A DNA stretch of 64,000 nt, from the NCBI RefSeq assembly GCF_000425405.1, contig NZ_AUDJ01000002.1, positions 1-64,000 of the forward strand. Direction: 5' to 3'. This document shows positions 1-64,000 of the stretch, piece by piece. Origin of the DNA: Ferrimonas kyonanensis DSM 18153. GTDB taxonomy: Bacteria; Pseudomonadota; Gammaproteobacteria; Enterobacterales; Shewanellaceae. The position numbers were made by a program, and so were the translations under genes. Below the pieces are notes generated by a model. That model had not been told where the DNA came from. It did not search any database and saw only the letters and a program-made list of their open reading frames with translations. Within the stretch, counting starts at the first letter, position 1, and each line of letters opens with the position of its first letter.

Positions 1-1
1 T

Positions 2-334
2 CAAGGGAAAAAAGCGCTGAAAGAGGTTCTTCCTGGCTACGTTAACAGCGTCAAGCCAATGTTCGCTATGAAGCCGGATATACTTCAGTCAGACAAGTCA
101 AAAGTAAAGAAGGAAGTATACTTACGCATGCTTCTGTTAGCTCCTGACAAATCACATTATGAGTACGTAATAAATCGATTTTATCGAGATAATGATGAAT
201 CGGTTAAATCAATTTTTTACTCTCATCGAATTCCATTTGCTGAGCAGGTTAACTTCAACGAGATAATGGAAAACCGTGATAGTTGGCTAGAACAACTTCA
301 ATTACAGAATATTGATGGACACTTTGTTGACTAG
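2..334 (+). CDS. Hypothetical cassette protein, 5' end outside window
   Basis: The reading frame is open from the first bases of the window to a TAG at 332-334, so the start lies upstream or is one of the internal ATGs at 59 or 68. About 110 residues remain. The visible part is charged and helical in composition with no signal peptide or membrane segment. I do not recognise a family. It is AT-rich relative to the rest of the window and is followed within 10 bp by an attC-like palindrome, so it is probably the cargo of an integron gene cassette. Function unknown. Confidence 0.55.
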   Translation, partial: QGKKALKEVLPGYVNSVKPMFAMKPDILQSDKSKVKKEVYLRMLLLAPDKSHYEYVINRFYRDNDESVKSIFYSHRIPFAEQVNFNEIMENRDSWLEQLQLQNIDGHFVD

Positions 335-339
335 TTCCT

Positions 340-416
340 CTAACAAGTTTGTTAAGTTCGCCCAACGAGTTGGGCTGGGACGCGTAAACTGCACGCACCC
401 CTTACAAAAGCGTTAA
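340..416 (+). repeat. attC-like cassette recombination site 1
   Basis: The segment opens with CTAACAAG directly after the preceding stop codon and closes with GCGTTAAG, the usual outer core boxes of attC sites. Inside are GGGACGCG and GCACCCCTTA-type inner boxes and the perfect short palindrome GCCCAAC-GA-GTTGGGC. Spacing of about 77 bp fits attC. This is the clearest of the candidate sites in the first 2.2 kb. Confidence 0.55.
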
Positions 417-432
417 GTGTCTTGGAGAGTAC

Positions 433-774
433 GTGCGAATATTCATAATGGCTCTTGCTTTGATTCCTGCTCTTACGTTGGCAAAAGATCTAGAGGATGT
501 TGAGAGCATAGAGAACCTAATTGAAGCCAGATTAACTCTTGGCCAGCCAACGCAGGAAGTCGAAGGTTTTTTAAACAGTACATCGTGGCTCTATTCTTAT
601 GATCGGTTTCAAAATAGATTTCAGGCTAGGCCTGCAGACGATGCAACAGAATGTACAGTCCGAACGTTTTTGCTTTGGTTGTTGTATGACTGCGATATTC
701 AAATATACATAAACATTGATGAGTCAGGTAACTATAGTGGCTACTCTGTCGAGCAAACCTATTCAGGTGTGTAG
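433..774 (+). CDS. Small secreted hypothetical protein
   Basis: A 113-residue protein with a GTG start at 433, GGAG about 6 bp upstream. Residues 1-17 (MRIFIMALALIPALTLA) form a typical Sec signal peptide, so the mature protein of about 95 residues is likely periplasmic. The mature part contains two Cys (ECT and YDC) close enough to form a disulfide, and a C-terminal run of alternating hydrophilic/hydrophobic residues suggesting beta structure. No family is recognised. It lies between attC-like sites 1 and 2, so it is best read as a one-gene integron cassette. Confidence 0.55.
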   Translation: MRIFIMALALIPALTLAKDLEDVESIENLIEARLTLGQPTQEVEGFLNSTSWLYSYDRFQNRFQARPADDATECTVRTFLLWLLYDCDIQIYINIDESGNYSGYSVEQTYSGV

Positions 775-780
775 ACAATA

Positions 781-866
781 CTTAACAAGCCACTACAGGC
801 GGATTTTTGCTCGTACTTCGATGATTTTTCTATCCAACATCTTTTCCCTTAATGTGGGAGGTAAAT
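781..866 (+). repeat. attC-like cassette recombination site 2 (degenerate)
   Basis: Starts CTTAACAAG just after the stop of the secreted protein gene. The left inner box CCACTACAGGCGG is imperfectly complementary to the right box CCCTTAATGTGGG, as in attC L''/L' pairs with an extruded base. The right end reads GGGAGGTAAA where GGGCGTTA is expected, so this copy looks mutated and possibly inactive. Confidence 0.45.
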
Positions 867-883
867 CGCCCAGGAGGTTTAGT

Positions 884-1306
884 ATGGAAGTTAAGCTCAG
901 CGACCTTGCCTTAGCCGTTGATTTTTCATCGTCTGGGCTGTTGTTTGATAGTTGTACGTATCTAAATAGGTGCAGCGGCAAGATAGTTTACACTGGCGAT
1001 CTCATCGACGATGAAGAGCTACCTGATGATCTTTATGACAATCCAGATTACGTAGAGATTCCATCGAAGCAAGATATGAACTTGGGCAAACGGTTAGTTC
1101 TAAGGTTTGCCGCAGAGCACCTTTCAGAACATGTTGAAACTGTGCATAACATATTTAGTCGGCGTGGCGCATACGGAAGGTTTAAGGTTCTCCTTGAGCA
1201 AGCTAACATGCTCGATGAATGGTATCGATATGAAGAGGAGGCCGTAACTAGGGAATTGCTTGAATGGTGTCTTGTCAATGAAATAACAGTCAATGAAGAT
1301 TCTTGA
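884..1306 (+). CDS. UPF0158 family protein
   Basis: A 140-residue protein starting at ATG 884, chosen because AGGAGG sits 7-12 bp upstream and homology begins there. The family pattern is plain: an N-terminal KLSDLALAVDF segment, an acidic central segment with LPDDLYDN, then DMNLGKRLVLRFAAEHL, IFSRRGAYGRFKVLLEQ and a closing EWCLVNEI. UPF0158 proteins are small, cytosolic and of unknown function, and often occur in integron cassettes and near mobile DNA. Here the gene follows attC-like site 2. Family assignment is from the motif pattern; no function is claimed. Confidence 0.75.
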   Translation: MEVKLSDLALAVDFSSSGLLFDSCTYLNRCSGKIVYTGDLIDDEELPDDLYDNPDYVEIPSKQDMNLGKRLVLRFAAEHLSEHVETVHNIFSRRGAYGRFKVLLEQANMLDEWYRYEEEAVTRELLEWCLVNEITVNEDS

Positions 1307-1376
1307 CAATGCACTGCAGGCGGTTGTTACTGGCTAGCAGTACTCTTTTTTATTGGATGTCATATTAAGAGCGTAT
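1302..1376 (+). repeat. attC-like remnant 3
   Basis: Immediately after the UPF0158 stop the sequence TTGACAATGCACTGCAGGCGG matches the left half of site 2 in layout (TAACAA-type box, then CACTGCAGGCGG). A right half is only suggested by ATTAAGAGCGTAT at 1364-1376. Treated as a decayed site. Confidence 0.3.
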
Positions 1377-1476
1377 CTCATTGAGGACTGGTTGCCTTAA
1401 TAAATCGCTAGAGATTACAATTGATTTAATTCTGTTGATATCAACTGAACTACATAAAACAACGTAAATAGTGTCT

Positions 1477-1743
1477 ATGAATAAAAATAAATGTTACATT
1501 GCTTTTTTCCTAACGGCATTGATTCTATTATCAGGTTGTGCATCTCAACCCGAAACGCATGGTAACGATCTTCCAGGCTTTTTCACTGGCCTAATGCATG
1601 GTTTTTTCTTTATTTTTAGTTTTATCGCAAGCCTGTTTTCTGATGTCAGAATCTATACCTTCCCTAACTCGGGAGTGTGGTACGATTTTGGCTTTCTAGT
1701 TGGGCTGGTGTCTGCTGTCAGTGCTGGCACTTCTGTAAAATAG
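1477..1743 (+). CDS. Small membrane lipoprotein, hypothetical
   Basis: An 88-residue protein from ATG 1477 (an in-frame GTG at 1471 is an alternative; neither has a strong ribosome site). It has a lipoprotein signal with lipobox LSGC around residue 21, so it should be lipidated at that Cys. The mature part has a long Phe-rich hydrophobic stretch (GLMHGFFFIFSFIASLF) and ends in WYDFGFLVGLVSA, a second membrane segment. The pattern FSFI-SLF followed by WYDFGFL-G recurs in small conserved proteins of unknown function that I have seen in other bacteria. Lies in the AT-rich cassette region. Confidence 0.6.
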   Translation: MNKNKCYIAFFLTALILLSGCASQPETHGNDLPGFFTGLMHGFFFIFSFIASLFSDVRIYTFPNSGVWYDFGFLVGLVSAVSAGTSVK

Positions 1744-1765
1744 ACAGCCAATTTTAGGAGGTCCT

Positions 1766-2068
1766 ATGGCTTGGAAATGCCAGAACTGTAGTACAGAGAT
1801 CGACGAGTCCAGCTTTGAAGTTTGCTGGAACTGCGGCTGTGAGAGAGGGCAACTAAAGCCAGCTGAATCACAGGCCCAAGTTCTGAAAAGCCTTCGCTGT
1901 GGGTCAGCGATGCTGATGCTTGGCTCCAAGGAGTTTCATGAGGGCACTCGATGGGGCGCGTTGGGCAATTTCGCCGAGTTGTTAGTCGATAAACAAGCGC
2001 TCGATATGTTTGCTTGTGAATCGTGCGGCAAGGTTGAATTCTTTTTGCCCGGAGCCGGCGCAAGATAA
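1766..2068 (+). CDS. Zinc-ribbon protein, hypothetical
   Basis: A 100-residue protein with AGGAGG 7 bp before ATG 1766. The first 30 residues carry two CxxC knuckles (WKCQNC and VCWNCGC) spaced as in a rubredoxin-like zinc ribbon, and a third CxxC (CESC) near residue 86 could complete a second site with the single Cys around residue 46. Such proteins are cytosolic and their partners are unknown. The gene starts 22 bp after the lipoprotein gene and is followed by an attC-like palindrome, suggesting cassette cargo. Function not assigned. Confidence 0.55.
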
Positions 2069-2161
2069 CGAAAGACTCAAGACGGATAGCAATCAGTCTG
2101 GTTGCGCTCGTGCCTCGCCGAGTATAGCCAGACAAGCAGTTCCCTCTAAAGGGACGATATA
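2066..2161 (+). repeat. attC-like site 4
   Basis: Begins ATAACGAAAGACTCAAGACGG at the stop codon of the zinc-ribbon gene and ends CTCTAAAGGGACGATA, resembling attC end boxes. A long imperfect inverted repeat fills the middle: GTCTGGTTGCGCTCG around 2097-2111 pairs with CGAGTATAGCCAGAC around 2114-2130. Spacing and position directly after a stop codon fit attC, but the right core (GACGATA) differs from GCGTTA. Confidence 0.4.
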
Positions 2162-2174
2162 TTCTCGGAGATGT

Positions 2175-2732
2175 ATGAATAATTTCCCAATAGTAGAAAC
2201 GGAAAGGCTTATCCTGGATGAGCAATCCAACGATGATGCTAAAGCAATTTTCGCCATGTTTTCTGATAGCGAAGTGACTGAATTTTACGATTTATACTTC
2301 ACTTCGGAAAATGAAGCGCTTGAATTAATAGAAAATGATAATAAGAGTTTTAGAGAGCAAAAAAGTGGTCGGTGGGCCATTCGAGAAAAATCAACGAATG
2401 AATTTGTAGGTAGTTGTGGCATTAATCGTTTCGAAGAAAGCAATGACGTAGCGGTTATAGGCTATGAACTCCAAAAAAGATCCTGGGGAAAGGGCTTTGC
2501 TAAAGAAGCTGTAAGTAAAGTTGTCGAGTACTCATTTTCAAATGACTGCCCAAAATTTATTAATAAAATTGAGGCGTATGTTATGTTGGGCAATGGTGCT
2601 TCGGAGTCTGTGCTTGAAAAGTTAGGCTTTCAATGTGACGGCATACTGAGGCAGCATGGTAAATGGAAGGGTTCCTATCATGACCTCAAAGTATTTTCCC
2701 TTTTACGTTCAGAGGGCAATAAAGCAGATTGA
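2175..2732 (+). CDS. GNAT family N-acetyltransferase (RimJ/RimL type)
   Basis: A 185-residue protein from ATG 2175, preceded by CGGAG. Residues 1-10 ([10 protein letters not shown]) begin the RimJ/RimL-like fold with TERLIL, then [18 protein letters not shown], the acetyl-CoA segment [17 protein letters not shown] (Q/RxxGxG/A type) and [13 protein letters not shown]. The family transfers acetyl from acetyl-CoA to an amine: ribosomal protein N-termini, antibiotics or small molecules. The substrate cannot be read from sequence. It is AT-rich and sits behind attC-like site 4 as the last cassette-type gene before typical chromosomal composition resumes. Confidence 0.75.
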
Positions 2733-3114
2733 GCTAATGATGAGTGAGACATATAGGACGGCTCAGAAGTGTCAACGCAGGCAACGCTCCCTAGGTGTGA
2801 ATCTCGGTACTTAGATTCTGCCTTCTAACCGCTTCCTGTCTGTGAATAGATAAAACCAGTTCAAACGGACTGAACTTTCAGTGTATCGAGTAACCCAAGC
2901 GATACGGAATCGTCCCTGCTGGGTACAGAAACAGGCGCTGTTCAGTCAGTTAATCCTGACAGCCGGGTCGAGGTTAACTATGCTGTGATCCCTGCAAAGA
3001 CCATCGACACCAGTCCTTGTGTGGGTCTGGGCCCGCTAGGCCGTATCGCGGCCATGATCGCGGATGGCGGCAGTAACGAGACGATTGGCCATTTTATACA
3101 AAAGGGTGATAGGA
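2733..3114. other. Gene-free stretch after the cassette region
   Basis: About 380 bp between the acetyltransferase and the VanZ-like gene. No frame has a recognisable protein, no tRNA and no transposase remnant are visible. GC content rises through it, so it probably contains the border between cassette DNA and chromosome. I could not find a fifth attC-like site or an integrase. Confidence 0.4.
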
Positions 3115-3534
3115 ATGAGTAGTACCGGAATTCAAAAGAGCATTGGCCTGCTGGGCATTGGCTTCTTTGGGTTTATTTTGTGGATCATCTATCTGGCCAA
3201 CAGCGGTGGCGACAGTGTGTTTTTCGATCTGGTTCGGCAGTTGCCGTATGGCGACAAGTTGGGTCACTTCTGTTTGTTTGGCTTGTTAACCCTGGCTGCC
3301 AATCTGGGCACTGGCCTTAAGACTTTTCCCGTCGGCCGTGGGCGCTGGTACCTCGGCACGACGCTGGTGTCGCTGTTTGTGCTGCTGGAGGAGCTGAGTC
3401 AACTGCTTCTGCCTCGGCGCACCTTCGATGTTACCGACCTGGCGGCGGATCTGGTGGGGATTGTGCTGTTTACCTGGGTCAGTAAGAAGCTGGCGGCAAC
3501 ACGCTGGCTCTGTCGTCGGCACGCCGAGAGCTGA
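3115..3534 (+). CDS. VanZ-like membrane protein
   Basis: A 139-residue protein; ATG 3115 is preferred over upstream in-frame starts because the hydrophobic segment and homology begin here. Four membrane segments are visible (about residues 8-26, 52-68, 77-98, 110-127). The VanZ signature is present: GDKLGHFCLFGLL after the first loop and EELSQLLLPRRTFDVTDLAAD near the end. VanZ-like proteins are small inner-membrane proteins; VanZ itself raises teicoplanin resistance, while most bacterial homologues have no proven role. It stands alone. Confidence 0.75.
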   Translation: MSSTGIQKSIGLLGIGFFGFILWIIYLANSGGDSVFFDLVRQLPYGDKLGHFCLFGLLTLAANLGTGLKTFPVGRGRWYLGTTLVSLFVLLEELSQLLLPRRTFDVTDLAADLVGIVLFTWVSKKLAATRWLCRRHAES

Positions 3535-3776
3535 TCCCGCCGAGGTGGCCAGGTCCCAGTGTTTTTGCTTCATCGAGCTCATTACCCGTCAATTTAACTT
3601 TCTTGGGCAGATTCGGCTCGCGTCGCTGGAATTCGGGCTGTTTGGCAGCTGAACACATCCTCTGTACGGCGGTTGCTTCCCTAAACCACTTTGACCGATT
3701 GCTCGTACTTGTTGGTGTTTACTGCAAACGGCGACTTTCGGCCGAGACACAGGTTGATTTCAGTAGGGGAGGGGCG

Positions 3777-4265
3777 ATGAACATTTTTGTACTGGATGAC
3801 GACATTGAGCGCTGTGCCCGCAGTCACTGCGATCAGCATGTGGTCAAGATGATCCTCGAAAGCGTGCAACTGCTGTGCACGGCGTTAAACAAAAAGGGGT
3901 TTGACACCCCTTATCGCTCCACCCACCTTAAGCATCCCTGTGTGTTATGGGTAGAGGAGTCCTACGACAACTTTTGCTGGCTACGGGATCTGGCGGTGGC
4001 CCTGAACGATGAATATCGGTTTCGCTACGGTAAGCCTCAAGACCATAAGTCGATGGCGGCGTTGTCGATCATTGAGGCGATGCCGTTTGCCCGCCGTGGA
4101 CTGACACCCTTTGCTCAAGCGATGCCAGAGCCGTTTAAAGTTCAGGGCAATGCGGTGCTGGCCTATCGGCGCTTCTACGTTCAGGACAAGTCGCGCTTTG
4201 CCCGCTGGACAGTTCGGCCCCAACCCGATTGGTACACTCAGATGCTGAACGCGGCTTTGGATTAA
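3777..4265 (+). CDS. Conserved hypothetical protein with HCDxHVVKMI motif
   Basis: A 162-residue cytosolic protein from ATG 3777, preceded by GGGGAGGGG. The N-terminus MNIFVLDDD is followed by SHCDQHVVKMILESVQLL, then HLKHPCVLWV and YDNFCWLRDL, rich in His, Cys and Trp. The same arrangement (short LD-D-D opening, HCDKHVVKMI-E-QLL) occurs in uncharacterised proteins of bacteria and tailed phages, as far as I recall; I know of no demonstrated function. The ordered His/Cys/Asp residues suggest a metal or catalytic site, which is inference. It stands alone between VanZ-like and a small membrane protein gene. Confidence 0.6.
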   Translation: MNIFVLDDDIERCARSHCDQHVVKMILESVQLLCTALNKKGFDTPYRSTHLKHPCVLWVEESYDNFCWLRDLAVALNDEYRFRYGKPQDHKSMAALSIIEAMPFARRGLTPFAQAMPEPFKVQGNAVLAYRRFYVQDKSRFARWTVRPQPDWYTQMLNAALD

Positions 4266-4480
4266 TGGGATCGAAACTTGCCCTTTGGCAAGGGCAACCG
4301 GTCTTTAGCTCCTCTTTTGGCTCCGCCCGCTAGTGTTGTAACAGCTTTACATCAGAAGCGCAGGAGAGGTCACGGTTGCCGTTGCATTGCTTTGTTGGCT
4401 GGCGTTATTCTTGACCTGCTCCGCGACGGGTCCGGCATGATGCTTTGGGCTGGAGCAAGACAGACAGAAAAGGAGTTTCA

Positions 4481-4696
4481 ATGTCTATTAATGCAACCCT
4501 TGCTGGCCAGATGATGGTGTTGTGGCTGGTATTGTCAACGGTATTGATTGCATTGCTGGCCAGAAAGCGCAGCGATACCCCGGCTTTGGTAACCTTGGTT
4601 GGGGCGGTGTTGTCGTTGATTCCCCCTTTGGGCATGGCGTATATGGGCTTCTTGGCCCTGAAGGGAGACAGCCGCAGGTTGCGGCGTTACGAGTAG
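4481..4696 (+). CDS. Small membrane protein, hypothetical
   Basis: A 71-residue protein with AGGAG 7 bp before ATG 4481. It has two hydrophobic helices (about residues 9-27 and 35-57) joined by a short basic loop RKRSDTP, and a basic tail KGDSRRLRRYE, so a hairpin with the loop and tail in the cytoplasm is likely. No family recognised. It is followed by a clear intrinsic terminator, which supports a real transcription unit. Confidence 0.55.
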   Translation: MSINATLAGQMMVLWLVLSTVLIALLARKRSDTPALVTLVGAVLSLIPPLGMAYMGFLALKGDSRRLRRYE

Positions 4697-4713
4697 GGGC
4701 GACGATCAAAAAA

Positions 4714-4737
4714 CGGCACTCAGGGTGCCGTTTTTTT
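4714..4737 (+). terminator. Intrinsic terminator, bidirectional
   Basis: CGGCACT-CA-GGGTGCCG hairpin followed by seven T and preceded by six A, so it can act on both strands. It sits between the small membrane protein gene (plus) and the 3' end of the DUF1097 gene (minus). Confidence 0.8.
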
Positions 4738-4758
4738 GTGTCTGAAAATCGATGAGGC

Positions 4759-5244
4759 TCAATCTGCCTTGGCGGTTTCCATGGCAGCAGCCGGTTGGTT
4801 GATTTTTTGATGCAGCCACAGACCGGAGGCTTTCATCAGGAAGCCAAAGGTGGCGCCAACAATCAGAGCCGGAATCACCGCCTGCCAGTCGCCCGCGGCG
4901 GCAAAGGTGGCACAGCTGCCGACAAAGGTACCGGGAATGTAGTTGAGCCAGGTCTGTTTGGCTTGAACACACATCAGCGTGGCGACGATGCCAGTAATCA
5001 CATAGCCAATCACTTCGGCGCCGGCGATGGTGGACAGTTGGATGATCACCATGGCCCAGAATACGCCGCTCATATTGGTGGCCACGCTCAGTGCCAACCC
5101 TTTTACGCCATCTTGAGGGGAGGCAAAGTAGGTTGTGCAACCCAGAAAGCCAGCCCAGGTCAGCAGACCCAATGACACCGACACCCAGCCCCAGATGCCG
5201 GACAGTATTCCGGTTGTGATTGCAATCGCCACCAATACAGACAT
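4759..5244 (-). CDS. DUF1097 family inner-membrane protein (YcdZ-like)
   Basis: A 161-residue polytopic protein with about five membrane helices (residues 3-20, 25-42, 55-80, 83-103 and 122-140 roughly). The pattern SGIWGWVSVSLGLLTWAGFLG at the start and PGTFVGSCATFA and FGFLMK later match DUF1097, whose E. coli member is YcdZ. Members are uncharacterised inner-membrane proteins. A well-placed CRP-type site and promoter lie directly upstream, so expression is probably under carbon or respiratory control. It converges on the 4714 terminator. Confidence 0.75.
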   Translation of the reverse strand: MSVLVAIAITTGILSGIWGWVSVSLGLLTWAGFLGCTTYFASPQDGVKGLALSVATNMSGVFWAMVIIQLSTIAGAEVIGYVITGIVATLMCVQAKQTWLNYIPGTFVGSCATFAAAGDWQAVIPALIVGATFGFLMKASGLWLHQKINQPAAAMETAKAD

Positions 5245-5279
5245 GTAATCGTCTCGTCGTTATCTCAGAAAGATGACGG

Positions 5280-5322
5280 AGTGTATCTTACTTATTTTCA
5301 CATCCAAGTGATCACGATCACG
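5280..5322 (-). promoter_or_regulatory. Class II CRP-type promoter of the DUF1097 gene
   Basis: Read on the minus strand: a CRP-type palindrome with GTGA-N6-TCAC half sites (plus-strand 5307-5322), a -35-like TTGGAT (5307-5302) and a -10 TACACT (5285-5280) with 16 bp between. The predicted start is near 5273, which puts the palindrome centre 41.5 bp upstream, exactly the class II position. The start codon is 29 bp further on. CRP itself is not in this window. Confidence 0.6.
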
Positions 5323-5439
5323 CTATTGGGCGGATCAGGTCGGGTTTGACGCTATTTCGTATGGTTTATGTGACTTAAGTGAAATTTTTTTACAATTTTA
5401 GGGCTGGCTCTCACCGTCCTGGTTCGTAGCGACCAGTCG

Positions 5440-5466
5440 CAGCCAGGCGGTTGTCCCGCCTGGCTG
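5440..5466. repeat. Perfect inverted repeat downstream of the cupredoxin-like gene
   Basis: CAGCCAGGCGG and its complement are separated by a few bases just past the 3' end of the minus-strand cupredoxin-like gene. There is no T-run on either side, so it may stabilise the mRNA end rather than act as a classic terminator. Confidence 0.45.
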
Positions 5467-5479
5467 CTGTTTGGCTCAA

Positions 5480-5860
5480 CTATCGGGCTTTAATGCCGTC
5501 CAGTTCATACCAGGGGGTCGGGTTGATGGGGCAGCGGTAGCGCACGCCCGCTTCGGTAATGGTGACCCGGGAGCTGCGGGTTTGGCCCGGCTCCAGAGGA
5601 AACTTGTCCAACGTGTTGCGGTTGGCCAGGTTTTGGATTTGAAAGCCCACCAGTTTGTCAGAGCGGTTGGTCACGACAAATTCGTACTCGCCGGCCTTCA
5701 GTCCGGCGATGGTCTCTTCGGCGGCGAAGTAGCCGTTGTACTCGTCGAGGTGAATCACGGTTACGCCATCGTCCCGGGTTTCAGGGGTGGCGGCCGCTGC
5801 GCCAAACGCCAAACTCAGTGTCAGAATTATCGCGCTGGTCATTCCAAGTAGTGCTTTCAT
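5480..5860 (-). CDS. Periplasmic cupredoxin-like domain protein
   Basis: A 126-residue protein from ATG 5860, chosen because GGAG precedes it and the signal peptide starts here (residues 1-23, MKALLGMTSAIILTLSLAFG then AAAATP). The mature domain of about 100 residues has a cupredoxin-like run: AGEYEFVVTNRSDKLVGFQI, LEPGQTRSSRV and a terminal YRCPINPTPW. One Cys is present but the spaced Cys-His-Met set of blue copper proteins is not complete, so metal binding is doubtful. It is divergent from an AraC-type regulator gene 114 bp away, which may control it. Confidence 0.55.
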   Translation of the reverse strand: MKALLGMTSAIILTLSLAFGAAAATPETRDDGVTVIHLDEYNGYFAAEETIAGLKAGEYEFVVTNRSDKLVGFQIQNLANRNTLDKFPLEPGQTRSSRVTITEAGVRYRCPINPTPWYELDGIKAR

Positions 5861-5904
5861 GATGTGTCTCCGTAAGGTCCAAATTAACAGGGCAGTCAAG
5901 GTCC

Positions 5905-5947
5905 TTGTTGAGCCTTGATGGAGCCAGTATAGTGAGCATAATTGCTC
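5905..5947 (+). promoter_or_regulatory. Promoter and palindromic operator of the AraC-type gene
   Basis: TTGTTG (5905-5910), 17 bp, TATAGT (5928-5933) point at the AraC-type gene. Directly after the -10 box lies the perfect palindrome GAGCA-TAAT-TGCTC (5934-5947), which would cover the start point and suits a repressor or autoregulatory site. The same interval is the divergent control region of the cupredoxin-like gene. Confidence 0.45.
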
Positions 5948-5974
5948 TATTCTGCGTCAAATGGTGCTGGTTTT

Positions 5975-6922
5975 ATGTCAGATCGTCCAAATGTGTATCT
6001 GAACAATCCGGATGCGCTGAGTTCGGTACTTTCCAGTTTGCAGTTGCAGACCGAGGTGTACGTTAATGGTGAGTTTTGCGGCCAGTGGGCGGTGGATACC
6101 GCCGGCAGTCGTCGCATCCCCTTTCATCTGATCGCCAATGGCCGTGCCTGGTTGCACATGGAGGGGCAACCGGCGCTGGCGCTGCAACCGGGGGATCTGC
6201 TGGTGTTTCCTCACGACAACCACCACATTCTGGCCAGTTCGCCGCAGCAACCCGATGCCGCCCTGGTCAATGCGCCGCTGTCGACTGCAGTGGCGGATGA
6301 GCCGCGAACCCAGTTAATTTGTGGCTTTTTTGAGTTTCGCAATGCCGCCGCCTGGCCGCTGCTGGATTCGTTGGCTCCACTGATGGTGGTGCACAATCTG
6401 GGCACCGAATCGCGTCTGGAACGGCTGGTGGCCTTGATGATACTGGAGTTAAAACAGCAGCAGCCAGGCCATTATGCGGTGGTGAATCAACTGGCGCTGT
6501 TGATGTTTGTCACCCTGCTCAGGCAACAAATTGAATCGGGCCAGGTTGAGCAGGGGTTACTGGCGGCGTTGTTCGACCGTCACTTGGCGCCGGCGCTGGC
6601 CGCGATACACAATCAGCCGGCGAAGCCATGGACTCTCAATGGCCTGGCGCAGATTGCCGCGCTGGGCCGCTCGAGCTTTGCCCGTCGGTTTCAGTCTCTG
6701 GTTGGCGTGTCACCGATGCGTTATGTGAGCCAATGGCGAATGCACTGCGCGTCAGTACAACTGGCGACCGGACAGTGCTCGGTGGCTCAATTGGCAGAGC
6801 AGTATGGTTACCAGTCGGAAGCGGCGTTTCGTAAAGCCTTTAAAGTGGTGACGGGCACTACGCCCGGTGCGGTACGACGCCGGCGACGGACTCGGTCAGA
6901 TCAGGGAGCAACTCATGGGTGA
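5975..6922 (+). CDS. AraC family transcriptional regulator with cupin-type sensor domain
   Basis: A 315-residue cytosolic regulator. Residues 1-200 are a cupin-like ligand domain (IPFHLIANGRAWLHM, LQPGDLLVFPHDNHH are typical of the AraC_binding/cupin_6 group). Residues 210-305 hold two helix-turn-helix motifs: LNGLAQIAALGRSSFARRF and QLAEQYGYQSEAAFRKAFK, followed by the family's P-G-R ending (TPGAVRRRRR). ATG 5975 is preferred to the TTG/ATG further upstream since the predicted start of transcription is near 5940. Likely target: itself and the divergent cupredoxin-like gene. The inducer is unknown. Confidence 0.8.
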   Translation: MSDRPNVYLNNPDALSSVLSSLQLQTEVYVNGEFCGQWAVDTAGSRRIPFHLIANGRAWLHMEGQPALALQPGDLLVFPHDNHHILASSPQQPDAALVNAPLSTAVADEPRTQLICGFFEFRNAAAWPLLDSLAPLMVVHNLGTESRLERLVALMILELKQQQPGHYAVVNQLALLMFVTLLRQQIESGQVEQGLLAALFDRHLAPALAAIHNQPAKPWTLNGLAQIAALGRSSFARRFQSLVGVSPMRYVSQWRMHCASVQLATGQCSVAQLAEQYGYQSEAAFRKAFKVVTGTTPGAVRRRRRTRSDQGATHG

Positions 6923-7379
6923 CAGATCAGCGAAATGGAAGCCGGGTGTGAGGGTGCCGATGTTTATTGCTACCCGTCTGGAAACTAGCAGGAGCAGGCT
7001 AAGGGTGCTGCCGGTGGCGGCGTTGCTGCTGGTCAGCAGCGAAGTCTGTGCCGACAGTTGGCAGTGCAGCAACGACTTTGAAAGCCGCTGTTCGTCGCAG
7101 GGATGTTCGGTTGCCACCACGGCGGATTTTACCCCGCTGAGTGTCAGTCTTGATGACCGCGGCGCGCTGTCGGTATGCGCCTACAGTGGTTGTTGGCAGG
7201 GGCGAGGCGAGGTATTGGCAACCCGGCCCTATCTGGTGGTGGTTGGCAGTGCCATTCCATGGTCGGCTCCGGGAGGCGACCATGGCAGCGATATGGTGCT
7301 GACTTTAAACCCTAAAACTGGCGTGGCAATGCTGCAAAATGAGGTGTTTGATCAGCCGTTGGTGTGCGCCGGTCCCTGA
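6915..7379 (+). CDS. Secreted hypothetical protein, translationally coupled to the regulator
   Basis: A 154-residue protein. GGGAG precedes ATG 6915, which overlaps the stop of the AraC-type gene, so coupling is likely; an alternative start is ATG 6960. A signal peptide ends near CADSW (residue about 47 from 6915, 32 from 6960). The mature part has six Cys (including SNDFESRCSSQGC and VCAYSGC), suggesting disulfides in the periplasm, and a C-terminal DHGSDMVLTLNPKTGVAML segment of beta character. I do not recognise the family, although similar small Cys-rich periplasmic proteins are common in proteobacteria. Confidence 0.6.
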   Translation: MGDRSAKWKPGVRVPMFIATRLETSRSRLRVLPVAALLLVSSEVCADSWQCSNDFESRCSSQGCSVATTADFTPLSVSLDDRGALSVCAYSGCWQGRGEVLATRPYLVVVGSAIPWSAPGGDHGSDMVLTLNPKTGVAMLQNEVFDQPLVCAGP

Positions 7380-7387
7380 GTCCGGCT

Positions 7388-8089
7388 TTACAGCCAGTCA
7401 ATCTCGGCACGGGTTAAACGGCGGCAGTTGCCCGGCGGCAGTGACGGTTCTAGCGTTATTTCACCCATGCGTTCTCGGTGAAGGGCCACCACCGGGTTTC
7501 GAAACACTCCGAACATCCGTTTGATCTGGTGGTATTTTCCCTCGTAGATGGTCAGCCTGGCCTGCTGAGAGCCAAGCCGGGTCAACTGTGCCGGCGAGGT
7601 GGTGATTCCCTCATACGGAAAGTGAATTCCTTCGGCGAATCGGGCTTCGGTGCCCGGGTCGATGGGGTGGGCGGTGGTCACCAGGTAAGTCTTAGGAATT
7701 TTTATTTCCGGCCGGGTCAGTCGTTTCGACCAGTTGCCGTCGTTGGTCAGAATCAACAGGCCGGTGGTGGCCCGGTCCAGTCGACCGGCGATGTGGATCT
7801 CGGTCAGATCCAGCTCCGGCTGTTGCGTTGCCAGTTCCTCAATCACCGTGCGGTGATTCGCATCCCGGGTGGCGCTCAGAATCCCGGCCGCCTTGTTCAT
7901 CAGCCAATATTGTGCCTGCTTGCACGGCAGTTCGATGCCGTTGCAGCGAACCTGGCTGAACTCGGTGATTCGACGGGTTCCATCCAGGCACGGCTGTCCA
8001 TCCACCCACACCTGACCGTTCTGAATCCAGTCTCGAATGCGGCGATTGCTCTCTCGGGTGGTTTTGCTGATGAAACGATCCAGTCGCAT
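7388..8089 (-). CDS. rsuA: Pseudouridine synthase, RsuA/RluE/RluF family
   Basis: A 233-residue protein. Residues 1-45 are an S4 RNA-binding domain (MRLDRFISKTTRESNRRIRD, VWVDGQ). The catalytic part contains IAGRLDRATTGLLILTNDG, with Asp105 the expected nucleophile, then KTYLVTT and YEGKYHQIKRMF, and ends HRERMGEITL. Family members isomerise uridine to pseudouridine in ribosomal RNA. Length and the S4 domain fit RsuA (16S rRNA U516) better than RluE, which lacks S4, but overall divergence means another site is possible. It is convergent with the preceding secreted protein gene and monocistronic. Confidence 0.75.
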   Translation of the reverse strand: MRLDRFISKTTRESNRRIRDWIQNGQVWVDGQPCLDGTRRITEFSQVRCNGIELPCKQAQYWLMNKAAGILSATRDANHRTVIEELATQQPELDLTEIHIAGRLDRATTGLLILTNDGNWSKRLTRPEIKIPKTYLVTTAHPIDPGTEARFAEGIHFPYEGITTSPAQLTRLGSQQARLTIYEGKYHQIKRMFGVFRNPVVALHRERMGEITLEPSLPPGNCRRLTRAEIDWL

Positions 8090-8217
8090 AGACGGCCTCT
8101 GCCTGTTTGGGGCGCCTATGGTAACGCGCTGGCGACGAAAGGCAATGGCGATAAAGCCGCCGCCAAATGGTGGAAACCGACGCCGGGCTATTGAGGTAGA
8201 TCAGCTTACTGGCGTTT

Positions 8218-8235
8218 ATCCCCCGAACGGGGGAT
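8218..8235. repeat. Short perfect inverted repeat in lipoprotein leader
   Basis: ATCCCCCG-AA-CGGGGGAT, an 8-bp perfect stem some 50 bp upstream of the lipoprotein start. No T-run. It could be an operator or a leader hairpin. Confidence 0.35.
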
Positions 8236-8286
8236 GAAGCGGTTATTTCATTTGCGTATCAATGAAGTAACTAGCAGGAGGTGAGT

Positions 8287-9819
8287 ATGAAAAATCAAAA
8301 TGGATTCAAATTGTGTGCACTGGTCGCCGCCATGGTGGCCCTGGCCGGTTGTGGCAGTGACAGCGACAGCAGCCCGGCTCCGGTGGAGCCTGAACTTTAC
8401 ACCGGGGTATTTCTGGACAGTCCGGTTGCCGGACTGAGTTACGCCACCGGCACTCAGCAGGGCGTGACCAATGCGGCTGGTGAGTTTGTCTATCAGCAGG
8501 GGGAGCAGGTGAACTTCAGCCTGGGTGCCACCGAGTTTCCGGTGGTGAATGCCGCCGCCGAAGTGACGCCGCTGACCCTGTTTGCCACCGAGGACGCCAC
8601 TACGCCCGCGGTGGTGAATACGCTGCGGTTGCTGCAGTCTCTGGACAGCGACGGCGATCCGGATAATGGCATCACCATTGCCGAAGCGGTGGCGCAGGCG
8701 ATGCCCAGCGTCACACTGGATGAAGGTACCGAAGCCTTTGAAACTCAAATGACCGTGGCGCTGGACGCCGTAGGCATGGACGCCGACGATCTGGTCAGTG
8801 CCGAAGACGCTCTCGACCACTTCGATGAAACCGTTAACCCGGGCTTCACGGCCGGCGATCTGGACGGTGACTGGTTGTCTATTGAGTTTCTGACCCCTCG
8901 TTACGATCACAACTCCCCGGACTCGTTTGATTATCGTCTGGCAGATTGGCTCATCAATGACGGCACCCTGACCGTTAAAGAGCGCAACATTGCCGGTGAG
9001 TATTATCCGGATGAAAGCTACGACATCACCATGGATAACACCGGCAAGATCACCGTCGATGAAGAGACCGACATGGTGCAGATGGATTCTGGCGAGCAGA
9101 TGATGCTGTGGTGGAACGGTGAAGAGCATCGGCAGCGGTTGGCGCTGTCGGTTCGCCGTGCCGACAGCTATCAGCTCAGCGATCTGCAGGGCCAGTGGCT
9201 GGTCGGCAGCTTGTACACGCCGGCGCATTCTCTGGGCGACCCGGGTCAGTTTGGTTTTGGCGTGTACCAACTGGTCATCGATGATGCCGGGGCGGTAGCC
9301 TTTACCGATCTGGGCGGTACCGACGACAATGCCACCGATAACTTTACCTTCGCGATGGACGACCGTGGTCGCATCCTTGATGAGGACGAAGGCTACCTGC
9401 AACTGTCGGCCGAGAAGGACGTGATCGTTCAGGTCGCAGTCTGGGACGGCGAGCAGCAGGAAGTGATGGTGGCCGTAAAACAGCCGCAGCAGCTGGAACT
9501 GGCGAAACTGGAAGGGCAGTGGTATTCCGTTACCATGGACATTCCGGCCCAGGCCAATGACGCCAAGTTGTTTAACTACAGCCTGGATCAGGTGGTATTC
9601 GATGCCGCGGGTAACTCAGCCTGGCACCAGAAAGCCACCGATGACCCCGAGGCCGACCTGGAGGTGGTGGATACTATGAAAGTCGAGCTGAAACAGGGCA
9701 TGTTCAAAGATCAGTACAACGGTTACTGGTTGGTGAATGCCGACTATACCGTGGCGGTCAACTTGTACCCTGAGCAAGAAGGGATTTATGCCTACGCCGT
9801 ACTGGTGAGACAGAAATAG
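8287..9819 (+). CDS. Large acidic lipoprotein, hypothetical
   Basis: A 510-residue protein; ATG 8287 has AGGAG 6 bp upstream. Residues 1-22 end in LAGC, a lipobox, so it is probably anchored in the outer membrane. After an acidic Ser/Asp linker (SDSDSSPAP) the region VFLDSPVAGLSYATGTQQG through AGEFVYQQGEQVNFSLG is a repeat-like beta module seen in many marine gammaproteobacterial lipoproteins. The rest consists of three similar segments, each with a WLV/WYS-type GQW motif (LDGDWLS, LQGQWLV, LEGQWYS) and acidic strands, about residues 195-300, 300-400 and 405-510. No enzyme motif is visible; a surface-exposed binding role is a guess. Confidence 0.7.
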   Translation: MKNQNGFKLCALVAAMVALAGCGSDSDSSPAPVEPELYTGVFLDSPVAGLSYATGTQQGVTNAAGEFVYQQGEQVNFSLGATEFPVVNAAAEVTPLTLFATEDATTPAVVNTLRLLQSLDSDGDPDNGITIAEAVAQAMPSVTLDEGTEAFETQMTVALDAVGMDADDLVSAEDALDHFDETVNPGFTAGDLDGDWLSIEFLTPRYDHNSPDSFDYRLADWLINDGTLTVKERNIAGEYYPDESYDITMDNTGKITVDEETDMVQMDSGEQMMLWWNGEEHRQRLALSVRRADSYQLSDLQGQWLVGSLYTPAHSLGDPGQFGFGVYQLVIDDAGAVAFTDLGGTDDNATDNFTFAMDDRGRILDEDEGYLQLSAEKDVIVQVAVWDGEQQEVMVAVKQPQQLELAKLEGQWYSVTMDIPAQANDAKLFNYSLDQVVFDAAGNSAWHQKATDDPEADLEVVDTMKVELKQGMFKDQYNGYWLVNADYTVAVNLYPEQEGIYAYAVLVRQK

Positions 9820-9862
9820 ATCGCAGAGCTTTACGGGCTGAGCCCTTCAGTCCGTTCCCCCT

Positions 9863-9891
9863 GGCGAGTTGACCTCCGGCTCGCCTTTTTT
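9863..9891 (+). terminator. Intrinsic terminator of the lipoprotein gene
   Basis: GGCGAG and CTCGCC arms around an 11-base loop, followed by six T. Placed 44 bp after the lipoprotein stop. Confidence 0.6.
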
Positions 9892-9907
9892 GTGCCTGGC
9901 GAACGGC

Positions 9908-10636
9908 TCAGTCGAAACGGGGCGTCAGGGTGTAGGCGCGGTGCAGCAGTTGATTCTGATGGCGGCTGTCGGTTTTATGCAGCAGGCTTTTGAGTTGAGA
10001 CTTAACGGTTTCTTTGCTGACGCCTCGGTAATCGGCTATTTCACTGCCATCGAGCCCCTCCATCAGCAGGTTGAGAACCTGTCGCTCGGCCGGCGTCAAA
10101 GGCTCCAGACACAGCTCGGCCAGAGGCGAGTGACTCCGAAGTTTCAGGTAGTGGTGTGCCCAGGGCAAGATGGCGGCACCGAGGCCATTCATGTCGTGCT
10201 GGTAGAGTTTTTGAAACGGGGTGCGGTGTCGGTGCAGGGAGATGGCCACCTGTTGGTGAGCGTTTAATGGCAGCACCAGGCCATAAGAGAAACGGTAGTC
10301 GAAGTAAGGTTGGTAACGCTCGAGAAAGCCGCCGGCTTCCGCCTTGGGGCGGGGCAGCAGCTCCTGCAGGCACACGGACTCGCCCACCAGCTTGTTGCTC
10401 ATGTAGGTATGAAGATAACGATCTTGCTCGGTGTTGCCGGCCACAAAGGCCTGAGAGCGTGCCGACAGGCCCGCACAAAAGGTGTGTTGCACTCCTCGGC
10501 GCAAATCAATCAGCATCAACAGGCAGGCATCGGCGCCGACGATCGGCAGCAGTCGGTTCAGCAATGCCCGCAAGTGTGCCGGGCCCTGACAGTGGTTCAG
10601 GTCGTTGATCCAGGGGTAGAGTTTTAACCAGTCCAT
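9908..10636 (-). CDS. LuxR family transcriptional regulator
   Basis: A 242-residue regulator; ATG 10636 with GAGG 6 bp upstream is preferred over the GTG at 10642. The C-terminal 60 residues form a LuxR/GerE helix-turn-helix: LTPAERQVLNLLMEGLDG, SEIADYRGVSKETVKSQL and the closing LLHKTDSRHQNQLLHRAY. Residues 1-165 look like an autoinducer-binding-type alpha/beta domain (WINDLNHCQGPAHL, FDYRFSYGLVLPL), as in LuxR solos, but there is no LuxI-type synthase here. The ligand is unknown. It lies between two convergent/neighbouring units and shows no operon partner. Confidence 0.75.
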   Translation of the reverse strand: MDWLKLYPWINDLNHCQGPAHLRALLNRLLPIVGADACLLMLIDLRRGVQHTFCAGLSARSQAFVAGNTEQDRYLHTYMSNKLVGESVCLQELLPRPKAEAGGFLERYQPYFDYRFSYGLVLPLNAHQQVAISLHRHRTPFQKLYQHDMNGLGAAILPWAHHYLKLRSHSPLAELCLEPLTPAERQVLNLLMEGLDGSEIADYRGVSKETVKSQLKSLLHKTDSRHQNQLLHRAYTLTPRFD

Positions 10637-10731
10637 GTACACCTCAATTGGCTTAGTTTGAGTGTAGGGGCGGTTAGGGCTTTATAAACTGACCTAGATC
10701 AAAAAGTTGCACACATGTTATCAAGGTTAAT

Positions 10732-10757
10732 AAAAAGGCGCCTCCATCAGGAGGCGC
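10732..10757 (-). terminator. Intrinsic terminator of the heavy-metal RND operon
   Basis: Stem GCGCCTCC-ATCA-GGAGGCGC followed on the minus strand by TTTTTA. It lies about 125 bp past the 3' end of the RND pump gene. A second hairpin (CAACGGGG/CCCCGTTG) lies between. Confidence 0.7.
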
Positions 10758-10880
10758 AACATCCACGGGTCGCTGAACACGGGGCAGGGGCCGAAAAGGT
10801 TAGGATTACCGGTTCCCTAACACTCCCCGAACAACCCGGGGAAAAACCCAACGGGGCCAGACAGACCCCGTTGTACAGGC

Positions 10881-13800
10881 TCAGTCCACCTTGGGTGGGA
10901 AACGCTGGTACAGGGTCGGCAGCACCAACAGGGTCAGGGCCGTGGAGGTGACCAGACCGCCGATGATCACCATCGCCAACGGTCGCTGAACTTCTGAGCC
11001 GACGCCGGAGGAGAAGATCACTGGCAGCAAGCCCAGCGCCGAGGTCAGGGCGGTCATCAGTACCGGCCGTAGCCGAGAGATGGCGCCTTCGAACGCCGCT
11101 TCGGCCACCGGTTCGCCGGCGTTCACCCGTTGGTTAATGGCATCTACCAGCACCACGCCGTTGAGCACGGCTACCCCAAACAGGGTGATGAAGCCGATGG
11201 AGCTGGGGACCGACAGGTAGGTGCCGGTCAAAAACAGCGCCAGAACGCCACCAATCAACGCCAGTGGCACATTGGCCATGATCAGCAGAGATTGCGCTAC
11301 CGAGCCGAACGAGAAATACAGCAGTAAGGCAATCAGGGCAATGGAGATGGGCACCACAATGGCCAGCCGTTGCTGGGCGCGCTGCTGGCTTTCATATTGG
11401 CCGCCCACTTTAACCGAGTAGCCTGCCGGCAGATCGGCACCGTCGGCCACGCGTTGATAGATGTCGTTGACCACCGATCCCATGTCACGTCCTGAGACGT
11501 TGGCCTGAATGACCACCCGTCGCTGCACATCGTCGCGACGAATATTCGGCGGCGCACTCTCCATGCCGATGTCGGCCACGTCTCCGAGGCGTACCTGGCT
11601 GCCATCACTGCCGTACAGCAGCAGGTCCGCCAGTTTCTCCGGGCTGTCGCGGAACGACTGTGCAAACCGCAGCTGAATGTCGTAGCGGGCGTTGCCGTCA
11701 ATCACCTGGCCGGCCTGACGGCCACCGATGCCGTCGGACACCAGTTGCAATACCTGATCGACGCTGATGCCATAGCGAGCTAATTTACTGCGATTGGGCC
11801 GCACCACCAGTTGCAGTTCCCCCTGAATCTGCTCCATCGATACGTCCACGGCACCGTCGACGTTTTTTACCAGCTCTTCGATCTGCTTGCCTTTCTCCGC
11901 CAATACGGTCAGATCCGGTCCAAACAGCTTGATCGCCAGTTGAGCCCGCACCCCGGACAGCAGCTCATCCACTCGGGTGGCAATGGGCTGAGAGAAGGTA
12001 AACAGCAGACCCGGGAACACACTCAGCTTGTCGTTCATCTGCCGTTGAAGCTCGAGTCGATTCGACGCCGAAGTCCATTGTTCGACGGGCTTGAGGCCGA
12101 CGTAGATCTCGACGTTGTTGATGGGCTCCGGATCCCCACCCAGCTCGGCGGCACCGACCCGGCTCAGGGCGTACTCCACTTCGGGGAAGGTCATCAGAAT
12201 CCGTTCCAGCTTGGGTGCCACCAGGTTTAAGGCGGTATCCAGGTTGGCGGTGGGGGCCAGGGTGACCCGAATGTTGATGGTGCCTTCCTCTAACTCGGGG
12301 ACAAACTCCGTGCCCAGGTTAGGTACCAGGCTCATGGTGGCGGTAAAGGCGATCAGGGCGGCGGCGATCACCGCTTTGGGGCGGTTGATGATGCGACCCA
12401 GCAGGCGCCGGTAGGCTTTCTCTAGGGGGGCGACCACCGGGCTGGGGCGAAAGCTGACGCCTTTTTTGAACGCCATGGTGGCCAGAGCCGGCACCACAAA
12501 CAGGGCCACAACCAGGGCGGCCATCATCGCCAGAATGATGCTCACCGCCATCGGCTGGAACATCTTGCCTTCTACCCCTTGCAGGGTAAACAGCGGGGCA
12601 AACACCACAATAATGATGATGGTGGCAAAGAACACCGGGCTGGCAACTTCCTGAGCCGCCGCCTTGACCCGCATGGCAATACCGTGATGGTCGGCACCGG
12701 CATTGTGGGGATCGGCTTCGTTAGCCCGGGACTGAGCCTGGCTGAGGTGGCGGCGGTCCGGCTGGCTCAGGTGTTTGAAGATGTTTTCCACCATCACCAC
12801 CGAGCCATCCACCAGCATACCGATGGCCACCGCCAGGCCGCCCAGAGACATCAGGTTGGCCGAGGCGCCAAAATAGGCCATGACCATCAAGGCGATGCCG
12901 ATGGCCACCGGAATCGACAACAGCACCAGGGCGGTGGCGCGAATGTTGAGCAGGAACAGTGCCAGAATCACGATGATGAACACAAAGGCGATCAGTAACG
13001 CGTCGCGGACGGTTTTGACCGCCTTGCTCACCAGATCGGCATTGTCGTAATAGGGTTCAAACGTGACCCCTTGAGGCAGGGCTTGCTGGATCAGCGGAAT
13101 TCGCGCTTCGATGTCATCGATGGTGGCCTTGGTGTTGGCCCCCATGCGCTTGAGTACCACCCCGGATACCACTTCCCCCAGTTGCTGCACCTGACCGTTG
13201 TCATCGCGGCGGCTCATGGACACGGCGCCGACCCGAATCTCGCTGCCGAATTGCACCGAGGCGATGTCATTAACGGTGATGGGAGTGCCGTTGATGGTTT
13301 TCAGCGGCAATAACCGAATCGCTTCCAGCCCCGCCTCACCGCTGGGAATAAAGCCGTAGCCCCGCACCACGAACTGTTCTTGCCCTCTGGGCATAAACCA
13401 GCCGCCGGTGTTGCGGTTGTTGGACTCCAGCGTCTGTTGCACATCATCCAGAGTTAAGCTGTAGGACTGCATCTTGGTGGGATCCAACTGCACCTGGTAC
13501 TGGCGAACTTCGCCGCCGAAGGACAGCACCTGAGTGATCCCTTCCACTGGCATCAGCATCAGTTTGACCAGGTAATCGTTCAGCCCGCGCAGGGCCATGG
13601 CATCAAAGCCGCTACCCGGTTCGGCCCGCAGCAGGTATTGGTAGACCTGACCCAGACCCGAGGTGTTGGGGCCCATCTCCGGGGTACCAACGCCATCGGG
13701 AATGTTCTCCTGGGCCGCTTGCAGCTGTTCAAACACCTGTTGACGGGCAAAGTAGACGTCGGTGCCTTCTTCAAACACCACGGTGACCACCGACAGGCCG

Positions 13801-14063
13801 GTACGGCTGAGGGAGCGCACCTGGGTGACGGCGGGCAGCGAGTACATCGACGCCTCGATGGGGTAGGTGATTAACTGCTCCACCTCCTCCGATGCCAGGC
13901 CTTCGGCCTGGGTGTTGACGGTGACTTGAACATTGGTGACGTCAGGAAAGGCATCCAGGTTCAGCTTTGGCAGCATGGCGACGACGCCAGCCATAGTGGC
14001 AATCAGCAGAATGAGAATGATCAGCCGGTTGCGCACCGCTGATGCGATTATAGTATTGAGCAT
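10881..14063 (-). CDS. CzcA/CusA-type heavy-metal efflux RND permease
   Basis: A 1060-residue inner-membrane pump, proton-driven, that should form a trimer and export metal ions from the periplasm or cytoplasm through its partner adaptor and outer-membrane channel. Membrane helix 1 is at about residues 13-30, followed by the periplasmic porter halves, and the central helices carry GMLVDGSVVMVENIFKHL, the helix-4 signature of heavy-metal RND pumps. The leading residues of that signature are AIG, not the DFG of classic CzcA, so the ion is uncertain; divalent (Zn, Co, Cd) or Cu/Ag are all possible. A His-containing loop (DPHNAGADHHG, about residues 450-462) follows. It is last in the operon after the adaptor, with 12 bp between. 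Confidence 0.85.
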   Translation of the reverse strand: MLNTIIASAVRNRLIILILLIATMAGVVAMLPKLNLDAFPDVTNVQVTVNTQAEGLASEEVEQLITYPIEASMYSLPAVTQVRSLSRTGLSVVTVVFEEGTDVYFARQQVFEQLQAAQENIPDGVGTPEMGPNTSGLGQVYQYLLRAEPGSGFDAMALRGLNDYLVKLMLMPVEGITQVLSFGGEVRQYQVQLDPTKMQSYSLTLDDVQQTLESNNRNTGGWFMPRGQEQFVVRGYGFIPSGEAGLEAIRLLPLKTINGTPITVNDIASVQFGSEIRVGAVSMSRRDDNGQVQQLGEVVSGVVLKRMGANTKATIDDIEARIPLIQQALPQGVTFEPYYDNADLVSKAVKTVRDALLIAFVFIIVILALFLLNIRATALVLLSIPVAIGIALMVMAYFGASANLMSLGGLAVAIGMLVDGSVVMVENIFKHLSQPDRRHLSQAQSRANEADPHNAGADHHGIAMRVKAAAQEVASPVFFATIIIIVVFAPLFTLQGVEGKMFQPMAVSIILAMMAALVVALFVVPALATMAFKKGVSFRPSPVVAPLEKAYRRLLGRIINRPKAVIAAALIAFTATMSLVPNLGTEFVPELEEGTINIRVTLAPTANLDTALNLVAPKLERILMTFPEVEYALSRVGAAELGGDPEPINNVEIYVGLKPVEQWTSASNRLELQRQMNDKLSVFPGLLFTFSQPIATRVDELLSGVRAQLAIKLFGPDLTVLAEKGKQIEELVKNVDGAVDVSMEQIQGELQLVVRPNRSKLARYGISVDQVLQLVSDGIGGRQAGQVIDGNARYDIQLRFAQSFRDSPEKLADLLLYGSDGSQVRLGDVADIGMESAPPNIRRDDVQRRVVIQANVSGRDMGSVVNDIYQRVADGADLPAGYSVKVGGQYESQQRAQQRLAIVVPISIALIALLLYFSFGSVAQSLLIMANVPLALIGGVLALFLTGTYLSVPSSIGFITLFGVAVLNGVVLVDAINQRVNAGEPVAEAAFEGAISRLRPVLMTALTSALGLLPVIFSSGVGSEVQRPLAMVIIGGLVTSTALTLLVLPTLYQRFPPKVD

Positions 14064-14075
14064 AGAGGCGCCGCC

Positions 14076-15344
14076 TTAGTGGTTGTGGATGCTGAGGCCG
14101 GATTTCGCCTGCTCTGAAGTCAGGAAAAACGCCCCTTTGATGACCACCTGGCTGCCCAGCGGAATGCCGGTGATCAGGTTTTGCTTTTCGATGGCGTTGA
14201 TAACCTGAATCTCCTGGGCCCGGTACTCCTTGCCGTCATACAGGTACACCATCCAATCGCCGTCTGGACCTCGGCTCAGGGCAGAGTCCGGCAGCACAAT
14301 GCCCTGGCGCTGACTCTGGCCCAGATAGGCGGTGGCGAACTGCCCGGCATGCAGGCGATGGTCGGGATTGGCCACCTCCAGGCGGATGGATTCGGTGCGG
14401 GTCTGTGGATTCAATTGATGATCGCGGCCGATGACGGTGGCCTGAAACAGCTCACCGTTGACCGCCAGTGTCATCGCCTGGCCGATACGGACATTACCGG
14501 ACTGGCTGGGAGCCACTTGAGCGTTCGCCCACAGGGTTCGCTCGTTGGCCAGTACCATCAGGGGGGTCAGGGCCGGCAGGTTCTGCTGCATCACCGAGTT
14601 GTCTTGCTGAACGGTACCGGCATGAGGGGCCAACAGCTCAAATTGACCCAGTCGGGTTTGTTCGTGGTTGAGGCCATCGATTTGTGCCTGAGTCATGCCC
14701 AGGGCCAGCAGATCCTGCAAGCTGGTTTCTATGTCAATGCGCGCCTGCTGAAAGCGGCTGGCAGAGATCGCTTTTTCACCGAGGGAGCGTACTCGCTTCC
14801 ACTCGGCCTGGGCCAGCAGGTAGCGGCCTTGAGCATTGGCGATGTCGCTGGACGCCAGGGTCAGTAGCGGGGTGCCTTTGGCCACGTCCTGGCCAGGGTT
14901 GACGTGGCGGGCGATGACCCGGGCGTCAACGGGTAATGACAGCTGGCTGGTGACATTGGGGTTGGCCAACAGCTGTGCCGGCACCGGATGCTCAAAGTTC
15001 AGTTGAGATTCAACGGCCGTAGCCACTTCGATGCCGGCAATGGCGCTCTGGGCCGGCGTCAGATGCAAACCTTCCTCTTCCGCCTCTTCCGCCTCTTCGT
15101 CATGACCATGACCGTCGTCCTCTTCACCGTGAGCGGTTTCGGCAGCGTGATCGCCACCGTCCGCTTCGGGGTGTGAGGCGTCGTTGTGGTCGTGTTCGGC
15201 ATGGAAGTTGTCCTGCGCCAGTTGGATTTTCGGGTCAGTGCTGCTGCCGTGGTCGTCGCCGGCCAGGGCGCTGTGGCTGCCGATCGTCAGTGGCAGAGCC
15301 AGAGACATGGCCAGAACCATAGGGGACAGTGTCAGATTTTTCAT
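14076..15344 (-). CDS. CzcB-type periplasmic adaptor, His/Asp/Glu-rich N-terminus
   Basis: A 422-residue membrane fusion protein that links the RND pump to the outer-membrane channel. A signal peptide covers residues 1-28. Residues 28-100 are extremely rich in His, Asp and Glu (DDHGSS, HAEHDHNDASH, HGEEDDGHGHDEEAEEAEEE), a likely metal-collecting tail. The barrel-sandwich, helical hairpin and beta-barrel parts follow (VDARVIARHVNPGQDVAKGT, LAQAEWKRVRSLGEKAISASRF, LHAGQFATAYLGQ). The acidic/His tail is as expected for Zn/Co/Cd adaptors and unlike the Met-rich CusB. Second gene in the operon. Confidence 0.85.
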   Translation of the reverse strand: MKNLTLSPMVLAMSLALPLTIGSHSALAGDDHGSSTDPKIQLAQDNFHAEHDHNDASHPEADGGDHAAETAHGEEDDGHGHDEEAEEAEEEGLHLTPAQSAIAGIEVATAVESQLNFEHPVPAQLLANPNVTSQLSLPVDARVIARHVNPGQDVAKGTPLLTLASSDIANAQGRYLLAQAEWKRVRSLGEKAISASRFQQARIDIETSLQDLLALGMTQAQIDGLNHEQTRLGQFELLAPHAGTVQQDNSVMQQNLPALTPLMVLANERTLWANAQVAPSQSGNVRIGQAMTLAVNGELFQATVIGRDHQLNPQTRTESIRLEVANPDHRLHAGQFATAYLGQSQRQGIVLPDSALSRGPDGDWMVYLYDGKEYRAQEIQVINAIEKQNLITGIPLGSQVVIKGAFFLTSEQAKSGLSIHNH

Positions 15345-15369
15345 GATGTTGTATTCCTCGAATTCGGTG

Positions 15370-16587
15370 TTATTGGCTCACAGCCTGTTGAGTCAGCCAG
15401 CTTTCCAGTTCGCCACGGCTGGCCATCATCTCGAGCCACAGGTTGGTTTGCTGTGCTTCAAGCATGGCGCCGGTGGCCCAGGTGTCGGTGAGCTGTTGCT
15501 GGGATTGCAGGTACTGTGACGTTGGCATCTCGCCACCGCGCCACAGTCGCTGCAGCAGTTCGTGGCTGCTGTCCAGGGAGTCCTGAGTCAGTTGCTGCCA
15601 GCGGCTAAGGCTGTCGGCAACGGCGCCGTAGCGGCGACTCAGGGATTCGAGGTCTATCTCGAGGGCGCGGGAGCGGGCAAGGTATTGCTGCTCGGCCACA
15701 ATGACGCCTTGATTGGCTTCGTTGATTTCGCCCTGATAACGGTTGCGGATGTTCAGTGGCATGGAGATTCCCAGCTGCACACTGTTGTCATCGCCATTGG
15801 TGACGGCGCCCACAGAGACCGTGGGATCGGCTTTGGCCTCCTGTCTGGCCAGGCTGAAACCGGCCTTGGCGGCAAGAACGGCCTGATACTGGCCCTTCAA
15901 CGCCGGCAGTTGCTGATTCACTTCGGTACTGGGAAGGGGGAAATGAAACGGCGGCAGGGCCAGAGCCGGGTCGCCACCAAACAGGGTTAATTGTGACTCG
16001 GCACTGATCAGGGCCTGACGGGCATCGGCGCGGCTGCCGCTGACCCGGGCCAGTTCCAGGGTTAGCAGTTGCTTGTCCAAGGGGGCCAGTTCACCGACCC
16101 GAACCATTTTGTCTGCCAACGCCAGCATCGACTGAGTGCGTTGCTGCTGTTCGGTGGCGTACTGGTCCAGTTGCTGCGCCTGACGCAAGCTCACCCAGGC
16201 ACTGAGCAAACTGGCGAGGGTGTCATTGCGTAACTGCTGATAGTCGGCCTGAGCCTTGAGGGCGTTGAGTTGCGCCAGGCGGGTGCGATAGCCGCGTTTA
16301 TCGGCCCAGTCCACGGCCTGAGCCACGGACAGGGTGTAATCTTCATCGCTGCTGTCGCTGCCGATGTTTTCCACGTCAAGAGCGAGCTCGGGGTTGTACA
16401 GTGCCTGGTTGGCGCTACTGATCGACAGCTTGGCCAGGGTCAGCTGCTCGGCTTCGGCACGGATCTGCGGCAGAGCCTCAAGTTGGCTCAATGCCTGAGT
16501 GGCAAATCGCGACAGTTCAGAGGCCTGCCCCTGAAATGTGACACCGACGCTGACCGCCACCAGGGCGATGCGAATAGTTGGGTGCAT
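15370..16587 (-). CDS. CzcC/TolC-type outer-membrane channel protein
   Basis: A 405-residue protein with ATG 16587 (AGGAT upstream; the signal peptide MHPTIRIALVAVSVGVTFQG starts here). Long alternating helices with many Gln/Ala heptads (LRQAQQLDQYATEQQQRTQS and the closing LLQRLWRGGEMPTSQYLQSQ) mark the outer-membrane efflux family. Trimer expected, spanning the periplasm, completing the export path with the adaptor and pump that follow 25 bp downstream. Slightly short relative to the usual 430-480 residues but complete. Confidence 0.8.
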   Translation of the reverse strand: MHPTIRIALVAVSVGVTFQGQASELSRFATQALSQLEALPQIRAEAEQLTLAKLSISSANQALYNPELALDVENIGSDSSDEDYTLSVAQAVDWADKRGYRTRLAQLNALKAQADYQQLRNDTLASLLSAWVSLRQAQQLDQYATEQQQRTQSMLALADKMVRVGELAPLDKQLLTLELARVSGSRADARQALISAESQLTLFGGDPALALPPFHFPLPSTEVNQQLPALKGQYQAVLAAKAGFSLARQEAKADPTVSVGAVTNGDDNSVQLGISMPLNIRNRYQGEINEANQGVIVAEQQYLARSRALEIDLESLSRRYGAVADSLSRWQQLTQDSLDSSHELLQRLWRGGEMPTSQYLQSQQQLTDTWATGAMLEAQQTNLWLEMMASRGELESWLTQQAVSQ

Positions 16588-16776
16588 AGTAATATCCTGC
16601 AAAATGGATCTGAATGTCAGAAAGTTTTGGGATACCACTGCGTGACCAAAGGCATGCTGACTCAGGGGGTGAAGCTGAGATCATTCCTTAGGATGTTGGC
16701 CGCCAAGCTGAGTACGACATCGCGAAAACGGGTCGACTTGGGCGGTTGGCTTTGATGACGCAGTGGCAGAGCAGGA

Positions 16777-17091
16777 TCAGGCTATGGGGGGGCGCAGCAG
16801 ATTCGACGGGGCCGGGTCGGGATAGCGGCCGAGATAATGAAAGTGCCCCGACTGAGGCGCAGGGGGCAACGTCACCGACGCCACGGTGATGCCAAGATGA
16901 CCGGCATGGCAGTGGTGGTGGACACAGGTTTCGCCGTCCGCGTGTTGATGGTCGTCGGCGTCATGCTGGTGAGTGCCGGTGTCGAAGTGAAACTCGATGG
17001 TGTCTCCGAGATGCACATGACGGCCTTCCAGCACCGCATTGGCGGTCTGGCTAAGCAGCGTCAGAACAATCAACAGAACCAGTCGTTTCAT
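16777..17091 (-). CDS. His-rich periplasmic metal-binding protein (CopL-like)
   Basis: A 104-residue protein with a signal peptide (residues 1-19, cut near ANA). The mature 85 residues hold about 16 His, many in pairs or HxH steps (HVHLG, FHFDTG, HQHDADDHQH, HHHCHAGH), and two Cys (CVHHHC). It is probably a periplasmic chelator or sensor for Zn, Cu or Co. It lies upstream of and in the same direction as the czcCBA-like operon, 190 bp away, and divergent from the RND adaptor gene at 17283. Confidence 0.6.
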   Translation of the reverse strand: MKRLVLLIVLTLLSQTANAVLEGRHVHLGDTIEFHFDTGTHQHDADDHQHADGETCVHHHCHAGHLGITVASVTLPPAPQSGHFHYLGRYPDPAPSNLLRPPIA

Positions 17092-17282
17092 TACAACCTG
17101 TATTTAAATCAGTGGCAGTCACGGCTTGGAATCCTATCAGCAAATTTAGTTCCCACAAAAGAGATTTTAATCCACGCCGGTGTGATCGCGACCGCAAAGC
17201 CGCTGATGGCCGCCGCGTTGACATTTGTTTTACGTGCCTTGAGTCATGCTGGGGGTGATTCTCATTCATAGGCTATGGCGAC

Positions 17283-18077
17283 ATGACTCCAACTTCGTTC
17301 TCTTGGTTACCGCGTTTTTCACTCTCCTTGCTGCTGACGTTGCTGATGAGCGGCTTCGCCATGGCGGCAGACTACCTGGTGGGCGAGGTGCGGCCGTTGC
17401 AGCGGGTGGTGGTCAGCGCCGAGGTGGACGGGGTGGTGTCGGCCTACCGGGCTTCTCTGGGGGATGCGGTGGAGCAGGGGCAGTTGCTGCTGACGCTGGA
17501 CGATCGCGATGCCACCCTGGCGGTGGCCCTGAGCCGGGCGCAACTGAGCCTCAGTCGTGCTGAGCACCAAAGCCAGTTAAAGCAGCTGAAACGGCTGCAG
17601 GCCCTGATTGACAAGCAGACCCTGGCTCAAAGCGAGCTGGACGATCAGGATCGCATCACCCAGATCAGCGCCGCCCAGGTGCAGGTGGACAGCCAACTGC
17701 TGGCACAGTCATTGCGCCAGCAGCAAAAAAATCGGGTGCAGGCGCCGTTCGCCGGGGTCGTGGCCGCCCGGTTGGTAGACAATGGCCAGTGGGTGAATGC
17801 CGGCGACCCTTTGTACGAGTTGGTGGACGTGGATCGGGTGATTGTGCGAGTGGTGATGCTGGAGCAGGATTACGTGCGCCTGACTCTGGGGGATGAGGTG
17901 CAGGTGACCCTGCCGTCGTTGTCGCTACAGACCACTGCCCGGGTGCTGCGGGTATCGCCATCGCTGCTCGATGATGGTCGCGGCTATCCGGTGGAGCTGG
18001 AGCTGGATAATCCGAATCATCACATAAAGCCCGGTTTTCGGGTTGAGGTGAGTCTGCTAGCGGGAGGCGGCCAATGA
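17283..18077 (+). CDS. RND efflux periplasmic adaptor protein
   Basis: A 264-residue membrane fusion protein, short for its class (AcrA is about 370). Signal peptide residues 1-28. Then a lipoyl-like half (VVVSAEVDGVVSAYRASLGD), a coiled-coil hairpin of about 80 residues (RAQLSLSRAEHQSQLKQLKR, LAQSLRQQQKNR) and the second lipoyl half (VQAPFAGVVAARLVDNGQWV), ending in the beta-barrel region. The reduced length means the membrane-proximal domain is small or absent. Its stop overlaps the start of the pump gene by 4 bp, so translation is coupled. Confidence 0.8.
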   Translation: MTPTSFSWLPRFSLSLLLTLLMSGFAMAADYLVGEVRPLQRVVVSAEVDGVVSAYRASLGDAVEQGQLLLTLDDRDATLAVALSRAQLSLSRAEHQSQLKQLKRLQALIDKQTLAQSELDDQDRITQISAAQVQVDSQLLAQSLRQQQKNRVQAPFAGVVAARLVDNGQWVNAGDPLYELVDVDRVIVRVVMLEQDYVRLTLGDEVQVTLPSLSLQTTARVLRVSPSLLDDGRGYPVELELDNPNHHIKPGFRVEVSLLAGGGQ

Positions 18078-21000
18078 GTGCGCTACTGAATTGGTTTACC
18101 CGCCGCCGTCTGGCGGCCAATCTGCTGAGTGTGGTGGTGGTGGTGCTGGGATTGGTGGCACTGTGGGATCTGCCGATGGCGGAAAAGCCGCGCATCGACC
18201 TTGGCCACGTATCGGTGTCGACGTTCTATCCCGGTGCATCGGCGGAGGATGTGGAAGCCAATGTCACCGGCAAGCTGGAGAAAGAGTTGCTGTCGGTGGC
18301 GGGCATACGGCAGTTCACTTCTCGGTCGGCATCGGGTCAGTCCAGCATCTCCATCTCGTTGGATCCCGAAGTCAGTAGTCCGGCCGAGGTCTATCAGGAC
18401 ATTCGCGATGCGGTTAACCGGGTGTCGGATCTGCCGGCCGGCGTCACCGAGCTGCCCTTGGTACGGGTGGCGAAGTCGTCGAACCTGGACTTTATGGTGG
18501 TGGGGATCAGCGCCGATCTGCCCTATGGCCAACTGCGGGAGCAAGCCCGTCAGCTGGAGCTGAAACTGAGGCGGGTACCGGGGATCAGCGAGGTTCAGCT
18601 TATCGACCTGCGCACCCCGGAGTACTGGCTGGAACTGCAACCGGAACAACTGAAACGTTACCAACTGACCCTGACCGACATTGCCGATGCCATTGGCCAG
18701 CGTAACGTACTGATGACCGGTGGTTCGATTCAAACTGAGGAAGGGAATCTGGAGCTGATTACCTCGGCGCAGATGCTGGCGCTGAGTGACCTGTCGTCAA
18801 TGGTGCTCAAAGCCAATCCACAAGTGACCCTGAAGGACGTCAGCGGCGCCATTCGACAGGGGTTTGAGCGCCGCCAGAGCCTGGCAACCCTCAATGGCCA
18901 GGTGGCCATCGGCTTCGATCTGCGGGCCACCGAAGCGGCGGACGTCATCGCCACCTCGAAGGCGGTGCAGGCGCTGCTAAAGCAAGAACAGGCCCGCTTG
19001 GGGCCGGACTATCAATTGCCCATCGGTTTTGATATCGCCCGCGAGATTCAGTCCAGGTTTGACATCGTCAAGTACAACGGCCTGGGCGGTCTGGCGTTGG
19101 TGCTGGTGGCGCTGTCTTTGTGTCTGCATCGCAAGGTGGCGCCCTGGGTGGCCTTTTCCATCCCCTTCTGTCTGCTGGGCACCTTGACGGTGTTGTCGAT
19201 GAGCGGTCAGATCCTCGACAGCTACACCATGGCGGCGCTGATCCTGATCATTGGCATCATCGTCGATGACGCGGTGGTGGTCAGCGAACGGATCACCGCC
19301 CGCCGCCAAGCCGGAGACGATGTCATGACCGCCGTTAGCGGCGGCGTCAGAGACGTATTTCCTGCCATTACCGTATCGATTCTGACCACCATGCTGGCGT
19401 TCCTGCCGTTGCTGTTTCTGCCCGGAAACGCCGGCAAGATGCTGTATGTGTTGCCACTGACCATCTCCATCGCCCTGGTGTTTTCCTTTATCGACGCATT
19501 GGTGATCATTCCCGCCCACATGAAGTCGGTGATGGGGCGAGCCCCGGCGGCAAAGGATCCCTGGGGGGCCCGTTTTGCGCCGGTGGTGCGCAGGGCGCTG
19601 GGTTATCCGAAGCGGTTGCTGCTGCTGACCTTACTGCCGGCATCCTGCCTGGCATGGGCACTGTACAGCCAGTTGCCGACGCTGTTTTTCCCCACCGACG
19701 GTGCCTACCTGGTGGAGATCAGCGCCCAGTTGGAGGGCAATCAAACCCTGGAGCAGAGTTGGCGGCGGGCGGCGGCGGTGGATCGCATGCTGGCGGATAC
19801 CGAGCAGGTGGTCAGTTGGTACGGTGAGGTGTCTGAGACCCAGGCCAGTTGGACCGTGAGCCTGACACCGGCCTCGGAACGCCGCATCGGTGCCGATGAG
19901 ATCGCGAGGCAGTGGCAACAGCAGGGGGAACAGTTTGCCGGCATTCTCAGCCTGGAGTTCGATGTCGACAGCGGCGGTGCCCCCAGTGGCCGCCCGGTGG
20001 ATCTGCAGATCGTTGGCGGCAGTGACGAGGCCCGCCAGCAGGCGGCCGATCGGGTCACTCAGTGGCTGGCACAGTACCCCGGCGTGTTGGCGCCGCATCA
20101 GTCCCAGGCCGACGCGGTGGCGCAGCTGAAACTCAGTGTCGATTATCCCTGGCTCAGCCGTTATGGCGTGACGCTGGAACAGCTGGCCAGGACGGTGCGC
20201 ATCGCCATCGAAGGCGAGCGGGTGTCGCGGGTGTTTAAAGGCAATGAGGAGGTGTTTTACCGGGTGGTGCTGGAGGACAACGATCGCAGCCCGGAGGAGC
20301 TTAATAATCTGTATGTCCGCGGCAGCGGTGGTCAGCTGGTGTCCCTGGACAAACTGGTTCAATGGCAGCCGGGACAACGGGATGAGGTGATCAACCACTT
20401 TAACGGCGAGCGCAGCATTCGAGTGTCGGCCAACATCGACACCGCCCTGACCGATCCCATTGCTGTCGAAGATGCCTTGTTGGCGGCCATGGGCAGTGTC
20501 GATCCGACGGTGGCCATCGTCAGCAGCGGCCAGGCCAAGGACACTCGCGAAGCCTTGGTGGGGCTGGCCATCGCCATGGTAATGGCGGTATTGGCCATCG
20601 CGGTGCTGATGATGTTGCTGTTTGATCGACTGGGCGAGGCACTGGTGGGGCTATTGGTGGTGCCGGTGGGCGTGGCGGCGGCGCTGTTGGTGCTGTGGCT
20701 CCATGGCAAGCCGCTGAGTTTCTTCGCCACCGTCGGCATCATCGGCATGACCGGTGTGGTGGTCAACAATGCGCTGGTACTGCTGTATCACTATCATGGC
20801 CGAAGCTTCAGTGACGATGACAGCCTGAGAATTCAGCAGCTGCTGGAGGGGGCCTGCAGCCGGGTGCGGCCGATGTTGGTCACCACCCTGACCACGGTGG
20901 CGGGATTGCTGCCACTGGCCTATGGCCTCGGAGGCTATGACAACCTGATGTCTCCCATCTCACTGGTGATTGGCTGGGGAATATTGCTGACCGCGCCGAT

Positions 21001-21103
21001 GGTGCTCATGCTGATTCCCGCCGGTTATTTGCTGGTGTTGCGTCATCGGGCCCGGCAGCAGCCGCAGCGGAGTCAGGCCGCAGCCGAGGCCCAGACCGCA
21101 TGA
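18074..21103 (+). CDS. RND efflux permease (HAE1-like)
   Basis: A 1009-residue proton-driven pump. Helix 1 lies near residues 10-30 (LAANLLSVVVVVLGLVALWD), followed by a porter loop. Helix 4 reads GIIVDDAVVVSERITARR, with the adjacent Asp pair of the proton relay, which is typical of HAE1/multidrug RND pumps and not of metal pumps. Two repeats of six helices are present (the second from about residue 510). Substrates could be dyes, drugs or envelope lipids. It lacks its own outer-membrane channel gene; the neighbouring czcC-type protein or TolC could serve. Confidence 0.85.
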   Translation: MSALLNWFTRRRLAANLLSVVVVVLGLVALWDLPMAEKPRIDLGHVSVSTFYPGASAEDVEANVTGKLEKELLSVAGIRQFTSRSASGQSSISISLDPEVSSPAEVYQDIRDAVNRVSDLPAGVTELPLVRVAKSSNLDFMVVGISADLPYGQLREQARQLELKLRRVPGISEVQLIDLRTPEYWLELQPEQLKRYQLTLTDIADAIGQRNVLMTGGSIQTEEGNLELITSAQMLALSDLSSMVLKANPQVTLKDVSGAIRQGFERRQSLATLNGQVAIGFDLRATEAADVIATSKAVQALLKQEQARLGPDYQLPIGFDIAREIQSRFDIVKYNGLGGLALVLVALSLCLHRKVAPWVAFSIPFCLLGTLTVLSMSGQILDSYTMAALILIIGIIVDDAVVVSERITARRQAGDDVMTAVSGGVRDVFPAITVSILTTMLAFLPLLFLPGNAGKMLYVLPLTISIALVFSFIDALVIIPAHMKSVMGRAPAAKDPWGARFAPVVRRALGYPKRLLLLTLLPASCLAWALYSQLPTLFFPTDGAYLVEISAQLEGNQTLEQSWRRAAAVDRMLADTEQVVSWYGEVSETQASWTVSLTPASERRIGADEIARQWQQQGEQFAGILSLEFDVDSGGAPSGRPVDLQIVGGSDEARQQAADRVTQWLAQYPGVLAPHQSQADAVAQLKLSVDYPWLSRYGVTLEQLARTVRIAIEGERVSRVFKGNEEVFYRVVLEDNDRSPEELNNLYVRGSGGQLVSLDKLVQWQPGQRDEVINHFNGERSIRVSANIDTALTDPIAVEDALLAAMGSVDPTVAIVSSGQAKDTREALVGLAIAMVMAVLAIAVLMMLLFDRLGEALVGLLVVPVGVAAALLVLWLHGKPLSFFATVGIIGMTGVVVNNALVLLYHYHGRSFSDDDSLRIQQLLEGACSRVRPMLVTTLTTVAGLLPLAYGLGGYDNLMSPISLVIGWGILLTAPMVLMLIPAGYLLVLRHRARQQPQRSQAAAEAQTA

Positions 21104-21214
21104 AATAACACCTTGGCCTTTAGGCAGAATTCATGGTGGCATCGACCGGCGAGCGCGGTATCGATGGCTATACTCAAATGGCTGCATCCTTATTGAAAAA
21201 ACGGAGCATTCACC

Positions 21215-22240
21215 ATGTTACGAGCCGTGACTGCGGTATTGATGTTGATGGGCGGGGGAACGGCGCTGGCCAGCGATCCCTTGCACCTGCCGAAACAGAG
21301 TGGCTGGAGTGGCTATCTGGGGGCGGGGGCGACCTATTTTGATTTGAGTTCTAACTTCATTACCGGCAACCGCTTCGTCGATTTTGATAATCAACAGAGT
21401 CGGGGGCTGGAATCGTCCCCCGCCAGTGACAGCCAGGTCGCACCGGAAATTCTGGTGGACCTGCGCTACACCTTTGCCGAGCATCAGACCCAGTTGTTTT
21501 TCGGTAATCTGGTGCAGGACATGGTGCGGCTGGATTTCAGTGAACAGCTGGGGGTGCGGCGTCAGTTCGGATCCTGGGGCATCGGTTCGCTCGCCTACCT
21601 GTTTTCCGCCGTGCCCAATGAGGTGTGGCAAGACCCATTCCAGGTCGACAGTCCGCGCAGCAAAACCGATCGCGACTCCCAGGGATTTCGCCTTGGCTGG
21701 GACAACATCGCCGATTCCACCATCGGCGTGCATTACAGCTACCGCCGCATCGACGTCGATCAGGAACTGAGCGGCGCCGAACTGACACTGATGGGGCGGC
21801 TAACCCCGCAACAGGCGTCGCAGTTGCAGCGGGATGGCAATCGGCACCGGTTGGATCTGTTTGCTCACTGGAAACTGTCTCAGAATCAACACCTGACGCC
21901 GGCGCTGCTGTACATCGAGCGCGACAGCGACGGCGATGCCAACGGTGGCCAGACTAAGGGGGTGCAGCTGACCTACGTCTACCGGGGCGATCGCATCAGC
22001 GGCACCCTCAGCGGTTATTTTGGTGAGCGCGACTACGATGAGGCCAACCCCATCTATGAACGCGAAGCCGATGCCGATGAGTATGGCATCAGCGGCAACC
22101 TGTTTGTGCACCGTCTGTTTGATCTTAACCACTGGGATCTGCGCTTAGGGGTGATGTACTTTGACAGCCGCGCCAAGGTGGACTTCTACGACAGCGATCT
22201 GCTGGGAGCCAACGTATCGCTACTGTACCGCTTTCATTAG
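21215..22240 (+). CDS. DUF2860 outer-membrane protein
   Basis: A 341-residue protein from ATG 21215 with GGAG 8 bp upstream. Signal peptide residues 1-19 (cut near ALA-SD). The body is rich in aromatic strand endings ([51 protein letters not shown]) and ends in YRFH, an outer-membrane barrel C-terminus. The pattern ([11 protein letters not shown]..., SNFITGNRF) matches DUF2860, a family of Vibrionales/Alteromonadales proteins of unknown function. It follows the RND pump gene by 111 bp and precedes the hybrid kinase by 11 bp, so it belongs to this operon and may be the outer-membrane sensor or pore partner. Confidence 0.75.
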
Positions 22241-22251
22241 GGGCGGCGGCC

Positions 22252-25200
22252 ATGGGGCGAGTATGGTTGTGTGGCCTGATTCTGCTGTGCTCTTCGGCCT
22301 GGGCTCAGCCCCCGCCCGGGGTTACGGTGACCCTGACGGTGCAGGAGCGGGCCTGGATGGCTCAGAACCCGACGGTGGTGGTGGGGGTTGAAGAGTGGGC
22401 GCCATTGTCCTTCAGCCAGCAGGACGGTCAGATTGGCGGCCTGGCTGCCGGTTACATGGAGCTGATCGCGACTCGAACCGGACTGAATTTCCGCTACGAA
22501 TCCCGGCCGTGGCTGGCGCTGCTGGATGGCATGAAAAACGATGAAATCGATATTATTCCGGCGATTTTTCATCTGCCAGAGCGGGAGGCGTTTGGCATCT
22601 TCAGTGAGCCATTCTACGAGATAAAGGAGTTTCTGTACGTTAAAGCCAGCAATGACGCGATTCAGTCGTTTGACGATCTCAACGGCAAGCGACTGGCATT
22701 GGTACGGGGCTACACCAGTTGGGTGCGGGTGGCCAAGCGTTTTCCCGATATCGAGCTGGTACCGGCGGACGATCTGCTGCAAGCCATCAATATGGTGCTC
22801 AATGGCGAGGTCGATGCCACCTTTGAGTCTCAGATCGTGGTGGAGCAAGCTCTCAACGATTCCATGGTCGGTGGCCTGAAAGGGTTGCAGCAACACGCCT
22901 TTCAAGACATTCCCCTGCACATCATTTCCCGAGTCGCGGCCCCGGAGTTGGCGTCCATTCTCCAGAAGGGGCTGAACACCATCAGCGCCGAGGAGATGCG
23001 CTCAATTCAGAATCAGTGGTTGGTTACCGGGGTGTCCGAGGAGAAGCCTCAGGAATCGGCCTACCTCAATCTGCAATGGCTGGTGGGTGGGCTGGTGGCC
23101 ATCATCGCCCTGTTGTTCGCGGTCACCAAGCTGCTGGCCCGTTATGCTCGTTCCGAGCGGGCCGAACTGCAGTTTGGTTCGCCCCGATTCAGCCATATGG
23201 TGCTGATTGGGTTGGGGGTGTTTGTGACCTTTGTCATCGCCATGAGCCTGTTGATGCTCGATTACAACAAGCGGGTGCTGCAGGACCGCACCTTTATCTC
23301 TCTGGATGTGATTGCCACTTCGGTGCAGGAGAGCCTGGAAAACCAGGTCAGCAGTCGTCAGCAGGCGCTGGCGCTGATGAGCCGAAAGCAGGAGTTTATC
23401 CAACTGGTGGAACGGTTGTTGGCCTTACCCCGCCACCCGCAGATTCTGATTCAGTCTGAGGAGTTGGCTGCGGTGCGGGTGGAACTGGCGGCCCTGAACA
23501 GCATTCTCGGTGATCTCGGCTTTTTCGTCATCGCCCCGGATGGCACCAGCCTGGCGGCGGTCAGGGATGAAAACATCGGCGTACGCAACATCATCGCCAG
23601 TGCCAAGACTCGACAGTTTATTCAGTTGCTGGCGGGGCAAAGTCTGTTCATTCCGCCGCTGCCGTCGGACATCGGCGATAGTGGCTTCACCATGTTTGTG
23701 GCGATGCCGATTTTTAACAGCCAGGGCAAGGTGATTGCGGTGCTGGCGGAGCGGCTCGACCCGATAAAGGGCTTTAACGCCATCATTCAGACCGGCCGGG
23801 TCGGCGAAACCGGCGAAACCTACGCCCTGAGTAAGCGCGGGTTGTTGCTGTCCAGCAGTCGTTTCGAACAAACGCTGGTAGAGAGCGGGCTGCTGGCTCC
23901 GGGTCAGCCCAGCATGCGCGCCATCGAGGTGCGCGATCCGGGCCGGGATCTGACCCAGGGTCAACCGGTTCGCTCCGGTAAGCGGCCCCTGACCCGAATG
24001 GCGGCCAGTATCGCCCTGGGTCAAAGCGGGGCATCGATTCAGGGCTATAGGGACTATCGCGGCGTCAAGGTCGTGGGGGTGTGGAAATGGAGCGATAAAC
24101 TGGGGCTGGGGCTGGCGACCGAGATGGACGAGGCCGAAGCCCTGATGTCTTACAACACCCTGAAAAATACCATGGCGCTGGTGCTGGGAGTGACCTTGCT
24201 GTTCGCGGTGGCGGCGATCCTGTTTACCCTGAACCTGGGAAAAAATGCCAATGCTCGTTTGGCTCGATCCAAGGCATCGCTGGATCGGCGAGTGAAGCAG
24301 CGCACCCTGGAGTTGTCGCTGTCGGAGGAGAAGGTACGGTTGCTGCTCGGCTCGGTGGGGCAGGGGATTTTGGGGATCGAGAACAACGGCCGGGTCAGTT
24401 TCGTCAATCCGGCGGCGCTGGCGATGCTGGGCTATCAGGAGGCCGAGTTGCTGCAGCAACCCATAGAGCCGATCCTGTTTCCGACCACCGAGGCTGCCGG
24501 GCCGGTGGCCCCGAGTCCACTGGCCCGAACCCTGAAACAGGGCCTGAAGGAGCAGATTGACGATCAACTGCTGGTGCGGCGCAATGGCCAGTCTTTTTCG
24601 GCGGAATTTGCCGCCCATCCGGTGCTGAAGCAGGATGAGATCATCGGGGCGGTGGTGGTGTTCAGCGACATCACCGCCCGTAAGGCGATGGCCCGGGATC
24701 TGGCTCAGGCCAAGGAAGAGGCGGAAAACGCTTCGCTGGCCAAGAGTGAGTTTCTGGCCAACATGAGCCATGAAATTCGTACCCCGATGAATGCCATCAT
24801 CGGCATGTCTTACCTGGCGCTGGAGACCGATCTGAACCGCAAACAGCGCTCCTTTATCGACAAGGTGCACCGCTCGGCGGAAGCGCTGCTGGGGATCATC
24901 AACGACATCCTGGATTTCTCGAAAATTGAAGCGGGCAAGATGACGCTGGAATCCACTCCGTTCTACCTCGACGATGTGCTCAGCAATCTCAGCAACCTGA
25001 TCGCCCTCAAGGCGGAAGAGAAGGGGCTGGAGCTGCTGTTTAATGTGGACCCGGATGTGCCTCAGGCCCTGATTGGCGACCCCCTGCGTCTGGGGCAGAT
25101 CCTGACCAACCTGGGAAACAACGCCATCAAGTTTACCGACAGCGGCGAGATTGTGGTCGCCATCCGCCTGCAGGAGCAGTTTCAGGGCCAGGCGCAATTG

Positions 25201-26934
25201 CTGTTCTCGGTGCGCGATACCGGCATCGGCATGAGCCCGGCTCAGCGACAGCGATTGTTTCGGGCCTTTAGCCAGGCGGACAGTTCCACCACTCGCAAGT
25301 ACGGTGGTACCGGCCTGGGGCTGACCATCAGTAAGACCCTGACCGAGATGATGGGCGGTGAGATCTGGGTGGAGAGTCAGCCCCAGCAGGGCAGTGTGTT
25401 CAATTTTACCGTTCACCTGGAGGTGCAGACAAACGCCGAACCGAGGGCCCGCTACGATCGCAATCAACTGCGGCAGCTGACCGCCCTGGTGGTGGACGAC
25501 AATCCGGTGGCCCGCAACATCCTGGTGAACATGCTGGAGAATTTTGACCTGGAGGTGGAGGATGCGCCGGCAGCCGATGAGGCGCTGAAGCTGATGCTGG
25601 GCCGTCACTTTGATTTGCTGTTGGTGGACTGGAAGATGCCGGGCATCGATGGCTTCGGCTGCATTCGCCGCATGCGTCAATGTGGGCTGGAGTCGGAGCC
25701 TAAGGTGATCATGGTCACCGCCTACGGCCGCGAAGAGGCGATGCAGGAAGGGCTGGACAACGGCCAGCAGCTGGATGCGGTGCTGAGCAAGCCCATCACC
25801 CCTTCCAACTTGCTCGATGCCATCGGCGAGGCCCGGGGGGAGGCGGTAGTGCGCCACAACCGTAAGTTAGATAAGCGCAGCCAGATGCAGGACTCGTTGC
25901 CGCGCCTGCAGGGGGCACGGGTACTGCTGGTGGAGGACAACGAGTTTAACCAGGAGTTGGCGCGGGAACTGCTTCAGCAAAATGGTCTGAAGGTCGAGGT
26001 GGCCGGCGACGGTCAGCAAGCGGTCGAGCGGTTGCAGCACGACGACGAGTTTGACGTGGTGCTGATGGACGTGCAGATGCCGGTGATGGATGGCTACCGG
26101 GCCACCGAGACGATTCGTCAGCGGCCGGAGTTTGAAACCTTGCCCATCATCGCCATGACCGCCAATGTGATGGCCCGGGATCTGGAGCGGGCCAGAGAGG
26201 CGGGCATGAACGATCACATCGGCAAGCCCATCGACGTGGAGGAGATGTTTGCCACCCTGGCCCGCTGGATTGGTCGGGATCCGCAATCGGTGCCATCGTC
26301 GCCAGCCGAACCCGCCATGGCATTGAGTGCTTTGCAGCCCGGCATCGATACCGACCATCTGCAGACCATTACCCTGGGTAACACCGGTTTGTTGCATAAA
26401 CTGCTTAGTCACTTCGTTCGGGATCACGGCCAGTTTTCACAGCCGTTTGAGCAACTGCTGCAGCAGGACCGGGACGAGGCCACTCGGTTTGCCCATACCC
26501 TGAAAGGGGTGGCGGGCAATCTGGGAGCCAACCAGGTTCAGCAACTGGCGGATCGACTGGAGCAGGCCTGCCTGGCTTCGGAACCTTCGGACCAGCTGTT
26601 GTCGCTGGCGCAGCGGTTGCAGACGGTGCTGGCGCCGTTGTGCCAGCAGATTGAGCGCTTTCTGCAAACGGAGATGCCGGTCGAGTCTACACTAATAGAG
26701 GTTGATACTGAGCAGCGGCTGCAACAACTGCGGGCGCTGCAATCCCTTCTCAAGGATGACGACACAGAAGCAGTGGATCGGATTGATCAATTGCTGGCTC
26801 AGATAAAGGAACCGGGCTTGAAACGGCGCTTGGCTAAGATTGGCGAGGCGGTGGAACAGTTTGATTTCGAGCGGGCCCTGGCGTTGCTGAGAAAACTGGC
26901 ACTGTCGCAGGGGTGGCCGCTGGAGGAGGAGTAA
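22252..26934 (+). CDS. BvgS-like hybrid sensor histidine kinase
   Basis: A 1560-residue membrane phosphorelay kinase. In order: signal peptide 1-19; a periplasmic solute-binding (SBP_bac_3) domain about 35-262; membrane helix about 276-298 and another 320-341; a dCache-like periplasmic domain about 345-630; helix about 640-662; PAS about 690-815; HisKA with His840 (SHEIRTPMN); HATPase to about 1055 ([20 protein letters not shown]); receiver 1 with Asp1126; receiver 2 with Asp1273; HPt with His1415 ([13 protein letters not shown]). The two sensory modules suggest two signals, one a small molecule of amino-acid type. The gene ends 1 bp before the HD-GYP regulator, its likely output partner. Confidence 0.85.
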
Positions 26935-27951
26935 GTGGACAACCCCGTCATCCTGGTGGTCGACGACAATCCTGACAACATCAATCTACTCAGCTCCGTG
27001 CTGCGTAACGACTACAAGGTCAAGGCCGCCACCAGCGGCCATAAGGCGTTGGAGATCGTGGCCCGTACGCCCAGACCGGACATGATTCTGCTGGACGTGA
27101 TGATGCCGAAGATGGATGGTTATCAGGTTTGCGAGCGGCTGAAAAAGGATCCCACTACCGCCCACATCCCGGTGATTTTCGTGACCGCCAAGATCGCCGT
27201 CGAAGATGAAACCCGCGGACTGGAGCTGGGGGCGGTGGATTACATCACCAAACCCATCAATCCGTCTCTGGTGCGGGCGAGGGTGCACACCCATCTGGCG
27301 TTGTCGGATCAGAACCGGGAACTGACCCGGCAGGTGGCGGAGAAAACGGAAGAGTTGAATCAGAGCCGGCTGTCGGTGATTCAGACACTGGGCCGGGCGG
27401 CGGAATACAAAGACAACGAGACCGGCATGCACGTGATCCGCATGAGCCACTATTCGCGCCTGATTGCCCAGCAGCTGGACGTCAGCGAGCACTGGGTCGA
27501 CCTGTTGTTCAACGCCTCGCCCATGCACGACATCGGTAAAATCGGCATTGTCGATGCCATCTTGCGTAAGCCTGGCCGGCTGGAAGGGGAGGAGTGGCAG
27601 GAGATGAAGCGCCACTCTGAATACGGCGCCGACATTTTGCGCCAACACACCTCGGAGTTACTGGTGATGGCCCGGGAAATTGCCCTGACCCACCATGAAA
27701 AGTGGGATGGCAGCGGTTACCCCGCCGGCCTCAGCGGCACCGACATCCCCTTGTCGGCGCGCATTGTGGCCATCGCCGACGTGTTTGATGCCCTGACTTC
27801 GGAGCGCCCCTATAAGCCGTCCTGGCCGGTGCAGGAATCGGTGGCGTTCATCGTCGACAATGCCGGCAGCCATTTCGATCCGCAGCTGGTGCAGCTGTTT
27901 CAGCGTTGTCTGCCGGAGATCCTGGCCATTCGTGACCAGTTTGCCGGCTAA
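26935..27951 (+). CDS. Response regulator with HD-GYP phosphodiesterase output
   Basis: A 338-residue protein with a GTG start immediately after the kinase stop (GGAGGAG 5 bp before). Receiver domain residues 4-120 with phospho-acceptor Asp54 (ILLDVMMPKMDG) and a coiled linker, then an HD-GYP domain about 150-330: HDIGKIGIVDA carries the metal-binding HD, and HHEKWDGSGYPAGLSG contains the full HD-GYP signature. It should hydrolyse cyclic di-GMP when phosphorylated by the upstream kinase. This links the RND/DUF2860 operon to motility or biofilm control (inference). Confidence 0.9.
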   Translation: MDNPVILVVDDNPDNINLLSSVLRNDYKVKAATSGHKALEIVARTPRPDMILLDVMMPKMDGYQVCERLKKDPTTAHIPVIFVTAKIAVEDETRGLELGAVDYITKPINPSLVRARVHTHLALSDQNRELTRQVAEKTEELNQSRLSVIQTLGRAAEYKDNETGMHVIRMSHYSRLIAQQLDVSEHWVDLLFNASPMHDIGKIGIVDAILRKPGRLEGEEWQEMKRHSEYGADILRQHTSELLVMAREIALTHHEKWDGSGYPAGLSGTDIPLSARIVAIADVFDALTSERPYKPSWPVQESVAFIVDNAGSHFDPQLVQLFQRCLPEILAIRDQFAG

Positions 27952-29204
27952 AACTCAATCCGGGCGCAGCAGCCTCCGCCGTCGATGTCGGTCAGGCTGA
28001 ACCGCCAGTGGTAGCGTTGGCACAGGTCTTCGACAATCAACAGTCCCAGGCCGTGGCCTCCGCAGTGGGTTTGATTCAATCCCGGTCCCTGGTCCCGCAC
28101 CTCCAGCGCTTCGGCGTCGACGCAGACCTTGACCTCGCCGGACTCAGTGGCGGCGATGGCGTTGCGCAGCAGGTTGCCGATGATCATCCTCACCACCGCC
28201 GGCTCGGCTTTAATCAGCGGCGCCTGAGTCAGGCTCAGCTGCAGGCCGACGTGCTTGTTGTCGGCCCCGGTTTGCTCATGTTCGATAATGGCCCTGAGCT
28301 CATTTTCTTCAAGGTGACGGGGCTCAAGATGATGCTCATTCTTTTCATAGCGCACCATCGACAGCAGTGCATCCACCATGGTCTGCATCTCTTCGGTGGC
28401 GGTCAGAATCCGTTTCTGCTGACGGCCGATAAACTCCGGTTTGTCGGAGTGGTTCAGCAGGTTGGCGGCGCCGCGGACGATGGTCAGCGGCGTGCGCAGT
28501 TCGTGGCTGGCGTAACGGGCGAATGCCTGTTCGCGGCGGATCAACAGATCCAGCTGGTGGCGGTAGGCATTGAAGGCGTCGGTTAGTTGCACAAACTCTT
28601 CTGCCGAAGATTCTGGCACACTCAGCGGCGTGCGGGTGTCGTTGTTCAGTGCCGCCAGTTGATCCCCAAGCTCTTTTACCGGCTGAATCAGGCGCACAGA
28701 CAGCAGGTAGACGATCACTCCGGCCACCAGCATGATGCCGATGGTGGCGGCGATGATCAGCAGATTGAGCAGCACGGTCTCCCGATCGGTCACCTCTACC
28801 TGCTCGGTTTTGGCAATCAGAATCAGCGGTTGGGTATGGCCGTGCTTCACAAACTCGGTGGTCAGCACGTAGATGGAGCCCAGATCGTCGTCGATCAGCT
28901 CCTCCAGGGCATGACCGGCAAACCGCAGCCGATCGGGAATGAAATCGGGTACGTCGTCGGTGTTGTCGTAGGCGAAGGTGATGCGATCGATCTCCAGCGG
29001 ACCGCTGGCGCCAGTGAGGTAGCGGGCGATGGCCACGTCTTTGGAAATCTGCAGCGACCGTTCGTTGACGGCATCTTCTCCCCAGTGCAGGGCGGTGTTG
29101 AACAGGCTCATCATGGTGAAGCTGATGCCAATGCTCATGACGAAAAATGCCGCCATCAACCGCGAGGTCATTGTGCGGACGTTAGAGAGTCGATGCCGTA
29201 TCAC
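27948..29204 (-). CDS. Sensor histidine kinase
   Basis: A 418-residue two-component kinase. Helix 1 about residues 14-35, a periplasmic sensor of about 110 residues, helix 2 about 145-170, HAMP, then ARYASHELRTPLTIVRG with the phospho-His and an ATPase domain (GNLLRNAIAAT, DQGPGL, GHGLGLLIVEDL). The sensor domain has no recognised family. It follows its response regulator gene (29201-29893) with a 4-bp overlap and converges on the HD-GYP gene, overlapping its last codon. Confidence 0.85.
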   Translation of the reverse strand: MIRHRLSNVRTMTSRLMAAFFVMSIGISFTMMSLFNTALHWGEDAVNERSLQISKDVAIARYLTGASGPLEIDRITFAYDNTDDVPDFIPDRLRFAGHALEELIDDDLGSIYVLTTEFVKHGHTQPLILIAKTEQVEVTDRETVLLNLLIIAATIGIMLVAGVIVYLLSVRLIQPVKELGDQLAALNNDTRTPLSVPESSAEEFVQLTDAFNAYRHQLDLLIRREQAFARYASHELRTPLTIVRGAANLLNHSDKPEFIGRQQKRILTATEEMQTMVDALLSMVRYEKNEHHLEPRHLEENELRAIIEHEQTGADNKHVGLQLSLTQAPLIKAEPAVVRMIIGNLLRNAIAATESGEVKVCVDAEALEVRDQGPGLNQTHCGGHGLGLLIVEDLCQRYHWRFSLTDIDGGGCCARIEF

Positions 29205-29893
29205 AGGCTGTCATCCAGTCGAAAACCAATTTTCGGTACCGTGACCAGCATGGCCCGGGCGAAGGGCTTATCCAATTGGTTGCGCAATTGATAGATGTGG
29301 CTGCGCAGCACATCGTTGCTGGGAGGCTGGTCACCCCAAATCGCTTCCGTCAGCTGGTCGCGACTGACCACGTCCGGTGCGGCCTGTGCCAGCACGTGCA
29401 GGATCTTAAAGGTGGTGGGGTTCAGTGCCAGCATCTGGCCCTGGCGGTGGGCCTTACGGGTTTTCTGGTCTACCTCCAGGTCGCCGACCGTCAGTTTGCT
29501 GGCGGCCAGAGTGCCGCGAAAGCGTTTTACCAGCGCCAGCAGCCGGGCTTCAAGAATGTCCAGGTCGAACGGTTTGGTCAGGTAGTCGTCGGCGCCCTGC
29601 TTAAAACCGGACAGGGTATCCTGACGGTTGTCCAGCGCGGTCAGCATCAGTACCGGGGTATTCTTGCCCTGGTCGCGCAGCCGCTGGCATACCTCGAAAC
29701 CGTCCATTCTTGGCAACATCAGATCCAGAATGATGGCATCAAAATGGGTCTCCAGCGCCAGCTTCAACCCCAGTTCGCCGTTGTCGGCGTAATCCAGTTC
29801 CACCTCTTTGGCTTCAAAAAAATCGAACAGGATGCCGGCAATTTCGCGGTTGTCTTCCACCAGCAGAATCTTGGTGTTGCTTAAATCTTCCAT
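29201..29893 (-). CDS. OmpR/PhoB-family response regulator
   Basis: A 230-residue regulator. Receiver domain 1-125 with Asp57 (AIILDLMLPRMDG) and the switch residues TALD and KPFD; winged-helix DNA-binding domain 130-228 (LTVGDLEVDQKTRKAHRQGQ, VSRDQLTEAIWGDQ, VTVPKIGFRL). Cognate kinase overlaps downstream. Regulon unknown; no palindrome cluster was seen upstream. First gene of a two-gene operon. Confidence 0.9.
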   Translation of the reverse strand: MEDLSNTKILLVEDNREIAGILFDFFEAKEVELDYADNGELGLKLALETHFDAIILDLMLPRMDGFEVCQRLRDQGKNTPVLMLTALDNRQDTLSGFKQGADDYLTKPFDLDILEARLLALVKRFRGTLAASKLTVGDLEVDQKTRKAHRQGQMLALNPTTFKILHVLAQAAPDVVSRDQLTEAIWGDQPPSNDVLRSHIYQLRNQLDKPFARAMLVTVPKIGFRLDDSL

Positions 29894-30052
29894 TGAGCGC
29901 CCGGATTTGTATCAGTGTGACTCAGTATGATGCCGTTGATGTGGATAAAATGTCGATGACAATTATTTCACGGCGGCTTCGGATAATGACGGTCATTCTG
30001 CAATGCCTGCGTGGCATTGGCACGCTAATTATCTGAACTTCAGGGGTGCAAC

Positions 30053-31057
30053 ATGCTGAAAGCCCGGCCTCAACAACGCCATCATGACCGGCCCATCGTG
30101 CTGTCGGTGATCATTCCCGTCTTTAATGAGAGCCAGGGACTGGCGTACACCCATCAGCGGGTGACTGAGGTACTGGATGCCATTGTGGAGCGCTGTGAGA
30201 TCATCTATGTGGACGACGGCAGCAACGACAACAGCTGGCAGCTGGTGCAGCAACTGCCGGAATCCAGCAGTGACCATGTGGGGGTCACCCTGAGTCGCAA
30301 CTTCGGCAAAGAAGCCGCCATGAGTGCCGGGTTGCAACAGTGCCGTGGTCAGGCGGTGATTCTGTTGGATGCGGATCTTCAGGACCCGCCGGAGCTGATT
30401 CCGCAGATGATGGAGGCCTGGCGCAAAGGCGCCGACGTGGTCAACATGAAGCGACGTGCCCGCCTGGGGGAGAGCTGGTTTAAGCGAATGACGGCGGCCA
30501 GCTTCTACAAGGTGATGAACTGGGCATCCGAGGTGCCGGTGCCGGAGAATGTCGGTGATTTTCGGCTGATGAGCCGCCAGGTGGTGGATCACATCAATCA
30601 GTTGCCAGAGCGCAACCGCTACATGAAGGGGTTGTTCGCCTGGCCGGGGTTCATGCAGGTGACGCTGGAGTTCGATCGCGATCCTCGCGCTGTGGGTGAA
30701 ACCAAGTGGAACTACGGCAAGTTGTTTGCCCTGGCGATGGACGGCATCGCCTCATTCAGCATTCGACCGCTGCGGTTGGCAACCTGGTGTGGATTGCTGA
30801 CCGCGTTGAGTGCCTTCCTGTACGGAGCCTGGGTGGTGGTTAAGACCCTGGCCTTTGGCGAGGTGGTGTCTGGCTACCCGTCGATGATGGTGGTGCAACT
30901 GCTGATTGGCGGCATTCAACTGTTGGCGCTGGGCCTCATCGGCGAGTACTTGGGCCGGGTGGTGATGGAAGTGAAGCAAAGGCCTCAGTATCTGATTCGT
31001 GAAGTCTCCCACCAAGAAGGCCTGGACACGGTCGTATCCCTTGAGGCGCGCCGATGA
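30053..31057 (+). CDS. Family 2 glycosyltransferase, GtrB/ArnC-like (polyprenyl phosphate)
   Basis: A 334-residue membrane enzyme. The N-terminal GT-A domain shows VIIPVFNESQG, IYVDDGSNDNSW and LDADLQDPPELI (the D-D-D-x-D metal/nucleotide motif), and VGDFRLMSRQ. Two C-terminal helices (about residues 240-262 and 276-300) then LGEYLGRVVMEVKQRP-type ending. Such enzymes transfer a sugar from NDP-sugar to undecaprenyl phosphate on the cytosolic face. The following genes overlap by 4 bp (GT39) and then overlap again (GtrA-type flippase): a lipid-linked sugar transfer operon. The sugar and final acceptor are unknown. Confidence 0.85.
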   Translation: MLKARPQQRHHDRPIVLSVIIPVFNESQGLAYTHQRVTEVLDAIVERCEIIYVDDGSNDNSWQLVQQLPESSSDHVGVTLSRNFGKEAAMSAGLQQCRGQAVILLDADLQDPPELIPQMMEAWRKGADVVNMKRRARLGESWFKRMTAASFYKVMNWASEVPVPENVGDFRLMSRQVVDHINQLPERNRYMKGLFAWPGFMQVTLEFDRDPRAVGETKWNYGKLFALAMDGIASFSIRPLRLATWCGLLTALSAFLYGAWVVVKTLAFGEVVSGYPSMMVVQLLIGGIQLLALGLIGEYLGRVVMEVKQRPQYLIREVSHQEGLDTVVSLEARR

Positions 31058-32469
31058 AAAACTGGATTTGTCGTAACCCGTTACTGACCGTTCTGCTGCT
31101 GGCATTGGCGGTGCGCTTGTTGTCCCTGGGGCTTTACCCGCTCATGGACACCACCGAAGCCCGCTATGGCTACATGGCGAAACTGATGGTAGACACCGGC
31201 AACTGGCTTACGCCCCAGTTTGATCTCGGCGTGCCTTTCTGGGGCAAGCCACCGCTGCATACCTGGATGAGCGCGGGTTCCGCCGCCATGCTGGGCATGA
31301 CCGAGTTTGCTTTGCGCCTGCCCCATTGGCTGGCTGGATTGGCGGTGGTCGGCCTGGTGGCCTGGATGGCGCGTCGACAGGGAGAAAACCCGCTGCTGGC
31401 GGCCATGGTGCTGGCGACCTGTGCCATCTTCAGTGTGGCTTCAGGCGCGGTCATGACCGACATGGCGCTGACCCTGGGGATGACGGTGGCGATGTTGGGC
31501 TTCTATCTGGGCTGGCAAGGCCACTATCGGGCCGGCTATCTCGGTTTTGCCGGGCTGGCCATTGGTTTGTTGGCCAAAGGGCCACTGGTGATCGTATTGA
31601 TGGGACTGGCGGTGGCGCCCTGGCTACTGATTCAACATGGACTGGGGGCATTTCGGGTGCTGTGGCAACGGTTCCCACTGTTGCTGGGCACCTGTGCCAT
31701 GCTGGTGATCGCCGCGCCCTGGTACCTGGCGGCGGAACAGGCCACACCCGGTTTTTTAAACTACTTCCTGGTGGGGGAACACTTCCTGCGCTTCGTCGAA
31801 AGTGGCTGGACCGGCGACCTGTACGGCAGTGCCCATGATCAACCTCGCGGCACCATCTGGCTGTTCTGGCTGGCGGCGGCCCTGCCTTGGTCGCTGATTC
31901 TGCCGCTGTTGTATCTGCGCGGTCGCCGCAGTCAGCCAAGTCGGCAACCGGCGCCATCGGGGTGGCGCAGCTTTCTGCTGTGTTGGCTGATCTCACCCAT
32001 GGTGTTGTTTACCATGGCGGGCAACATCCTGCCGGCCTACGTGCTACCCGGCATTCCGTCGCTGGCGCTGCTGTGTGCGTCGTTGGCCAAGGACTCGGAT
32101 CAGGCCTGGCTGGCTAAGGTCGGGGTCACCATGCCAGTGTTGTTGCTGGTGGCCACCGGGGTGTTAAACCTTAAGGTGGGGGATGAGCGCAGCGACAAGG
32201 CGCTGCTGGCCAGCGAGGCCAACCCGGCGTTGCCGCTGTTGTACTATGGCAAGCGCACTTTCTCTGGTCAGTTCTATTCCGATGGCCGCGCCCAAAAGGC
32301 GGATCTGGCCCGCCTGAATCAGCAACAGGGGCGCTACTCTCTAGTGATGCCGTCCAGCCAGTCCTGGCAGCAGCTGTCATTGCCGCGGCAGAGTTGTCGG
32401 GTGCAGACGGTGAAGCTGAAGCGTCAATTGTTGGAGTGTGGCCCCGATGCGCTGGCCAGCCTGGATTAA
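31054..32469 (+). CDS. ArnT-like family 39 glycosyltransferase
   Basis: A 471-residue polytopic enzyme (about ten helices) of the GT39/ArnT group. The first periplasmic loop has LMDTTEARYGYMAKLM, the conserved acidic site, and FWGKPPLHTWM follows. It would take the sugar from the undecaprenyl carrier made by the preceding enzyme and move it onto an acceptor in the periplasm, such as lipid A, O-antigen or a protein. ArnT itself is longer (about 550), so the target may differ. Start ATG 31054 overlaps the previous stop by 4 bp. Confidence 0.8.
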   Translation: MKNWICRNPLLTVLLLALAVRLLSLGLYPLMDTTEARYGYMAKLMVDTGNWLTPQFDLGVPFWGKPPLHTWMSAGSAAMLGMTEFALRLPHWLAGLAVVGLVAWMARRQGENPLLAAMVLATCAIFSVASGAVMTDMALTLGMTVAMLGFYLGWQGHYRAGYLGFAGLAIGLLAKGPLVIVLMGLAVAPWLLIQHGLGAFRVLWQRFPLLLGTCAMLVIAAPWYLAAEQATPGFLNYFLVGEHFLRFVESGWTGDLYGSAHDQPRGTIWLFWLAAALPWSLILPLLYLRGRRSQPSRQPAPSGWRSFLLCWLISPMVLFTMAGNILPAYVLPGIPSLALLCASLAKDSDQAWLAKVGVTMPVLLLVATGVLNLKVGDERSDKALLASEANPALPLLYYGKRTFSGQFYSDGRAQKADLARLNQQQGRYSLVMPSSQSWQQLSLPRQSCRVQTVKLKRQLLECGPDALASLD

Positions 32470-32851
32470 GTTCGCCCTAGTGGGGGGAACCGGTTTCGTG
32501 GTGGACGTGTCGCTGTTCAGCGCGCTGACACTGGGGTTGGAGTGGGGCCCTTACCCGGCCCGAGTGCTGGCCTTTCTGGCGGCGGCCTCGACCACCTGGG
32601 CCGGCAACCGCTGGTTTACCTTTCGCCAGCGTCCGCCGCAGGACGCCAGCCGTCAGTGGTTGAAATCCCTGACGGCGGCGCTGATGTCGGCGCTGCCCAA
32701 CTTTGCCCTGTTCTCATGGACTCTGACGCTGCTGAGTCCATGGTCGTTGGCCCCCTGGGCGGCACTGGTGGCCGGCATCGGTGCCGGCACCCTGTCGAAT
32801 TATCTGCTCAGCAGTCGCTGGGTCTTTGCCGAATCAGCGCGGTCGCCTTGA
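32447..32851 (+). CDS. GtrA family membrane protein (putative flippase)
   Basis: A 134-residue protein with four membrane helices (about 8-27, 38-58, 72-92, 98-118). ATG 32447 is preferred over GTG 32438 because GGAG at 32433-32436 is then 10 bp away. The signatures KFALVGGTGFVVDVSLF and GNRWFTF mark GtrA, which moves undecaprenyl-linked sugars across the inner membrane. It overlaps the GT39 gene by 23 bp, making GtrB-GT39-GtrA a complete three-part transfer system. Its 3' end overlaps the convergent GNAT gene by 18 bp. Confidence 0.8.
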   Translation: MRWPAWIKFALVGGTGFVVDVSLFSALTLGLEWGPYPARVLAFLAAASTTWAGNRWFTFRQRPPQDASRQWLKSLTAALMSALPNFALFSWTLTLLSPWSLAPWAALVAGIGAGTLSNYLLSSRWVFAESARSP

Positions 32852-33355
32852 CGGCCGTTTAGGTTGATACAACAGCAGCTCTTCCCCCGGGGTCAGTTCG
32901 ATGCTGCCCTGGGATTCCAGTCCCAACTTATCCAGAATCCGCCGCGAGGCCAGGTTGTCTTCTGCAACCACCCCCAAAATGGTGCCCAGTCCCAGAGCCT
33001 GTTGGCCGTAGATCATGATCGCTTCACAGGCTTCGGTGGCCAGGCCCAGGCCAAAGTAGGTATCGCTGATGGCGTAACCGATGTCCGGATGGTCGAGGCC
33101 GTCACGTTGCAGCAGGCCGGCGATCCCCACCGGGGTGCCGTTACTTTTCAGGCTCAGGTGGTACATGCCAAAGCCATGATCCTGGTAGCTGGCCATGGGC
33201 CCCTGACGCAGATGCTCCTGTGCCTGCTCCAGTGTGCGTACGCCTTTATCATGGATGCCGTCGATGAAGCTCTGCTGATTCAGTAGACTCAGGTAGAAGG
33301 GTGCATCGTCGACGGTTAACTTGCGGATTCTCAGTCGTTCGGTGTCCAGTATCAT
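32834..33355 (-). CDS. GNAT family N-acetyltransferase
   Basis: A 173-residue RimJ/RimL-type protein: ILDTERLRIRKLTVDDAPF at the start, a DIGYAISDTYFGLGLATEACEAI acetyl-CoA segment and DNLASRRILDKLGLES. The substrate is probably an amine of a small molecule or a protein N-terminus. No operon partner; convergent with the glycosylation operon. Confidence 0.8.
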   Translation of the reverse strand: MILDTERLRIRKLTVDDAPFYLSLLNQQSFIDGIHDKGVRTLEQAQEHLRQGPMASYQDHGFGMYHLSLKSNGTPVGIAGLLQRDGLDHPDIGYAISDTYFGLGLATEACEAIMIYGQQALGLGTILGVVAEDNLASRRILDKLGLESQGSIELTPGEELLLYQPKRPSRRPR

Positions 33356-33629
33356 CCGGTATACCCCTGATTGTGATGGACATTCAGACTAACCAGCGCC
33401 GGGATAATGAGCAAGACTCAAATACTCGAGTCCGATCCCACTTTCCGCTCTTTGTTGTGAGTATTGCGATAGCCGCTCTGGCATAAGTTAGCGGCGATTA
33501 ATCCTAAGCCGTTGCTGAAATCCCTAAAAAAATCGATATGATGGACGGATCTTGAAGGATCCCGACCACGGCCATTACGGCTGGGCCGAAGATGCGGCGC
33601 GAAGCGGGAATGGCAGAAAGGACTAAAGA

Positions 33630-35363
33630 GTGAAAATGGTGATGAAACCCCTGTTGTCGGCGTTGGTGGCGTTGCCGCTGATGCTGGGAGCGCAATCGGT
33701 TCAGGCTGATCAGCCTTCCATCTACAGCCACATGGATGTTGCCCATCCGGTGTGGGCGGCCAATGGCATGGTGGCCAGCCAGGAAGCGCTGGCCAGCGCC
33801 GTGGGGGTCGAGATCCTGCGTCAGGGCGGCAATGCCGTCGATGCGGCGGTGGCGGTGGGCTTTGCCTTGGCGGTAACTTTGCCGCGGGCGGGTAACCTGG
33901 GAGGCGGTGGTTTTATGCTGCTGCACCAGGCCGAGGGCAACCGTGATGTGGCCATCGATTATCGGGAGATGGCCCCGGCCAGGGCCCATCGTGACATGTT
34001 TTTGAATGAGCAGGGTGAGGCGGTGGCCAAACTGTCTCGAGAGCATGGGCTAGCGGTGGGGGTGCCCGGTACCGTTCGAGGGCTGGAACTGGCGTTGAAA
34101 AACTACGGAACCCTGCCGTTGAAACAGGTGATCGCTCCGGCCATTGAGCTGGCTGAAAAGGGGATTACGGTGACCCCGGATCTGAGCAGTTCTCTGCAGG
34201 GACTGAAGCGGCGCCTGTGGCAATGGCCCAGTACTCGCCCGGTGTTTTATCACCCGGACGGCAGTGACTACCAGGCCGGTGAACGCCTGGTTCAGGCGGA
34301 TTTGGCCCGCTCGTTGAAACGCATTGCCGAGCACGGCAGTGATGGTTTTTATAAAGGTGAAACCGCCCGCCAGATCGCGTTGTCGGTTCGCCAGGCCGGC
34401 GGTGTGATGACCGAGGCCGACCTGGCGGCCTATCAGGCGGTGGAGCGGCAACCGGTGCGGGGCCAATACCGTGGCTACGAGGTGATCTCCATGCCGCCAC
34501 CGTCATCCGGTGGTGTGCACATCATTCAGATGTTGAACATGCTGGAACAGCAGCCCATTGGTCGCATGGGGGCCAACAGTGCCCAAACTCTGCATTGGAT
34601 GGCAGAGAGCATGCGCCGCGCCTACGCCGATCGTAGCGAGTATCTGGGGGACCCGGACTTTACTCAGGTTCCGGTCGCGGGCCTGACCAGCCGTCGTTAT
34701 GCCAGGGCGTTGGCCGACACCATCAATCCCGAAAAGGCGACCCCGAGCAGCGACATTAAGCCCGGCAATCCGATTCCGTACGAGAGCGATCAGACCACCC
34801 ACTATTCGGTGGTGGACAAGTGGGGCAATGCGGTGTCCAACACTTATACCCTGAACTTCAGTTATGGCTCCGGTTTGGTGGCGCAAGGCACCGGCATTTT
34901 GCTGAACAACGAGATGGATGACTTTTCCGCCAAACCCGGCACGCCCAATGGCTTTGGCCTGATTGGTGGCGAAGCCAACGAGGTCCAGCCGGGCAAGCGT
35001 CCGCTGAGTTCCATGAGCCCGACCATAGTGATGAAACAGCAACAGCCGTTTTTGGTGACCGGCAGTCCCGGCGGTTCGAGAATCATCACTACCACCCTGC
35101 AAGTGATCATGAACGTCATCGATCATGGGATGAACGTCGCCGAAGCCACGGCGGCGTCCCGGATTCATCACCAGTGGTGGCCGGATGAAATTCGTGCCGA
35201 AAAAAGCCTGAATCCGGATACCAAGCGCCTGCTGGAAGCCATGGGGCATAAAGTGAAGGTGAAGGCTTCCATGGGCAGCACTCAGTCGATCATGGTTACC
35301 GAACAAGGGTTGCTGGGAGCGTCCGATCCTCGCCGTCGAGGGGCGGCAACCCTGGGTTACTGA
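33630..35363 (+). CDS. ggt: Gamma-glutamyltransferase
   Basis: A 577-residue periplasmic enzyme that cleaves the gamma-glutamyl bond of glutathione and related peptides and transfers the glutamyl group to water or amino acids. GTG 33630 (AAGGA 8 bp upstream) opens a signal peptide ending near VQA. The proenzyme is cleaved before the nucleophile Thr389 in QTTHYSVVD; the small subunit has LNNEMDDFS, PLSSMSPTIV and GSPGGSRI, all expected for substrate binding. RQGGNAVDAAVA and GNLGGGGFML in the large subunit are also typical. Single gene. Confidence 0.9.
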   Translation: MKMVMKPLLSALVALPLMLGAQSVQADQPSIYSHMDVAHPVWAANGMVASQEALASAVGVEILRQGGNAVDAAVAVGFALAVTLPRAGNLGGGGFMLLHQAEGNRDVAIDYREMAPARAHRDMFLNEQGEAVAKLSREHGLAVGVPGTVRGLELALKNYGTLPLKQVIAPAIELAEKGITVTPDLSSSLQGLKRRLWQWPSTRPVFYHPDGSDYQAGERLVQADLARSLKRIAEHGSDGFYKGETARQIALSVRQAGGVMTEADLAAYQAVERQPVRGQYRGYEVISMPPPSSGGVHIIQMLNMLEQQPIGRMGANSAQTLHWMAESMRRAYADRSEYLGDPDFTQVPVAGLTSRRYARALADTINPEKATPSSDIKPGNPIPYESDQTTHYSVVDKWGNAVSNTYTLNFSYGSGLVAQGTGILLNNEMDDFSAKPGTPNGFGLIGGEANEVQPGKRPLSSMSPTIVMKQQQPFLVTGSPGGSRIITTTLQVIMNVIDHGMNVAEATAASRIHHQWWPDEIRAEKSLNPDTKRLLEAMGHKVKVKASMGSTQSIMVTEQGLLGASDPRRRGAATLGY

Positions 35364-35739
35364 ATGGCGCGCGGGCAGGGGAGTCGCAGAACCGGATTCC
35401 CCTAACGCAATTTTTTCAAAAGTGTGACAAAAACATTGCTGTTCTAGGAGGTTTTTCGCACTTTAAAGTTGAATGTGAGTTTATGCACGATTTTGTACTG
35501 AAAATCCTTTTTTTTCTGGAGGCGAAACGGGGATAGGCGCACACTCCCCACCCGCAAGGATGCACACCACACAACCGGTTTCGGTTGTGCATAGATATTT
35601 CACGCACAAGAAGCTCCCTATCGGGGGCTTTTTGCTTTTCTGTCAGAAGCTAACATGACGCCCTGACGACACTCCCTTACTTCCACTTACACTTTTTTTT
35701 CATGCCTCAGGGCTACAATTCGCTATCGATTGCAACAAC
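35364..35739. other. Intergenic stretch with possible small RNA
   Basis: No protein is evident. It contains an inverted repeat (CACAACCG-like around 35573-35592) and the terminator at 35611, with a weak -35/-10 pair (TTGAAT about 35470, 18 bp, TTGTAC) ahead of them. An RNA of roughly 130 nt could run from about 35505 to 35635. It could equally be the ggt 3' region. No known RNA family was recognised. Confidence 0.3.
35611..35633 (+). terminator. Intrinsic terminator
   Basis: AGCTCCC-TATC-GGGGGCT stem followed by TTTTT. Ends either ggt transcription or a candidate small RNA. Confidence 0.65.
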
Positions 35740-36135
35740 TTGCTGAGTAGTGTCTTGAAACCTGGTCAAACTGGCGTCCGCCGTCTAATCCATGCCACCC
35801 GTTACTCCTGGCTCGGCCTGCGCGCCGCCTGGCGCTGTGAAGCCGCCTTCCGTCAGGAGGTGGTGGCTTTTCTGGTGCTGGGGCCTCTGGCTCTGTGGCT
35901 GCCGGTGTCCCCGGTCGAATCCTTGTTGCTGATTGGTGCTCTGGTGGCGGTGATGGTGGTGGAGCTGCTCAATTCTGCCATCGAAGCGGTCGTTGATCGC
36001 ATTGGCGCCGAATACCACTCACTGTCCGGGCAGGCCAAGGACATGGGGTCAGCGGCGGTGCTGTTTACCCTGATCATGGCGGTGGCCACCTGGGCCGTGG
36101 TGCTGCTTGGGCTGTTGCAAAAATACCAACAATAA
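35740..36135 (+). CDS. dgkA: Diacylglycerol kinase (prokaryotic DgkA)
   Basis: A 131-residue inner-membrane enzyme that phosphorylates diacylglycerol to phosphatidate with ATP. TTG 35740 is used as start; TTG 35755 is an alternative and no strong ribosome site is visible. Three helices (about 44-60, 62-80, 105-124). The signature E-LNSAIE-VVDRIG with KDMGSAAVLFTL is complete, and an amphipathic N-terminal helix is present (TRYSWLGLRAAWRCEAAFRQ). Its stop lies 13 bp before the phosphoglycerol transferase start, so the two are likely co-transcribed. A TACAAT -10-like box is at about 35714. Confidence 0.8.
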   Translation: MLSSVLKPGQTGVRRLIHATRYSWLGLRAAWRCEAAFRQEVVAFLVLGPLALWLPVSPVESLLLIGALVAVMVVELLNSAIEAVVDRIGAEYHSLSGQAKDMGSAAVLFTLIMAVATWAVVLLGLLQKYQQ

Positions 36136-36148
36136 CGGCGATAGCATC

Positions 36149-38164
36149 ATGACAAGAAAAATAAAAACTTCATTCGGGGTGTTGTACCCCATCGCGGTCA
36201 CCTTCGGCATCTGTCTGTTGGTGATGACCCTGTCCCGACTCGGCCTGGCCGTGTGGCAGGCAGACAGGGTGGCCGAAGCCGATGGCTGGTCTCGAATCCT
36301 GCTGCGCGGTCTGCGCATTGACCTGTCCTCCCTGTGTTACCTGTTGATTCTGCCTGCGTTGTTAACCACATTGTTGGCGGGCAACGGCGTCATTGGCCGC
36401 AACTGGCTGCGATTATTGCGGCTGATATTGGTGGCCAGTGTGTGGTTTGTGGTGTTTATGGAGGTGGCCACCCCCAGTTTCATTCTGGAATACGATGTGC
36501 GCCCCAACCGGCTGTTTTTCGAGTACCTCATCTATCCCAACGAGGTGTTTGGCATGCTCTGGAGCGGTTATAAGCTGGAGCTGGCCATTGGCGTGGTGGT
36601 CAGTAGCCTGACTCTGGGACTGGCGTGGCGCTGGAGCGGCGATTGGACCCAAAGCTTGACCCTGCCTCGATGGTACTGGCGTCCGTTATTGGCACTGCTG
36701 GTGGTGGCAGTGGGCGTCGGCGGCGCCCGTTCGACTCTGGGGCATCGCCCTTTAAATCCGGCTTTGGTGGCATTTTCCACCGATCCGCTGATCAATGATC
36801 TGACTCTGAATTCGGCGTACTCCATGCTGTTCGCCTATAAACAGATGGAGTCGGAAGACAGCGCCTTTAAGCACTACCCCACCATGGCCAGAGCCGAGAT
36901 TATTGAGCGAATGCGAGCATCGACTCTCATCGAACCCGGACAGTTTTTGTCCGAGGCGATGCCGTCGCTGGCCAGGCACCCGGCCAGCTATCAGGGCAAG
37001 CCAAAAAACCTGGTGATTCTGCTGCAGGAGAGCCTGGGAGCCCGTTACGTCGGCGCCCTGGGTGGGTTGCCGCTGACGCCCAACCTCGATGCTTTATCCC
37101 GCCAGGGCTGGAATTTCAACCGCATGTACGCCACCGGCACTCGATCGGTGCGAGGCATCGAAGCGGTAGTGACCGGCTTTTCGCCGACCCCGGCTCGCTC
37201 GGTGGTTAAACTCACCAAGAGTCAGAAGGGGTTCTTTACCGTTGCCGATCTGCTCAGGAGCCGCGGCTACCATACTCAGTTTGTCTATGGTGGCGAGAGC
37301 CACTTTGACAACATGAAGAGCTTCTTCCTGGGGAATGGCTTTGAAGACATGCAGGACTTTCCCACCTTCGACAAGATGAACTTTGAAGGGGCCTGGGGGG
37401 CGTCCGATGAAGATCTGTACATCAAGGCGCATCAGCAGTTTACGGCGCTGAGCCAGAACGACCAGCCGTTCTTCAGCCTGGTGTTTACCTCCTCCAACCA
37501 CAGTCCCTACGATTACCCTGCGGGGCGCATCGAGCCTTACAATCAACCGGCTCAAACTCGGGAAAATGCCGCTAAGTATTCAGATTGGGCCCTGGGGGAG
37601 TTCTTCAAACAAGCCCGCCAGTCGGACTATTGGCAGGATACGGTGTTTGTGGTGGTGGCGGATCACGATTCCCGGGCCTGGGGGGATCAGCTGGTGCCGA
37701 TTGATCATTTCCGCATTCCGGCGGTGATCGTGGGAGAGGGGATTGAGCCTCGCCAGGATCAGCGCCTGACCAGCCAGTTGGATCTGGCACCGACGCTGTT
37801 GTCATTGATTGGCGTGGATGCCGAGCACCCGATGATCGGTCACGATCTCACTCAGCCGGTACCTCGTAATAAGCAGCGGGCCATCATGCAGTTCTATAAG
37901 AATTTCGCCTGGATGAATGCCGACAATGATGTGGTGATTTACCAGCCGCAGCGTCAGGCTCAGAGTTTTGTCTACCACCCTGACACCACCGAACTGCTGC
38001 CGGCCGCAGCGCCCGTGCCGCAGGAGATGCAACGCACGGCGCTGGCCAATGCCCTTTGGGGTAGCCTTGCCTACCAAAATAGCCTCTATGGCGGCATGGT
38101 GTCCTTGGCTAAGGTGCGCAGTGCCCCTACCGCCGCGCCCATTGCAGCGATGAGTGCCGAGTAG
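36149..38164 (+). CDS. LtaS/OpgB-like phosphoglycerol transferase, sulfatase fold
   Basis: A 671-residue inner-membrane enzyme. The first 200 residues have five helices; the C-terminal periplasmic part is a sulfatase domain of about 380 residues: NLVILLQESLG (Glu metal ligand), ATGTRSVRGIEA with catalytic Thr331, HSPYDYP, and VVADHDSRAWG (Asp/His ligands). LtaS and OpgB move glycerol phosphate from phosphatidylglycerol to teichoic acid or membrane-derived oligosaccharide, releasing diacylglycerol. DgkA, which recycles that diacylglycerol, is encoded just upstream. A true lipoteichoic acid is not expected in a Gram-negative; OpgB-like activity on periplasmic glucans or lipid modification is more likely. 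Confidence 0.8.
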   Translation: MTRKIKTSFGVLYPIAVTFGICLLVMTLSRLGLAVWQADRVAEADGWSRILLRGLRIDLSSLCYLLILPALLTTLLAGNGVIGRNWLRLLRLILVASVWFVVFMEVATPSFILEYDVRPNRLFFEYLIYPNEVFGMLWSGYKLELAIGVVVSSLTLGLAWRWSGDWTQSLTLPRWYWRPLLALLVVAVGVGGARSTLGHRPLNPALVAFSTDPLINDLTLNSAYSMLFAYKQMESEDSAFKHYPTMARAEIIERMRASTLIEPGQFLSEAMPSLARHPASYQGKPKNLVILLQESLGARYVGALGGLPLTPNLDALSRQGWNFNRMYATGTRSVRGIEAVVTGFSPTPARSVVKLTKSQKGFFTVADLLRSRGYHTQFVYGGESHFDNMKSFFLGNGFEDMQDFPTFDKMNFEGAWGASDEDLYIKAHQQFTALSQNDQPFFSLVFTSSNHSPYDYPAGRIEPYNQPAQTRENAAKYSDWALGEFFKQARQSDYWQDTVFVVVADHDSRAWGDQLVPIDHFRIPAVIVGEGIEPRQDQRLTSQLDLAPTLLSLIGVDAEHPMIGHDLTQPVPRNKQRAIMQFYKNFAWMNADNDVVIYQPQRQAQSFVYHPDTTELLPAAAPVPQEMQRTALANALWGSLAYQNSLYGGMVSLAKVRSAPTAAPIAAMSAE

Positions 38165-38206
38165 CGTCGGCACTGGTGAGGTGGCCAGCCAATGGCGTCG
38201 TGGGGA

Positions 38207-38995
38207 CTATTGTGCGGTCAGGCTGTAGCGCTGCGCCGCGCCTTTCCATTTCTGTCCCTGTTGCCAGCGCTCCAGGAAAAGCGGCCCGTCAAGGATCACT
38301 CGGCCACCGATGGCGGTCAGGCCCAGATCAAACAGCACCTGAGGCAATAAGCCGACACTGGGACCAATGAGTGCCACCTGAGCCGCTTGCTGGCAATGGG
38401 GCAGCAGGGAGGACAGGGTGTGGTTGATCACCGTGGTGCCGGTGATCAGGATCTTCTGGCAGTGCTGTAACTCACTGGGATCCATGGTCACCTTAAGCGT
38501 GCCTTCTTCCCGCGCCAATTCTGGCTTCAGTTCGATCACGGTCACCGGGGTGCCTTGCTCGGTCAGGGCGGCGACCAGAGGCGGGAAGTACCCCACCATG
38601 CCGACTCTGTCGCCGTTGTCGATTTTCAGTAACTCAAGGGTATCGGCGGCATCTGGATACTGATACTGCTGTTGTTGCAGCAACCACTGGCTCAGTGCAT
38701 TCAACGCCCCGGTCCCCAACACCCGCTGCCAGGGCTCATCGGCCAGGTACAGCTTGGCCAGCTCGGTAACCGGTTGCTGGCAGAAATGTTGGTAGTGCGA
38801 CGGGTCTTGAAGTTGTTCCAGGGCATCGCCCAGCTTGGTGTAGGTCAGTCCGATGGTGCCGTCGGCCAACTCAATGGCGCCAAACTTGGCGCTGGGGTTG
38901 GAGTCGAGGTCGTTATTGGCGATGTGAATGGCCTTGATGGCCGGCGCTTGTTGCGGCCCCAGGGCCTGCATTACGCCGTGATAGATGGCTTCCAT
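38207..38995 (-). CDS. DUF4213/DUF364 protein, putative heavy-metal chelation
   Basis: A 262-residue soluble protein. The first half matches DUF4213 (ALGPQQAPAIKAIHIANNDL, KFGAIELADGTIGLTYT), the second the Rossmann-like DUF364 (RVGMVGYFPPLVAAL, PVTVIELKPELA, ILITGTTVINHTL, ALIGPSVGLLP). In other organisms these are linked to metal centres or to molybdate/iron chelation, but no activity has been shown that I know of. It stands alone on the minus strand between the phosphoglycerol transferase and a pilin gene. Confidence 0.75.
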   Translation of the reverse strand: MEAIYHGVMQALGPQQAPAIKAIHIANNDLDSNPSAKFGAIELADGTIGLTYTKLGDALEQLQDPSHYQHFCQQPVTELAKLYLADEPWQRVLGTGALNALSQWLLQQQQYQYPDAADTLELLKIDNGDRVGMVGYFPPLVAALTEQGTPVTVIELKPELAREEGTLKVTMDPSELQHCQKILITGTTVINHTLSSLLPHCQQAAQVALIGPSVGLLPQVLFDLGLTAIGGRVILDGPLFLERWQQGQKWKGAAQRYSLTAQ

Positions 38996-39116
38996 AACAA
39001 TTTACCTGAAGAAATGTACCTTGATAATACAAGGTATTAGATGTGAGAACCGAGAGCGGTGAACCGGTTTTTTTATCGGCTCAGAGGTAGGGCGCTGGCG
39101 AACCTAACGGCCCGGA

Positions 39117-39563
39117 TTATTGGCAGCCGCTGCGGGTAATGACCACGTAGGGCTTATCCGGTGTCGGGTTTCCACTCCATCCGGCATAGTTGTAGTCGTG
39201 TCGGCACAGGTTGTTGCCCGAAGGGATCCACACAAACCAGCCGGTGCTGGGTTGATAGGTAAAGCCATCGGTATCCACCAGTAGGCCAATGGCGGCATCG
39301 GTGGGGTAACCATTGATCATGGCGATCTGGACGCCGTTGACTTCGATGCTGTCATTGGGTTGCAGCCCCGCAGCCCGCTGTTTGTAGTGGGCCATGTTGG
39401 CGGCAGCAATCAAGGCAGAGCCCAGCGACTCGAAGGTGGCCATCTCCGCATCATCGGCTAGGTCGATCAGCTTGGGGGCGGCAATCACGGCAAGGATGGC
39501 AACGACCACGATCACGATGACCAGTTCGATAAGGGTAAAGCCTTTGGAGGGTGTTCGAGTCAT
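39117..39563 (-). CDS. Type IV pilin-like prepilin (MSHA-like)
   Basis: A 148-residue prepilin. The leader MTRTPSKG is cut by prepilin peptidase before F9TLIELVIVIVVVAIL, with Glu at +5, as in type IV pilins. The C-terminal head has Cys near CRHDYN and the final SGC, a possible disulfide loop, and the body ANMAHYKQRAAG resembles MshA/MshB-type minor pilins. No other pilus gene is next to it, so it may be a stray minor pilin that joins a pilus made elsewhere. Start ATG 39563 is set by the leader. Confidence 0.8.
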   Translation of the reverse strand: MTRTPSKGFTLIELVIVIVVVAILAVIAAPKLIDLADDAEMATFESLGSALIAAANMAHYKQRAAGLQPNDSIEVNGVQIAMINGYPTDAAIGLLVDTDGFTYQPSTGWFVWIPSGNNLCRHDYNYAGWSGNPTPDKPYVVITRSGCQ

Positions 39564-39761
39564 GAAGGATCCTTATTGCGGCCGAAGGGCATACGTTCTA
39601 CCACAGCATTGGCGGCGATGTTCTGGCGGAGTGTTGCAGGCGACTGTGATTCTAATGCATTGAAATTCATTGCGCCAATCCATGGAGCCGCGGTGAGTCC
39701 GTGTCACACCGCTTTCGCTGTACCCGCTCGGCGGGTAGCCAGTGACTGTGCTACACCCTTT
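39564..39761. other. Gene-free stretch between the pilin gene and the repeat array
   Basis: Contains a possible degenerate first repeat arm (around 39716-39745, GCTCGGCGGGTAGCCAGTG) resembling the left arms of the downstream units. Nothing else recognised. Confidence 0.4.
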
Positions 39762-41198
39762 CGTCGTGGCCGCGCACGCGGGTACCCAGTGTCTGTGCTA
39801 CACCCATACGTCGTGCCCGCGCATGCGGGTAGCCAGTGTCTGTAATTCGTATCTAGGTCAAAGCCGCTGGGCCCTGGCGTTCGCAAGGGCGACGGTGCTA
39901 TAGGGGAGGGGGAGGAGTAAACGAGCAGTGATTGCGCTATCGGCAGACCTCGATGCCGGTCGTTGCGCTCGCCAACCTAAAACACCCTTCGGTCGTGCCC
40001 GCGCACACGGGTAGCCAGCGTCTGTATCTGGTATCAAGGTTAAAGTCACTGGGCCCTCGCGTTCGCAAGGGCGACGGTGCTATAGGGGAGGGGGAGGAGT
40101 AAACGAGCAGTGATTGCGCTATCGGCAGACCTCGATGCCGGTCGTTGCGCTCGCCAACCTAAAACACCCTTCGGTCGTGCCCGCGCACACGGGTAGCCAG
40201 CGTCTGTATCTGGTATCAAGGTTAAAGTCACTGGGCCCTCGCGTTCGCAAGGGCGACGGTGCTATAGGGGAGGGGGAGTAGTAAACGAGCAGTGATTGTG
40301 GTGTCGGCAGACCGTGTTGCCGGTCGTTACCGTCATCAACCTCAAACACCCTTCCGTCGTGCCCGCGCATGCGGGTACCCAGTGTCTGTAATTTGTATCA
40401 AGGTTAAAGTCGCTGGGCCCTCGCCTTCGCAAGGGCGACGGTGCTATAGGGGAGGGGGAGTAGTAAACGAGCAGTGATTGCAGTGTCGGTACAGCTCGGA
40501 GTTGGTTGTTCTCCTCACCAACCTTAAACACCCTTCCCGTCGTGCCCGCGCACGCGGGTAGCCAGTGTCTGTAATTCGTATCAAGGTTAAAGTCACTGGG
40601 CCCTCGCGTTCGCAAGGGCGACACGTTTGGAATGCAGTGCTAGCGGGGGGGCTCAGGCCGCCACCAGGTTATGAGGTTTTCAGGCTGAAGGTTCGTGGGA
40701 CATTTCGATTGCGACTGTGGGTTAATCCATCCTTCCGTCGTGCCCGCGCACGCGGGTACCCAGCGTCTGTGCCTGGTATCAAGATCAAAGCCGCTGGGCC
40801 CTCGCGTTCGCAAGGGCGACACGTTTGGAATGCAGTGCTAGCGGGGGGCTCAGGTCGCCACCAGGTTATGAGGTTTTCAGGCTGAAGGTTCGTGGGACAT
40901 TTCGATTGCGACTGTGGGTTAATCCATCCTTCCGTCGTGCCCGCGCACGCGGGTACCCAGTGTCTGTAATTCGTATCAAGGTTAAAGTCACTGGGCCCTC
41001 GCGTTCGCAAGGGCGACGGAGTGATTAAGGAAGAGCGGTAGTAAGCGAGCAGTGATTGCGGTGTCGGTAGAGCTCGATGCCGGTCGTTGCGCTCGCCAAC
41101 CTAAAACGCTCTCCGTCGTGCCCGCGCACGCGGGTACCCAGCGTCTGTATCTGGTATCAAGGTCAAAGCCGCTGGGCCCTCGCATTCGCAAGGGCGAC
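39762..41198. repeat. Array of eight double-palindrome units (REP/BIME-like)
   Basis: The unit is 84-85 bp: left arm GTCGTGCCCGCGCACGCGGG followed by TACCCAG, a middle of about 30 bp (TATCAAGGTTAAAGTC at its end), and right arm CTGGGCCCTCGCGTTCGCAA followed by GGGCGAC. Each arm is itself a hairpin (CCCGCGCACGCGGG; CCCTCGCGTTCGCAAGGG) and the two arms are near-complementary. Copies at 39809-39893, 39992-40075, 40174-40257, 40356-40439, 40539-40622, 40737-40820, 40934-41017 and 41115-41198, plus one lone left arm at 39762. Spacing is 182-198 bp. Layout matches REP/BIME-type elements; no REP transposase (RAYT) is in the window. Confidence 0.85.
40623..40933. repeat. Type II spacers of the repeat array
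   Basis: The spacers between units 5-6 (40623-40736) and 6-7 (40821-40933) are nearly identical to each other (about 114 bp, containing ACGTTTGGAATGCAGTGCTA and ATGAGGTTTTCAGGCTGAAG) and unrelated to the other spacers, which are about 98 bp and related to each other (TGCTATAGGGGAGGGGGAG, GTAAACGAGCAGTGATTG). So the array grew from two kinds of unit-plus-spacer blocks. Confidence 0.75.
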
Positions 41199-41342
41199 GG
41201 AGTGAAGGGGAACTGCGGAGCCATAAACTACCGCCGTGCCGCCGAATCAGGGAGAGATGATCGCCTTCGGCGTTACTGCGCTCATGCTTCGCTCCGTTGC
41301 GAACTGAAGAGTTTGAACCAAGATCTCCACAACGCGCATAAA

Positions 41343-41380
41343 CAAAAAAGCCCCCGCACTTCGTGCAGGGGCTTTTTTGT
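41343..41380 (-). terminator. Intrinsic terminator of the tRNA-Ser operon
   Basis: Stem GCCCC(C)GCAC / GTGC(A)GGGGC with A-run on the left and T-run on the right, so active on both strands. It starts 6 bp past the 3' CCA of the second tRNA on the minus strand. Confidence 0.85.
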
Positions 41381-41385
41381 TTATA

Positions 41386-41473
41386 TGGCGGTTAGGGAGA
41401 GATTCGAACTCTCGATACGTTGCCGTATACACACTTTCCAGGCGTGCTCCTTCAGCCACTCGGACACCTAACC
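41386..41473 (-). tRNA. tRNA-Ser(GGA), copy 1
   Basis: An 88-nt class II tRNA with encoded CCA. On the minus strand: acceptor GGTTAGG/CCTAACC with discriminator G, D-arm CCGAGTGGCTGAAGG, anticodon arm CACGCCTGGAAAGTGTG with anticodon GGA, long variable arm TATACGGCAACGTA and T-arm with GTTCGAATC. Body identical to copy 2 except the fourth acceptor pair (T-A here, G-C there). Decodes UCC/UCU. Confidence 0.95.
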
Positions 41474-41518
41474 AATTTTCAATTGAGAGTTTTAAGAGCT
41501 CAATCAAACTCTATGCCA

Positions 41519-41585
41519 GGTGGCTGAGAATCCCGCCTATGGCGTGATTATGCTGCGCTGCGTGCAGCCACTCGGACACCTAACC
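41519..41585 (-). pseudogene. Decayed tRNA-Ser-like copy 1
   Basis: Minus strand begins GGTTAGGTGTCCGAGTGGCTG, the first 21 bases of the tRNA that follows it, then skips AAGGAG, keeps CACGC and diverges; the remainder (ending CTCAGCCACC) has no anticodon, variable or T-arm. It can still fold: GTGGCTG near the start pairs with CAGCCAC at the end, with CGCC-ATA-GGCG inside. Nearly identical to copy 2 (three base differences). Confidence 0.7.
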
Positions 41586-41590
41586 AAATA

Positions 41591-41678
41591 TGGCGGTGAG
41601 GGAGAGATTCGAACTCTCGATACGTTGCCGTATACACACTTTCCAGGCGTGCTCCTTCAGCCACTCGGACACCTCACC
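41591..41678 (-). tRNA. tRNA-Ser(GGA), copy 2
   Basis: An 88-nt serine tRNA with the same D, anticodon (GGA), variable and T arms as copy 1 and acceptor stem GGTGAGG/CCTCACC. Encoded CCA at 41591-41593. First intact tRNA after the promoter at 41841-41869; separated from copy 1 by a decayed copy. Confidence 0.95.
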
Positions 41679-41731
41679 AAATTTTGGGTTTTTGTTTTGA
41701 GAGCCAACCGTGCTCTGTTTCGGTGATTTTT

Positions 41732-41798
41732 GGTGGCTGAGAATCCCGCCTGTGGCGTGATTAAGCTGCGCTGCGTGCAGCCACTCGGACACCTCACC
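41732..41798 (-). pseudogene. Decayed tRNA-Ser-like copy 2
   Basis: Same 67-nt layout as the decayed copy 1 but begins GGTGAGG, matching the acceptor variant of the tRNA that follows it. The CGCC-ACA-GGCG inner hairpin and the GTGGCTG/CAGCCAC outer stem are kept, so the three substitutions between the copies lie in loops or acceptor positions. Confidence 0.7.
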
Positions 41799-41840
41799 AA
41801 ATTGTTTGTCTTGAACGACGTATCGCTGAAGACGGGGCGT

Positions 41841-41869
41841 ACTTTACGGGCTGAGTTGGTGAGGGTCAA
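41841..41869 (-). promoter_or_regulatory. Promoter of the tRNA-Ser operon
   Basis: On the minus strand TTGACC (41869-41864), 17 bp, TAAAGT (41846-41841), followed by a GC-rich discriminator (ACGCCCCG). This is the layout of growth-rate and stringently controlled stable-RNA promoters. Predicted start near 41834, 36 bp before the decayed copy 2. Confidence 0.75.
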
Positions 41870-41977
41870 GAAGCAATGTAAGAGTTTGTGGCCGTTTGCC
41901 TTGGTTTTAGCCGCTTCGGTTGAATTTTCTCAGGTTTTTGCCAGCGGCTGCAGCATTAACGGGAGCGTTGGGGCGGA

Positions 41978-42193
41978 TCAGACCCACCCCATGTGCCAGC
42001 GGTCGGAGTTTTGCAGCTCTTCGGTACGCAGTTCCACCGGCATGCGGTTATTGACCCCCTGCAGGCCAACCCGGGTGACGTGGCCGTGGCTGTCGGTAAA
42101 GGTGTAGGTGACCCAGAAGTGGGTGTCGTCATTGACGGCGCTGTAGGCGGTCCATTTACTCAGGTGAAGCTGGCTTTCAGGAAATACGTTCAT
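41978..42193 (-). CDS. TIGR02450 family Trp-rich small protein
   Basis: A 71-residue protein from ATG 42193 (GGGGA 9 bp upstream; an in-frame ATG at 42208 would add five residues). The TIGR02450 pattern is visible: LHLSKWTAY near the start, HFWVTYTF, and a closing ELQNSDRWHMGWV with three Trp in all. The family is common in marine gammaproteobacteria and cyanobacteria and its role is unknown. Soluble, no signal peptide. Sits alone behind the tRNA operon promoter, on the same strand. Confidence 0.65.
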   Translation of the reverse strand: MNVFPESQLHLSKWTAYSAVNDDTHFWVTYTFTDSHGHVTRVGLQGVNNRMPVELRTEELQNSDRWHMGWV

Positions 42194-42410
42194 CAGTCCG
42201 GTCCCCATAATGCTAAGAACAGGTGCGCGCCTCCTGCGTGGCCCCTGAATTCAGTGTAGTCGGTGATGGCACCGCTGCAACACTAGGGGGCGGAGGCACC
42301 TCAAGGGTGAAAAGAGTCGGAAATAATTCAGTCCATTAGCGGCCATGACTTGTCAATGTCACGGCGATTGTTCAGGATGGGATTTGATTCCGACAGCAAA
42401 GGAGCGAGCG

Positions 42411-42899
42411 ATGTTGGACCTGTTACCTGACTTGTGTGATCAGTTCAGTGAGGAATTGACCATACTGCCTCCCCGATTCCGCCAATTTGGCGGCAAGAGC
42501 CTATTCTGGGGCCCGGTTCACTGCATCCGATGCCCTGAAGACAACACCTTGGTGCGCCATTGCCTGTCTCAGCCTGGAGAGGGGCGGGTACTGGTGGTCG
42601 ATGGCGGCGGCCAGGAGCGGCGAGCCTTGCTGGGGGACAACCTGGCAAAACTGGCCTTGGATAACGGCTGGGCCGGTGTGGTGGTGTACGGCTACATTCG
42701 TGATGTGGCCACCATTGGAACCATGGATTTGGGGGTACAGGCCTTAGGAGCCATGCCGCTGAAAACCGATAAGCGCGGCCTGGGCGAACAGGGCGTGGTG
42801 ATCGAGATTGAAGGCCGGCGCATCGAACCGGGTCAATATCTGTACGCCGATGATAACGGCATCGTGGTTTGCAACCGAGAATTGCCGCTATCTGAGTAA
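42411..42899 (+). CDS. RraA-like protein
   Basis: A 162-residue protein with AAAGGAG 6 bp before ATG 42411. It has the RraA fold: LPDLCDQF opening, FGGKSLFWGPV, GEGRVLVVDGGGQERRALLGD, YGYIRDV and LYADDNGIVV. In E. coli RraA inhibits RNase E in a trimeric ring; relatives include 4-hydroxy-4-methyl-2-oxoglutarate aldolases. DGGG...RRALLGD and a GxxRD-like segment (YGYIRDV) would hold the aldolase site, so either role is possible. Length equals E. coli RraA (161). Single gene. Confidence 0.75.
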   Translation: MLDLLPDLCDQFSEELTILPPRFRQFGGKSLFWGPVHCIRCPEDNTLVRHCLSQPGEGRVLVVDGGGQERRALLGDNLAKLALDNGWAGVVVYGYIRDVATIGTMDLGVQALGAMPLKTDKRGLGEQGVVIEIEGRRIEPGQYLYADDNGIVVCNRELPLSE

Positions 42900-42980
42900 C
42901 ATAGCCTTAGGTTGGTATACACTAAAGAGATAAACACCGGCCACCACTGGCGGGCGTTATCGATTTTGAACGGAAAAGTG

Positions 42981-44834
42981 ATGAAAGCAATTAAATGGTT
43001 TTTTATCGGCGTACTGGCCCTGGTGCTGGTGATCGCAGTGTATGTGGGCGTTTTTTTGGATCCAAACGCCTTTAAACCGGAAATTGAGGCCAAGGTGAAA
43101 GAAGCCACCGGTCGCACTTTGTCCATCGACGGCGACATTGGCTGGAGCCTGTTCCCCAAGGTGGGGTTGGACATCGCCGGCATCTCTCTGGGTAACATTC
43201 CCGGAGAAAATCTGCCGCCACTGCTGTCGGTGAACCAGGCGGTGGTGGGGGTGAACCTGCTGCCACTGCTTCAAAAAGACGTGCAGATTGAAGAGGTGAC
43301 CCTGGCCGGTGTGGCCCTGAACATGGTCACCCTGGAAGATGGTCGCAACAGCCTCGAAGGGCTGGGTGGCGGAGCGCCAGCGGCGACAGACACTCAAGGC
43401 TCGTCCGACAGCGGTTCGGCGCCGACGCCCATGAGTTGGAAGCTGGGGCAGCTGCACCTGCAACAATTCAGCTTCAACAGCGATAACCGCCAGACTCAGG
43501 TAAGCCGCAAATTAGCCATCGAGTCGTTGTCGCTGGAGGAGTTTGAACCCGGTCGCGCCGCCCCGTTTGAGATGGTGGTCAGCCTGGAAGACCCGCAGTT
43601 GGCCCTGTCGACATCGGCTTCCTCGATGCTGACCGTGGCCAAGGATTTTTCACGGATTCAGTTGGACGCCTGGAAGCAGCAGTTTAACGTCAGTGGTCCG
43701 GCTCTGCCCAACGGTAAGCCTTTGACGGTATCGGTGCAGTTTGATGCCGACTTCAACCTGGGCCAGCAGCAGTTTGCCCTGACTAACCTGAAACTGGACC
43801 AGGAGGGCTTCGAGTTACAGGGCTCCGGCAGTGTCGATCTGAATCAGGTACGTCCGGTTCTTAATCTGCAACTTAAAGGTAATGACCTGATTCTGGACCC
43901 GTGGATGCCGGCTTCCGGCGCTTCCGAGCAAGGCACCGCCGCCTCCGAGCCCAAGCCTGCCGCCGAGGGCGGCAATGAAGAGCCAGACCTGTCGGCGCTG
44001 AGGCAATTTGACCTGTATGCCAACATGTCGTTGTCCTCCATTAAGGCCAATCAGTGGTTGGTGACCCAGCCTAGCCTGGATCTGCAACTGGTGGACGGCT
44101 TGTTTACTCTGAAGCAGATGAAGGCATCGGCGTTTGAGGGCACCCTGACTACCCAGGCAACTCTGGACAGTCGCACTCAGCCGGTCAGTTACCAGTTCGA
44201 CTCCAAGTTGGTCAACTTGTCCATACAGCCACTGCTGAAAGCCGCCATCGATTCAGAGGTGATGGCGGGGACCGGAGAGCTGACTGTAGCGGGCACCGGC
44301 GCCAGCCTGGCACCGGACCAAGTACTGGCGAATCTGGTGGCTAAGGGACGCCTGGCCTTGGACGACGGCGCGGTCTACGGCATCAATGTGGCACAGAAGA
44401 TCCGTGAAGTGAAAGCCAGCTTCGATGGCAGTGCGGCGCCAGCCGCGGCCGAAGTGCAGAAGACGGACTTTTCCAGCTTTGCCACCGCGTTCTCCATCGA
44501 CAAAGGGGTGGTGACCACCCCGGACGTCGCGTTGTCTTCGCCACTGCTCAGAGTGAATGGCGGCGGTTCTTCTAACCTGGTGACTCAGCAATTGGATTAC
44601 GACATGGAGGTTGCCGTGGTGGGCTCGCTGGAAGGCCAGGGCGGCAAGAGCCTGGATGACCTCAAGGGCCTGGCGATTCCGCTGCAGATTGGTGGCGGTT
44701 TTGCGTCGCCTTCCATTGGCATCGACATGGACGCGTTGCTGCAAAACAAGCTGGATCAGGAAGGCGATAAGCTGAAAGAAAAACTGGAAGACAAGCTGAA
44801 GGACAAACTGTTTAAAGGATTCGGGAGAGGCTGA
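42981..44834 (+). CDS. AsmA family protein
   Basis: A 617-residue protein starting at ATG 42981; the earlier in-frame starts precede a segment without homology. One N-terminal membrane helix (about residues 5-24) anchors a long periplasmic beta-rich body. The AsmA opening is clear: KPEIEAKVKEATGRTLSIDG then GLDIAGISLGN. The C-terminal third repeats the fold (GTGELTVAGTGASL, VARAL-type) and ends with an amphipathic Lys/Glu tail (KLKEKLEDKLKDKLFKGFG). AsmA-like proteins are thought to move phospholipids toward the outer membrane. Its stop overlaps the start of the lipoprotein gene. Confidence 0.8.
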   Translation: MKAIKWFFIGVLALVLVIAVYVGVFLDPNAFKPEIEAKVKEATGRTLSIDGDIGWSLFPKVGLDIAGISLGNIPGENLPPLLSVNQAVVGVNLLPLLQKDVQIEEVTLAGVALNMVTLEDGRNSLEGLGGGAPAATDTQGSSDSGSAPTPMSWKLGQLHLQQFSFNSDNRQTQVSRKLAIESLSLEEFEPGRAAPFEMVVSLEDPQLALSTSASSMLTVAKDFSRIQLDAWKQQFNVSGPALPNGKPLTVSVQFDADFNLGQQQFALTNLKLDQEGFELQGSGSVDLNQVRPVLNLQLKGNDLILDPWMPASGASEQGTAASEPKPAAEGGNEEPDLSALRQFDLYANMSLSSIKANQWLVTQPSLDLQLVDGLFTLKQMKASAFEGTLTTQATLDSRTQPVSYQFDSKLVNLSIQPLLKAAIDSEVMAGTGELTVAGTGASLAPDQVLANLVAKGRLALDDGAVYGINVAQKIREVKASFDGSAAPAAAEVQKTDFSSFATAFSIDKGVVTTPDVALSSPLLRVNGGGSSNLVTQQLDYDMEVAVVGSLEGQGGKSLDDLKGLAIPLQIGGGFASPSIGIDMDALLQNKLDQEGDKLKEKLEDKLKDKLFKGFGRG

Positions 44835-45340
44835 TGAAATACCTATGGACCCTGGCGTTGGCCATGGCATTGACCGGCTGTGGCAGTGATGTGTCCACAG
44901 AGACCGCAGCGGTAACGCCGCCCGCCGCGCCGCTGCAGGCGGCGGACACCCCAGCCCTGGTGCAGGAGAAACCCATGTCGGCACTTACGATGGCACTTGA
45001 GGTGCCGGACACTCCATGGCCCCGGGAGCAGGACCTGCCGGTCACTCTGACCATCAGCAACGATACCCAGAGTGATACCGCGTTGACCATCCTGTCGGGC
45101 ATGACCGCCGATCTGGTGATGACCGGGGCCGAAGGGGTGGTATGGCAGTTCAGTCATGAGATGATGTTTACCCAGGCGCTGCGGGAGTGGCGCATCGCTG
45201 CCGGCACCACCAAGACCCTGAGCTTTACCATTGGCAGTGAGCGTCTGTCTGATCTGGCGCCAGGTAAGTACACCTTGCAGGCCGTGCTGAATACCATGGC
45301 GCACCCTAAAACCGCGCCTCTGGTCATTCAGTTGAAATAA
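44834..45340 (+). CDS. Lipoprotein with BsuPI (proteinase inhibitor-like) domain
   Basis: A 168-residue lipoprotein: signal ends LTGC at Cys16, then a Pro/Ala-rich linker to about residue 55. The C-terminal domain has the BsuPI pattern (LPVTLTISNDTQSD, VWQFSHEMMFTQAL, LAPGKYTLQAVL), a beta sandwich first found in a Bacillus intracellular protease inhibitor. In Gram-negatives it is more often an envelope lipoprotein of unknown role. Start ATG 44834 overlaps the AsmA stop codon by 1 bp, so the two are translationally coupled; ends at a strong terminator. Confidence 0.75.
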   Translation: MKYLWTLALAMALTGCGSDVSTETAAVTPPAAPLQAADTPALVQEKPMSALTMALEVPDTPWPREQDLPVTLTISNDTQSDTALTILSGMTADLVMTGAEGVVWQFSHEMMFTQALREWRIAAGTTKTLSFTIGSERLSDLAPGKYTLQAVLNTMAHPKTAPLVIQLK

Positions 45341-45368
45341 CAGCCACACTAAATTGCCCGTCAGACCC

Positions 45369-45398
45369 CGCCCCGGCCCAGTGCCGGGGCGTTTTTTT
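45369..45398 (+). terminator. Intrinsic terminator of the AsmA/BsuPI operon
   Basis: CGCCCCGGC-CCAGT-GCCGGGGCG stem followed by seven T, about 28 bp after the lipoprotein stop. Confidence 0.85.
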
Positions 45399-45485
45399 GT
45401 TGCCTGCCCCTGCTGGAATGGGGATCTCGGCCCGCCCTAAAGCACGGACTGGACTATAGTTAATTTCATTCAGGGTTGCTTTGGG

Positions 45486-46313
45486 ATGGCAAGAGTTATG
45501 ATCATTGTCAGGGATCTGGCCAAGGGCTTTGCCGTGCCCGATCAAAAACGGCGCCCGGAGTTGTCGGGGCAGGACCCGAGAATGGGCAATGGCGTGTTTC
45601 ACTCGGTGCGTTCGGTCAGTTTCCATGCCCGGCCCGGTGAAGTGCTGGGACTGCTTGGCCCCAACGGCGCCGGCAAAACCACGGTGCTGAGAATGTTGTC
45701 CGGGGTGTTGAGCCCGGATCAGGGCATCATCGAAATCAATGGCAGAAATTGGCACCGTCAGCCGGAAAAGATGCGTCAGCAAATCGGCTTTTTGTCCGCG
45801 TCCACCGCGTTGTACGAGCGCCTGACCGTCGCAGAGAATCTGGAGTTTTTCGGTCATCTCTATGGCATGACACCGGCATTAATTCATGAGCGCATCGCCG
45901 AGTTGTCGCAGCAGTTGGAGTTGGAGCCGTTTTTACAGCGCAAGGTGCTGGAGTTGTCCTTGGGGATGAAGCAGAGGGCAAGCATCGCTCGGGCAGTTAT
46001 CCATAAGCCCGAGGTCGTCGTGCTCGATGAACCGACAACCGGGCTCGACATCATGTCTGCCCAAGCGGTGCTTGACTTTATTCATAGCCAAAAAATGGCC
46101 AATCGGCCAGTTATCTTCTCCACCCACAGGTTGGAGGAGGTGAGCCTGTTGTGCGATCGCATCGCGGTGATCATGTACGGCTGCAGCGTGTTTGAGGGCG
46201 ATTTGGCGGCCTTTGCCGGCACTCGATATCCCGATGCCCTGCGTGAAGCATTTGTGGCCTGTCAGCATGAGGCTTCCCGTCACCCTCACGGCCTGAGCGG
46301 GATGGCCGGATGA
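45486..46313 (+). CDS. ABC transporter ATP-binding protein (NatA-like)
   Basis: A 275-residue ATPase. Walker A GLLGPNGAGKTTVLRML (about residues 56-72), signature LSLGMKQRASIARAV, Walker B VVVLDEPTTGLD and the H-loop THRLEEV. Residues 14-38 are an unusual insertion between the first strand and the Walker A segment. The start at 45486 is uncertain (ATG 45498 also possible). It overlaps the permease gene by 4 bp. NatA/NatB pairs export Na+ or peptides, but the substrate here is unknown. Confidence 0.85.
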   Translation: MARVMIIVRDLAKGFAVPDQKRRPELSGQDPRMGNGVFHSVRSVSFHARPGEVLGLLGPNGAGKTTVLRMLSGVLSPDQGIIEINGRNWHRQPEKMRQQIGFLSASTALYERLTVAENLEFFGHLYGMTPALIHERIAELSQQLELEPFLQRKVLELSLGMKQRASIARAVIHKPEVVVLDEPTTGLDIMSAQAVLDFIHSQKMANRPVIFSTHRLEEVSLLCDRIAVIMYGCSVFEGDLAAFAGTRYPDALREAFVACQHEASRHPHGLSGMAG

Positions 46314-47503
46314 TTCGCCGCATCTGGCTCAAGGAGATGAAAGAGGTGCTGCGGGATCGCAAAACCATGGGCTTTGTGGTGCTGTTTCCCACCATGATGT
46401 TACCGGCGCTGATCCTCTGTGTCGGCCTGATCGGCTACCAGTTGCTGCTTACCAAGCAGGCCGAGCGCATCGATTATGGCCTTATCGGCCCGGCGGTATG
46501 GGTGGAAGAGGTCGAGCGGGCGTTGGCCTCGGTCCCCAATCTGAACCGCATCGACGGCGTCAGTCGCCAGCGGGCCTCGGGGCTGATCAACGAGGGCCGG
46601 TTGGATTTCGTCTTGCAGATGTTGCCGGGCTTCGATCCGCTGACCAACCCCAAAAGCCAATGGCAGATGCTGTACAACCAGACCGATGACCATGGTCAGT
46701 TCGTGCGGGTACGCCAGGCGCTGTCGGCCTTGCAGCAGCGGTGGATGAGCGGTTACTTGCTCAATCAGGGGGTCGGTGAAGACGTCATTCGAGCGGTGGA
46801 GCAGCCGATGATACTGGCCCGGATCGAAACCGCCGCCGAGCGTCAGAGTGTCGGCGACAAAGTAGGGGGGATCTTGCCGTTCCTGTTGCTGTTTCTGTGC
46901 ATGATGGGGGCGATGTTGCCGGCGCTGGACATCGGTGCCGGAGAGAAGGAGCGCGGCACCCTGGAGACACTGTTGATGGTGCCCCAGCCCAGAACCACCC
47001 TGGTGGTCGGCAAGTTTCTGGTGATCGCCACCACCTCGATGATGCTGGCGCTACTGACTCTGATCAGTGCCATCTTCTGGTTACTGGCCATCGGCTACCT
47101 GCTGGATCTGAATCTGTTTATTCGCCTGGCCAAACTGTTTAACCCCATGGACATCGGCTTGTTGCTGCTGTTGCTGTTGCCCATCGCCGGCGTGTTTGCG
47201 GCGCTGTTGCTGTCGATCTCCATCTTCGCCAAAAGTTACAAAGAGGGGCAGAACTATATGGGAGCCCTGCAGTTTGTCGCCATCATTCCGGCCATGGTGG
47301 CGACCCTGCCCGGCATTGAGCTGACCCGGCAAAATGCCTGGTATCCGATCTTTAACGTGTCGCTGGCCACCAAGGAGTTGTTGAAAGGCACTTTTGCCTA
47401 TTACGACCTGGCGGCGGTATTCGCCTCTAATCTGATTCTGGCGTCGCTGCTGCTGTGGTGCTGCGTGCAGTGGTTCCGGCGAGAGTCGGTGCTGTTCCGC
47501 TGA
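46310..47503 (+). CDS. ABC transporter permease (NatB/ABC-2 type)
   Basis: A 397-residue permease. One helix near residues 22-42, a periplasmic loop of about 140 residues, then five or six helices from about residue 185 to 390, with the ABC-2 signature GEKERGTLETLLMVP before the third. It pairs with the upstream ATPase, probably as dimers. Exporter direction is assumed from the class. Followed by a bidirectional terminator. Confidence 0.85.
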   Translation: MIRRIWLKEMKEVLRDRKTMGFVVLFPTMMLPALILCVGLIGYQLLLTKQAERIDYGLIGPAVWVEEVERALASVPNLNRIDGVSRQRASGLINEGRLDFVLQMLPGFDPLTNPKSQWQMLYNQTDDHGQFVRVRQALSALQQRWMSGYLLNQGVGEDVIRAVEQPMILARIETAAERQSVGDKVGGILPFLLLFLCMMGAMLPALDIGAGEKERGTLETLLMVPQPRTTLVVGKFLVIATTSMMLALLTLISAIFWLLAIGYLLDLNLFIRLAKLFNPMDIGLLLLLLLPIAGVFAALLLSISIFAKSYKEGQNYMGALQFVAIIPAMVATLPGIELTRQNAWYPIFNVSLATKELLKGTFAYYDLAAVFASNLILASLLLWCCVQWFRRESVLFR

Positions 47504-47512
47504 CGGTCGGCC

Positions 47513-47546
47513 ACAAAAAAAGCCAGCGTTGAGCGCTGGCTTTTTC
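47513..47546. terminator. Bidirectional terminator between natB-like and mltD
   Basis: AGCCAGCG-TTGAG-CGCTGGCT stem with seven or more A before and five T after. Serves the permease gene on the plus strand and mltD on the minus strand. Confidence 0.85.
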
Positions 47547-47560
47547 GTGTTAAAGGACGG

Positions 47561-49147
47561 CTAGGTGCTGATCTTGGTCACGTCCACGTACAGGGTCAGG
47601 CCCTGGCCCGGTTGCAGGTACTTGTTGCTGTCTAGCTGATTCCAGCGCACCAGATCGGCCACAGTGACGTTGAATTTCTTGGCAATGCGCGCCAGGGAAT
47701 CGCCGCTCTTGACCTTGTAACTGACCTGGCGCATCACCGAGGTCTTGTCCTGCTTCTTGCTGATGCGGTTAACCCACACCACCAGTTTTTGTCCGGGACG
47801 GATGGTGTCCGACGGCGCCATGGAGTTCCAGCTGGCCAGTTGAGATACCTTGACCTTGTTGGCTCGGGCGATGGTCCACAGGGAGTCGCCAGGCTTAACA
47901 ATGTGCTCCAGCTTAAAGTTGGCGCGTTTTTTCGATTGCTTGCGAGCCAGACGCTGGTCGGCGCTGAACGGGTACAGTTCAGGATCCTTGGCGGCCACCG
48001 GGATCAGCAGGTGCTGGCCGATGCGAATCATGTTGCCATCCAGGTTGTTGACCGACTGAATGATCCCCACTCGAGTGTGGTAACGCTTGGCGATGACGCC
48101 CAGAGAGTCGCCATTTTTCACTTCGTAACGCAGCCAGTTGACCCGCTCGGTAGAGCCGGTGTCCGCCAGGGCGGTGATAAAGCCGTCGGCCTTGTCCACC
48201 GGCAGCAGCAGCTTGTGAGGGCCGTCGGGGGCGGTGGCCCAGCGGTTGTAGGCCGGGTTGAGGCGGTGCAGGTCGGCCACGGACATGTCGGCCATGTCGG
48301 CGGCCAGGGCCAGATCAATCTGGCTGCCGGTGTCGATCTCCTGCAACTGCGGCTTGTTGGCAATGGGCGCCAGTTCGATGCCGTACTGTTCCGCGTTGCG
48401 AATCACGTCGGCCACGGCAAGCAGTTGCGGCACGTAACGCTCGGTCTCTTTGGGCAGGTCCAGCGACCAGAAGTCGGTAGGCTTGCCTTTGGCTTTGTTT
48501 TTCTTAATCGCCCGGAATACTCGGCCTTCGCCGGTGTTGTAGGCGGCCAGGGCGTACAACCAGTTGTGATCGAGCTTGTTATACAGGTACTCCATCATGT
48601 CCATGGCCGCGCGGGTGGAGGCGGCGACATCACGGCGGCCATCGTACCACCAGTTCTGCTGCAGGCCGAAGTAGCGGCCCATGGGGCTGGTGAACTGCCA
48701 CAGCCCGGCGGCGGCGCCATGGCTGTAGGCGAAGGCATCGAATGAGCTTTCGACGATGGGCAGCAGCGCCAGTTCGATGGGCAGCCCGCGTCGTTCCACC
48801 TCTTCGACAATCAGATACAGGTAGGGATCGGCGCGTTCGGAGACGATCTCCAGATGGCGAGGGTTGGCCTTGTACCATTTACGGAACCGCTCGACCCGGG
48901 CGTTGTCGGGGACGGTCATGGCCATTTGACGGCTGATTCGTTCCCACACGTCGTCGGGGGGCAGAATGACGGGCTGCTGAGCTTCCTGCTCGTCGTTGTT
49001 GTTGCCAGGGGCCAGTTCGGCGTTGTCCTGGGCAACTTCAGCGGGGATTGCTGCGTCGTTCAAGGCGTGCTCTTCGCCGCCGCTCAGGCTTTGACAGCCG
49101 GTCAGCAGAACCGCCAGAGAAAGAGCAGAAAGTCTCTTATTAATCAT
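47561..49147 (-). CDS. mltD: Membrane-bound lytic murein transglycosylase D
   Basis: A 528-residue outer-membrane lipoprotein (lipobox LTGC at Cys18) that cleaves peptidoglycan between MurNAc and GlcNAc with anhydro-ring formation. Catalytic SLT domain about residues 100-260: ALLPIVESSFDAFAYSHGA (catalytic Glu), AAGLWQFTSPMGRYFGLQ, AAYNTGEGRV. Three C-terminal LysM repeats (about 335-385, 405-455 and 470-525) bind glycan. Same order with gloB next to it as in E. coli. The 5' region near 49150-49230 contains the promoter. Confidence 0.9.
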   Translation of the reverse strand: MINKRLSALSLAVLLTGCQSLSGGEEHALNDAAIPAEVAQDNAELAPGNNNDEQEAQQPVILPPDDVWERISRQMAMTVPDNARVERFRKWYKANPRHLEIVSERADPYLYLIVEEVERRGLPIELALLPIVESSFDAFAYSHGAAAGLWQFTSPMGRYFGLQQNWWYDGRRDVAASTRAAMDMMEYLYNKLDHNWLYALAAYNTGEGRVFRAIKKNKAKGKPTDFWSLDLPKETERYVPQLLAVADVIRNAEQYGIELAPIANKPQLQEIDTGSQIDLALAADMADMSVADLHRLNPAYNRWATAPDGPHKLLLPVDKADGFITALADTGSTERVNWLRYEVKNGDSLGVIAKRYHTRVGIIQSVNNLDGNMIRIGQHLLIPVAAKDPELYPFSADQRLARKQSKKRANFKLEHIVKPGDSLWTIARANKVKVSQLASWNSMAPSDTIRPGQKLVVWVNRISKKQDKTSVMRQVSYKVKSGDSLARIAKKFNVTVADLVRWNQLDSNKYLQPGQGLTLYVDVTKIST

Positions 49148-49232
49148 TTATATACCGTTTTTATCAGCCTACAAAAAGGCGCAGATAACAGACTGCGCCA
49201 GGCGTATATGGACGGGGATTGTAACCGTTTTG

Positions 49233-50000
49233 TCAGAACTTGTCTTTCCACGAGCGTAACTGTGCGAAGCAGTCGATGCTGTCCTTACAGTCGCGGCCGA
49301 TGTGCTGGCTGACCTGATGCTGCAGTTCCGGCAGGTGGCTGCGCAGGAACGGGTTGATGCCGAGCTCCAATGCCATGCTGGTGGGCAGGGTTGGAATGCC
49401 GTCCTGGCGCAGCTTCAGGCAGCGGGCCTTGTGGGCTTGCAGTTGCTGATTGTCCGGATCCGCCGCCAAGGCGAACTCCAGGTTCGCCAGGGTGTATTCA
49501 TGGGCGGGGTAAAGCAGGTTGGAGGCGCCGAGATCCCGAAGCCGTTGCAGTGAGTCGTACATCTGCTCGGCACTGCCTTCAAACAGCCGCCCGCAGCCGC
49601 CGCTGAATAGAGTATCGCCACAAAACAGGTGATTGTCGATTTTGTAGGCGACATGATCCAGGGTGTGGCCCGGACAGCGGGTTACCAGCGCACTGAGACC
49701 GAGCCCTTGCAATGTGTGCAGATCGCCGTCATTGACGCTGACGCTGGCGCCGGTAAAGGGCGACCCGGCGGGAGCCAGCACGCTGATGCTCGGCCAGCTC
49801 TGCTTCAACTGGGCAACGCCACCGACGTGGTCGGAATGGTGGTGGGTAATCAATACCCCACACAGCACCAGCCCCTGCTGATTGAGGTAACGCTCGGCGG
49901 CGTCGCCATCGCCGGGATCCACGACCCAGGCATTGGCGCCGACAGTCAGGCACCAGATGTAGTTATCGGTAAAGGCGGGGATCGGGGTAATGCTCAGCAT
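49233..50000 (-). CDS. gloB: Hydroxyacylglutathione hydrolase (glyoxalase II)
   Basis: A 255-residue cytosolic metalloenzyme that hydrolyses S-D-lactoylglutathione, the second step of methylglyoxal removal. ATG 50000 is chosen because the fold begins with MLSITPIPAFTDNYIW. The di-metal site is seen in LITHHHSDHVGG, then RCPGHTLDHVAY and GDTLFSGGCGRLFEGS; HEYTLANLEFA is the substrate-binding segment. Adjacent to mltD (minus) and divergent from the YafS-like gene, as in E. coli. Confidence 0.9.
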   Translation of the reverse strand: MLSITPIPAFTDNYIWCLTVGANAWVVDPGDGDAAERYLNQQGLVLCGVLITHHHSDHVGGVAQLKQSWPSISVLAPAGSPFTGASVSVNDGDLHTLQGLGLSALVTRCPGHTLDHVAYKIDNHLFCGDTLFSGGCGRLFEGSAEQMYDSLQRLRDLGASNLLYPAHEYTLANLEFALAADPDNQQLQAHKARCLKLRQDGIPTLPTSMALELGINPFLRSHLPELQHQVSQHIGRDCKDSIDCFAQLRSWKDKF

Positions 50001-50214
50001 GATGGGATTCCGAAAGGGCGGTGAGTCACCAGTGTAAGCCTGAAAAATGACATAGCAAAGAGAAATCGTCGCCTTGTGCCGCAGGCATGAGCTGCAGCTC
50101 TTTGCCGCGATTTGGGCGGCAATTACCACGCCGGTTGCCGACGGTATGCTGGCGTCGGCACCACATTGTCAGTTATCTTTACTCCTGAGTCGGTTAGCCA
50201 ATCCATGGAGTTCG

Positions 50215-50958
50215 ATGCGCCCAGCATACAGTCATAACGCCATCACACCGCCCGCCAACTGGCAGCAACTGCCCTGGGGTGACTGGTTATGCCAGCAGAT
50301 CTCTGCTGGCCTGGACAGCTGGTGGCCGAAGCTGTTCGGCTATCACATGGTGAAACTGGGCCCGTTGGCGCCGCAACTGAATTCTGGTTTGTGCTCCATT
50401 CGTCATCAGATGGTGATCACCGCCACCGGTGGCGATATGTGGGGCGACCTGGATGATCTGCCGCTGCAGTGTCGCAGCGTCGATGCCTGCCTGTTGCCGC
50501 TGGTGATGGATTTCCACCAGGATCCCCATGGAGTGATGCGTGAAGCCGATCGGGTGTTGGTGGAGGGGGGCCATATGGTCATCGTCGGCTTTAACCCGGT
50601 CAGCCCTGCCGGGATGGGATTGTTATCGCCCAGTTGTCGCAAACGCTACCCGTGGAACGGCCGCATGTTCACTCCCAATCGAATCAAAGATTGGCTGGGG
50701 CTGCTGGGGTATCAGATTGTGGGACACGAACCGCTGGCCTTCAGTTCGCTGTTGTGGTCACCGGATCGGTTCCTGTGGCCACAACAATGGATGGCGCAAC
50801 AGACGCCGTCATTGGCATCGGTGTACCTGATCGTCGCGCGTAAGCTGGCAGTGCCATTGACGCCGGCACGGCCATTGTGGCGGCCGAAGAAGCGTTTGAT
50901 CGCCTCACCGGCAGCCATGGGGCGTGAGGCCGCGGGTCAGCGCCGCTGTAGCCGCTAG
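50215..50958 (+). CDS. YafS-like SAM-dependent methyltransferase
   Basis: A 247-residue protein from ATG 50215 (GGAG 8 bp upstream). The class I methyltransferase core is seen in part: SVDACLLPLVMDFHQDPHG and READRVLVEGGHMVIVGFNP, although the usual GxGxG loop is weak. The family member YafS in E. coli has the same position between gloB and rnhA, but its substrate is unknown. The tail (from about residue 225) is basic. Convergent with rnhA. Confidence 0.75.
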   Translation: MRPAYSHNAITPPANWQQLPWGDWLCQQISAGLDSWWPKLFGYHMVKLGPLAPQLNSGLCSIRHQMVITATGGDMWGDLDDLPLQCRSVDACLLPLVMDFHQDPHGVMREADRVLVEGGHMVIVGFNPVSPAGMGLLSPSCRKRYPWNGRMFTPNRIKDWLGLLGYQIVGHEPLAFSSLLWSPDRFLWPQQWMAQQTPSLASVYLIVARKLAVPLTPARPLWRPKKRLIASPAAMGREAAGQRRCSR

Positions 50959-50965
50959 GGCGGAA

Positions 50966-51439
50966 TCAGGCCGGCTGGTAGCCGCTGTCTTCCAATAGGT
51001 TGCTCTGGCCGGCGGCTTCACGAGCAAGATCATCCACCCGCTCATTCTCTGGTTGGCCGGAATGGCCTTTGACCCAGTGCCATTCAATCTGGTGTTGTTG
51101 GGTGGCGGCGTCCAGGCGTTTCCACAAGTCGACATTCTTCACCGGCTGCTTGCTGGCAGTCTTCCACCCTTTTCGTTTCCAGCCATGAATCCACTGGGTG
51201 ATCCCTTGACGCAGGTATTGGCTGTCGGTGTGCAGATCCACCGTGCAGGGAGCGTTGAGGGTCTCCAGTGCCACGATGGCGGCCAGCATCTCCATGCGGT
51301 TGTTGGTGGTCAGCTGGTAGCCGGCACTGAGTTCTTTGGTGTGTTGCTGATAACGCATCAGCACGCCGTATCCCCCGGGCCCCGGGTTGCCGAGACAGGA
51401 ACCGTCGGTATATAGGGTGACATGTTTTGGTTGAGTCAT
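50966..51439 (-). CDS. rnhA: Ribonuclease HI
   Basis: A 157-residue enzyme that cuts RNA in RNA-DNA hybrids and removes R-loops and primers. Catalytic carboxylates appear as [15 protein letters not shown] (Asp), [12 protein letters not shown] (Glu), [10 protein letters not shown] (Asp) and [15 protein letters not shown] (His, Asp). Length and layout equal E. coli RNase HI. Divergent from dnaQ with 66 bp between starts, a conserved arrangement. Confidence 0.95.
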
Positions 51440-51505
51440 TTAAATTGGTACCATAGCGTGTGCCGTAGCGCCCCAGTATATCGCAACTTGTTGCTAATCA
51501 GGATT

Positions 51506-52234
51506 ATGACAGACATAAATAGCCCAATTCGCCAGATCGTATTTGATACGGAAACCACCGGTATGAACCAGGATGCCGGTCCCCATTACCTGGGTCACCG
51601 CCTGATTGAGATCGGCTGTGTGGAGATGGTCAATCGTAAATTGACCGGCCGAACCTACCATGTGTACATCAAGCCCGACCGGGAAGTGGATCCGGAGGCC
51701 ATCGAAGTTCACGGCATCACCGATGAGTTTTTGGCCGACAAGCCGATGTTCCATGAAGTGGTGGATGACTTTGTCGAGTTTGTTCGCGGTGCTGAACTGA
51801 TCGCACACAACGCTTCGTTCGATACCGGCTTCATCAACTATGAATTTGAGAAACTGGGCCGCAATGAAACCATTGAGGCCCACTGCACCATCATCGATAC
51901 CCTGCAACTGGCACGGGAGAAAAAAAGTAAGGGTGAGATTCAGGGCAACCTGAATCTGGACGCCTTATGTCGTTTCTACGGCATCGACAACAGCCACCGT
52001 ACTTTGCACGGCGCATTGCTCGATTCCGAGATCCTGGCGGACGTGTTCCTGTTTATGACCGGTGGCCAAAAGGCGTTGGAGCTGGCCTCCGGGGCCGACG
52101 CCGATGGTGGTGGCATCATTCGGTTGGATCCATCCCGACGTCCCCTTAAAGTGATTCGGGCATCGGCCGATGATATAACTAGACACGACACGCGCATGGA
52201 GTTGGTCAGCGATCCAATCTGGCAACGAGGGTAA
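51506..52234 (+). CDS. dnaQ: DNA polymerase III epsilon subunit (proofreading exonuclease)
   Basis: A 242-residue 3'-5' exonuclease of the replicative polymerase. ATG 51506 is preferred over 51422 since DnaQ homology starts here. Motifs: VFDTETTGMN (metal Asp/Glu), HNASFDTGFI, and HGALLDSEILADVFLFM. A C-terminal part after residue 190 would bind the alpha subunit. The next gene starts 4 bp after its stop. Confidence 0.95.
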   Translation: MTDINSPIRQIVFDTETTGMNQDAGPHYLGHRLIEIGCVEMVNRKLTGRTYHVYIKPDREVDPEAIEVHGITDEFLADKPMFHEVVDDFVEFVRGAELIAHNASFDTGFINYEFEKLGRNETIEAHCTIIDTLQLAREKKSKGEIQGNLNLDALCRFYGIDNSHRTLHGALLDSEILADVFLFMTGGQKALELASGADADGGGIIRLDPSRRPLKVIRASADDITRHDTRMELVSDPIWQRG

Positions 52235-52237
52235 CGG

Positions 52238-53488
52238 ATGAGGCGATTGACAGCGGCGGTCTTCGGACTGCTGCTTATGGGGATGAGCAGTGCAGCCTGG
52301 GCGGTGTCGCCCCAGGCGTTAAAACTGCTGGACAACCGTTTTCGGGTGGATCATGGCATTGATGCCATCACCATGCTGGTGCAGCGCAAAGAGCGCTCCG
52401 CGCCGGTGATCGTGGTGCTGCCCGATGGCAGTAAGTGGTATTCCACCCGCCATCCGGACTCGGTGCAGTGGAGTGAAGGCCCTGCCGGTGACATGATCAA
52501 GGTCGCCAATCCGACTCCCGGCCCGTGGCAGTTGATTGGCCAGGTCAGTGAACACAGTAAGATCTTGCTGATCAGCGACATTCAGTTGCAGCTGGACCCC
52601 CTGCCTGCCAAGGTATTTCGCGGTGAGCGCATCAAGCTTAATGCCAGCATCGAGGGCGACAGTAAGCGCCTGGCCATTCGCGATTTTCATAAGATGCTCA
52701 GCTGGGAAGTACGGCTGACCAGTTCCAATCGTCCCGGCGACGAAAACTACGCCGCCGGAGTGCGCAAAATCGGTGGCTTTATCGACGACGGCTCCTCCTT
52801 GGATGAGCGCCCTGACGACGGCCTGTTTACCTCGACGCTGGATTTTGATCAGCCCTCAGGCATGTATGACCTGAAACTGATGGTGAACAACAAGGTCTTC
52901 AGCCGGGTGATCGAGCAGGAGATGGAGATCATCAGTCAGCCGGTGCGGCTGTCGGTGCCGGAGAAGCCTGGAGCCGATGCCCGGGATTTTCGGGTCCACG
53001 TCAGCGTCGATCAAGAGGACCTGATGCCGGGTGAATTGCATCTGGCGCTGTCGATTCGAGCCCCTTCCGGCATGGTCAGTGATCTGGCCGTGGATCCCAC
53101 CCTGCCGCAGCAAAGCTATCCGTTGTCCATGGTGATGGACATGGGCAGCTACGTCATTAACGGCATCGCCGTCGGTACGACTGCCGAGGGCAAAGAGTTC
53201 TACCTGACGTTACCGGCGTTGAATTTCTATGTCTCGCCGCCACCGCCGCCGACGTTAAGCCCACGAGAGCGGGCGGCGTTGGTGCAGCAGCAGCTGCAGG
53301 AAAAAGAGGATGCGGCCCGCTGGCGGGTGATCAGCATCGTGGTTGGCGCCAATGCGCTGCTGTTCGGGTTTGGCATTGTGGTGCTGTTGTTTTGGCGCAA
53401 GCGGATGCGTTTGACCGAGCAAATGGAAGCGGCCAGTCGCGAAGCCGAGATGCAGATTGAGGCCAGTAAGATCGATCTCTCCTCCTGA
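52238..53488 (+). CDS. TIGR03503 family protein
   Basis: A 416-residue envelope protein with a signal peptide (residues 1-22) and one C-terminal membrane helix (about 366-388, WRVISIVVGANALLFGFGIV), leaving a short cytosolic tail. The body of about 340 residues is predicted beta-rich (FRVHVSVDQEDLMPGELHLA, FYLTLPALNFYV), and a proline patch (SPPPPPTL) precedes the helix. The TIGR03503 family occurs in Vibrio, Shewanella and relatives with no known function. It begins 4 bp after dnaQ, so it is likely co-transcribed. A hairpin follows. Confidence 0.75.
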   Translation: MRRLTAAVFGLLLMGMSSAAWAVSPQALKLLDNRFRVDHGIDAITMLVQRKERSAPVIVVLPDGSKWYSTRHPDSVQWSEGPAGDMIKVANPTPGPWQLIGQVSEHSKILLISDIQLQLDPLPAKVFRGERIKLNASIEGDSKRLAIRDFHKMLSWEVRLTSSNRPGDENYAAGVRKIGGFIDDGSSLDERPDDGLFTSTLDFDQPSGMYDLKLMVNNKVFSRVIEQEMEIISQPVRLSVPEKPGADARDFRVHVSVDQEDLMPGELHLALSIRAPSGMVSDLAVDPTLPQQSYPLSMVMDMGSYVINGIAVGTTAEGKEFYLTLPALNFYVSPPPPPTLSPRERAALVQQQLQEKEDAARWRVISIVVGANALLFGFGIVVLLFWRKRMRLTEQMEAASREAEMQIEASKIDLSS

Positions 53489-53496
53489 GTCAGCGC

Positions 53497-53525
53497 GCCC
53501 TTTGGCATCCTGGGTGCCGAAGGGC
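53497..53525 (+). repeat. Stable hairpin after the TIGR03503 gene
   Basis: GCCCTTTGGCA and TGCCGAAGGGC arms (one G-T pair) around a 7-base loop, 9 bp past the stop. There is no T-run, so a rho-independent terminator is not assured. Confidence 0.5.
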
Positions 53526-53560
53526 TGAGCGTCCGGCTTCGAGTGACCCTCTCCTATGAC

Positions 53561-53617
53561 GCTCCTGTGACGGGAGACCTTTCCCTTTGACCCTCCAGTG
53601 ACGGGAGACTTTATACT
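53561..53617 (+). promoter_or_regulatory. Tandem CueR-like operators and copA promoter
   Basis: The proximal site has -35 TTGACC (53587-53592) and -10 TATACT (53612-53617) separated by 19 bp, the long spacer of MerR-family promoters, with the dyad ACCCTCC-AGTGACG-GGAGACT inside. This fits CueR, the copper-sensing activator. A second copy of the dyad (GCTCCTGTGACGGGAGACC, about 53561-53579) lies 30 bp upstream without a matching -10. The cueR gene is not in the window. Confidence 0.7.
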
Positions 53618-53645
53618 GCTTGCATTCGGTTAAGCGGAGAGTCCC

Positions 53646-56069
53646 ATGTCCATTCAATTAACGATTTCGCCGATGCGCTGCGCCGCCTGCGTCAGTAAGA
53701 TCGAGCAAGCGCTTAGCACGGTCGCCGGAGTGACCTCGGTGCGGACCAATCTGGCCCTGAAGCAGGCTGAGGTCGACGGTGACGTCGACGTTGATAGCCT
53801 GATTCAGGCCCTGGCAGCAGCGGGGTATGACGCCAGCGAGCGGCTTACCGACTGGATGACGTTCTCGGTGCCCGCCATGCGCTGCGCCGCCTGCGTCGGT
53901 CGCATCGAGTCGGCCCTGACTGGCGTTGCCGGTGTCGACGAGGTGCGCACCGATTTGGCCAGCAAACAGGTGCTGATCAACAGCACTCTGGAGCCGGTGG
54001 AACTGGAGCAGCAGTTGCGACAAGCCGGTTACCCGGGTCACTGGCAGGAGTCTCAAGACGATGAGCCGCAGCGGCAACAGGCACAGCAGCAGTTGATCCG
54101 GCTGCGCCGGGACAGCGCGGTGGCACTGCTGCTCGGCGGCGGATTGATGTTGTGGGCCTGGGCCGGCATGCCGATGACCGTCGATACGCCGCTGCAGCAA
54201 CTGGCCTGGGGGCTGGTGGGCGTCGTAACGCTGGCGGTAATGGCGATTTGCGGCGGCCACTTTTATCGCGGTGCCTGGCAGGCGCTGCGTCATCGCAGTG
54301 CCACCATGGACACCCTCATCGCCCTGGGTACAGGCAGTGCCTGGCTGTTCAGCATGGCGGTGGTGTTGATGCCGGACGCCTTTCCTGCCATCAGTCGGCA
54401 CCTGTATTTCGAAGCTTCCGCGATGATCATCGGCCTCATTAATCTGGGCCAGGCTTTGGAACAGAAAGCCAAGCGCCAGACTAACAGTGCCCTGCGGGCG
54501 TTGCTGGCGCTGGCACCGAAAACCGCCTGGGTGTTGGTGGATGGCCGGGAGCAACAGCGCCCCTTGTATCAGGTCAGGGTGGGAGAGCGGCTCAGGCTCA
54601 AGCCCGGTGAGCAGGTGCCGGTGGATGGCAGCGTGATTGCCGGAGAGACCTTTGTGGATGAGTCCATGCTTACGGGAGAGCCGGTGGCAGTGGCCAAAGG
54701 GGTTGGTGACACGGTCAGTGCCGGCACCCTGAACAAACAGGGGACGCTGGTGCTGGAAGCGACCCGGGTTGGCCGGCAAACGGCGTTGGCGCAGATCATT
54801 CGCTTGGTACGGACCGCACAAAGCAGCAAGTTGCCCATTGCCAGTCTGGCGGACCGGGTTGCCTCGATATTTGTGCCTGTGGTGGTGGTCATTGCCTTGT
54901 TCAGCGCCTCGTTATGGTATCTGTGGGGGCCGGCGCCTGCGGCCAGTCACGCCTTGGTGGTGCTGACCACGGTGCTGATCATCGCCTGTCCCTGTGCTTT
55001 GGGGCTGGCGACACCGATGTCGGTGATCAACGCCGTTGGCAAGGCGGCGCAGATGGGGCTGTTGATTCGCACTGGCGAGTCGCTGCAGCAGGCCGCCGAT
55101 CTGGATATCCTGGTGGTGGATAAGACCGGCACTTTGACACAGGGGCAACCTGTGGTCACCGATGTGATGGTTGTGGCGCACTACCACGAGGCCGAGGTAC
55201 TGAGCTGGGCTGCATCGCTGGAACAGGGGTCAGAACACCCCTTGGCAGAGGCGGTGATGGCCCGGGCCCAGCAACAACAGTTGCCACTGTTAGCTGTGAG
55301 CCGGTTTCAGGCCATTACCGGCTTGGGAGTGCAGGGTGAGGTCGATGGTGTGGCCATGGCGCTGGGCAATGGCGAGATGATGGCGCAGTTGGGAATCGGT
55401 GTGGAAGGGGTTGCCGAGCTGATGACCACCCTGGCGGCCCAGGGTAAGACGCCGGTATACCTGGCTCGTGAGGGAGTGGTGGTGGCTTTGCTGGCCATTG
55501 CCGATCCGCTGCGGGACGATGCCAGACAAGCGGTGGCACAGCTGCAATCCATGGGGCTGCAGATCATGATGTTGACCGGAGATCACCAGACCACGGCGGC
55601 GGCCATTGCCACCGAGTTAACGCTGGATCGGTTTGAGGCACAGATGAAGCCCGCCGATAAGGCCCGGGTGATAGCCCGATTGCAGCAGCAGGGGCTGAAG
55701 GTGGCCATGGCGGGCGATGGCATTAATGACGCCCCGTCGCTGGCGGCCGCCGATGTGGGCTTTGCCATGGGCAGCGGCACCGACGTGGCCAAAGAGTCGG
55801 CAGACATCATCCTGGTCAAGCCGTCGCTGTTCGGGGTGGCAAAGACCATCGCCTTGTCACGGGCAACCCTGTCCAACATTCGCCAGAACCTGTTTGGTGC
55901 CTTTGTCTATAACAGCCTGGGCATTCCCATCGCTGCCGGCGTGCTCTATCCGCTGACTGGTAGCCTGCTCAGTCCGGTGGTCGCGGCGGCGGCGATGGCG
56001 TTGTCGTCGGTAACCGTGGTCAGCAATGCCAATCGATTAAAACGCTTTCGCTGGTCGCCGCACCAATAG
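53646..56069 (+). CDS. copA: Copper-exporting P-type ATPase CopA
   Basis: An 807-residue inner-membrane Cu(I) pump. Two N-terminal metal-binding domains (residues 1-65 and 70-140), each with MRCAAC. Helices follow from about 155; the transport helix carries the CPC motif (ACPCALGLATP); the actuator has LTGEP; phosphorylated Asp492 sits in DKTGTLTQG; the hinge has MAGDGINDAPSLAAADVG. All features of a P1B-1 ATPase are complete. The promoter has CueR-type operators, agreeing with copper control. It converges with the HD-GYP gene, 9 bp apart. Confidence 0.9.
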   Translation: MSIQLTISPMRCAACVSKIEQALSTVAGVTSVRTNLALKQAEVDGDVDVDSLIQALAAAGYDASERLTDWMTFSVPAMRCAACVGRIESALTGVAGVDEVRTDLASKQVLINSTLEPVELEQQLRQAGYPGHWQESQDDEPQRQQAQQQLIRLRRDSAVALLLGGGLMLWAWAGMPMTVDTPLQQLAWGLVGVVTLAVMAICGGHFYRGAWQALRHRSATMDTLIALGTGSAWLFSMAVVLMPDAFPAISRHLYFEASAMIIGLINLGQALEQKAKRQTNSALRALLALAPKTAWVLVDGREQQRPLYQVRVGERLRLKPGEQVPVDGSVIAGETFVDESMLTGEPVAVAKGVGDTVSAGTLNKQGTLVLEATRVGRQTALAQIIRLVRTAQSSKLPIASLADRVASIFVPVVVVIALFSASLWYLWGPAPAASHALVVLTTVLIIACPCALGLATPMSVINAVGKAAQMGLLIRTGESLQQAADLDILVVDKTGTLTQGQPVVTDVMVVAHYHEAEVLSWAASLEQGSEHPLAEAVMARAQQQQLPLLAVSRFQAITGLGVQGEVDGVAMALGNGEMMAQLGIGVEGVAELMTTLAAQGKTPVYLAREGVVVALLAIADPLRDDARQAVAQLQSMGLQIMMLTGDHQTTAAAIATELTLDRFEAQMKPADKARVIARLQQQGLKVAMAGDGINDAPSLAAADVGFAMGSGTDVAKESADIILVKPSLFGVAKTIALSRATLSNIRQNLFGAFVYNSLGIPIAAGVLYPLTGSLLSPVVAAAAMALSSVTVVSNANRLKRFRWSPHQ

Positions 56070-56078
56070 CGCCGTTGC

Positions 56079-58010
56079 TCAGTTGGCGGTGGAGTCACTG
56101 AAGCCCAGGTTGACCCCGGTCCAGGGGTGATTGTCGGCGGGGTGTTGATGCTGCAGCGCCGTGGCCAGAGTGGGCCAGGTCAGCACCCCTTGTGGCTGCT
56201 CGTCGTTGTCGGTGACTAACAGGAAGTGCTCGTCGCTCTGCTGCAACGCCAGTGCGGCATTGGCCAACGAGGTACAGCAGGGAATGCTGGGAATGTTGTG
56301 GCGCATCACCTGGTGCAGCTTACGTTGTTGCAGTTCCCTATCCAGAGTGCGTTCGGCGGCGGTATCCAGCAGGGGGCTGTGCCAGAAGGTCAGCATGGAA
56401 GCGGTCAGGTAGCCCAGCAGTCTGGGGCTGTGGTCGTCCACCACAAAGCCGACGCTGGCATCCTGACTGTGCAGCCGTTGCTCTGCCTGTTCGAGGGTGT
56501 CATCCAGGTGCAGGATCACCACGTTATTCAGGGGCAGGGCGTTGACCAGATTGTGGTTGCTTGACTGCTGTTTGCACAGGATCGACAGGCACAGATCCAC
56601 GGCGGTGGCATCAAACAGGCTGCCTCGGCCCTCCATCAGTACCTGTCGTAGATTTTCAAAGCCCTGAGCCGGACGGTAGGGGCGGTGCGACAGCATCGAG
56701 TCGGCCACGTCGGCCACCGCCAGGATGCGGGCTTCGAGAATGATCGCCTCTCCCTTTAACCCCATGGGGTAGCCTGAGCCGTCGAGGCGCTCGTGGTGCT
56801 GCAGAATCATCGCCTTGATGGGCCAGGGGAAGACCACGTCTTTGATGATGTCGGCGCCTTTAACGGCGTGGGTTTTGATCAGTTCAAATTCCTGGCTGGA
56901 CAGGCGCGAAGGCTTGCTGAGCAGCTGGGATGGAATGGCCAGTTTACCGATGTCGTGGATCAGCGCCCCCAGCTTCAACCCTTCTAACTGGTGCTGACTC
57001 ATGCCCATCTTCTCGCCGATCTGATAGGCCAACTCCGCCACCGCTCGCTGGTGTCCGGCGGTGTAAGGGTCGTTGAGTTCCAGGGAGTCGGAGATGGCGC
57101 TGACCAGTTTGACCAGTGACTGATTCAACTGCAGTTTTTGCTTTCGAATCAACTGCGATTGCCTGGCCACCACTTTCAGGGTGCGGGGCAGCTGAATGGC
57201 ATGCCAGATGATGGTGCTGTACACCAACAGGGTTTTGGCGTCGATGTCGGTGTAGGCGTTGGCTCGATTGACCACGCCGACAATGCCGACGGTGCGGCCG
57301 CGATAGTTAACCGGCAGACACAGGTGATTGCGGATGCCAAGGCCGTTGAGCCAGGGGGCAACAGTGGCACTGTCGGGGGCGTTGTCGATGACCGGTTGTT
57401 GCTGGAGCAAGCACTGCTGTTGTAACGGCAACTGTGGTGTGGCAAAACTGTGCTGCAGCGGCGCGTCATCAAGGGTGGTGGCGGTGAGTGTCAGGCTGTC
57501 GCGGTTGTCACTGAGCTGCATCAGGTAGCCGTGTTCGGAGCCGGACAGGTGAACCGCATTTAGGATCGCCTGCTGAAAGACCTGCTCCGGCGCCGATTGC
57601 ATCACCGATTCCAGGTGGCCAAGCCACTGATCGCTGGATTGCAGGGCATGGTTGTAATCCGGGTGCAGTTGCATCAACCAGCGGTTGTCCAGGTTGAAGC
57701 GAATCAATGTCAGCCAGCCATGGCCATCGTCGGAGGGATGCAGGTCGCATTGCAGCCCTTTGCCGTGGCGATCGATGAGGTTGAGGCTGGTGTGGCTGCC
57801 GAGGTCTCCGAGTTGTTGTAACTGCTGTGCGGTGATAGCAGGCATCAGCTCGGTCAGGGGTGCCGGCAAGGTGGCGGGCCCCTGGACCGCGTCCATGAAT
57901 GACTCGCTGGCCTGACTGACGGTGAGATCGGATTCGAGCCGTGCCCACATCAGCCGACTTTGGCGTAGCAGGTCCTCTGGAAGGGCGGCGGGGTTGAGGC
58001 CGTGATTCAT
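56079..58010 (-). CDS. GAF/HD-GYP/CBS protein, putative cyclic di-GMP phosphodiesterase
   Basis: A 643-residue cytosolic protein; ATG 58010 has AGGAG 8 bp upstream. A GAF domain (about residues 120-280) precedes an HD-GYP domain about 300-475 (LIHDIGKLAIPSQLL, HHERLDGSGYPMGLKG), so it should hydrolyse cyclic di-GMP. The last 140 residues look like a CBS pair (VVILHLDDTLEQAEQRL, HQVMRHNIPSIPCCTSLANA), likely a nucleotide sensor. The GAF might read a small ligand. No operon partner. Two structured repeats lie upstream. Confidence 0.8.
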   Translation of the reverse strand: MNHGLNPAALPEDLLRQSRLMWARLESDLTVSQASESFMDAVQGPATLPAPLTELMPAITAQQLQQLGDLGSHTSLNLIDRHGKGLQCDLHPSDDGHGWLTLIRFNLDNRWLMQLHPDYNHALQSSDQWLGHLESVMQSAPEQVFQQAILNAVHLSGSEHGYLMQLSDNRDSLTLTATTLDDAPLQHSFATPQLPLQQQCLLQQQPVIDNAPDSATVAPWLNGLGIRNHLCLPVNYRGRTVGIVGVVNRANAYTDIDAKTLLVYSTIIWHAIQLPRTLKVVARQSQLIRKQKLQLNQSLVKLVSAISDSLELNDPYTAGHQRAVAELAYQIGEKMGMSQHQLEGLKLGALIHDIGKLAIPSQLLSKPSRLSSQEFELIKTHAVKGADIIKDVVFPWPIKAMILQHHERLDGSGYPMGLKGEAIILEARILAVADVADSMLSHRPYRPAQGFENLRQVLMEGRGSLFDATAVDLCLSILCKQQSSNHNLVNALPLNNVVILHLDDTLEQAEQRLHSQDASVGFVVDDHSPRLLGYLTASMLTFWHSPLLDTAAERTLDRELQQRKLHQVMRHNIPSIPCCTSLANAALALQQSDEHFLLVTDNDEQPQGVLTWPTLATALQHQHPADNHPWTGVNLGFSDSTAN

Positions 58011-58161
58011 ATGGGCGACTCCTGCTGGCGGCAAGGGGATCGACATTTCAGTCTGGTTACCTGAGTTCAATGTACTGAGATTGCACCTGCAAGCCAATTA
58101 GAATCACGCCTAACTTGCTAAAACAGATGTAAAAATTAGATTTGGCACAACAAGGAAAAGG

Positions 58162-58210
58162 GAACCGGCCGCAGAAGAGAGGTAGCACTGTCGAGGCCTG
58201 TGGCCGGTTC
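58162..58210. repeat. Hairpin repeat A
   Basis: A 12-pair stem AACCGGCCGCAG / CTGTGGCCGGTT around a loop of about 22 bases with GAGAGGTAGCACTGTCGAGG. Homologous to repeat B 48 bp further right. It lies between the HD-GYP gene and the downstream small gene, in the minus-strand leader of the former. Confidence 0.65.
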
Positions 58211-58257
58211 AAAAGGTTACTGCAACGGCATAAGCCGGTCTTTCGGGAACACTGGGA

Positions 58258-58305
58258 GGACCGACCGCAGAGAGAGGTGGCAGGGTCGAGGTCTGCGGTC
58301 AGTCC
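58258..58305. repeat. Hairpin repeat B
   Basis: Stem GACCGACCGCAG / CTGCGGTCAGTC with the loop GAGAGGTGGCAGGGTCGAGG. Compared with repeat A, paired positions change together (A-T to G-C at the base, G-C to A-T at the sixth pair), so the fold is kept while sequence drifts. Confidence 0.65.
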
Positions 58306-58314
58306 AATCTGGGG

Positions 58315-58608
58315 TTAATTCAGAGTGCGTTCGGCGTCGATGTAGTTGAGGGCGCTGATAACGCTGCTGTGCCAGTCGCGGGCCAATTTTTGCTTGCGTC
58401 CCTCGGTGGGGATGATGCAATTTTCAAAATCTTTTCCCATCTCTTTGCGAAGTGATTTTGAAGGGTTTGAACTGCGAATCGCCAATACTTCGTGCAAGGG
58501 TATTTTCCAAAAAACTAATTTACCATCGGGTTCCTGGGTGACCGCTGTAGATTGATATACCCAGCCGACATGATGAACAAGTTCAATAAGATTGACGTTC
58601 TGATCCAT
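58315..58608 (-). CDS. Hypothetical protein, 97 residues
   Basis: Start ATG 58608 with AAGGAA 6 bp upstream. No signal peptide or membrane segment; it starts MDQNVNLIELVHHVGWVYQS, has a central KLVFWKIPLHEVLAIRSSNP and ends NYIDAERTLN, with many Lys/Glu. I do not recognise the family. It follows the small membrane protein gene on the same strand with 140 bp between, lower in GC than the neighbours, which suggests acquired DNA. Confidence 0.5.
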   Translation of the reverse strand: MDQNVNLIELVHHVGWVYQSTAVTQEPDGKLVFWKIPLHEVLAIRSSNPSKSLRKEMGKDFENCIIPTEGRKQKLARDWHSSVISALNYIDAERTLN

Positions 58609-58748
58609 CACTATTTCCTTACTTTCGATTTGTTTATTGAATTCGTATTTTTTATCTAAATTCTGAACCCCGACAGGGTCACGGTTCAGTCTGCCCAGCG
58701 CGGTACCCGCAATTGCCGATAGCTGGCAGGGAGAGAATCTGTATTGGC

Positions 58749-58985
58749 TTAGCTGTAGCCCTTGGGGCTCAAGGAGTTCTTGGGTCGGGGCCAGCGACGT
58801 TCGTCGCGATTGAGTTCCCAGGCAATCACCACCGGATTGCGGGTTCCGTTTTCGTTGTTGTACAAGCCGGAAATGAACACCAATGCTGCAACAACCAGAG
58901 AGGCAATATAAAAGAGTGCCAGACCGGCAAGACACAAGCATGCGAATAATACGAGACAACTTCCAACCAATTCCAGGACTTCCAT
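58749..58985 (-). CDS. Small membrane protein, 78 residues
   Basis: Start ATG 58985 (AGAGG 7 bp upstream). One long hydrophobic stretch at residues 5-42 (LVLFACLCLAGLALFYIASL and VVAALVFISG) is probably two helices, followed by a basic tail NRDERRWPRPKNS. No family recognised. Same strand as the 97-residue gene downstream. Confidence 0.45.
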   Translation of the reverse strand: MEVLELVGSCLVLFACLCLAGLALFYIASLVVAALVFISGLYNNENGTRNPVVIAWELNRDERRWPRPKNSLSPKGYS

Positions 58986-59422
58986 ATATACCTCTGTTAT
59001 TAAACGAGCTATTACCGTGGAATTTATATAACCATACTCTTTTGGGTGAGTCCCATAACCATCAATGAATATTGTTAACTCCCTCCCCACTTTTGATCTA
59101 ATTGAGGGCTGGATTAAGTTCTCTTACCCCTTGGGGTTAGGAGTCATCATTTTCCTTTAGCCAACTGATGACCCGGTTCAGTTGTTTTGATTAAGGTGAA
59201 CCCTCTAGGACACTTTGTCCTGAGAGAGAAAATATGCTTTATGAGGTACCAGAGTCGAGCTTACTGCCATCTGAATCATTGAGGGTAGTGAATCATTCTG
59301 TCGCTCATGGTTGGGATCGGGCGGATGGTATACAGAGTGGCGAAAAAAGTGCGGCGGCAGTCACGTTTTTGCTCCCAAAATGAGCGATTGCGGTGGTGAC
59401 CGAGTTCACACTCTGGCGATGT
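58986..59422. other. Gene-poor stretch before the sensor kinase
   Basis: About 440 bp. The only coding candidate is a 49-residue frame at 59234-59383 (plus strand, starts MLYEVPESSLLPSESLRVVN) preceded by a GAGAGA run; no homology is recognised and it may be chance. No repeats or RNA genes were seen. Confidence 0.35.
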
Positions 59423-60736
59423 TCAGGAGTGAGGCAATACCAGAGTGACGGTCAGGCCGCCGTGATCGTTGTTGGAAAGTTGCAGGGAACCGTGATGGGC
59501 GTCAATGATCTCATGGCACAGTGCCAGCCCCAGTCCCGAGCCCTCTTTCTTGGTGGAGTAGAATGGCAGCAGTGCCTGCTGCATGACATTGTGGTTCATG
59601 CCAGGGCCGGCATCGCTCAGGCTGAAGACCAACCCCTGAGGAGTCGTGCGGACGCTTAACTCAATCTGCAGCGGTGAACTTCCGGATTCATGAGCATTTT
59701 TAAGCAAATTGATCAGCACTTGTTCCAGTTGCACAGGGTCAAATTGCCCCTCGAGCTCAGTCGAGGGACAACAATACTGAAACTCGTAGTGCAGGCGAAG
59801 ATTCGCCACAAAGGGGTTAATGGCTACCGTTTGGCAGCGCGGCTCGGGCAGTTTGGCAAAGCGGGCGTAGCCCTGAATGAAGTCACTCAGTCCCTGGCAG
59901 CGCTCGTCAATGGCATTGAAAACCCGCGTCAGGCGAGGATCGGAGTGTTTATCCAGCAGTGTCTTGCCGCTGTGACTCATGGAGCTGATGGGCGCCAGCG
60001 AATTGTTGAGTTCGTGGCTGATGACTCGAATCACCTTCTTCCACGCTTGCGCCTCCTGGCGAGCCAGCTCTCTGGTGATCTGTCGTACCAGAAACAGATG
60101 ATGCGGTTTATTGTGAATTTGGAACCGACCACTGAGCCTATGGTAGCTTTCGTTGCTGCTTGCCTGAACCTGAAACAGACCATCCTGAGGAGAGCTGAAT
60201 AGCGCTTTGGCATCGGTGGACAGTGGGCTTAGGCAGTCGGCTAAGGGGCGCCCGCCCAGCGGCGGGCCACCAAAGAACTGCTCGCAGACGCGGTTGGCGA
60301 AAACGACTCGCTGGCGGTCGTCCAGCAGCAGTACCATCATTGGTGAATTTTGCACGACTTTGTCCAACAGCAGTTCACGTTGGTGCAGGGAGTAGCGCTG
60401 TTGTCGTAACTGCTCAGCGGCGCGATTGTAGCTGTGGGCCAACGCTTGGGTCTCTGGACTGCCACTGGGGATCAGTGAGGTGCTGAACTCCTGATCGGCA
60501 AAGTTCAGCAGGCCAGCTTCCAGCCCCCGCAGCCCTTGTCGTAAAGGCCGACTTAAGCGCAGCAGCACGGTTATCGAAACCACCAGGGTTACCACGGCGG
60601 TGAGTGGATACGTCAAGGCAGCAGGCCAGGGGGTCTGCTGCAGCAACCAGGTTAGAGCCACAACCAATCCGGTACAGACTGCCGCCAGTAGCAGCATCAG
60701 CTGGGTCAGAGTGAGTGGAGCGGGCCGAGGGATCAT
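59423..60736 (-). CDS. NtrY-like sensor histidine kinase
   Basis: A 437-residue kinase of the NtrB/NtrY type: two helices (about residues 11-32 and 37-56), a PAS-like sensor (about 110-190; LDDRQRVVFANRVCEQFFGG), then KKVIRVISHELNNSLAPISS with the phospho-His followed by Asn-Asn, the NtrY pattern, and LLKNAHES, DAGPGM and GSGLGLALCHEI for ATP. The gene overlaps its regulator by 4 bp. There is no large periplasmic loop, so the signal is likely membrane or cytosolic. Confidence 0.85.
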   Translation of the reverse strand: MIPRPAPLTLTQLMLLLAAVCTGLVVALTWLLQQTPWPAALTYPLTAVVTLVVSITVLLRLSRPLRQGLRGLEAGLLNFADQEFSTSLIPSGSPETQALAHSYNRAAEQLRQQRYSLHQRELLLDKVVQNSPMMVLLLDDRQRVVFANRVCEQFFGGPPLGGRPLADCLSPLSTDAKALFSSPQDGLFQVQASSNESYHRLSGRFQIHNKPHHLFLVRQITRELARQEAQAWKKVIRVISHELNNSLAPISSMSHSGKTLLDKHSDPRLTRVFNAIDERCQGLSDFIQGYARFAKLPEPRCQTVAINPFVANLRLHYEFQYCCPSTELEGQFDPVQLEQVLINLLKNAHESGSSPLQIELSVRTTPQGLVFSLSDAGPGMNHNVMQQALLPFYSTKKEGSGLGLALCHEIIDAHHGSLQLSNNDHGGLTVTLVLPHS

Positions 60737-62067
60737 CGTTCAATTCCCAGTTTTTCCATGCGACGATACAGAGCTTGACGGCTGAGTCCCAACGATTTGG
60801 CTGCTCGGGCAATCACTCCGCCCTGTTGGCTCAGAGCGGTGACAATGGCCGCTCGATCGGGCTCTGGCTGTTGCCAGGAGGGCTGCTCCTCTGTGGTCTG
60901 GGGTAATGCTAAGTGCTGGCTGGCAATGGCCTGACCATTGGCAAGCAGAGCAGCCCGGGCGATGCAGTTTTGCAGCTCGCGCACATTGCCCGGCCACCGG
61001 TGGCGCACCAAAGCCTGTTCGGCTTCCTCACTCAGGCGGGCATGGGGCGGCAGAAAATGACGGGCCAAGGGCAGAATCTCTTCCGGGCGCTGGTGCAGCG
61101 GTGGCAGAACCAGAGGGACCACATTAAGGCGGTAATAGAGATCTTCACGGAACTGCCCTTGGGCGATGGCGCTGGGGAGGTCGGCGTTGGTGGCGCTGAT
61201 CACCCGTACTGTTACTTTGCGGGTGCGGGAGCTGCCCAGGCGTTCGAATTCACCACTTTGCAGTACCCGCAGCAGTTTCACCTGACCACTGAGGGGTAGG
61301 GTACCCAGCTCATCGAGAAACAGGGTGCCACCGTCGGCGGCTTCAAAGCGGCCGATTCGGGTCTTTGATGCCCCGGTGTAGGCGCCGGCCTCGGCACCGA
61401 ACAGTTCGGCTTCCAGCAGTTCACTGGGGAGGGCGCCGACATTGACTTTGATAAACGGGGTTTGTCGTTGCGGTGAGTTGGCGTGGATGATCTCGGCGAT
61501 CATCTCCTTGCCTGCGCCATTGGGGCCGGTGATCATCACCGGCAGATCCGACCTGGCCACCTGCAGCGCCATTTCCACCAGTTGGGTCATGGCTTCGCCT
61601 TCGAACACCAGGCCACAAAGCTGGTGCTGAGCCAGAGCTTGCTGACGGGCTTGGCGTTGGTACCCTTGATGTTTTTGTTGTCGAGTAAGGGTGGCTAGCT
61701 TCACCAGATTAGCCACCGAGGTCAGCAGCTTATTGTCATCCCAGGGTTTGCCCAGATAGTCACTGGCGCCGGCTTTGACCAGTTCTACTGCCATGGCTAC
61801 GTCGGTCCAGGCGGTCAGCAAAATGATCGGCAGGTCCGGTTGGTGCTGCCGCAGTTGGTGGAACAGCGCTCGGCCTTCCTCGCCGGAGGTGGTATCGGCA
61901 CTGAAATTCATGTCCTGAATCACCAGTATCACTTCGTGAGCGGCTTGCAGTTGTAGGGCATGTTGCGGTGAATCGGCGCACAGGCATTCATAACCTTGCA
62001 GGTTCAACAACAGTGACAGCGCCTCACAGATGGCGGCGTTATCGTCAACAATCAGTATCTTATCCAT
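60733..62067 (-). CDS. Sigma-54-dependent response regulator (NtrC family)
   Basis: A 444-residue activator from ATG 62067 (the upstream TTG 62076 is also possible). Receiver domain 1-120 with Asp52 (VIQDMNF; the usual D-x-P run is altered); AAA+ domain about 150-385 with Walker A GPNGAGKE, the sigma-54 contact loop GAYTGA (consensus GAFTGA) and GGTLFLDELGTLPL; Fis-type HTH at the end (LGLSRQALYRRM). It activates sigma-54 promoters, probably those of the ABC operon it sits in. Confidence 0.85.
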   Translation of the reverse strand: MDKILIVDDNAAICEALSLLLNLQGYECLCADSPQHALQLQAAHEVILVIQDMNFSADTTSGEEGRALFHQLRQHQPDLPIILLTAWTDVAMAVELVKAGASDYLGKPWDDNKLLTSVANLVKLATLTRQQKHQGYQRQARQQALAQHQLCGLVFEGEAMTQLVEMALQVARSDLPVMITGPNGAGKEMIAEIIHANSPQRQTPFIKVNVGALPSELLEAELFGAEAGAYTGASKTRIGRFEAADGGTLFLDELGTLPLSGQVKLLRVLQSGEFERLGSSRTRKVTVRVISATNADLPSAIAQGQFREDLYYRLNVVPLVLPPLHQRPEEILPLARHFLPPHARLSEEAEQALVRHRWPGNVRELQNCIARAALLANGQAIASQHLALPQTTEEQPSWQQPEPDRAAIVTALSQQGGVIARAAKSLGLSRQALYRRMEKLGIER

Positions 62068-62080
62068 AAGTTCCAACGGC

Positions 62081-62111
62081 GGTTACCCTGGTCACAGGGT
62101 AACCTTTTTTT
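62081..62111. repeat. Terminator-like hairpin in the leader of the regulator gene
   Basis: GGTTACCCTG-GTCA-CAGGGTAACC, a perfect 10-bp stem. Seven T follow on the plus strand only, so as a terminator it would act on antisense RNA; on the minus strand it is simply a stem between the permease stop and the regulator start. Confidence 0.5.
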
Positions 62112-62128
62112 AACAATGAGTGCCAGAG

Positions 62129-63325
62129 TTACACCGAGCGTGTCGCCAGAGCCGGAGAAACCCGGCTGGCTTTCAGTGCCGGTGCGGCGACGGCCAACTG
62201 GCCCATCATCAGCAGCATCAGCGCCGCCATCAGCAGGTAGCTGCCGGGCAGGGCGGTCAGCTCATAGCTGTGCATCAGGTAGCGGTTCAGACCCAGTGCC
62301 AGGGCGCTCCCCACTCCGACCCCGCACAGGCACAGCATGCCGTTTTCCACCATGAAGTAGCGGACAATGGCCGCTCGGGTGGCGCCCAGGGCCCGCCGGG
62401 TGCCGATCTGTTTGCGCCGCTGGCTGACACTGTAGGTGGCCAGACCCACGACGCCCAGAGCGGTGATCAGCACCAGCAGCACAATTACAGTGCTAAGTAG
62501 CTTTGCCATGGCCAAATCATTGCGATAGATACGCTGACGGGCCTGAGAAAAGTCCCGCAAACCGACAATCACCCGATCACGACTCTGCGCCATCATGGTG
62601 TCGCTGATCTGTGCCATTACCTGATCTCGCTGGTGAGCCTGGGCTCGCACCACATAGCGGCCGTAGAACTCTTTTTGAATTTTGGGGATCAGTATGTTGT
62701 TGTAGCTTCCCGGGCGGTGGGGAAATGGCGACTGCAAGGTATCGACCACGCCGATGATCTGGGCCGAGTAGCGCTGAAGGTACAACAGTTGGCCGACGGC
62801 GCTGCGATCGGGATACAACGACCTGGCCAGGGCTTGAGTGATCAGCACTTTCGAAGGGATGCCATCGGGCTCCAGTACCACTTCGCTGTCGGTGAAGTTA
62901 CGCCCTTCAATCAGGGTGACCCCCAGAGCGTGCAGCAGGTTGTGATCGCCAAAGTAGTACCCGGCGATGGCGTTGTCACCTTCGCGCTCCGGGTTGGACC
63001 ATACCGAAGTTGAACCGCCACTGCCGCCAAGGGGAACCTGATTGGAGATGGTGGCATCAATGACGCCGGGCAGTGCCTTCAGTGCTTGCACATCCTGCAA
63101 TCGCTGCTGCACATGATCGGCATCGGCATTCATCTCCAGCACTGAAAAGGTGATCAGCTCAGATTCGGCCGTACCGCTGTCGCGGTTCATCAGAGCCAGC
63201 CGCTCATTAATAATGAAGGCGCAGTTGGCCACAATGGCCAGCGTCAGGGCGAGTTGAATGATGATCAGCATCGGGCCGCTTTTGTTGCGCATCATCGATG
63301 AGAGTATGGGTCGAAGTTCCAACAT
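62129..63325 (-). CDS. MacB/FtsX-type ABC transporter permease
   Basis: A 398-residue permease with one N-terminal helix (about 20-40), a large periplasmic MacB domain (about 45-275) and three C-terminal helices (280-395): TVIVLLVLITALGVVGLATYS, the cytosolic signature RRKQIGTRRALGATRAAIVRYF and the last helix pair. It should work with a MacB-type ATPase encoded further upstream outside the window. Substrates of the class include peptides and lipoproteins. Start ATG 63325; 12 bp after the preceding permease stop. Confidence 0.85.
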   Translation of the reverse strand: MLELRPILSSMMRNKSGPMLIIIQLALTLAIVANCAFIINERLALMNRDSGTAESELITFSVLEMNADADHVQQRLQDVQALKALPGVIDATISNQVPLGGSGGSTSVWSNPEREGDNAIAGYYFGDHNLLHALGVTLIEGRNFTDSEVVLEPDGIPSKVLITQALARSLYPDRSAVGQLLYLQRYSAQIIGVVDTLQSPFPHRPGSYNNILIPKIQKEFYGRYVVRAQAHQRDQVMAQISDTMMAQSRDRVIVGLRDFSQARQRIYRNDLAMAKLLSTVIVLLVLITALGVVGLATYSVSQRRKQIGTRRALGATRAAIVRYFMVENGMLCLCGVGVGSALALGLNRYLMHSYELTALPGSYLLMAALMLLMMGQLAVAAPALKASRVSPALATRSV

Positions 63326-63337
63326 GAGCAGCGTTCC

Positions 63338-64000
63338 TTACTGGGTTTTCAGGTGATAAGAGGGAGCGGTCCGGCAGATACGCCAGGCCGGTAGCAGACC
63401 GGCCAGAACCGCAGCGGCGCCGGACAGAGCCAACAGCATCAGAAACACGCTCAAATCCATGCTGGCCAGGGTGTCATAGTTGGCGTACACCGAGCGCAAT
63501 CCGGCCAGACCCAACTGAGACAACAGAGCGCCGACCACGCCACCGATAACACCGATCAGAGCCACTTCCACCAAATGCTGTACAAAGATCTGCCGTTGAC
63601 TGGCGCCCAGCGCTCGGCGCACGCCGATCTGGGGCGCCCGTCGCAGAAATTTAGCCAGTAGTAACCCCACCATGTTGACCAGGCATACCAGCAGAAACAG
63701 AAATGACAACCCCACCAACACCCGGTTGTCGTTGCCCACTACCTGGTTGTAGCTCAGCCATTGTTGCACCGTGCGCAGCGAATACGGGGCGTCCGGATCC
63801 GGTAGGCGTCCCAGCGCTTGTTGCTGATCGATGTAGCCTTGCAGAGCCTGTTCGAACAGCTGCTTTTTTTGAGGGGTTCGAAATTCGGCCCAGAACTGGA
63901 CCCACATCTTTTCTGAATTCAGCATATCCTGATAGCTGTTGATGGCTTCGGATTTCCAGCCATCGGTATTGCCCCAGGATTGCACCTCTTGCACCGGCAG
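63338..64000 (-). CDS. MacB/FtsX-type ABC permease, start outside window
   Basis: The reading frame is open to the last base of the window, leaving the C-terminal 220 residues. It has the periplasmic end of the MacB domain, then helices with FLFLLVCLVNMVGLLLAKFL, the signature RRAPQIGVRRALGASQRQI, and a closing ILAGLLPAWRI-type helix. Paralogous to the downstream permease; the two probably form a heterodimer. No start codon is in view. Confidence 0.85.
   Translation of the reverse strand: MPVQEVQSWGNTDGWKSEAINSYQDMLNSEKMWVQFWAEFRTPQKKQLFEQALQGYIDQQQALGRLPDPDAPYSLRTVQQWLSYNQVVGNDNRVLVGLSFLFLLVCLVNMVGLLLAKFLRRAPQIGVRRALGASQRQIFVQHLVEVALIGVIGGVVGALLSQLGLAGLRSVYANYDTLASMDLSVFLMLLALSGAAAVLAGLLPAWRICRTAPSYHLKTQ

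Follow-up and report, generated by a model that had tools for sequence, protein, structure and literature searches.

A recurrent half-tRNA element upstream of tRNA-Ser(GGA) in Ferrimonas and related families, and its predicted pairing with the tRNA

RtT RNA, related systems and the tRNA-Ser locus

The closest described counterpart of the element considered here, which we call P, is the RtT RNA (Rfam RF00391; E. coli tyrT). PMC4986893 describes RtT RNAs as released from tRNA transcripts and as affecting the stringent response. Both RtT and P form tandem structured repeats in tRNA transcripts, in which one tRNA end is joined to a structured insert; RtT has the tRNA 3′ end and follows the tRNA, whereas P has the 5′ end and precedes it. 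In the loci searched, no position of P reaches the gathering cut-off of RF00391, while real RtT in the same loci scores. P lacks the defining features of RtT and is best seen as its 5′ counterpart. RtT above the cut-off was found in 63 of 388 genomes of the order, and it lies downstream of the same tRNA-Ser in L320 (76.3 bits) and, by coordinates, at six P loci of family f25 (G365:C37, G261:C38, G261:C21, G356:C2, G485:C86 and G392:C93). Three tandem RtT-like units of about 208 nt each follow the tRNA-Ser of L324 (1922-2460) below the Rfam cut-off, two of them with a tRNA 3′ end and a terminator, and weak RtT-like units are present in the Ferrimonas loci L054 and L056.

P also resembles tRNA pseudogenes that arise by tandem duplication, in that it comes from a tRNA copy and has a 5′ half identical to the gene. 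It differs from them in that its helices recur across families, one helix (P2) has paired changes and another (P3) is conserved. A further comparison is with attenuator-type hairpins, which have four segments whose 1:2 and 3:4 pairings are exclusive with 2:3. The corresponding segments would be the sense and antisense parts of P and the 5′ and 3′ halves of the tRNA, as predicted by folding; unlike in an attenuator, no coding gene or terminator decision lies between P and the tRNA, and the outcome would be the folding of the tRNA itself.

The window, by which we mean the whole 64,000-nt stretch of DNA that was analysed, carries two copies of P in a tRNA-Ser operon on its minus strand. The order given in the preliminary description (promoter, copy 2, tRNA-Ser(GGA), copy 1, tRNA-Ser(GGA), terminator) is borne out by the coordinates, the ARAGORN and Rfam tRNA calls and the repeats. 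A promoter-like TTGACC-17-TAAAGT followed by a GC-rich stretch lies at 41841-41869, where the scan found one such match against 0.4 expected by chance. P copy 2 (41731-41798; GGTGAGG; 57.8 bits with our RNA model R1) comprises tRNA nt 1-21, then P2, P3 and the CAGCC strand of helix P1, and is separated by a linker with a hairpin and an AT-rich leader (41679-41730) from the first tRNA-Ser(GGA) (41591-41678; GGTGAGG; Rfam tRNA 52.5 bits). P copy 1 (41518-41585; GGTTAGG; 56 bits with R1) and a linker of the same kind (41474-41517) precede the second tRNA-Ser(GGA) (41386-41473; GGTTAGG; 51.9 bits). The operon ends in a terminator-like inverted repeat at 41338-41384, with 22-nt arms that are 95% complementary, which is absent from the output of a simple terminator scan. 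By eye, a diverged repeat of the tRNA 3′ end at 41241-41330, also on the minus strand, is a possible decayed RtT-like piece and resembles downstream pieces of five other Ferrimonas genomes; the Rfam search of the window gave no RtT match there.

The 71-nt repeat that contains the P copies is 96% identical and the 97-nt tRNA repeat 97% identical, at spacings of 213 and 205, respectively. Each copy is about 68 nt long. Of the 26 bases that had been described as matching tRNA, 21 are those of the tRNA that follows and about five belong to its leader. The P copies are not functional tRNA genes: they have no complete cloverleaf, and ARAGORN and Rfam call only the two tRNA-Ser there. A second locus of the same genome (L038) contains a truncated tRNA fused to P and then tRNA-Ser, so that each of the genome's three tRNA-Ser(GGA) genes is preceded by a copy that matches its own 5′ end at 21/21. 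This exceeds chance: among the other tRNAs, 44 have 100 nt or more of upstream sequence, and 41 of these reach only 10-13/21; the remaining three, two tRNA-Gly(GCC) and one tRNA-Pro(UGG), have copies of their own.

The surroundings of the operon have features of their own. Just downstream, at 39800-41223, lie repeats, both tandem and dispersed, whose period is close to 182 nt and which form two overlapping families of five and six copies; the upstream flank holds a DUF2389 gene (41978-42193; 48.5 bits) and an RraA-like gene (42345-42896; Pfam PF03737, 151.7 bits). A short peptide encoded by P was considered and rejected, the GTG..TAA frame of the window copies being interrupted, by eye, in other species.

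Distribution, architecture and history of P

The RNA model R1, built from 36 copies, gives intact tRNA-Ser genes 24.6-26.9 bits and P 41-82 bits, save for a few divergent or cut copies. P is present in 11 of 14 Ferrimonas genomes, ten of them found by pattern and one (G010, with divergent copies in L058 and L057 at 45.1 and 31.7 bits) added by the model, and three are without it. The helices persist in G010 with 5′ identity down to 15/21 and 18/21. A looser pattern matched 21 of 152 genomes of the family; judged by their letters, its matches outside the genus look like chance, and a reversed control pattern matched at similar rates. Public genomes were scanned as well, and among the matches listed P stands in front of tRNA-Ser(GGA) in Thalassotalea, Alteromonas, Aeromonas, Zobellella and Ferrimonas. 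In family f25, which we take as Aeromonadaceae from the identity of its copies with those of named Zobellella and Aeromonas loci, 32 of 75 genomes have P at 40 bits or more and 43 stay below 40 bits; in family f6 P occurs in 13 of 118 genomes. A scan at the level of the order found P in 28 of 394 genomes, in families f1, f6, f7, f16, f20 and f25, the f7 match being doubtful since it has no P3 motif. Spread beyond the order was not seen, the window's genome being the sole match in a scan of 360 genomes of the class; this absence is weak evidence, given that the model is tuned to this tRNA-Ser and the filters are strict. P matches no Rfam family in the loci searched, and a literature search that included the accessible text of PMC4986893 and PMC2965389 found no report of a P-type element.

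P often occurs in arrays: Ferrimonas and Aeromonas have P-P-P-tRNA, and in family f6 a single tRNA follows three to five P. Family f6 also has a second 5′-copy unit (L299 and L301, also L261), made up of GGTGACGTGTCCGAGTGG, then GGCGTTACC, then a conserved stretch of about 120 nt, and standing before tRNA-Ser or P.

P consists of the tRNA 5′ half and three helices, namely P1 (GGCTG with CAGCC), P2, which varies and frequently has a GAA loop, and P3 (CACGC paired to GCGTG), in which the window copies have one mismatch. The 5′ strand of P3 is the 5′ strand of the tRNA anticodon stem (CACGC), and the 3′ arm of P is complementary to its own 5′ arm and also to tRNA nt 15-21 and 27-31. In the MAFFT alignment, 35 cells were changed on both sides of a pair against 13.7 in shuffles and at most 17 in slid versions, 27 of them belonging to P2 and the other 8 to the outer two pairs of P3; a model-fitted alignment gave 91 against 30.2 in shuffles and at most 25 in slid versions, the p-values being too small since the sequences are related. 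In the 71 distinct rows of the latter, all six P2 pairs have both-sided changes while P1 and the five inner P3 pairs have none. The two measures that are least misled by relatedness, according to the description of the tool, were not above shuffles: the number of pairs with both-sided change (203/500 for MAFFT, 230/500 for the model-fitted alignment) and the number of further pair types (237/500 and 114/500). P1 and P3 would be fixed and P2 free because P1 and P3 must pair both within P and with the tRNA. In hosts with a GGCCG tRNA (L306 and L310) the opposite P1 strand is altered to fit the D-loop letter, and the P3 motif is found in 78 of 80 distinct 5′ copies that were collected without a P3 filter. 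A general closing helix GGTGA/TCACC was rejected; it is found in part of the Ferrimonas and of the Thalassotalea/Alteromonas-like copies and is absent from those of Aeromonas and Zobellella.

Alone, P is not unusually stable: six copies, the first two from the window, gave z scores of -1.22, -1.26, -2.37, 0.64, 0.59 and -0.06, so that the case for a structure rests on comparison. Of the stable stem proposed earlier for the part behind the tRNA-like letters, the helices recur across families and the unusual stability did not hold up in the window copies. A plain pseudogene would conserve nothing beyond its parent tRNA. P has covariation in P2 and conservation in P1 and P3, with the two robust measures equal to shuffles, and alignment with relatives gave an architecture that recurs in several bacterial families and in which one helix has paired changes, which agrees with the earlier view that the copies are not random decay. 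Judged by comparison, P is a conserved, structured element that matches no Rfam family; a conserved structured RNA within a tRNA transcript appears a better reading than a plain pseudogene, which is unlikely.

Each copy in the window carries the acceptor variant of the tRNA that follows it, as had been noticed, and this had been ascribed to co-evolution of the variants after duplication of a 200-bp block. The block duplication stands, at a greater age: the linkers after the two window copies share 48% identity with each other, against 81% and 89% with their counterparts in another species, and since linkers are closer between species than within the genome, the duplication predates that species split. 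For the acceptor match a different cause is indicated. Across 76 distinct P-tRNA pairs the acceptor of P equals that of its own tRNA in 54, mainly in GGTGAGG, GGTGACG, GGTCAGG and GGTTAGG hosts, and differs in 22, and P and tRNA also share a mean of 5.6 nt of leader letters that have no pairing role. Within a genome P bodies are 91-95% identical beside linkers at 47-55%. In G000 and G012 the T-type body is nearer to its own G-type (0.95) than to the T-types of the other two species (0.86-0.91), which is not the case in G005. A tRNA-Ser in L046 (1417-1504) has the hybrid acceptor GGTGAGG..CCTAACC with one mismatch left. The shared leader letters, the hybrid tRNA and the alike bodies beside diverged linkers indicate recombination, and the matching acceptor base points mainly to concerted evolution. 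Selection for pairing may add to it: in G000, G005 and G012 all 7 P agree with their own tRNA at position 4.

The copying is not confined to tRNA-Ser. In the fetched loci Gly copies occur in 11 and Pro copies in 8 of the 14 Ferrimonas genomes (L374, L375, L404-L410, L412, L417, L419, L420, L423, L424, L427, L430, L436, L440 and L441; L416 was left out as an artefact of a tRNA cut at a contig end), so copying of this kind is a general process in Ferrimonas. When 24 Gly and 10 Pro copies were aligned, each set had conserved parts of its own and little covariation. At L410 of one genome, nine Gly units and six tRNA-Gly genes are interleaved. The gene before tRNA-Gly in L370 (215-295, minus strand) is tRNA-Gly-like and nearly complete (41.3 bits); its T-loop is enlarged and it lacks CCA.

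Predicted strand exchange and an interrupted tRNA-Ser

Folding of P together with its tRNA predicts that the two exchange strands. In the minimum-energy structure of 62 of 76 distinct P-tRNA pairs, P nt 1-7 form 5 or more of the 7 possible base pairs with the 3′ acceptor strand of the tRNA, while 14 have no predicted acceptor swap, and in 60 of 76 at least 10 base pairs are predicted between P and tRNA nt 15-33. Swap energies were set against the minimum energy of the tRNA itself for copies that had been chosen by a P3-like motif, and the folding is an equilibrium calculation that ignores kinetics and proteins and serves as a guide only. In the window unit 41589-41386 the swap is the predicted minimum, with a z score of -2.98 for P plus tRNA. 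When the P3 pairs were permuted so that the self-fold of P was kept, the mean gain weakened from -7.4 to -4.0 kcal/mol, and when P was shuffled after nt 21 the pairing between P and tRNA fell from 31.75 to 19.38 expected pairs (72 pairs). The first 21 nt of P do not pair with the tRNA above shuffles (6.88 vs 7.22), because any exact 5′ copy competes. With respect to attenuator-like behaviour, exclusive folds are thus predicted in the 62 pairs, and the segment that joins P3 to P1 has no antisense character towards the tRNA above chance, as judged from 16 distinct segments of at least 3 nt in the 52 of 91 copies that could be parsed.

Real copies lower the predicted native acceptor pairing of tRNA-Ser (0.10 vs 0.21 in shuffles). 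A general rule by which 5′ copies swap with their tRNA was rejected, since the effect is opposite for tRNA-Gly, where predicted native acceptor pairing is higher with real copies than with shuffled ones (0.65 vs 0.29; 17 pairs), and the tRNA-Pro copies have no effect (9 pairs).

In two Ferrimonas genomes a P-type 5′ half is joined to the 3′ part of tRNA-Ser in a single unit (G008, L047 1531-1730; G011, L044 minus strand 1667-1864). Its layout is a P-type 5′ half, a middle, GGGCTGCCATGCATAC, a perfect 56/56 tRNA-Ser 3′ part that spans the anticodon loop to CCA, and a terminator-like hairpin, with no separate 5′ half. The ends of the two units are almost identical and the middle is divergent between the two species; in the centroid fold CAGCCC of P can pair with GGGCTG before the anticodon arm. 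ARAGORN called neither a tRNA nor a tmRNA in this unit. Among 300 anticodon-loop sites in 486 loci, with repeats of one context counted once, the normal 5′ neighbour is absent only in L047 and L044. This interrupted tRNA-Ser of the two genomes resembles tmRNA in combining tRNA ends and a long insert in one RNA, and differs from it in keeping the anticodon arm and in not being called a tmRNA by ARAGORN.

On the folding model, the interrupted gene would be what the swapped fold looks like when fixed as one gene. In the swapped fold the T-arm, the variable arm and an acceptor stem built with the 5′ strand of P would be complete, and a cut by RNase P at the start of P could yield a tRNA-ended RNA with a long insert, in a tmRNA-like layout. 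Seryl-tRNA synthetase does not read the anticodon, and for this reason it is conceivable that such an RNA might still be charged. That P is an RNA switch which controls the tRNA by strand exchange, with the swapped form itself a product, seems to us rather unlikely. As a tRNA-like RNA, the interrupted tRNA-Ser would be out of the ordinary.

Explanations for P and their weight

We favour a role in cis, at a probability of roughly 0.42 and so only tentatively. On this reading, tRNA-Ser(GGA) transcripts in several families of a single gammaproteobacterial order would carry in their 5′ part a conserved structured RNA, P, that gates maturation by alternative pairing. P would have arisen from a tandem tRNA copy of which nt 1-21 and the 5′ strand of the anticodon stem, CACGC, remain. 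Judging from the order of the parts and the position of the promoter, the transcript would run through at least one P and then the tRNA. In one fold P would close on itself and the tRNA would fold alone; in the other, exclusive with the first, the 5′ half of P is predicted to replace the tRNA 5′ half on the tRNA 3′ half, and the 3′ arm of P to hold the tRNA's own 5′ half. The alternative partner could slow or gate the maturation of tRNA-Ser, P would afterwards be clipped off by RNase E and RNase P, and recombination between P and tRNA would renew the 5′ identity.

Neutral remains and a released small RNA are serious rivals to this role. The former would make P the non-functional leftover of tandem tRNA duplications in which the upstream copy lost its 3′ half. 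Exchange with the intact tRNA, by unequal crossing-over and conversion, would keep the copies alike, and their folding would persist only since misfolders would harm the tRNA. The 5′ copies before tRNA-Gly and tRNA-Pro, the almost complete tRNA of L370, the shared leader letters, the hybrid tRNA of L046, the acceptor drift in 22 of 76 pairs and the patchy presence of P all fit such an origin, as does the finding that Gly copies fold away from their tRNA better than shuffles. It accounts less well for the same helices in several families, for paired changes in P2 beside fixed P3 letters, for a P3 motif in nearly all copies and for the helices of G010 that outlive the 5′ identity, and we regard it as unlikely, if still the best of the alternatives. 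By analogy with what has been proposed for RtT, P could instead be a small RNA that is released at tRNA maturation and acts in trans. The presence of RtT behind the same tRNA-Ser in several P loci is in keeping with this, but the conserved unpaired segments of P are limited to tRNA-derived letters, which leaves the idea doubtful.

A structured spacer that insulates or helps tRNA processing, which had been suggested in the preliminary description, would suit the position of P in the leader between promoter and tRNA and the more paired native acceptor of tRNA-Gly behind its copies. For tRNA-Ser the folding predicts no such help, since real copies form more pairs with the tRNA than shuffled copies do and reduce the native acceptor pairing, and a spacer is improbable. 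That P is a DNA element (an attachment site, for example, or a small mobile unit targeting the tRNA-Ser gene) is very improbable: the patchy distribution, the arrays and the 21-nt direct repeats at tRNA genes would agree with it, but the loci read share one orientation with P always upstream of the tRNA-Ser 3′ half, a plasmid search gave no match to P, and 43 viral stretches chosen by pattern peak at 30.4 bits.

The 5′ leaders of tRNAs are usually regarded as waste. The recurrence of an unrecorded element in related families suggests, as far as sequence comparison goes, a conserved part of the RNA and not a dead gene. P and tRNA-Ser are a clear example from nature of joint evolution between a gene and a piece of itself. 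A half-tRNA element that is conserved and arrayed ahead of one tRNA in several families, and mirrored by RtT behind that tRNA, would make tRNA transcripts a testbed for regulation by folding.
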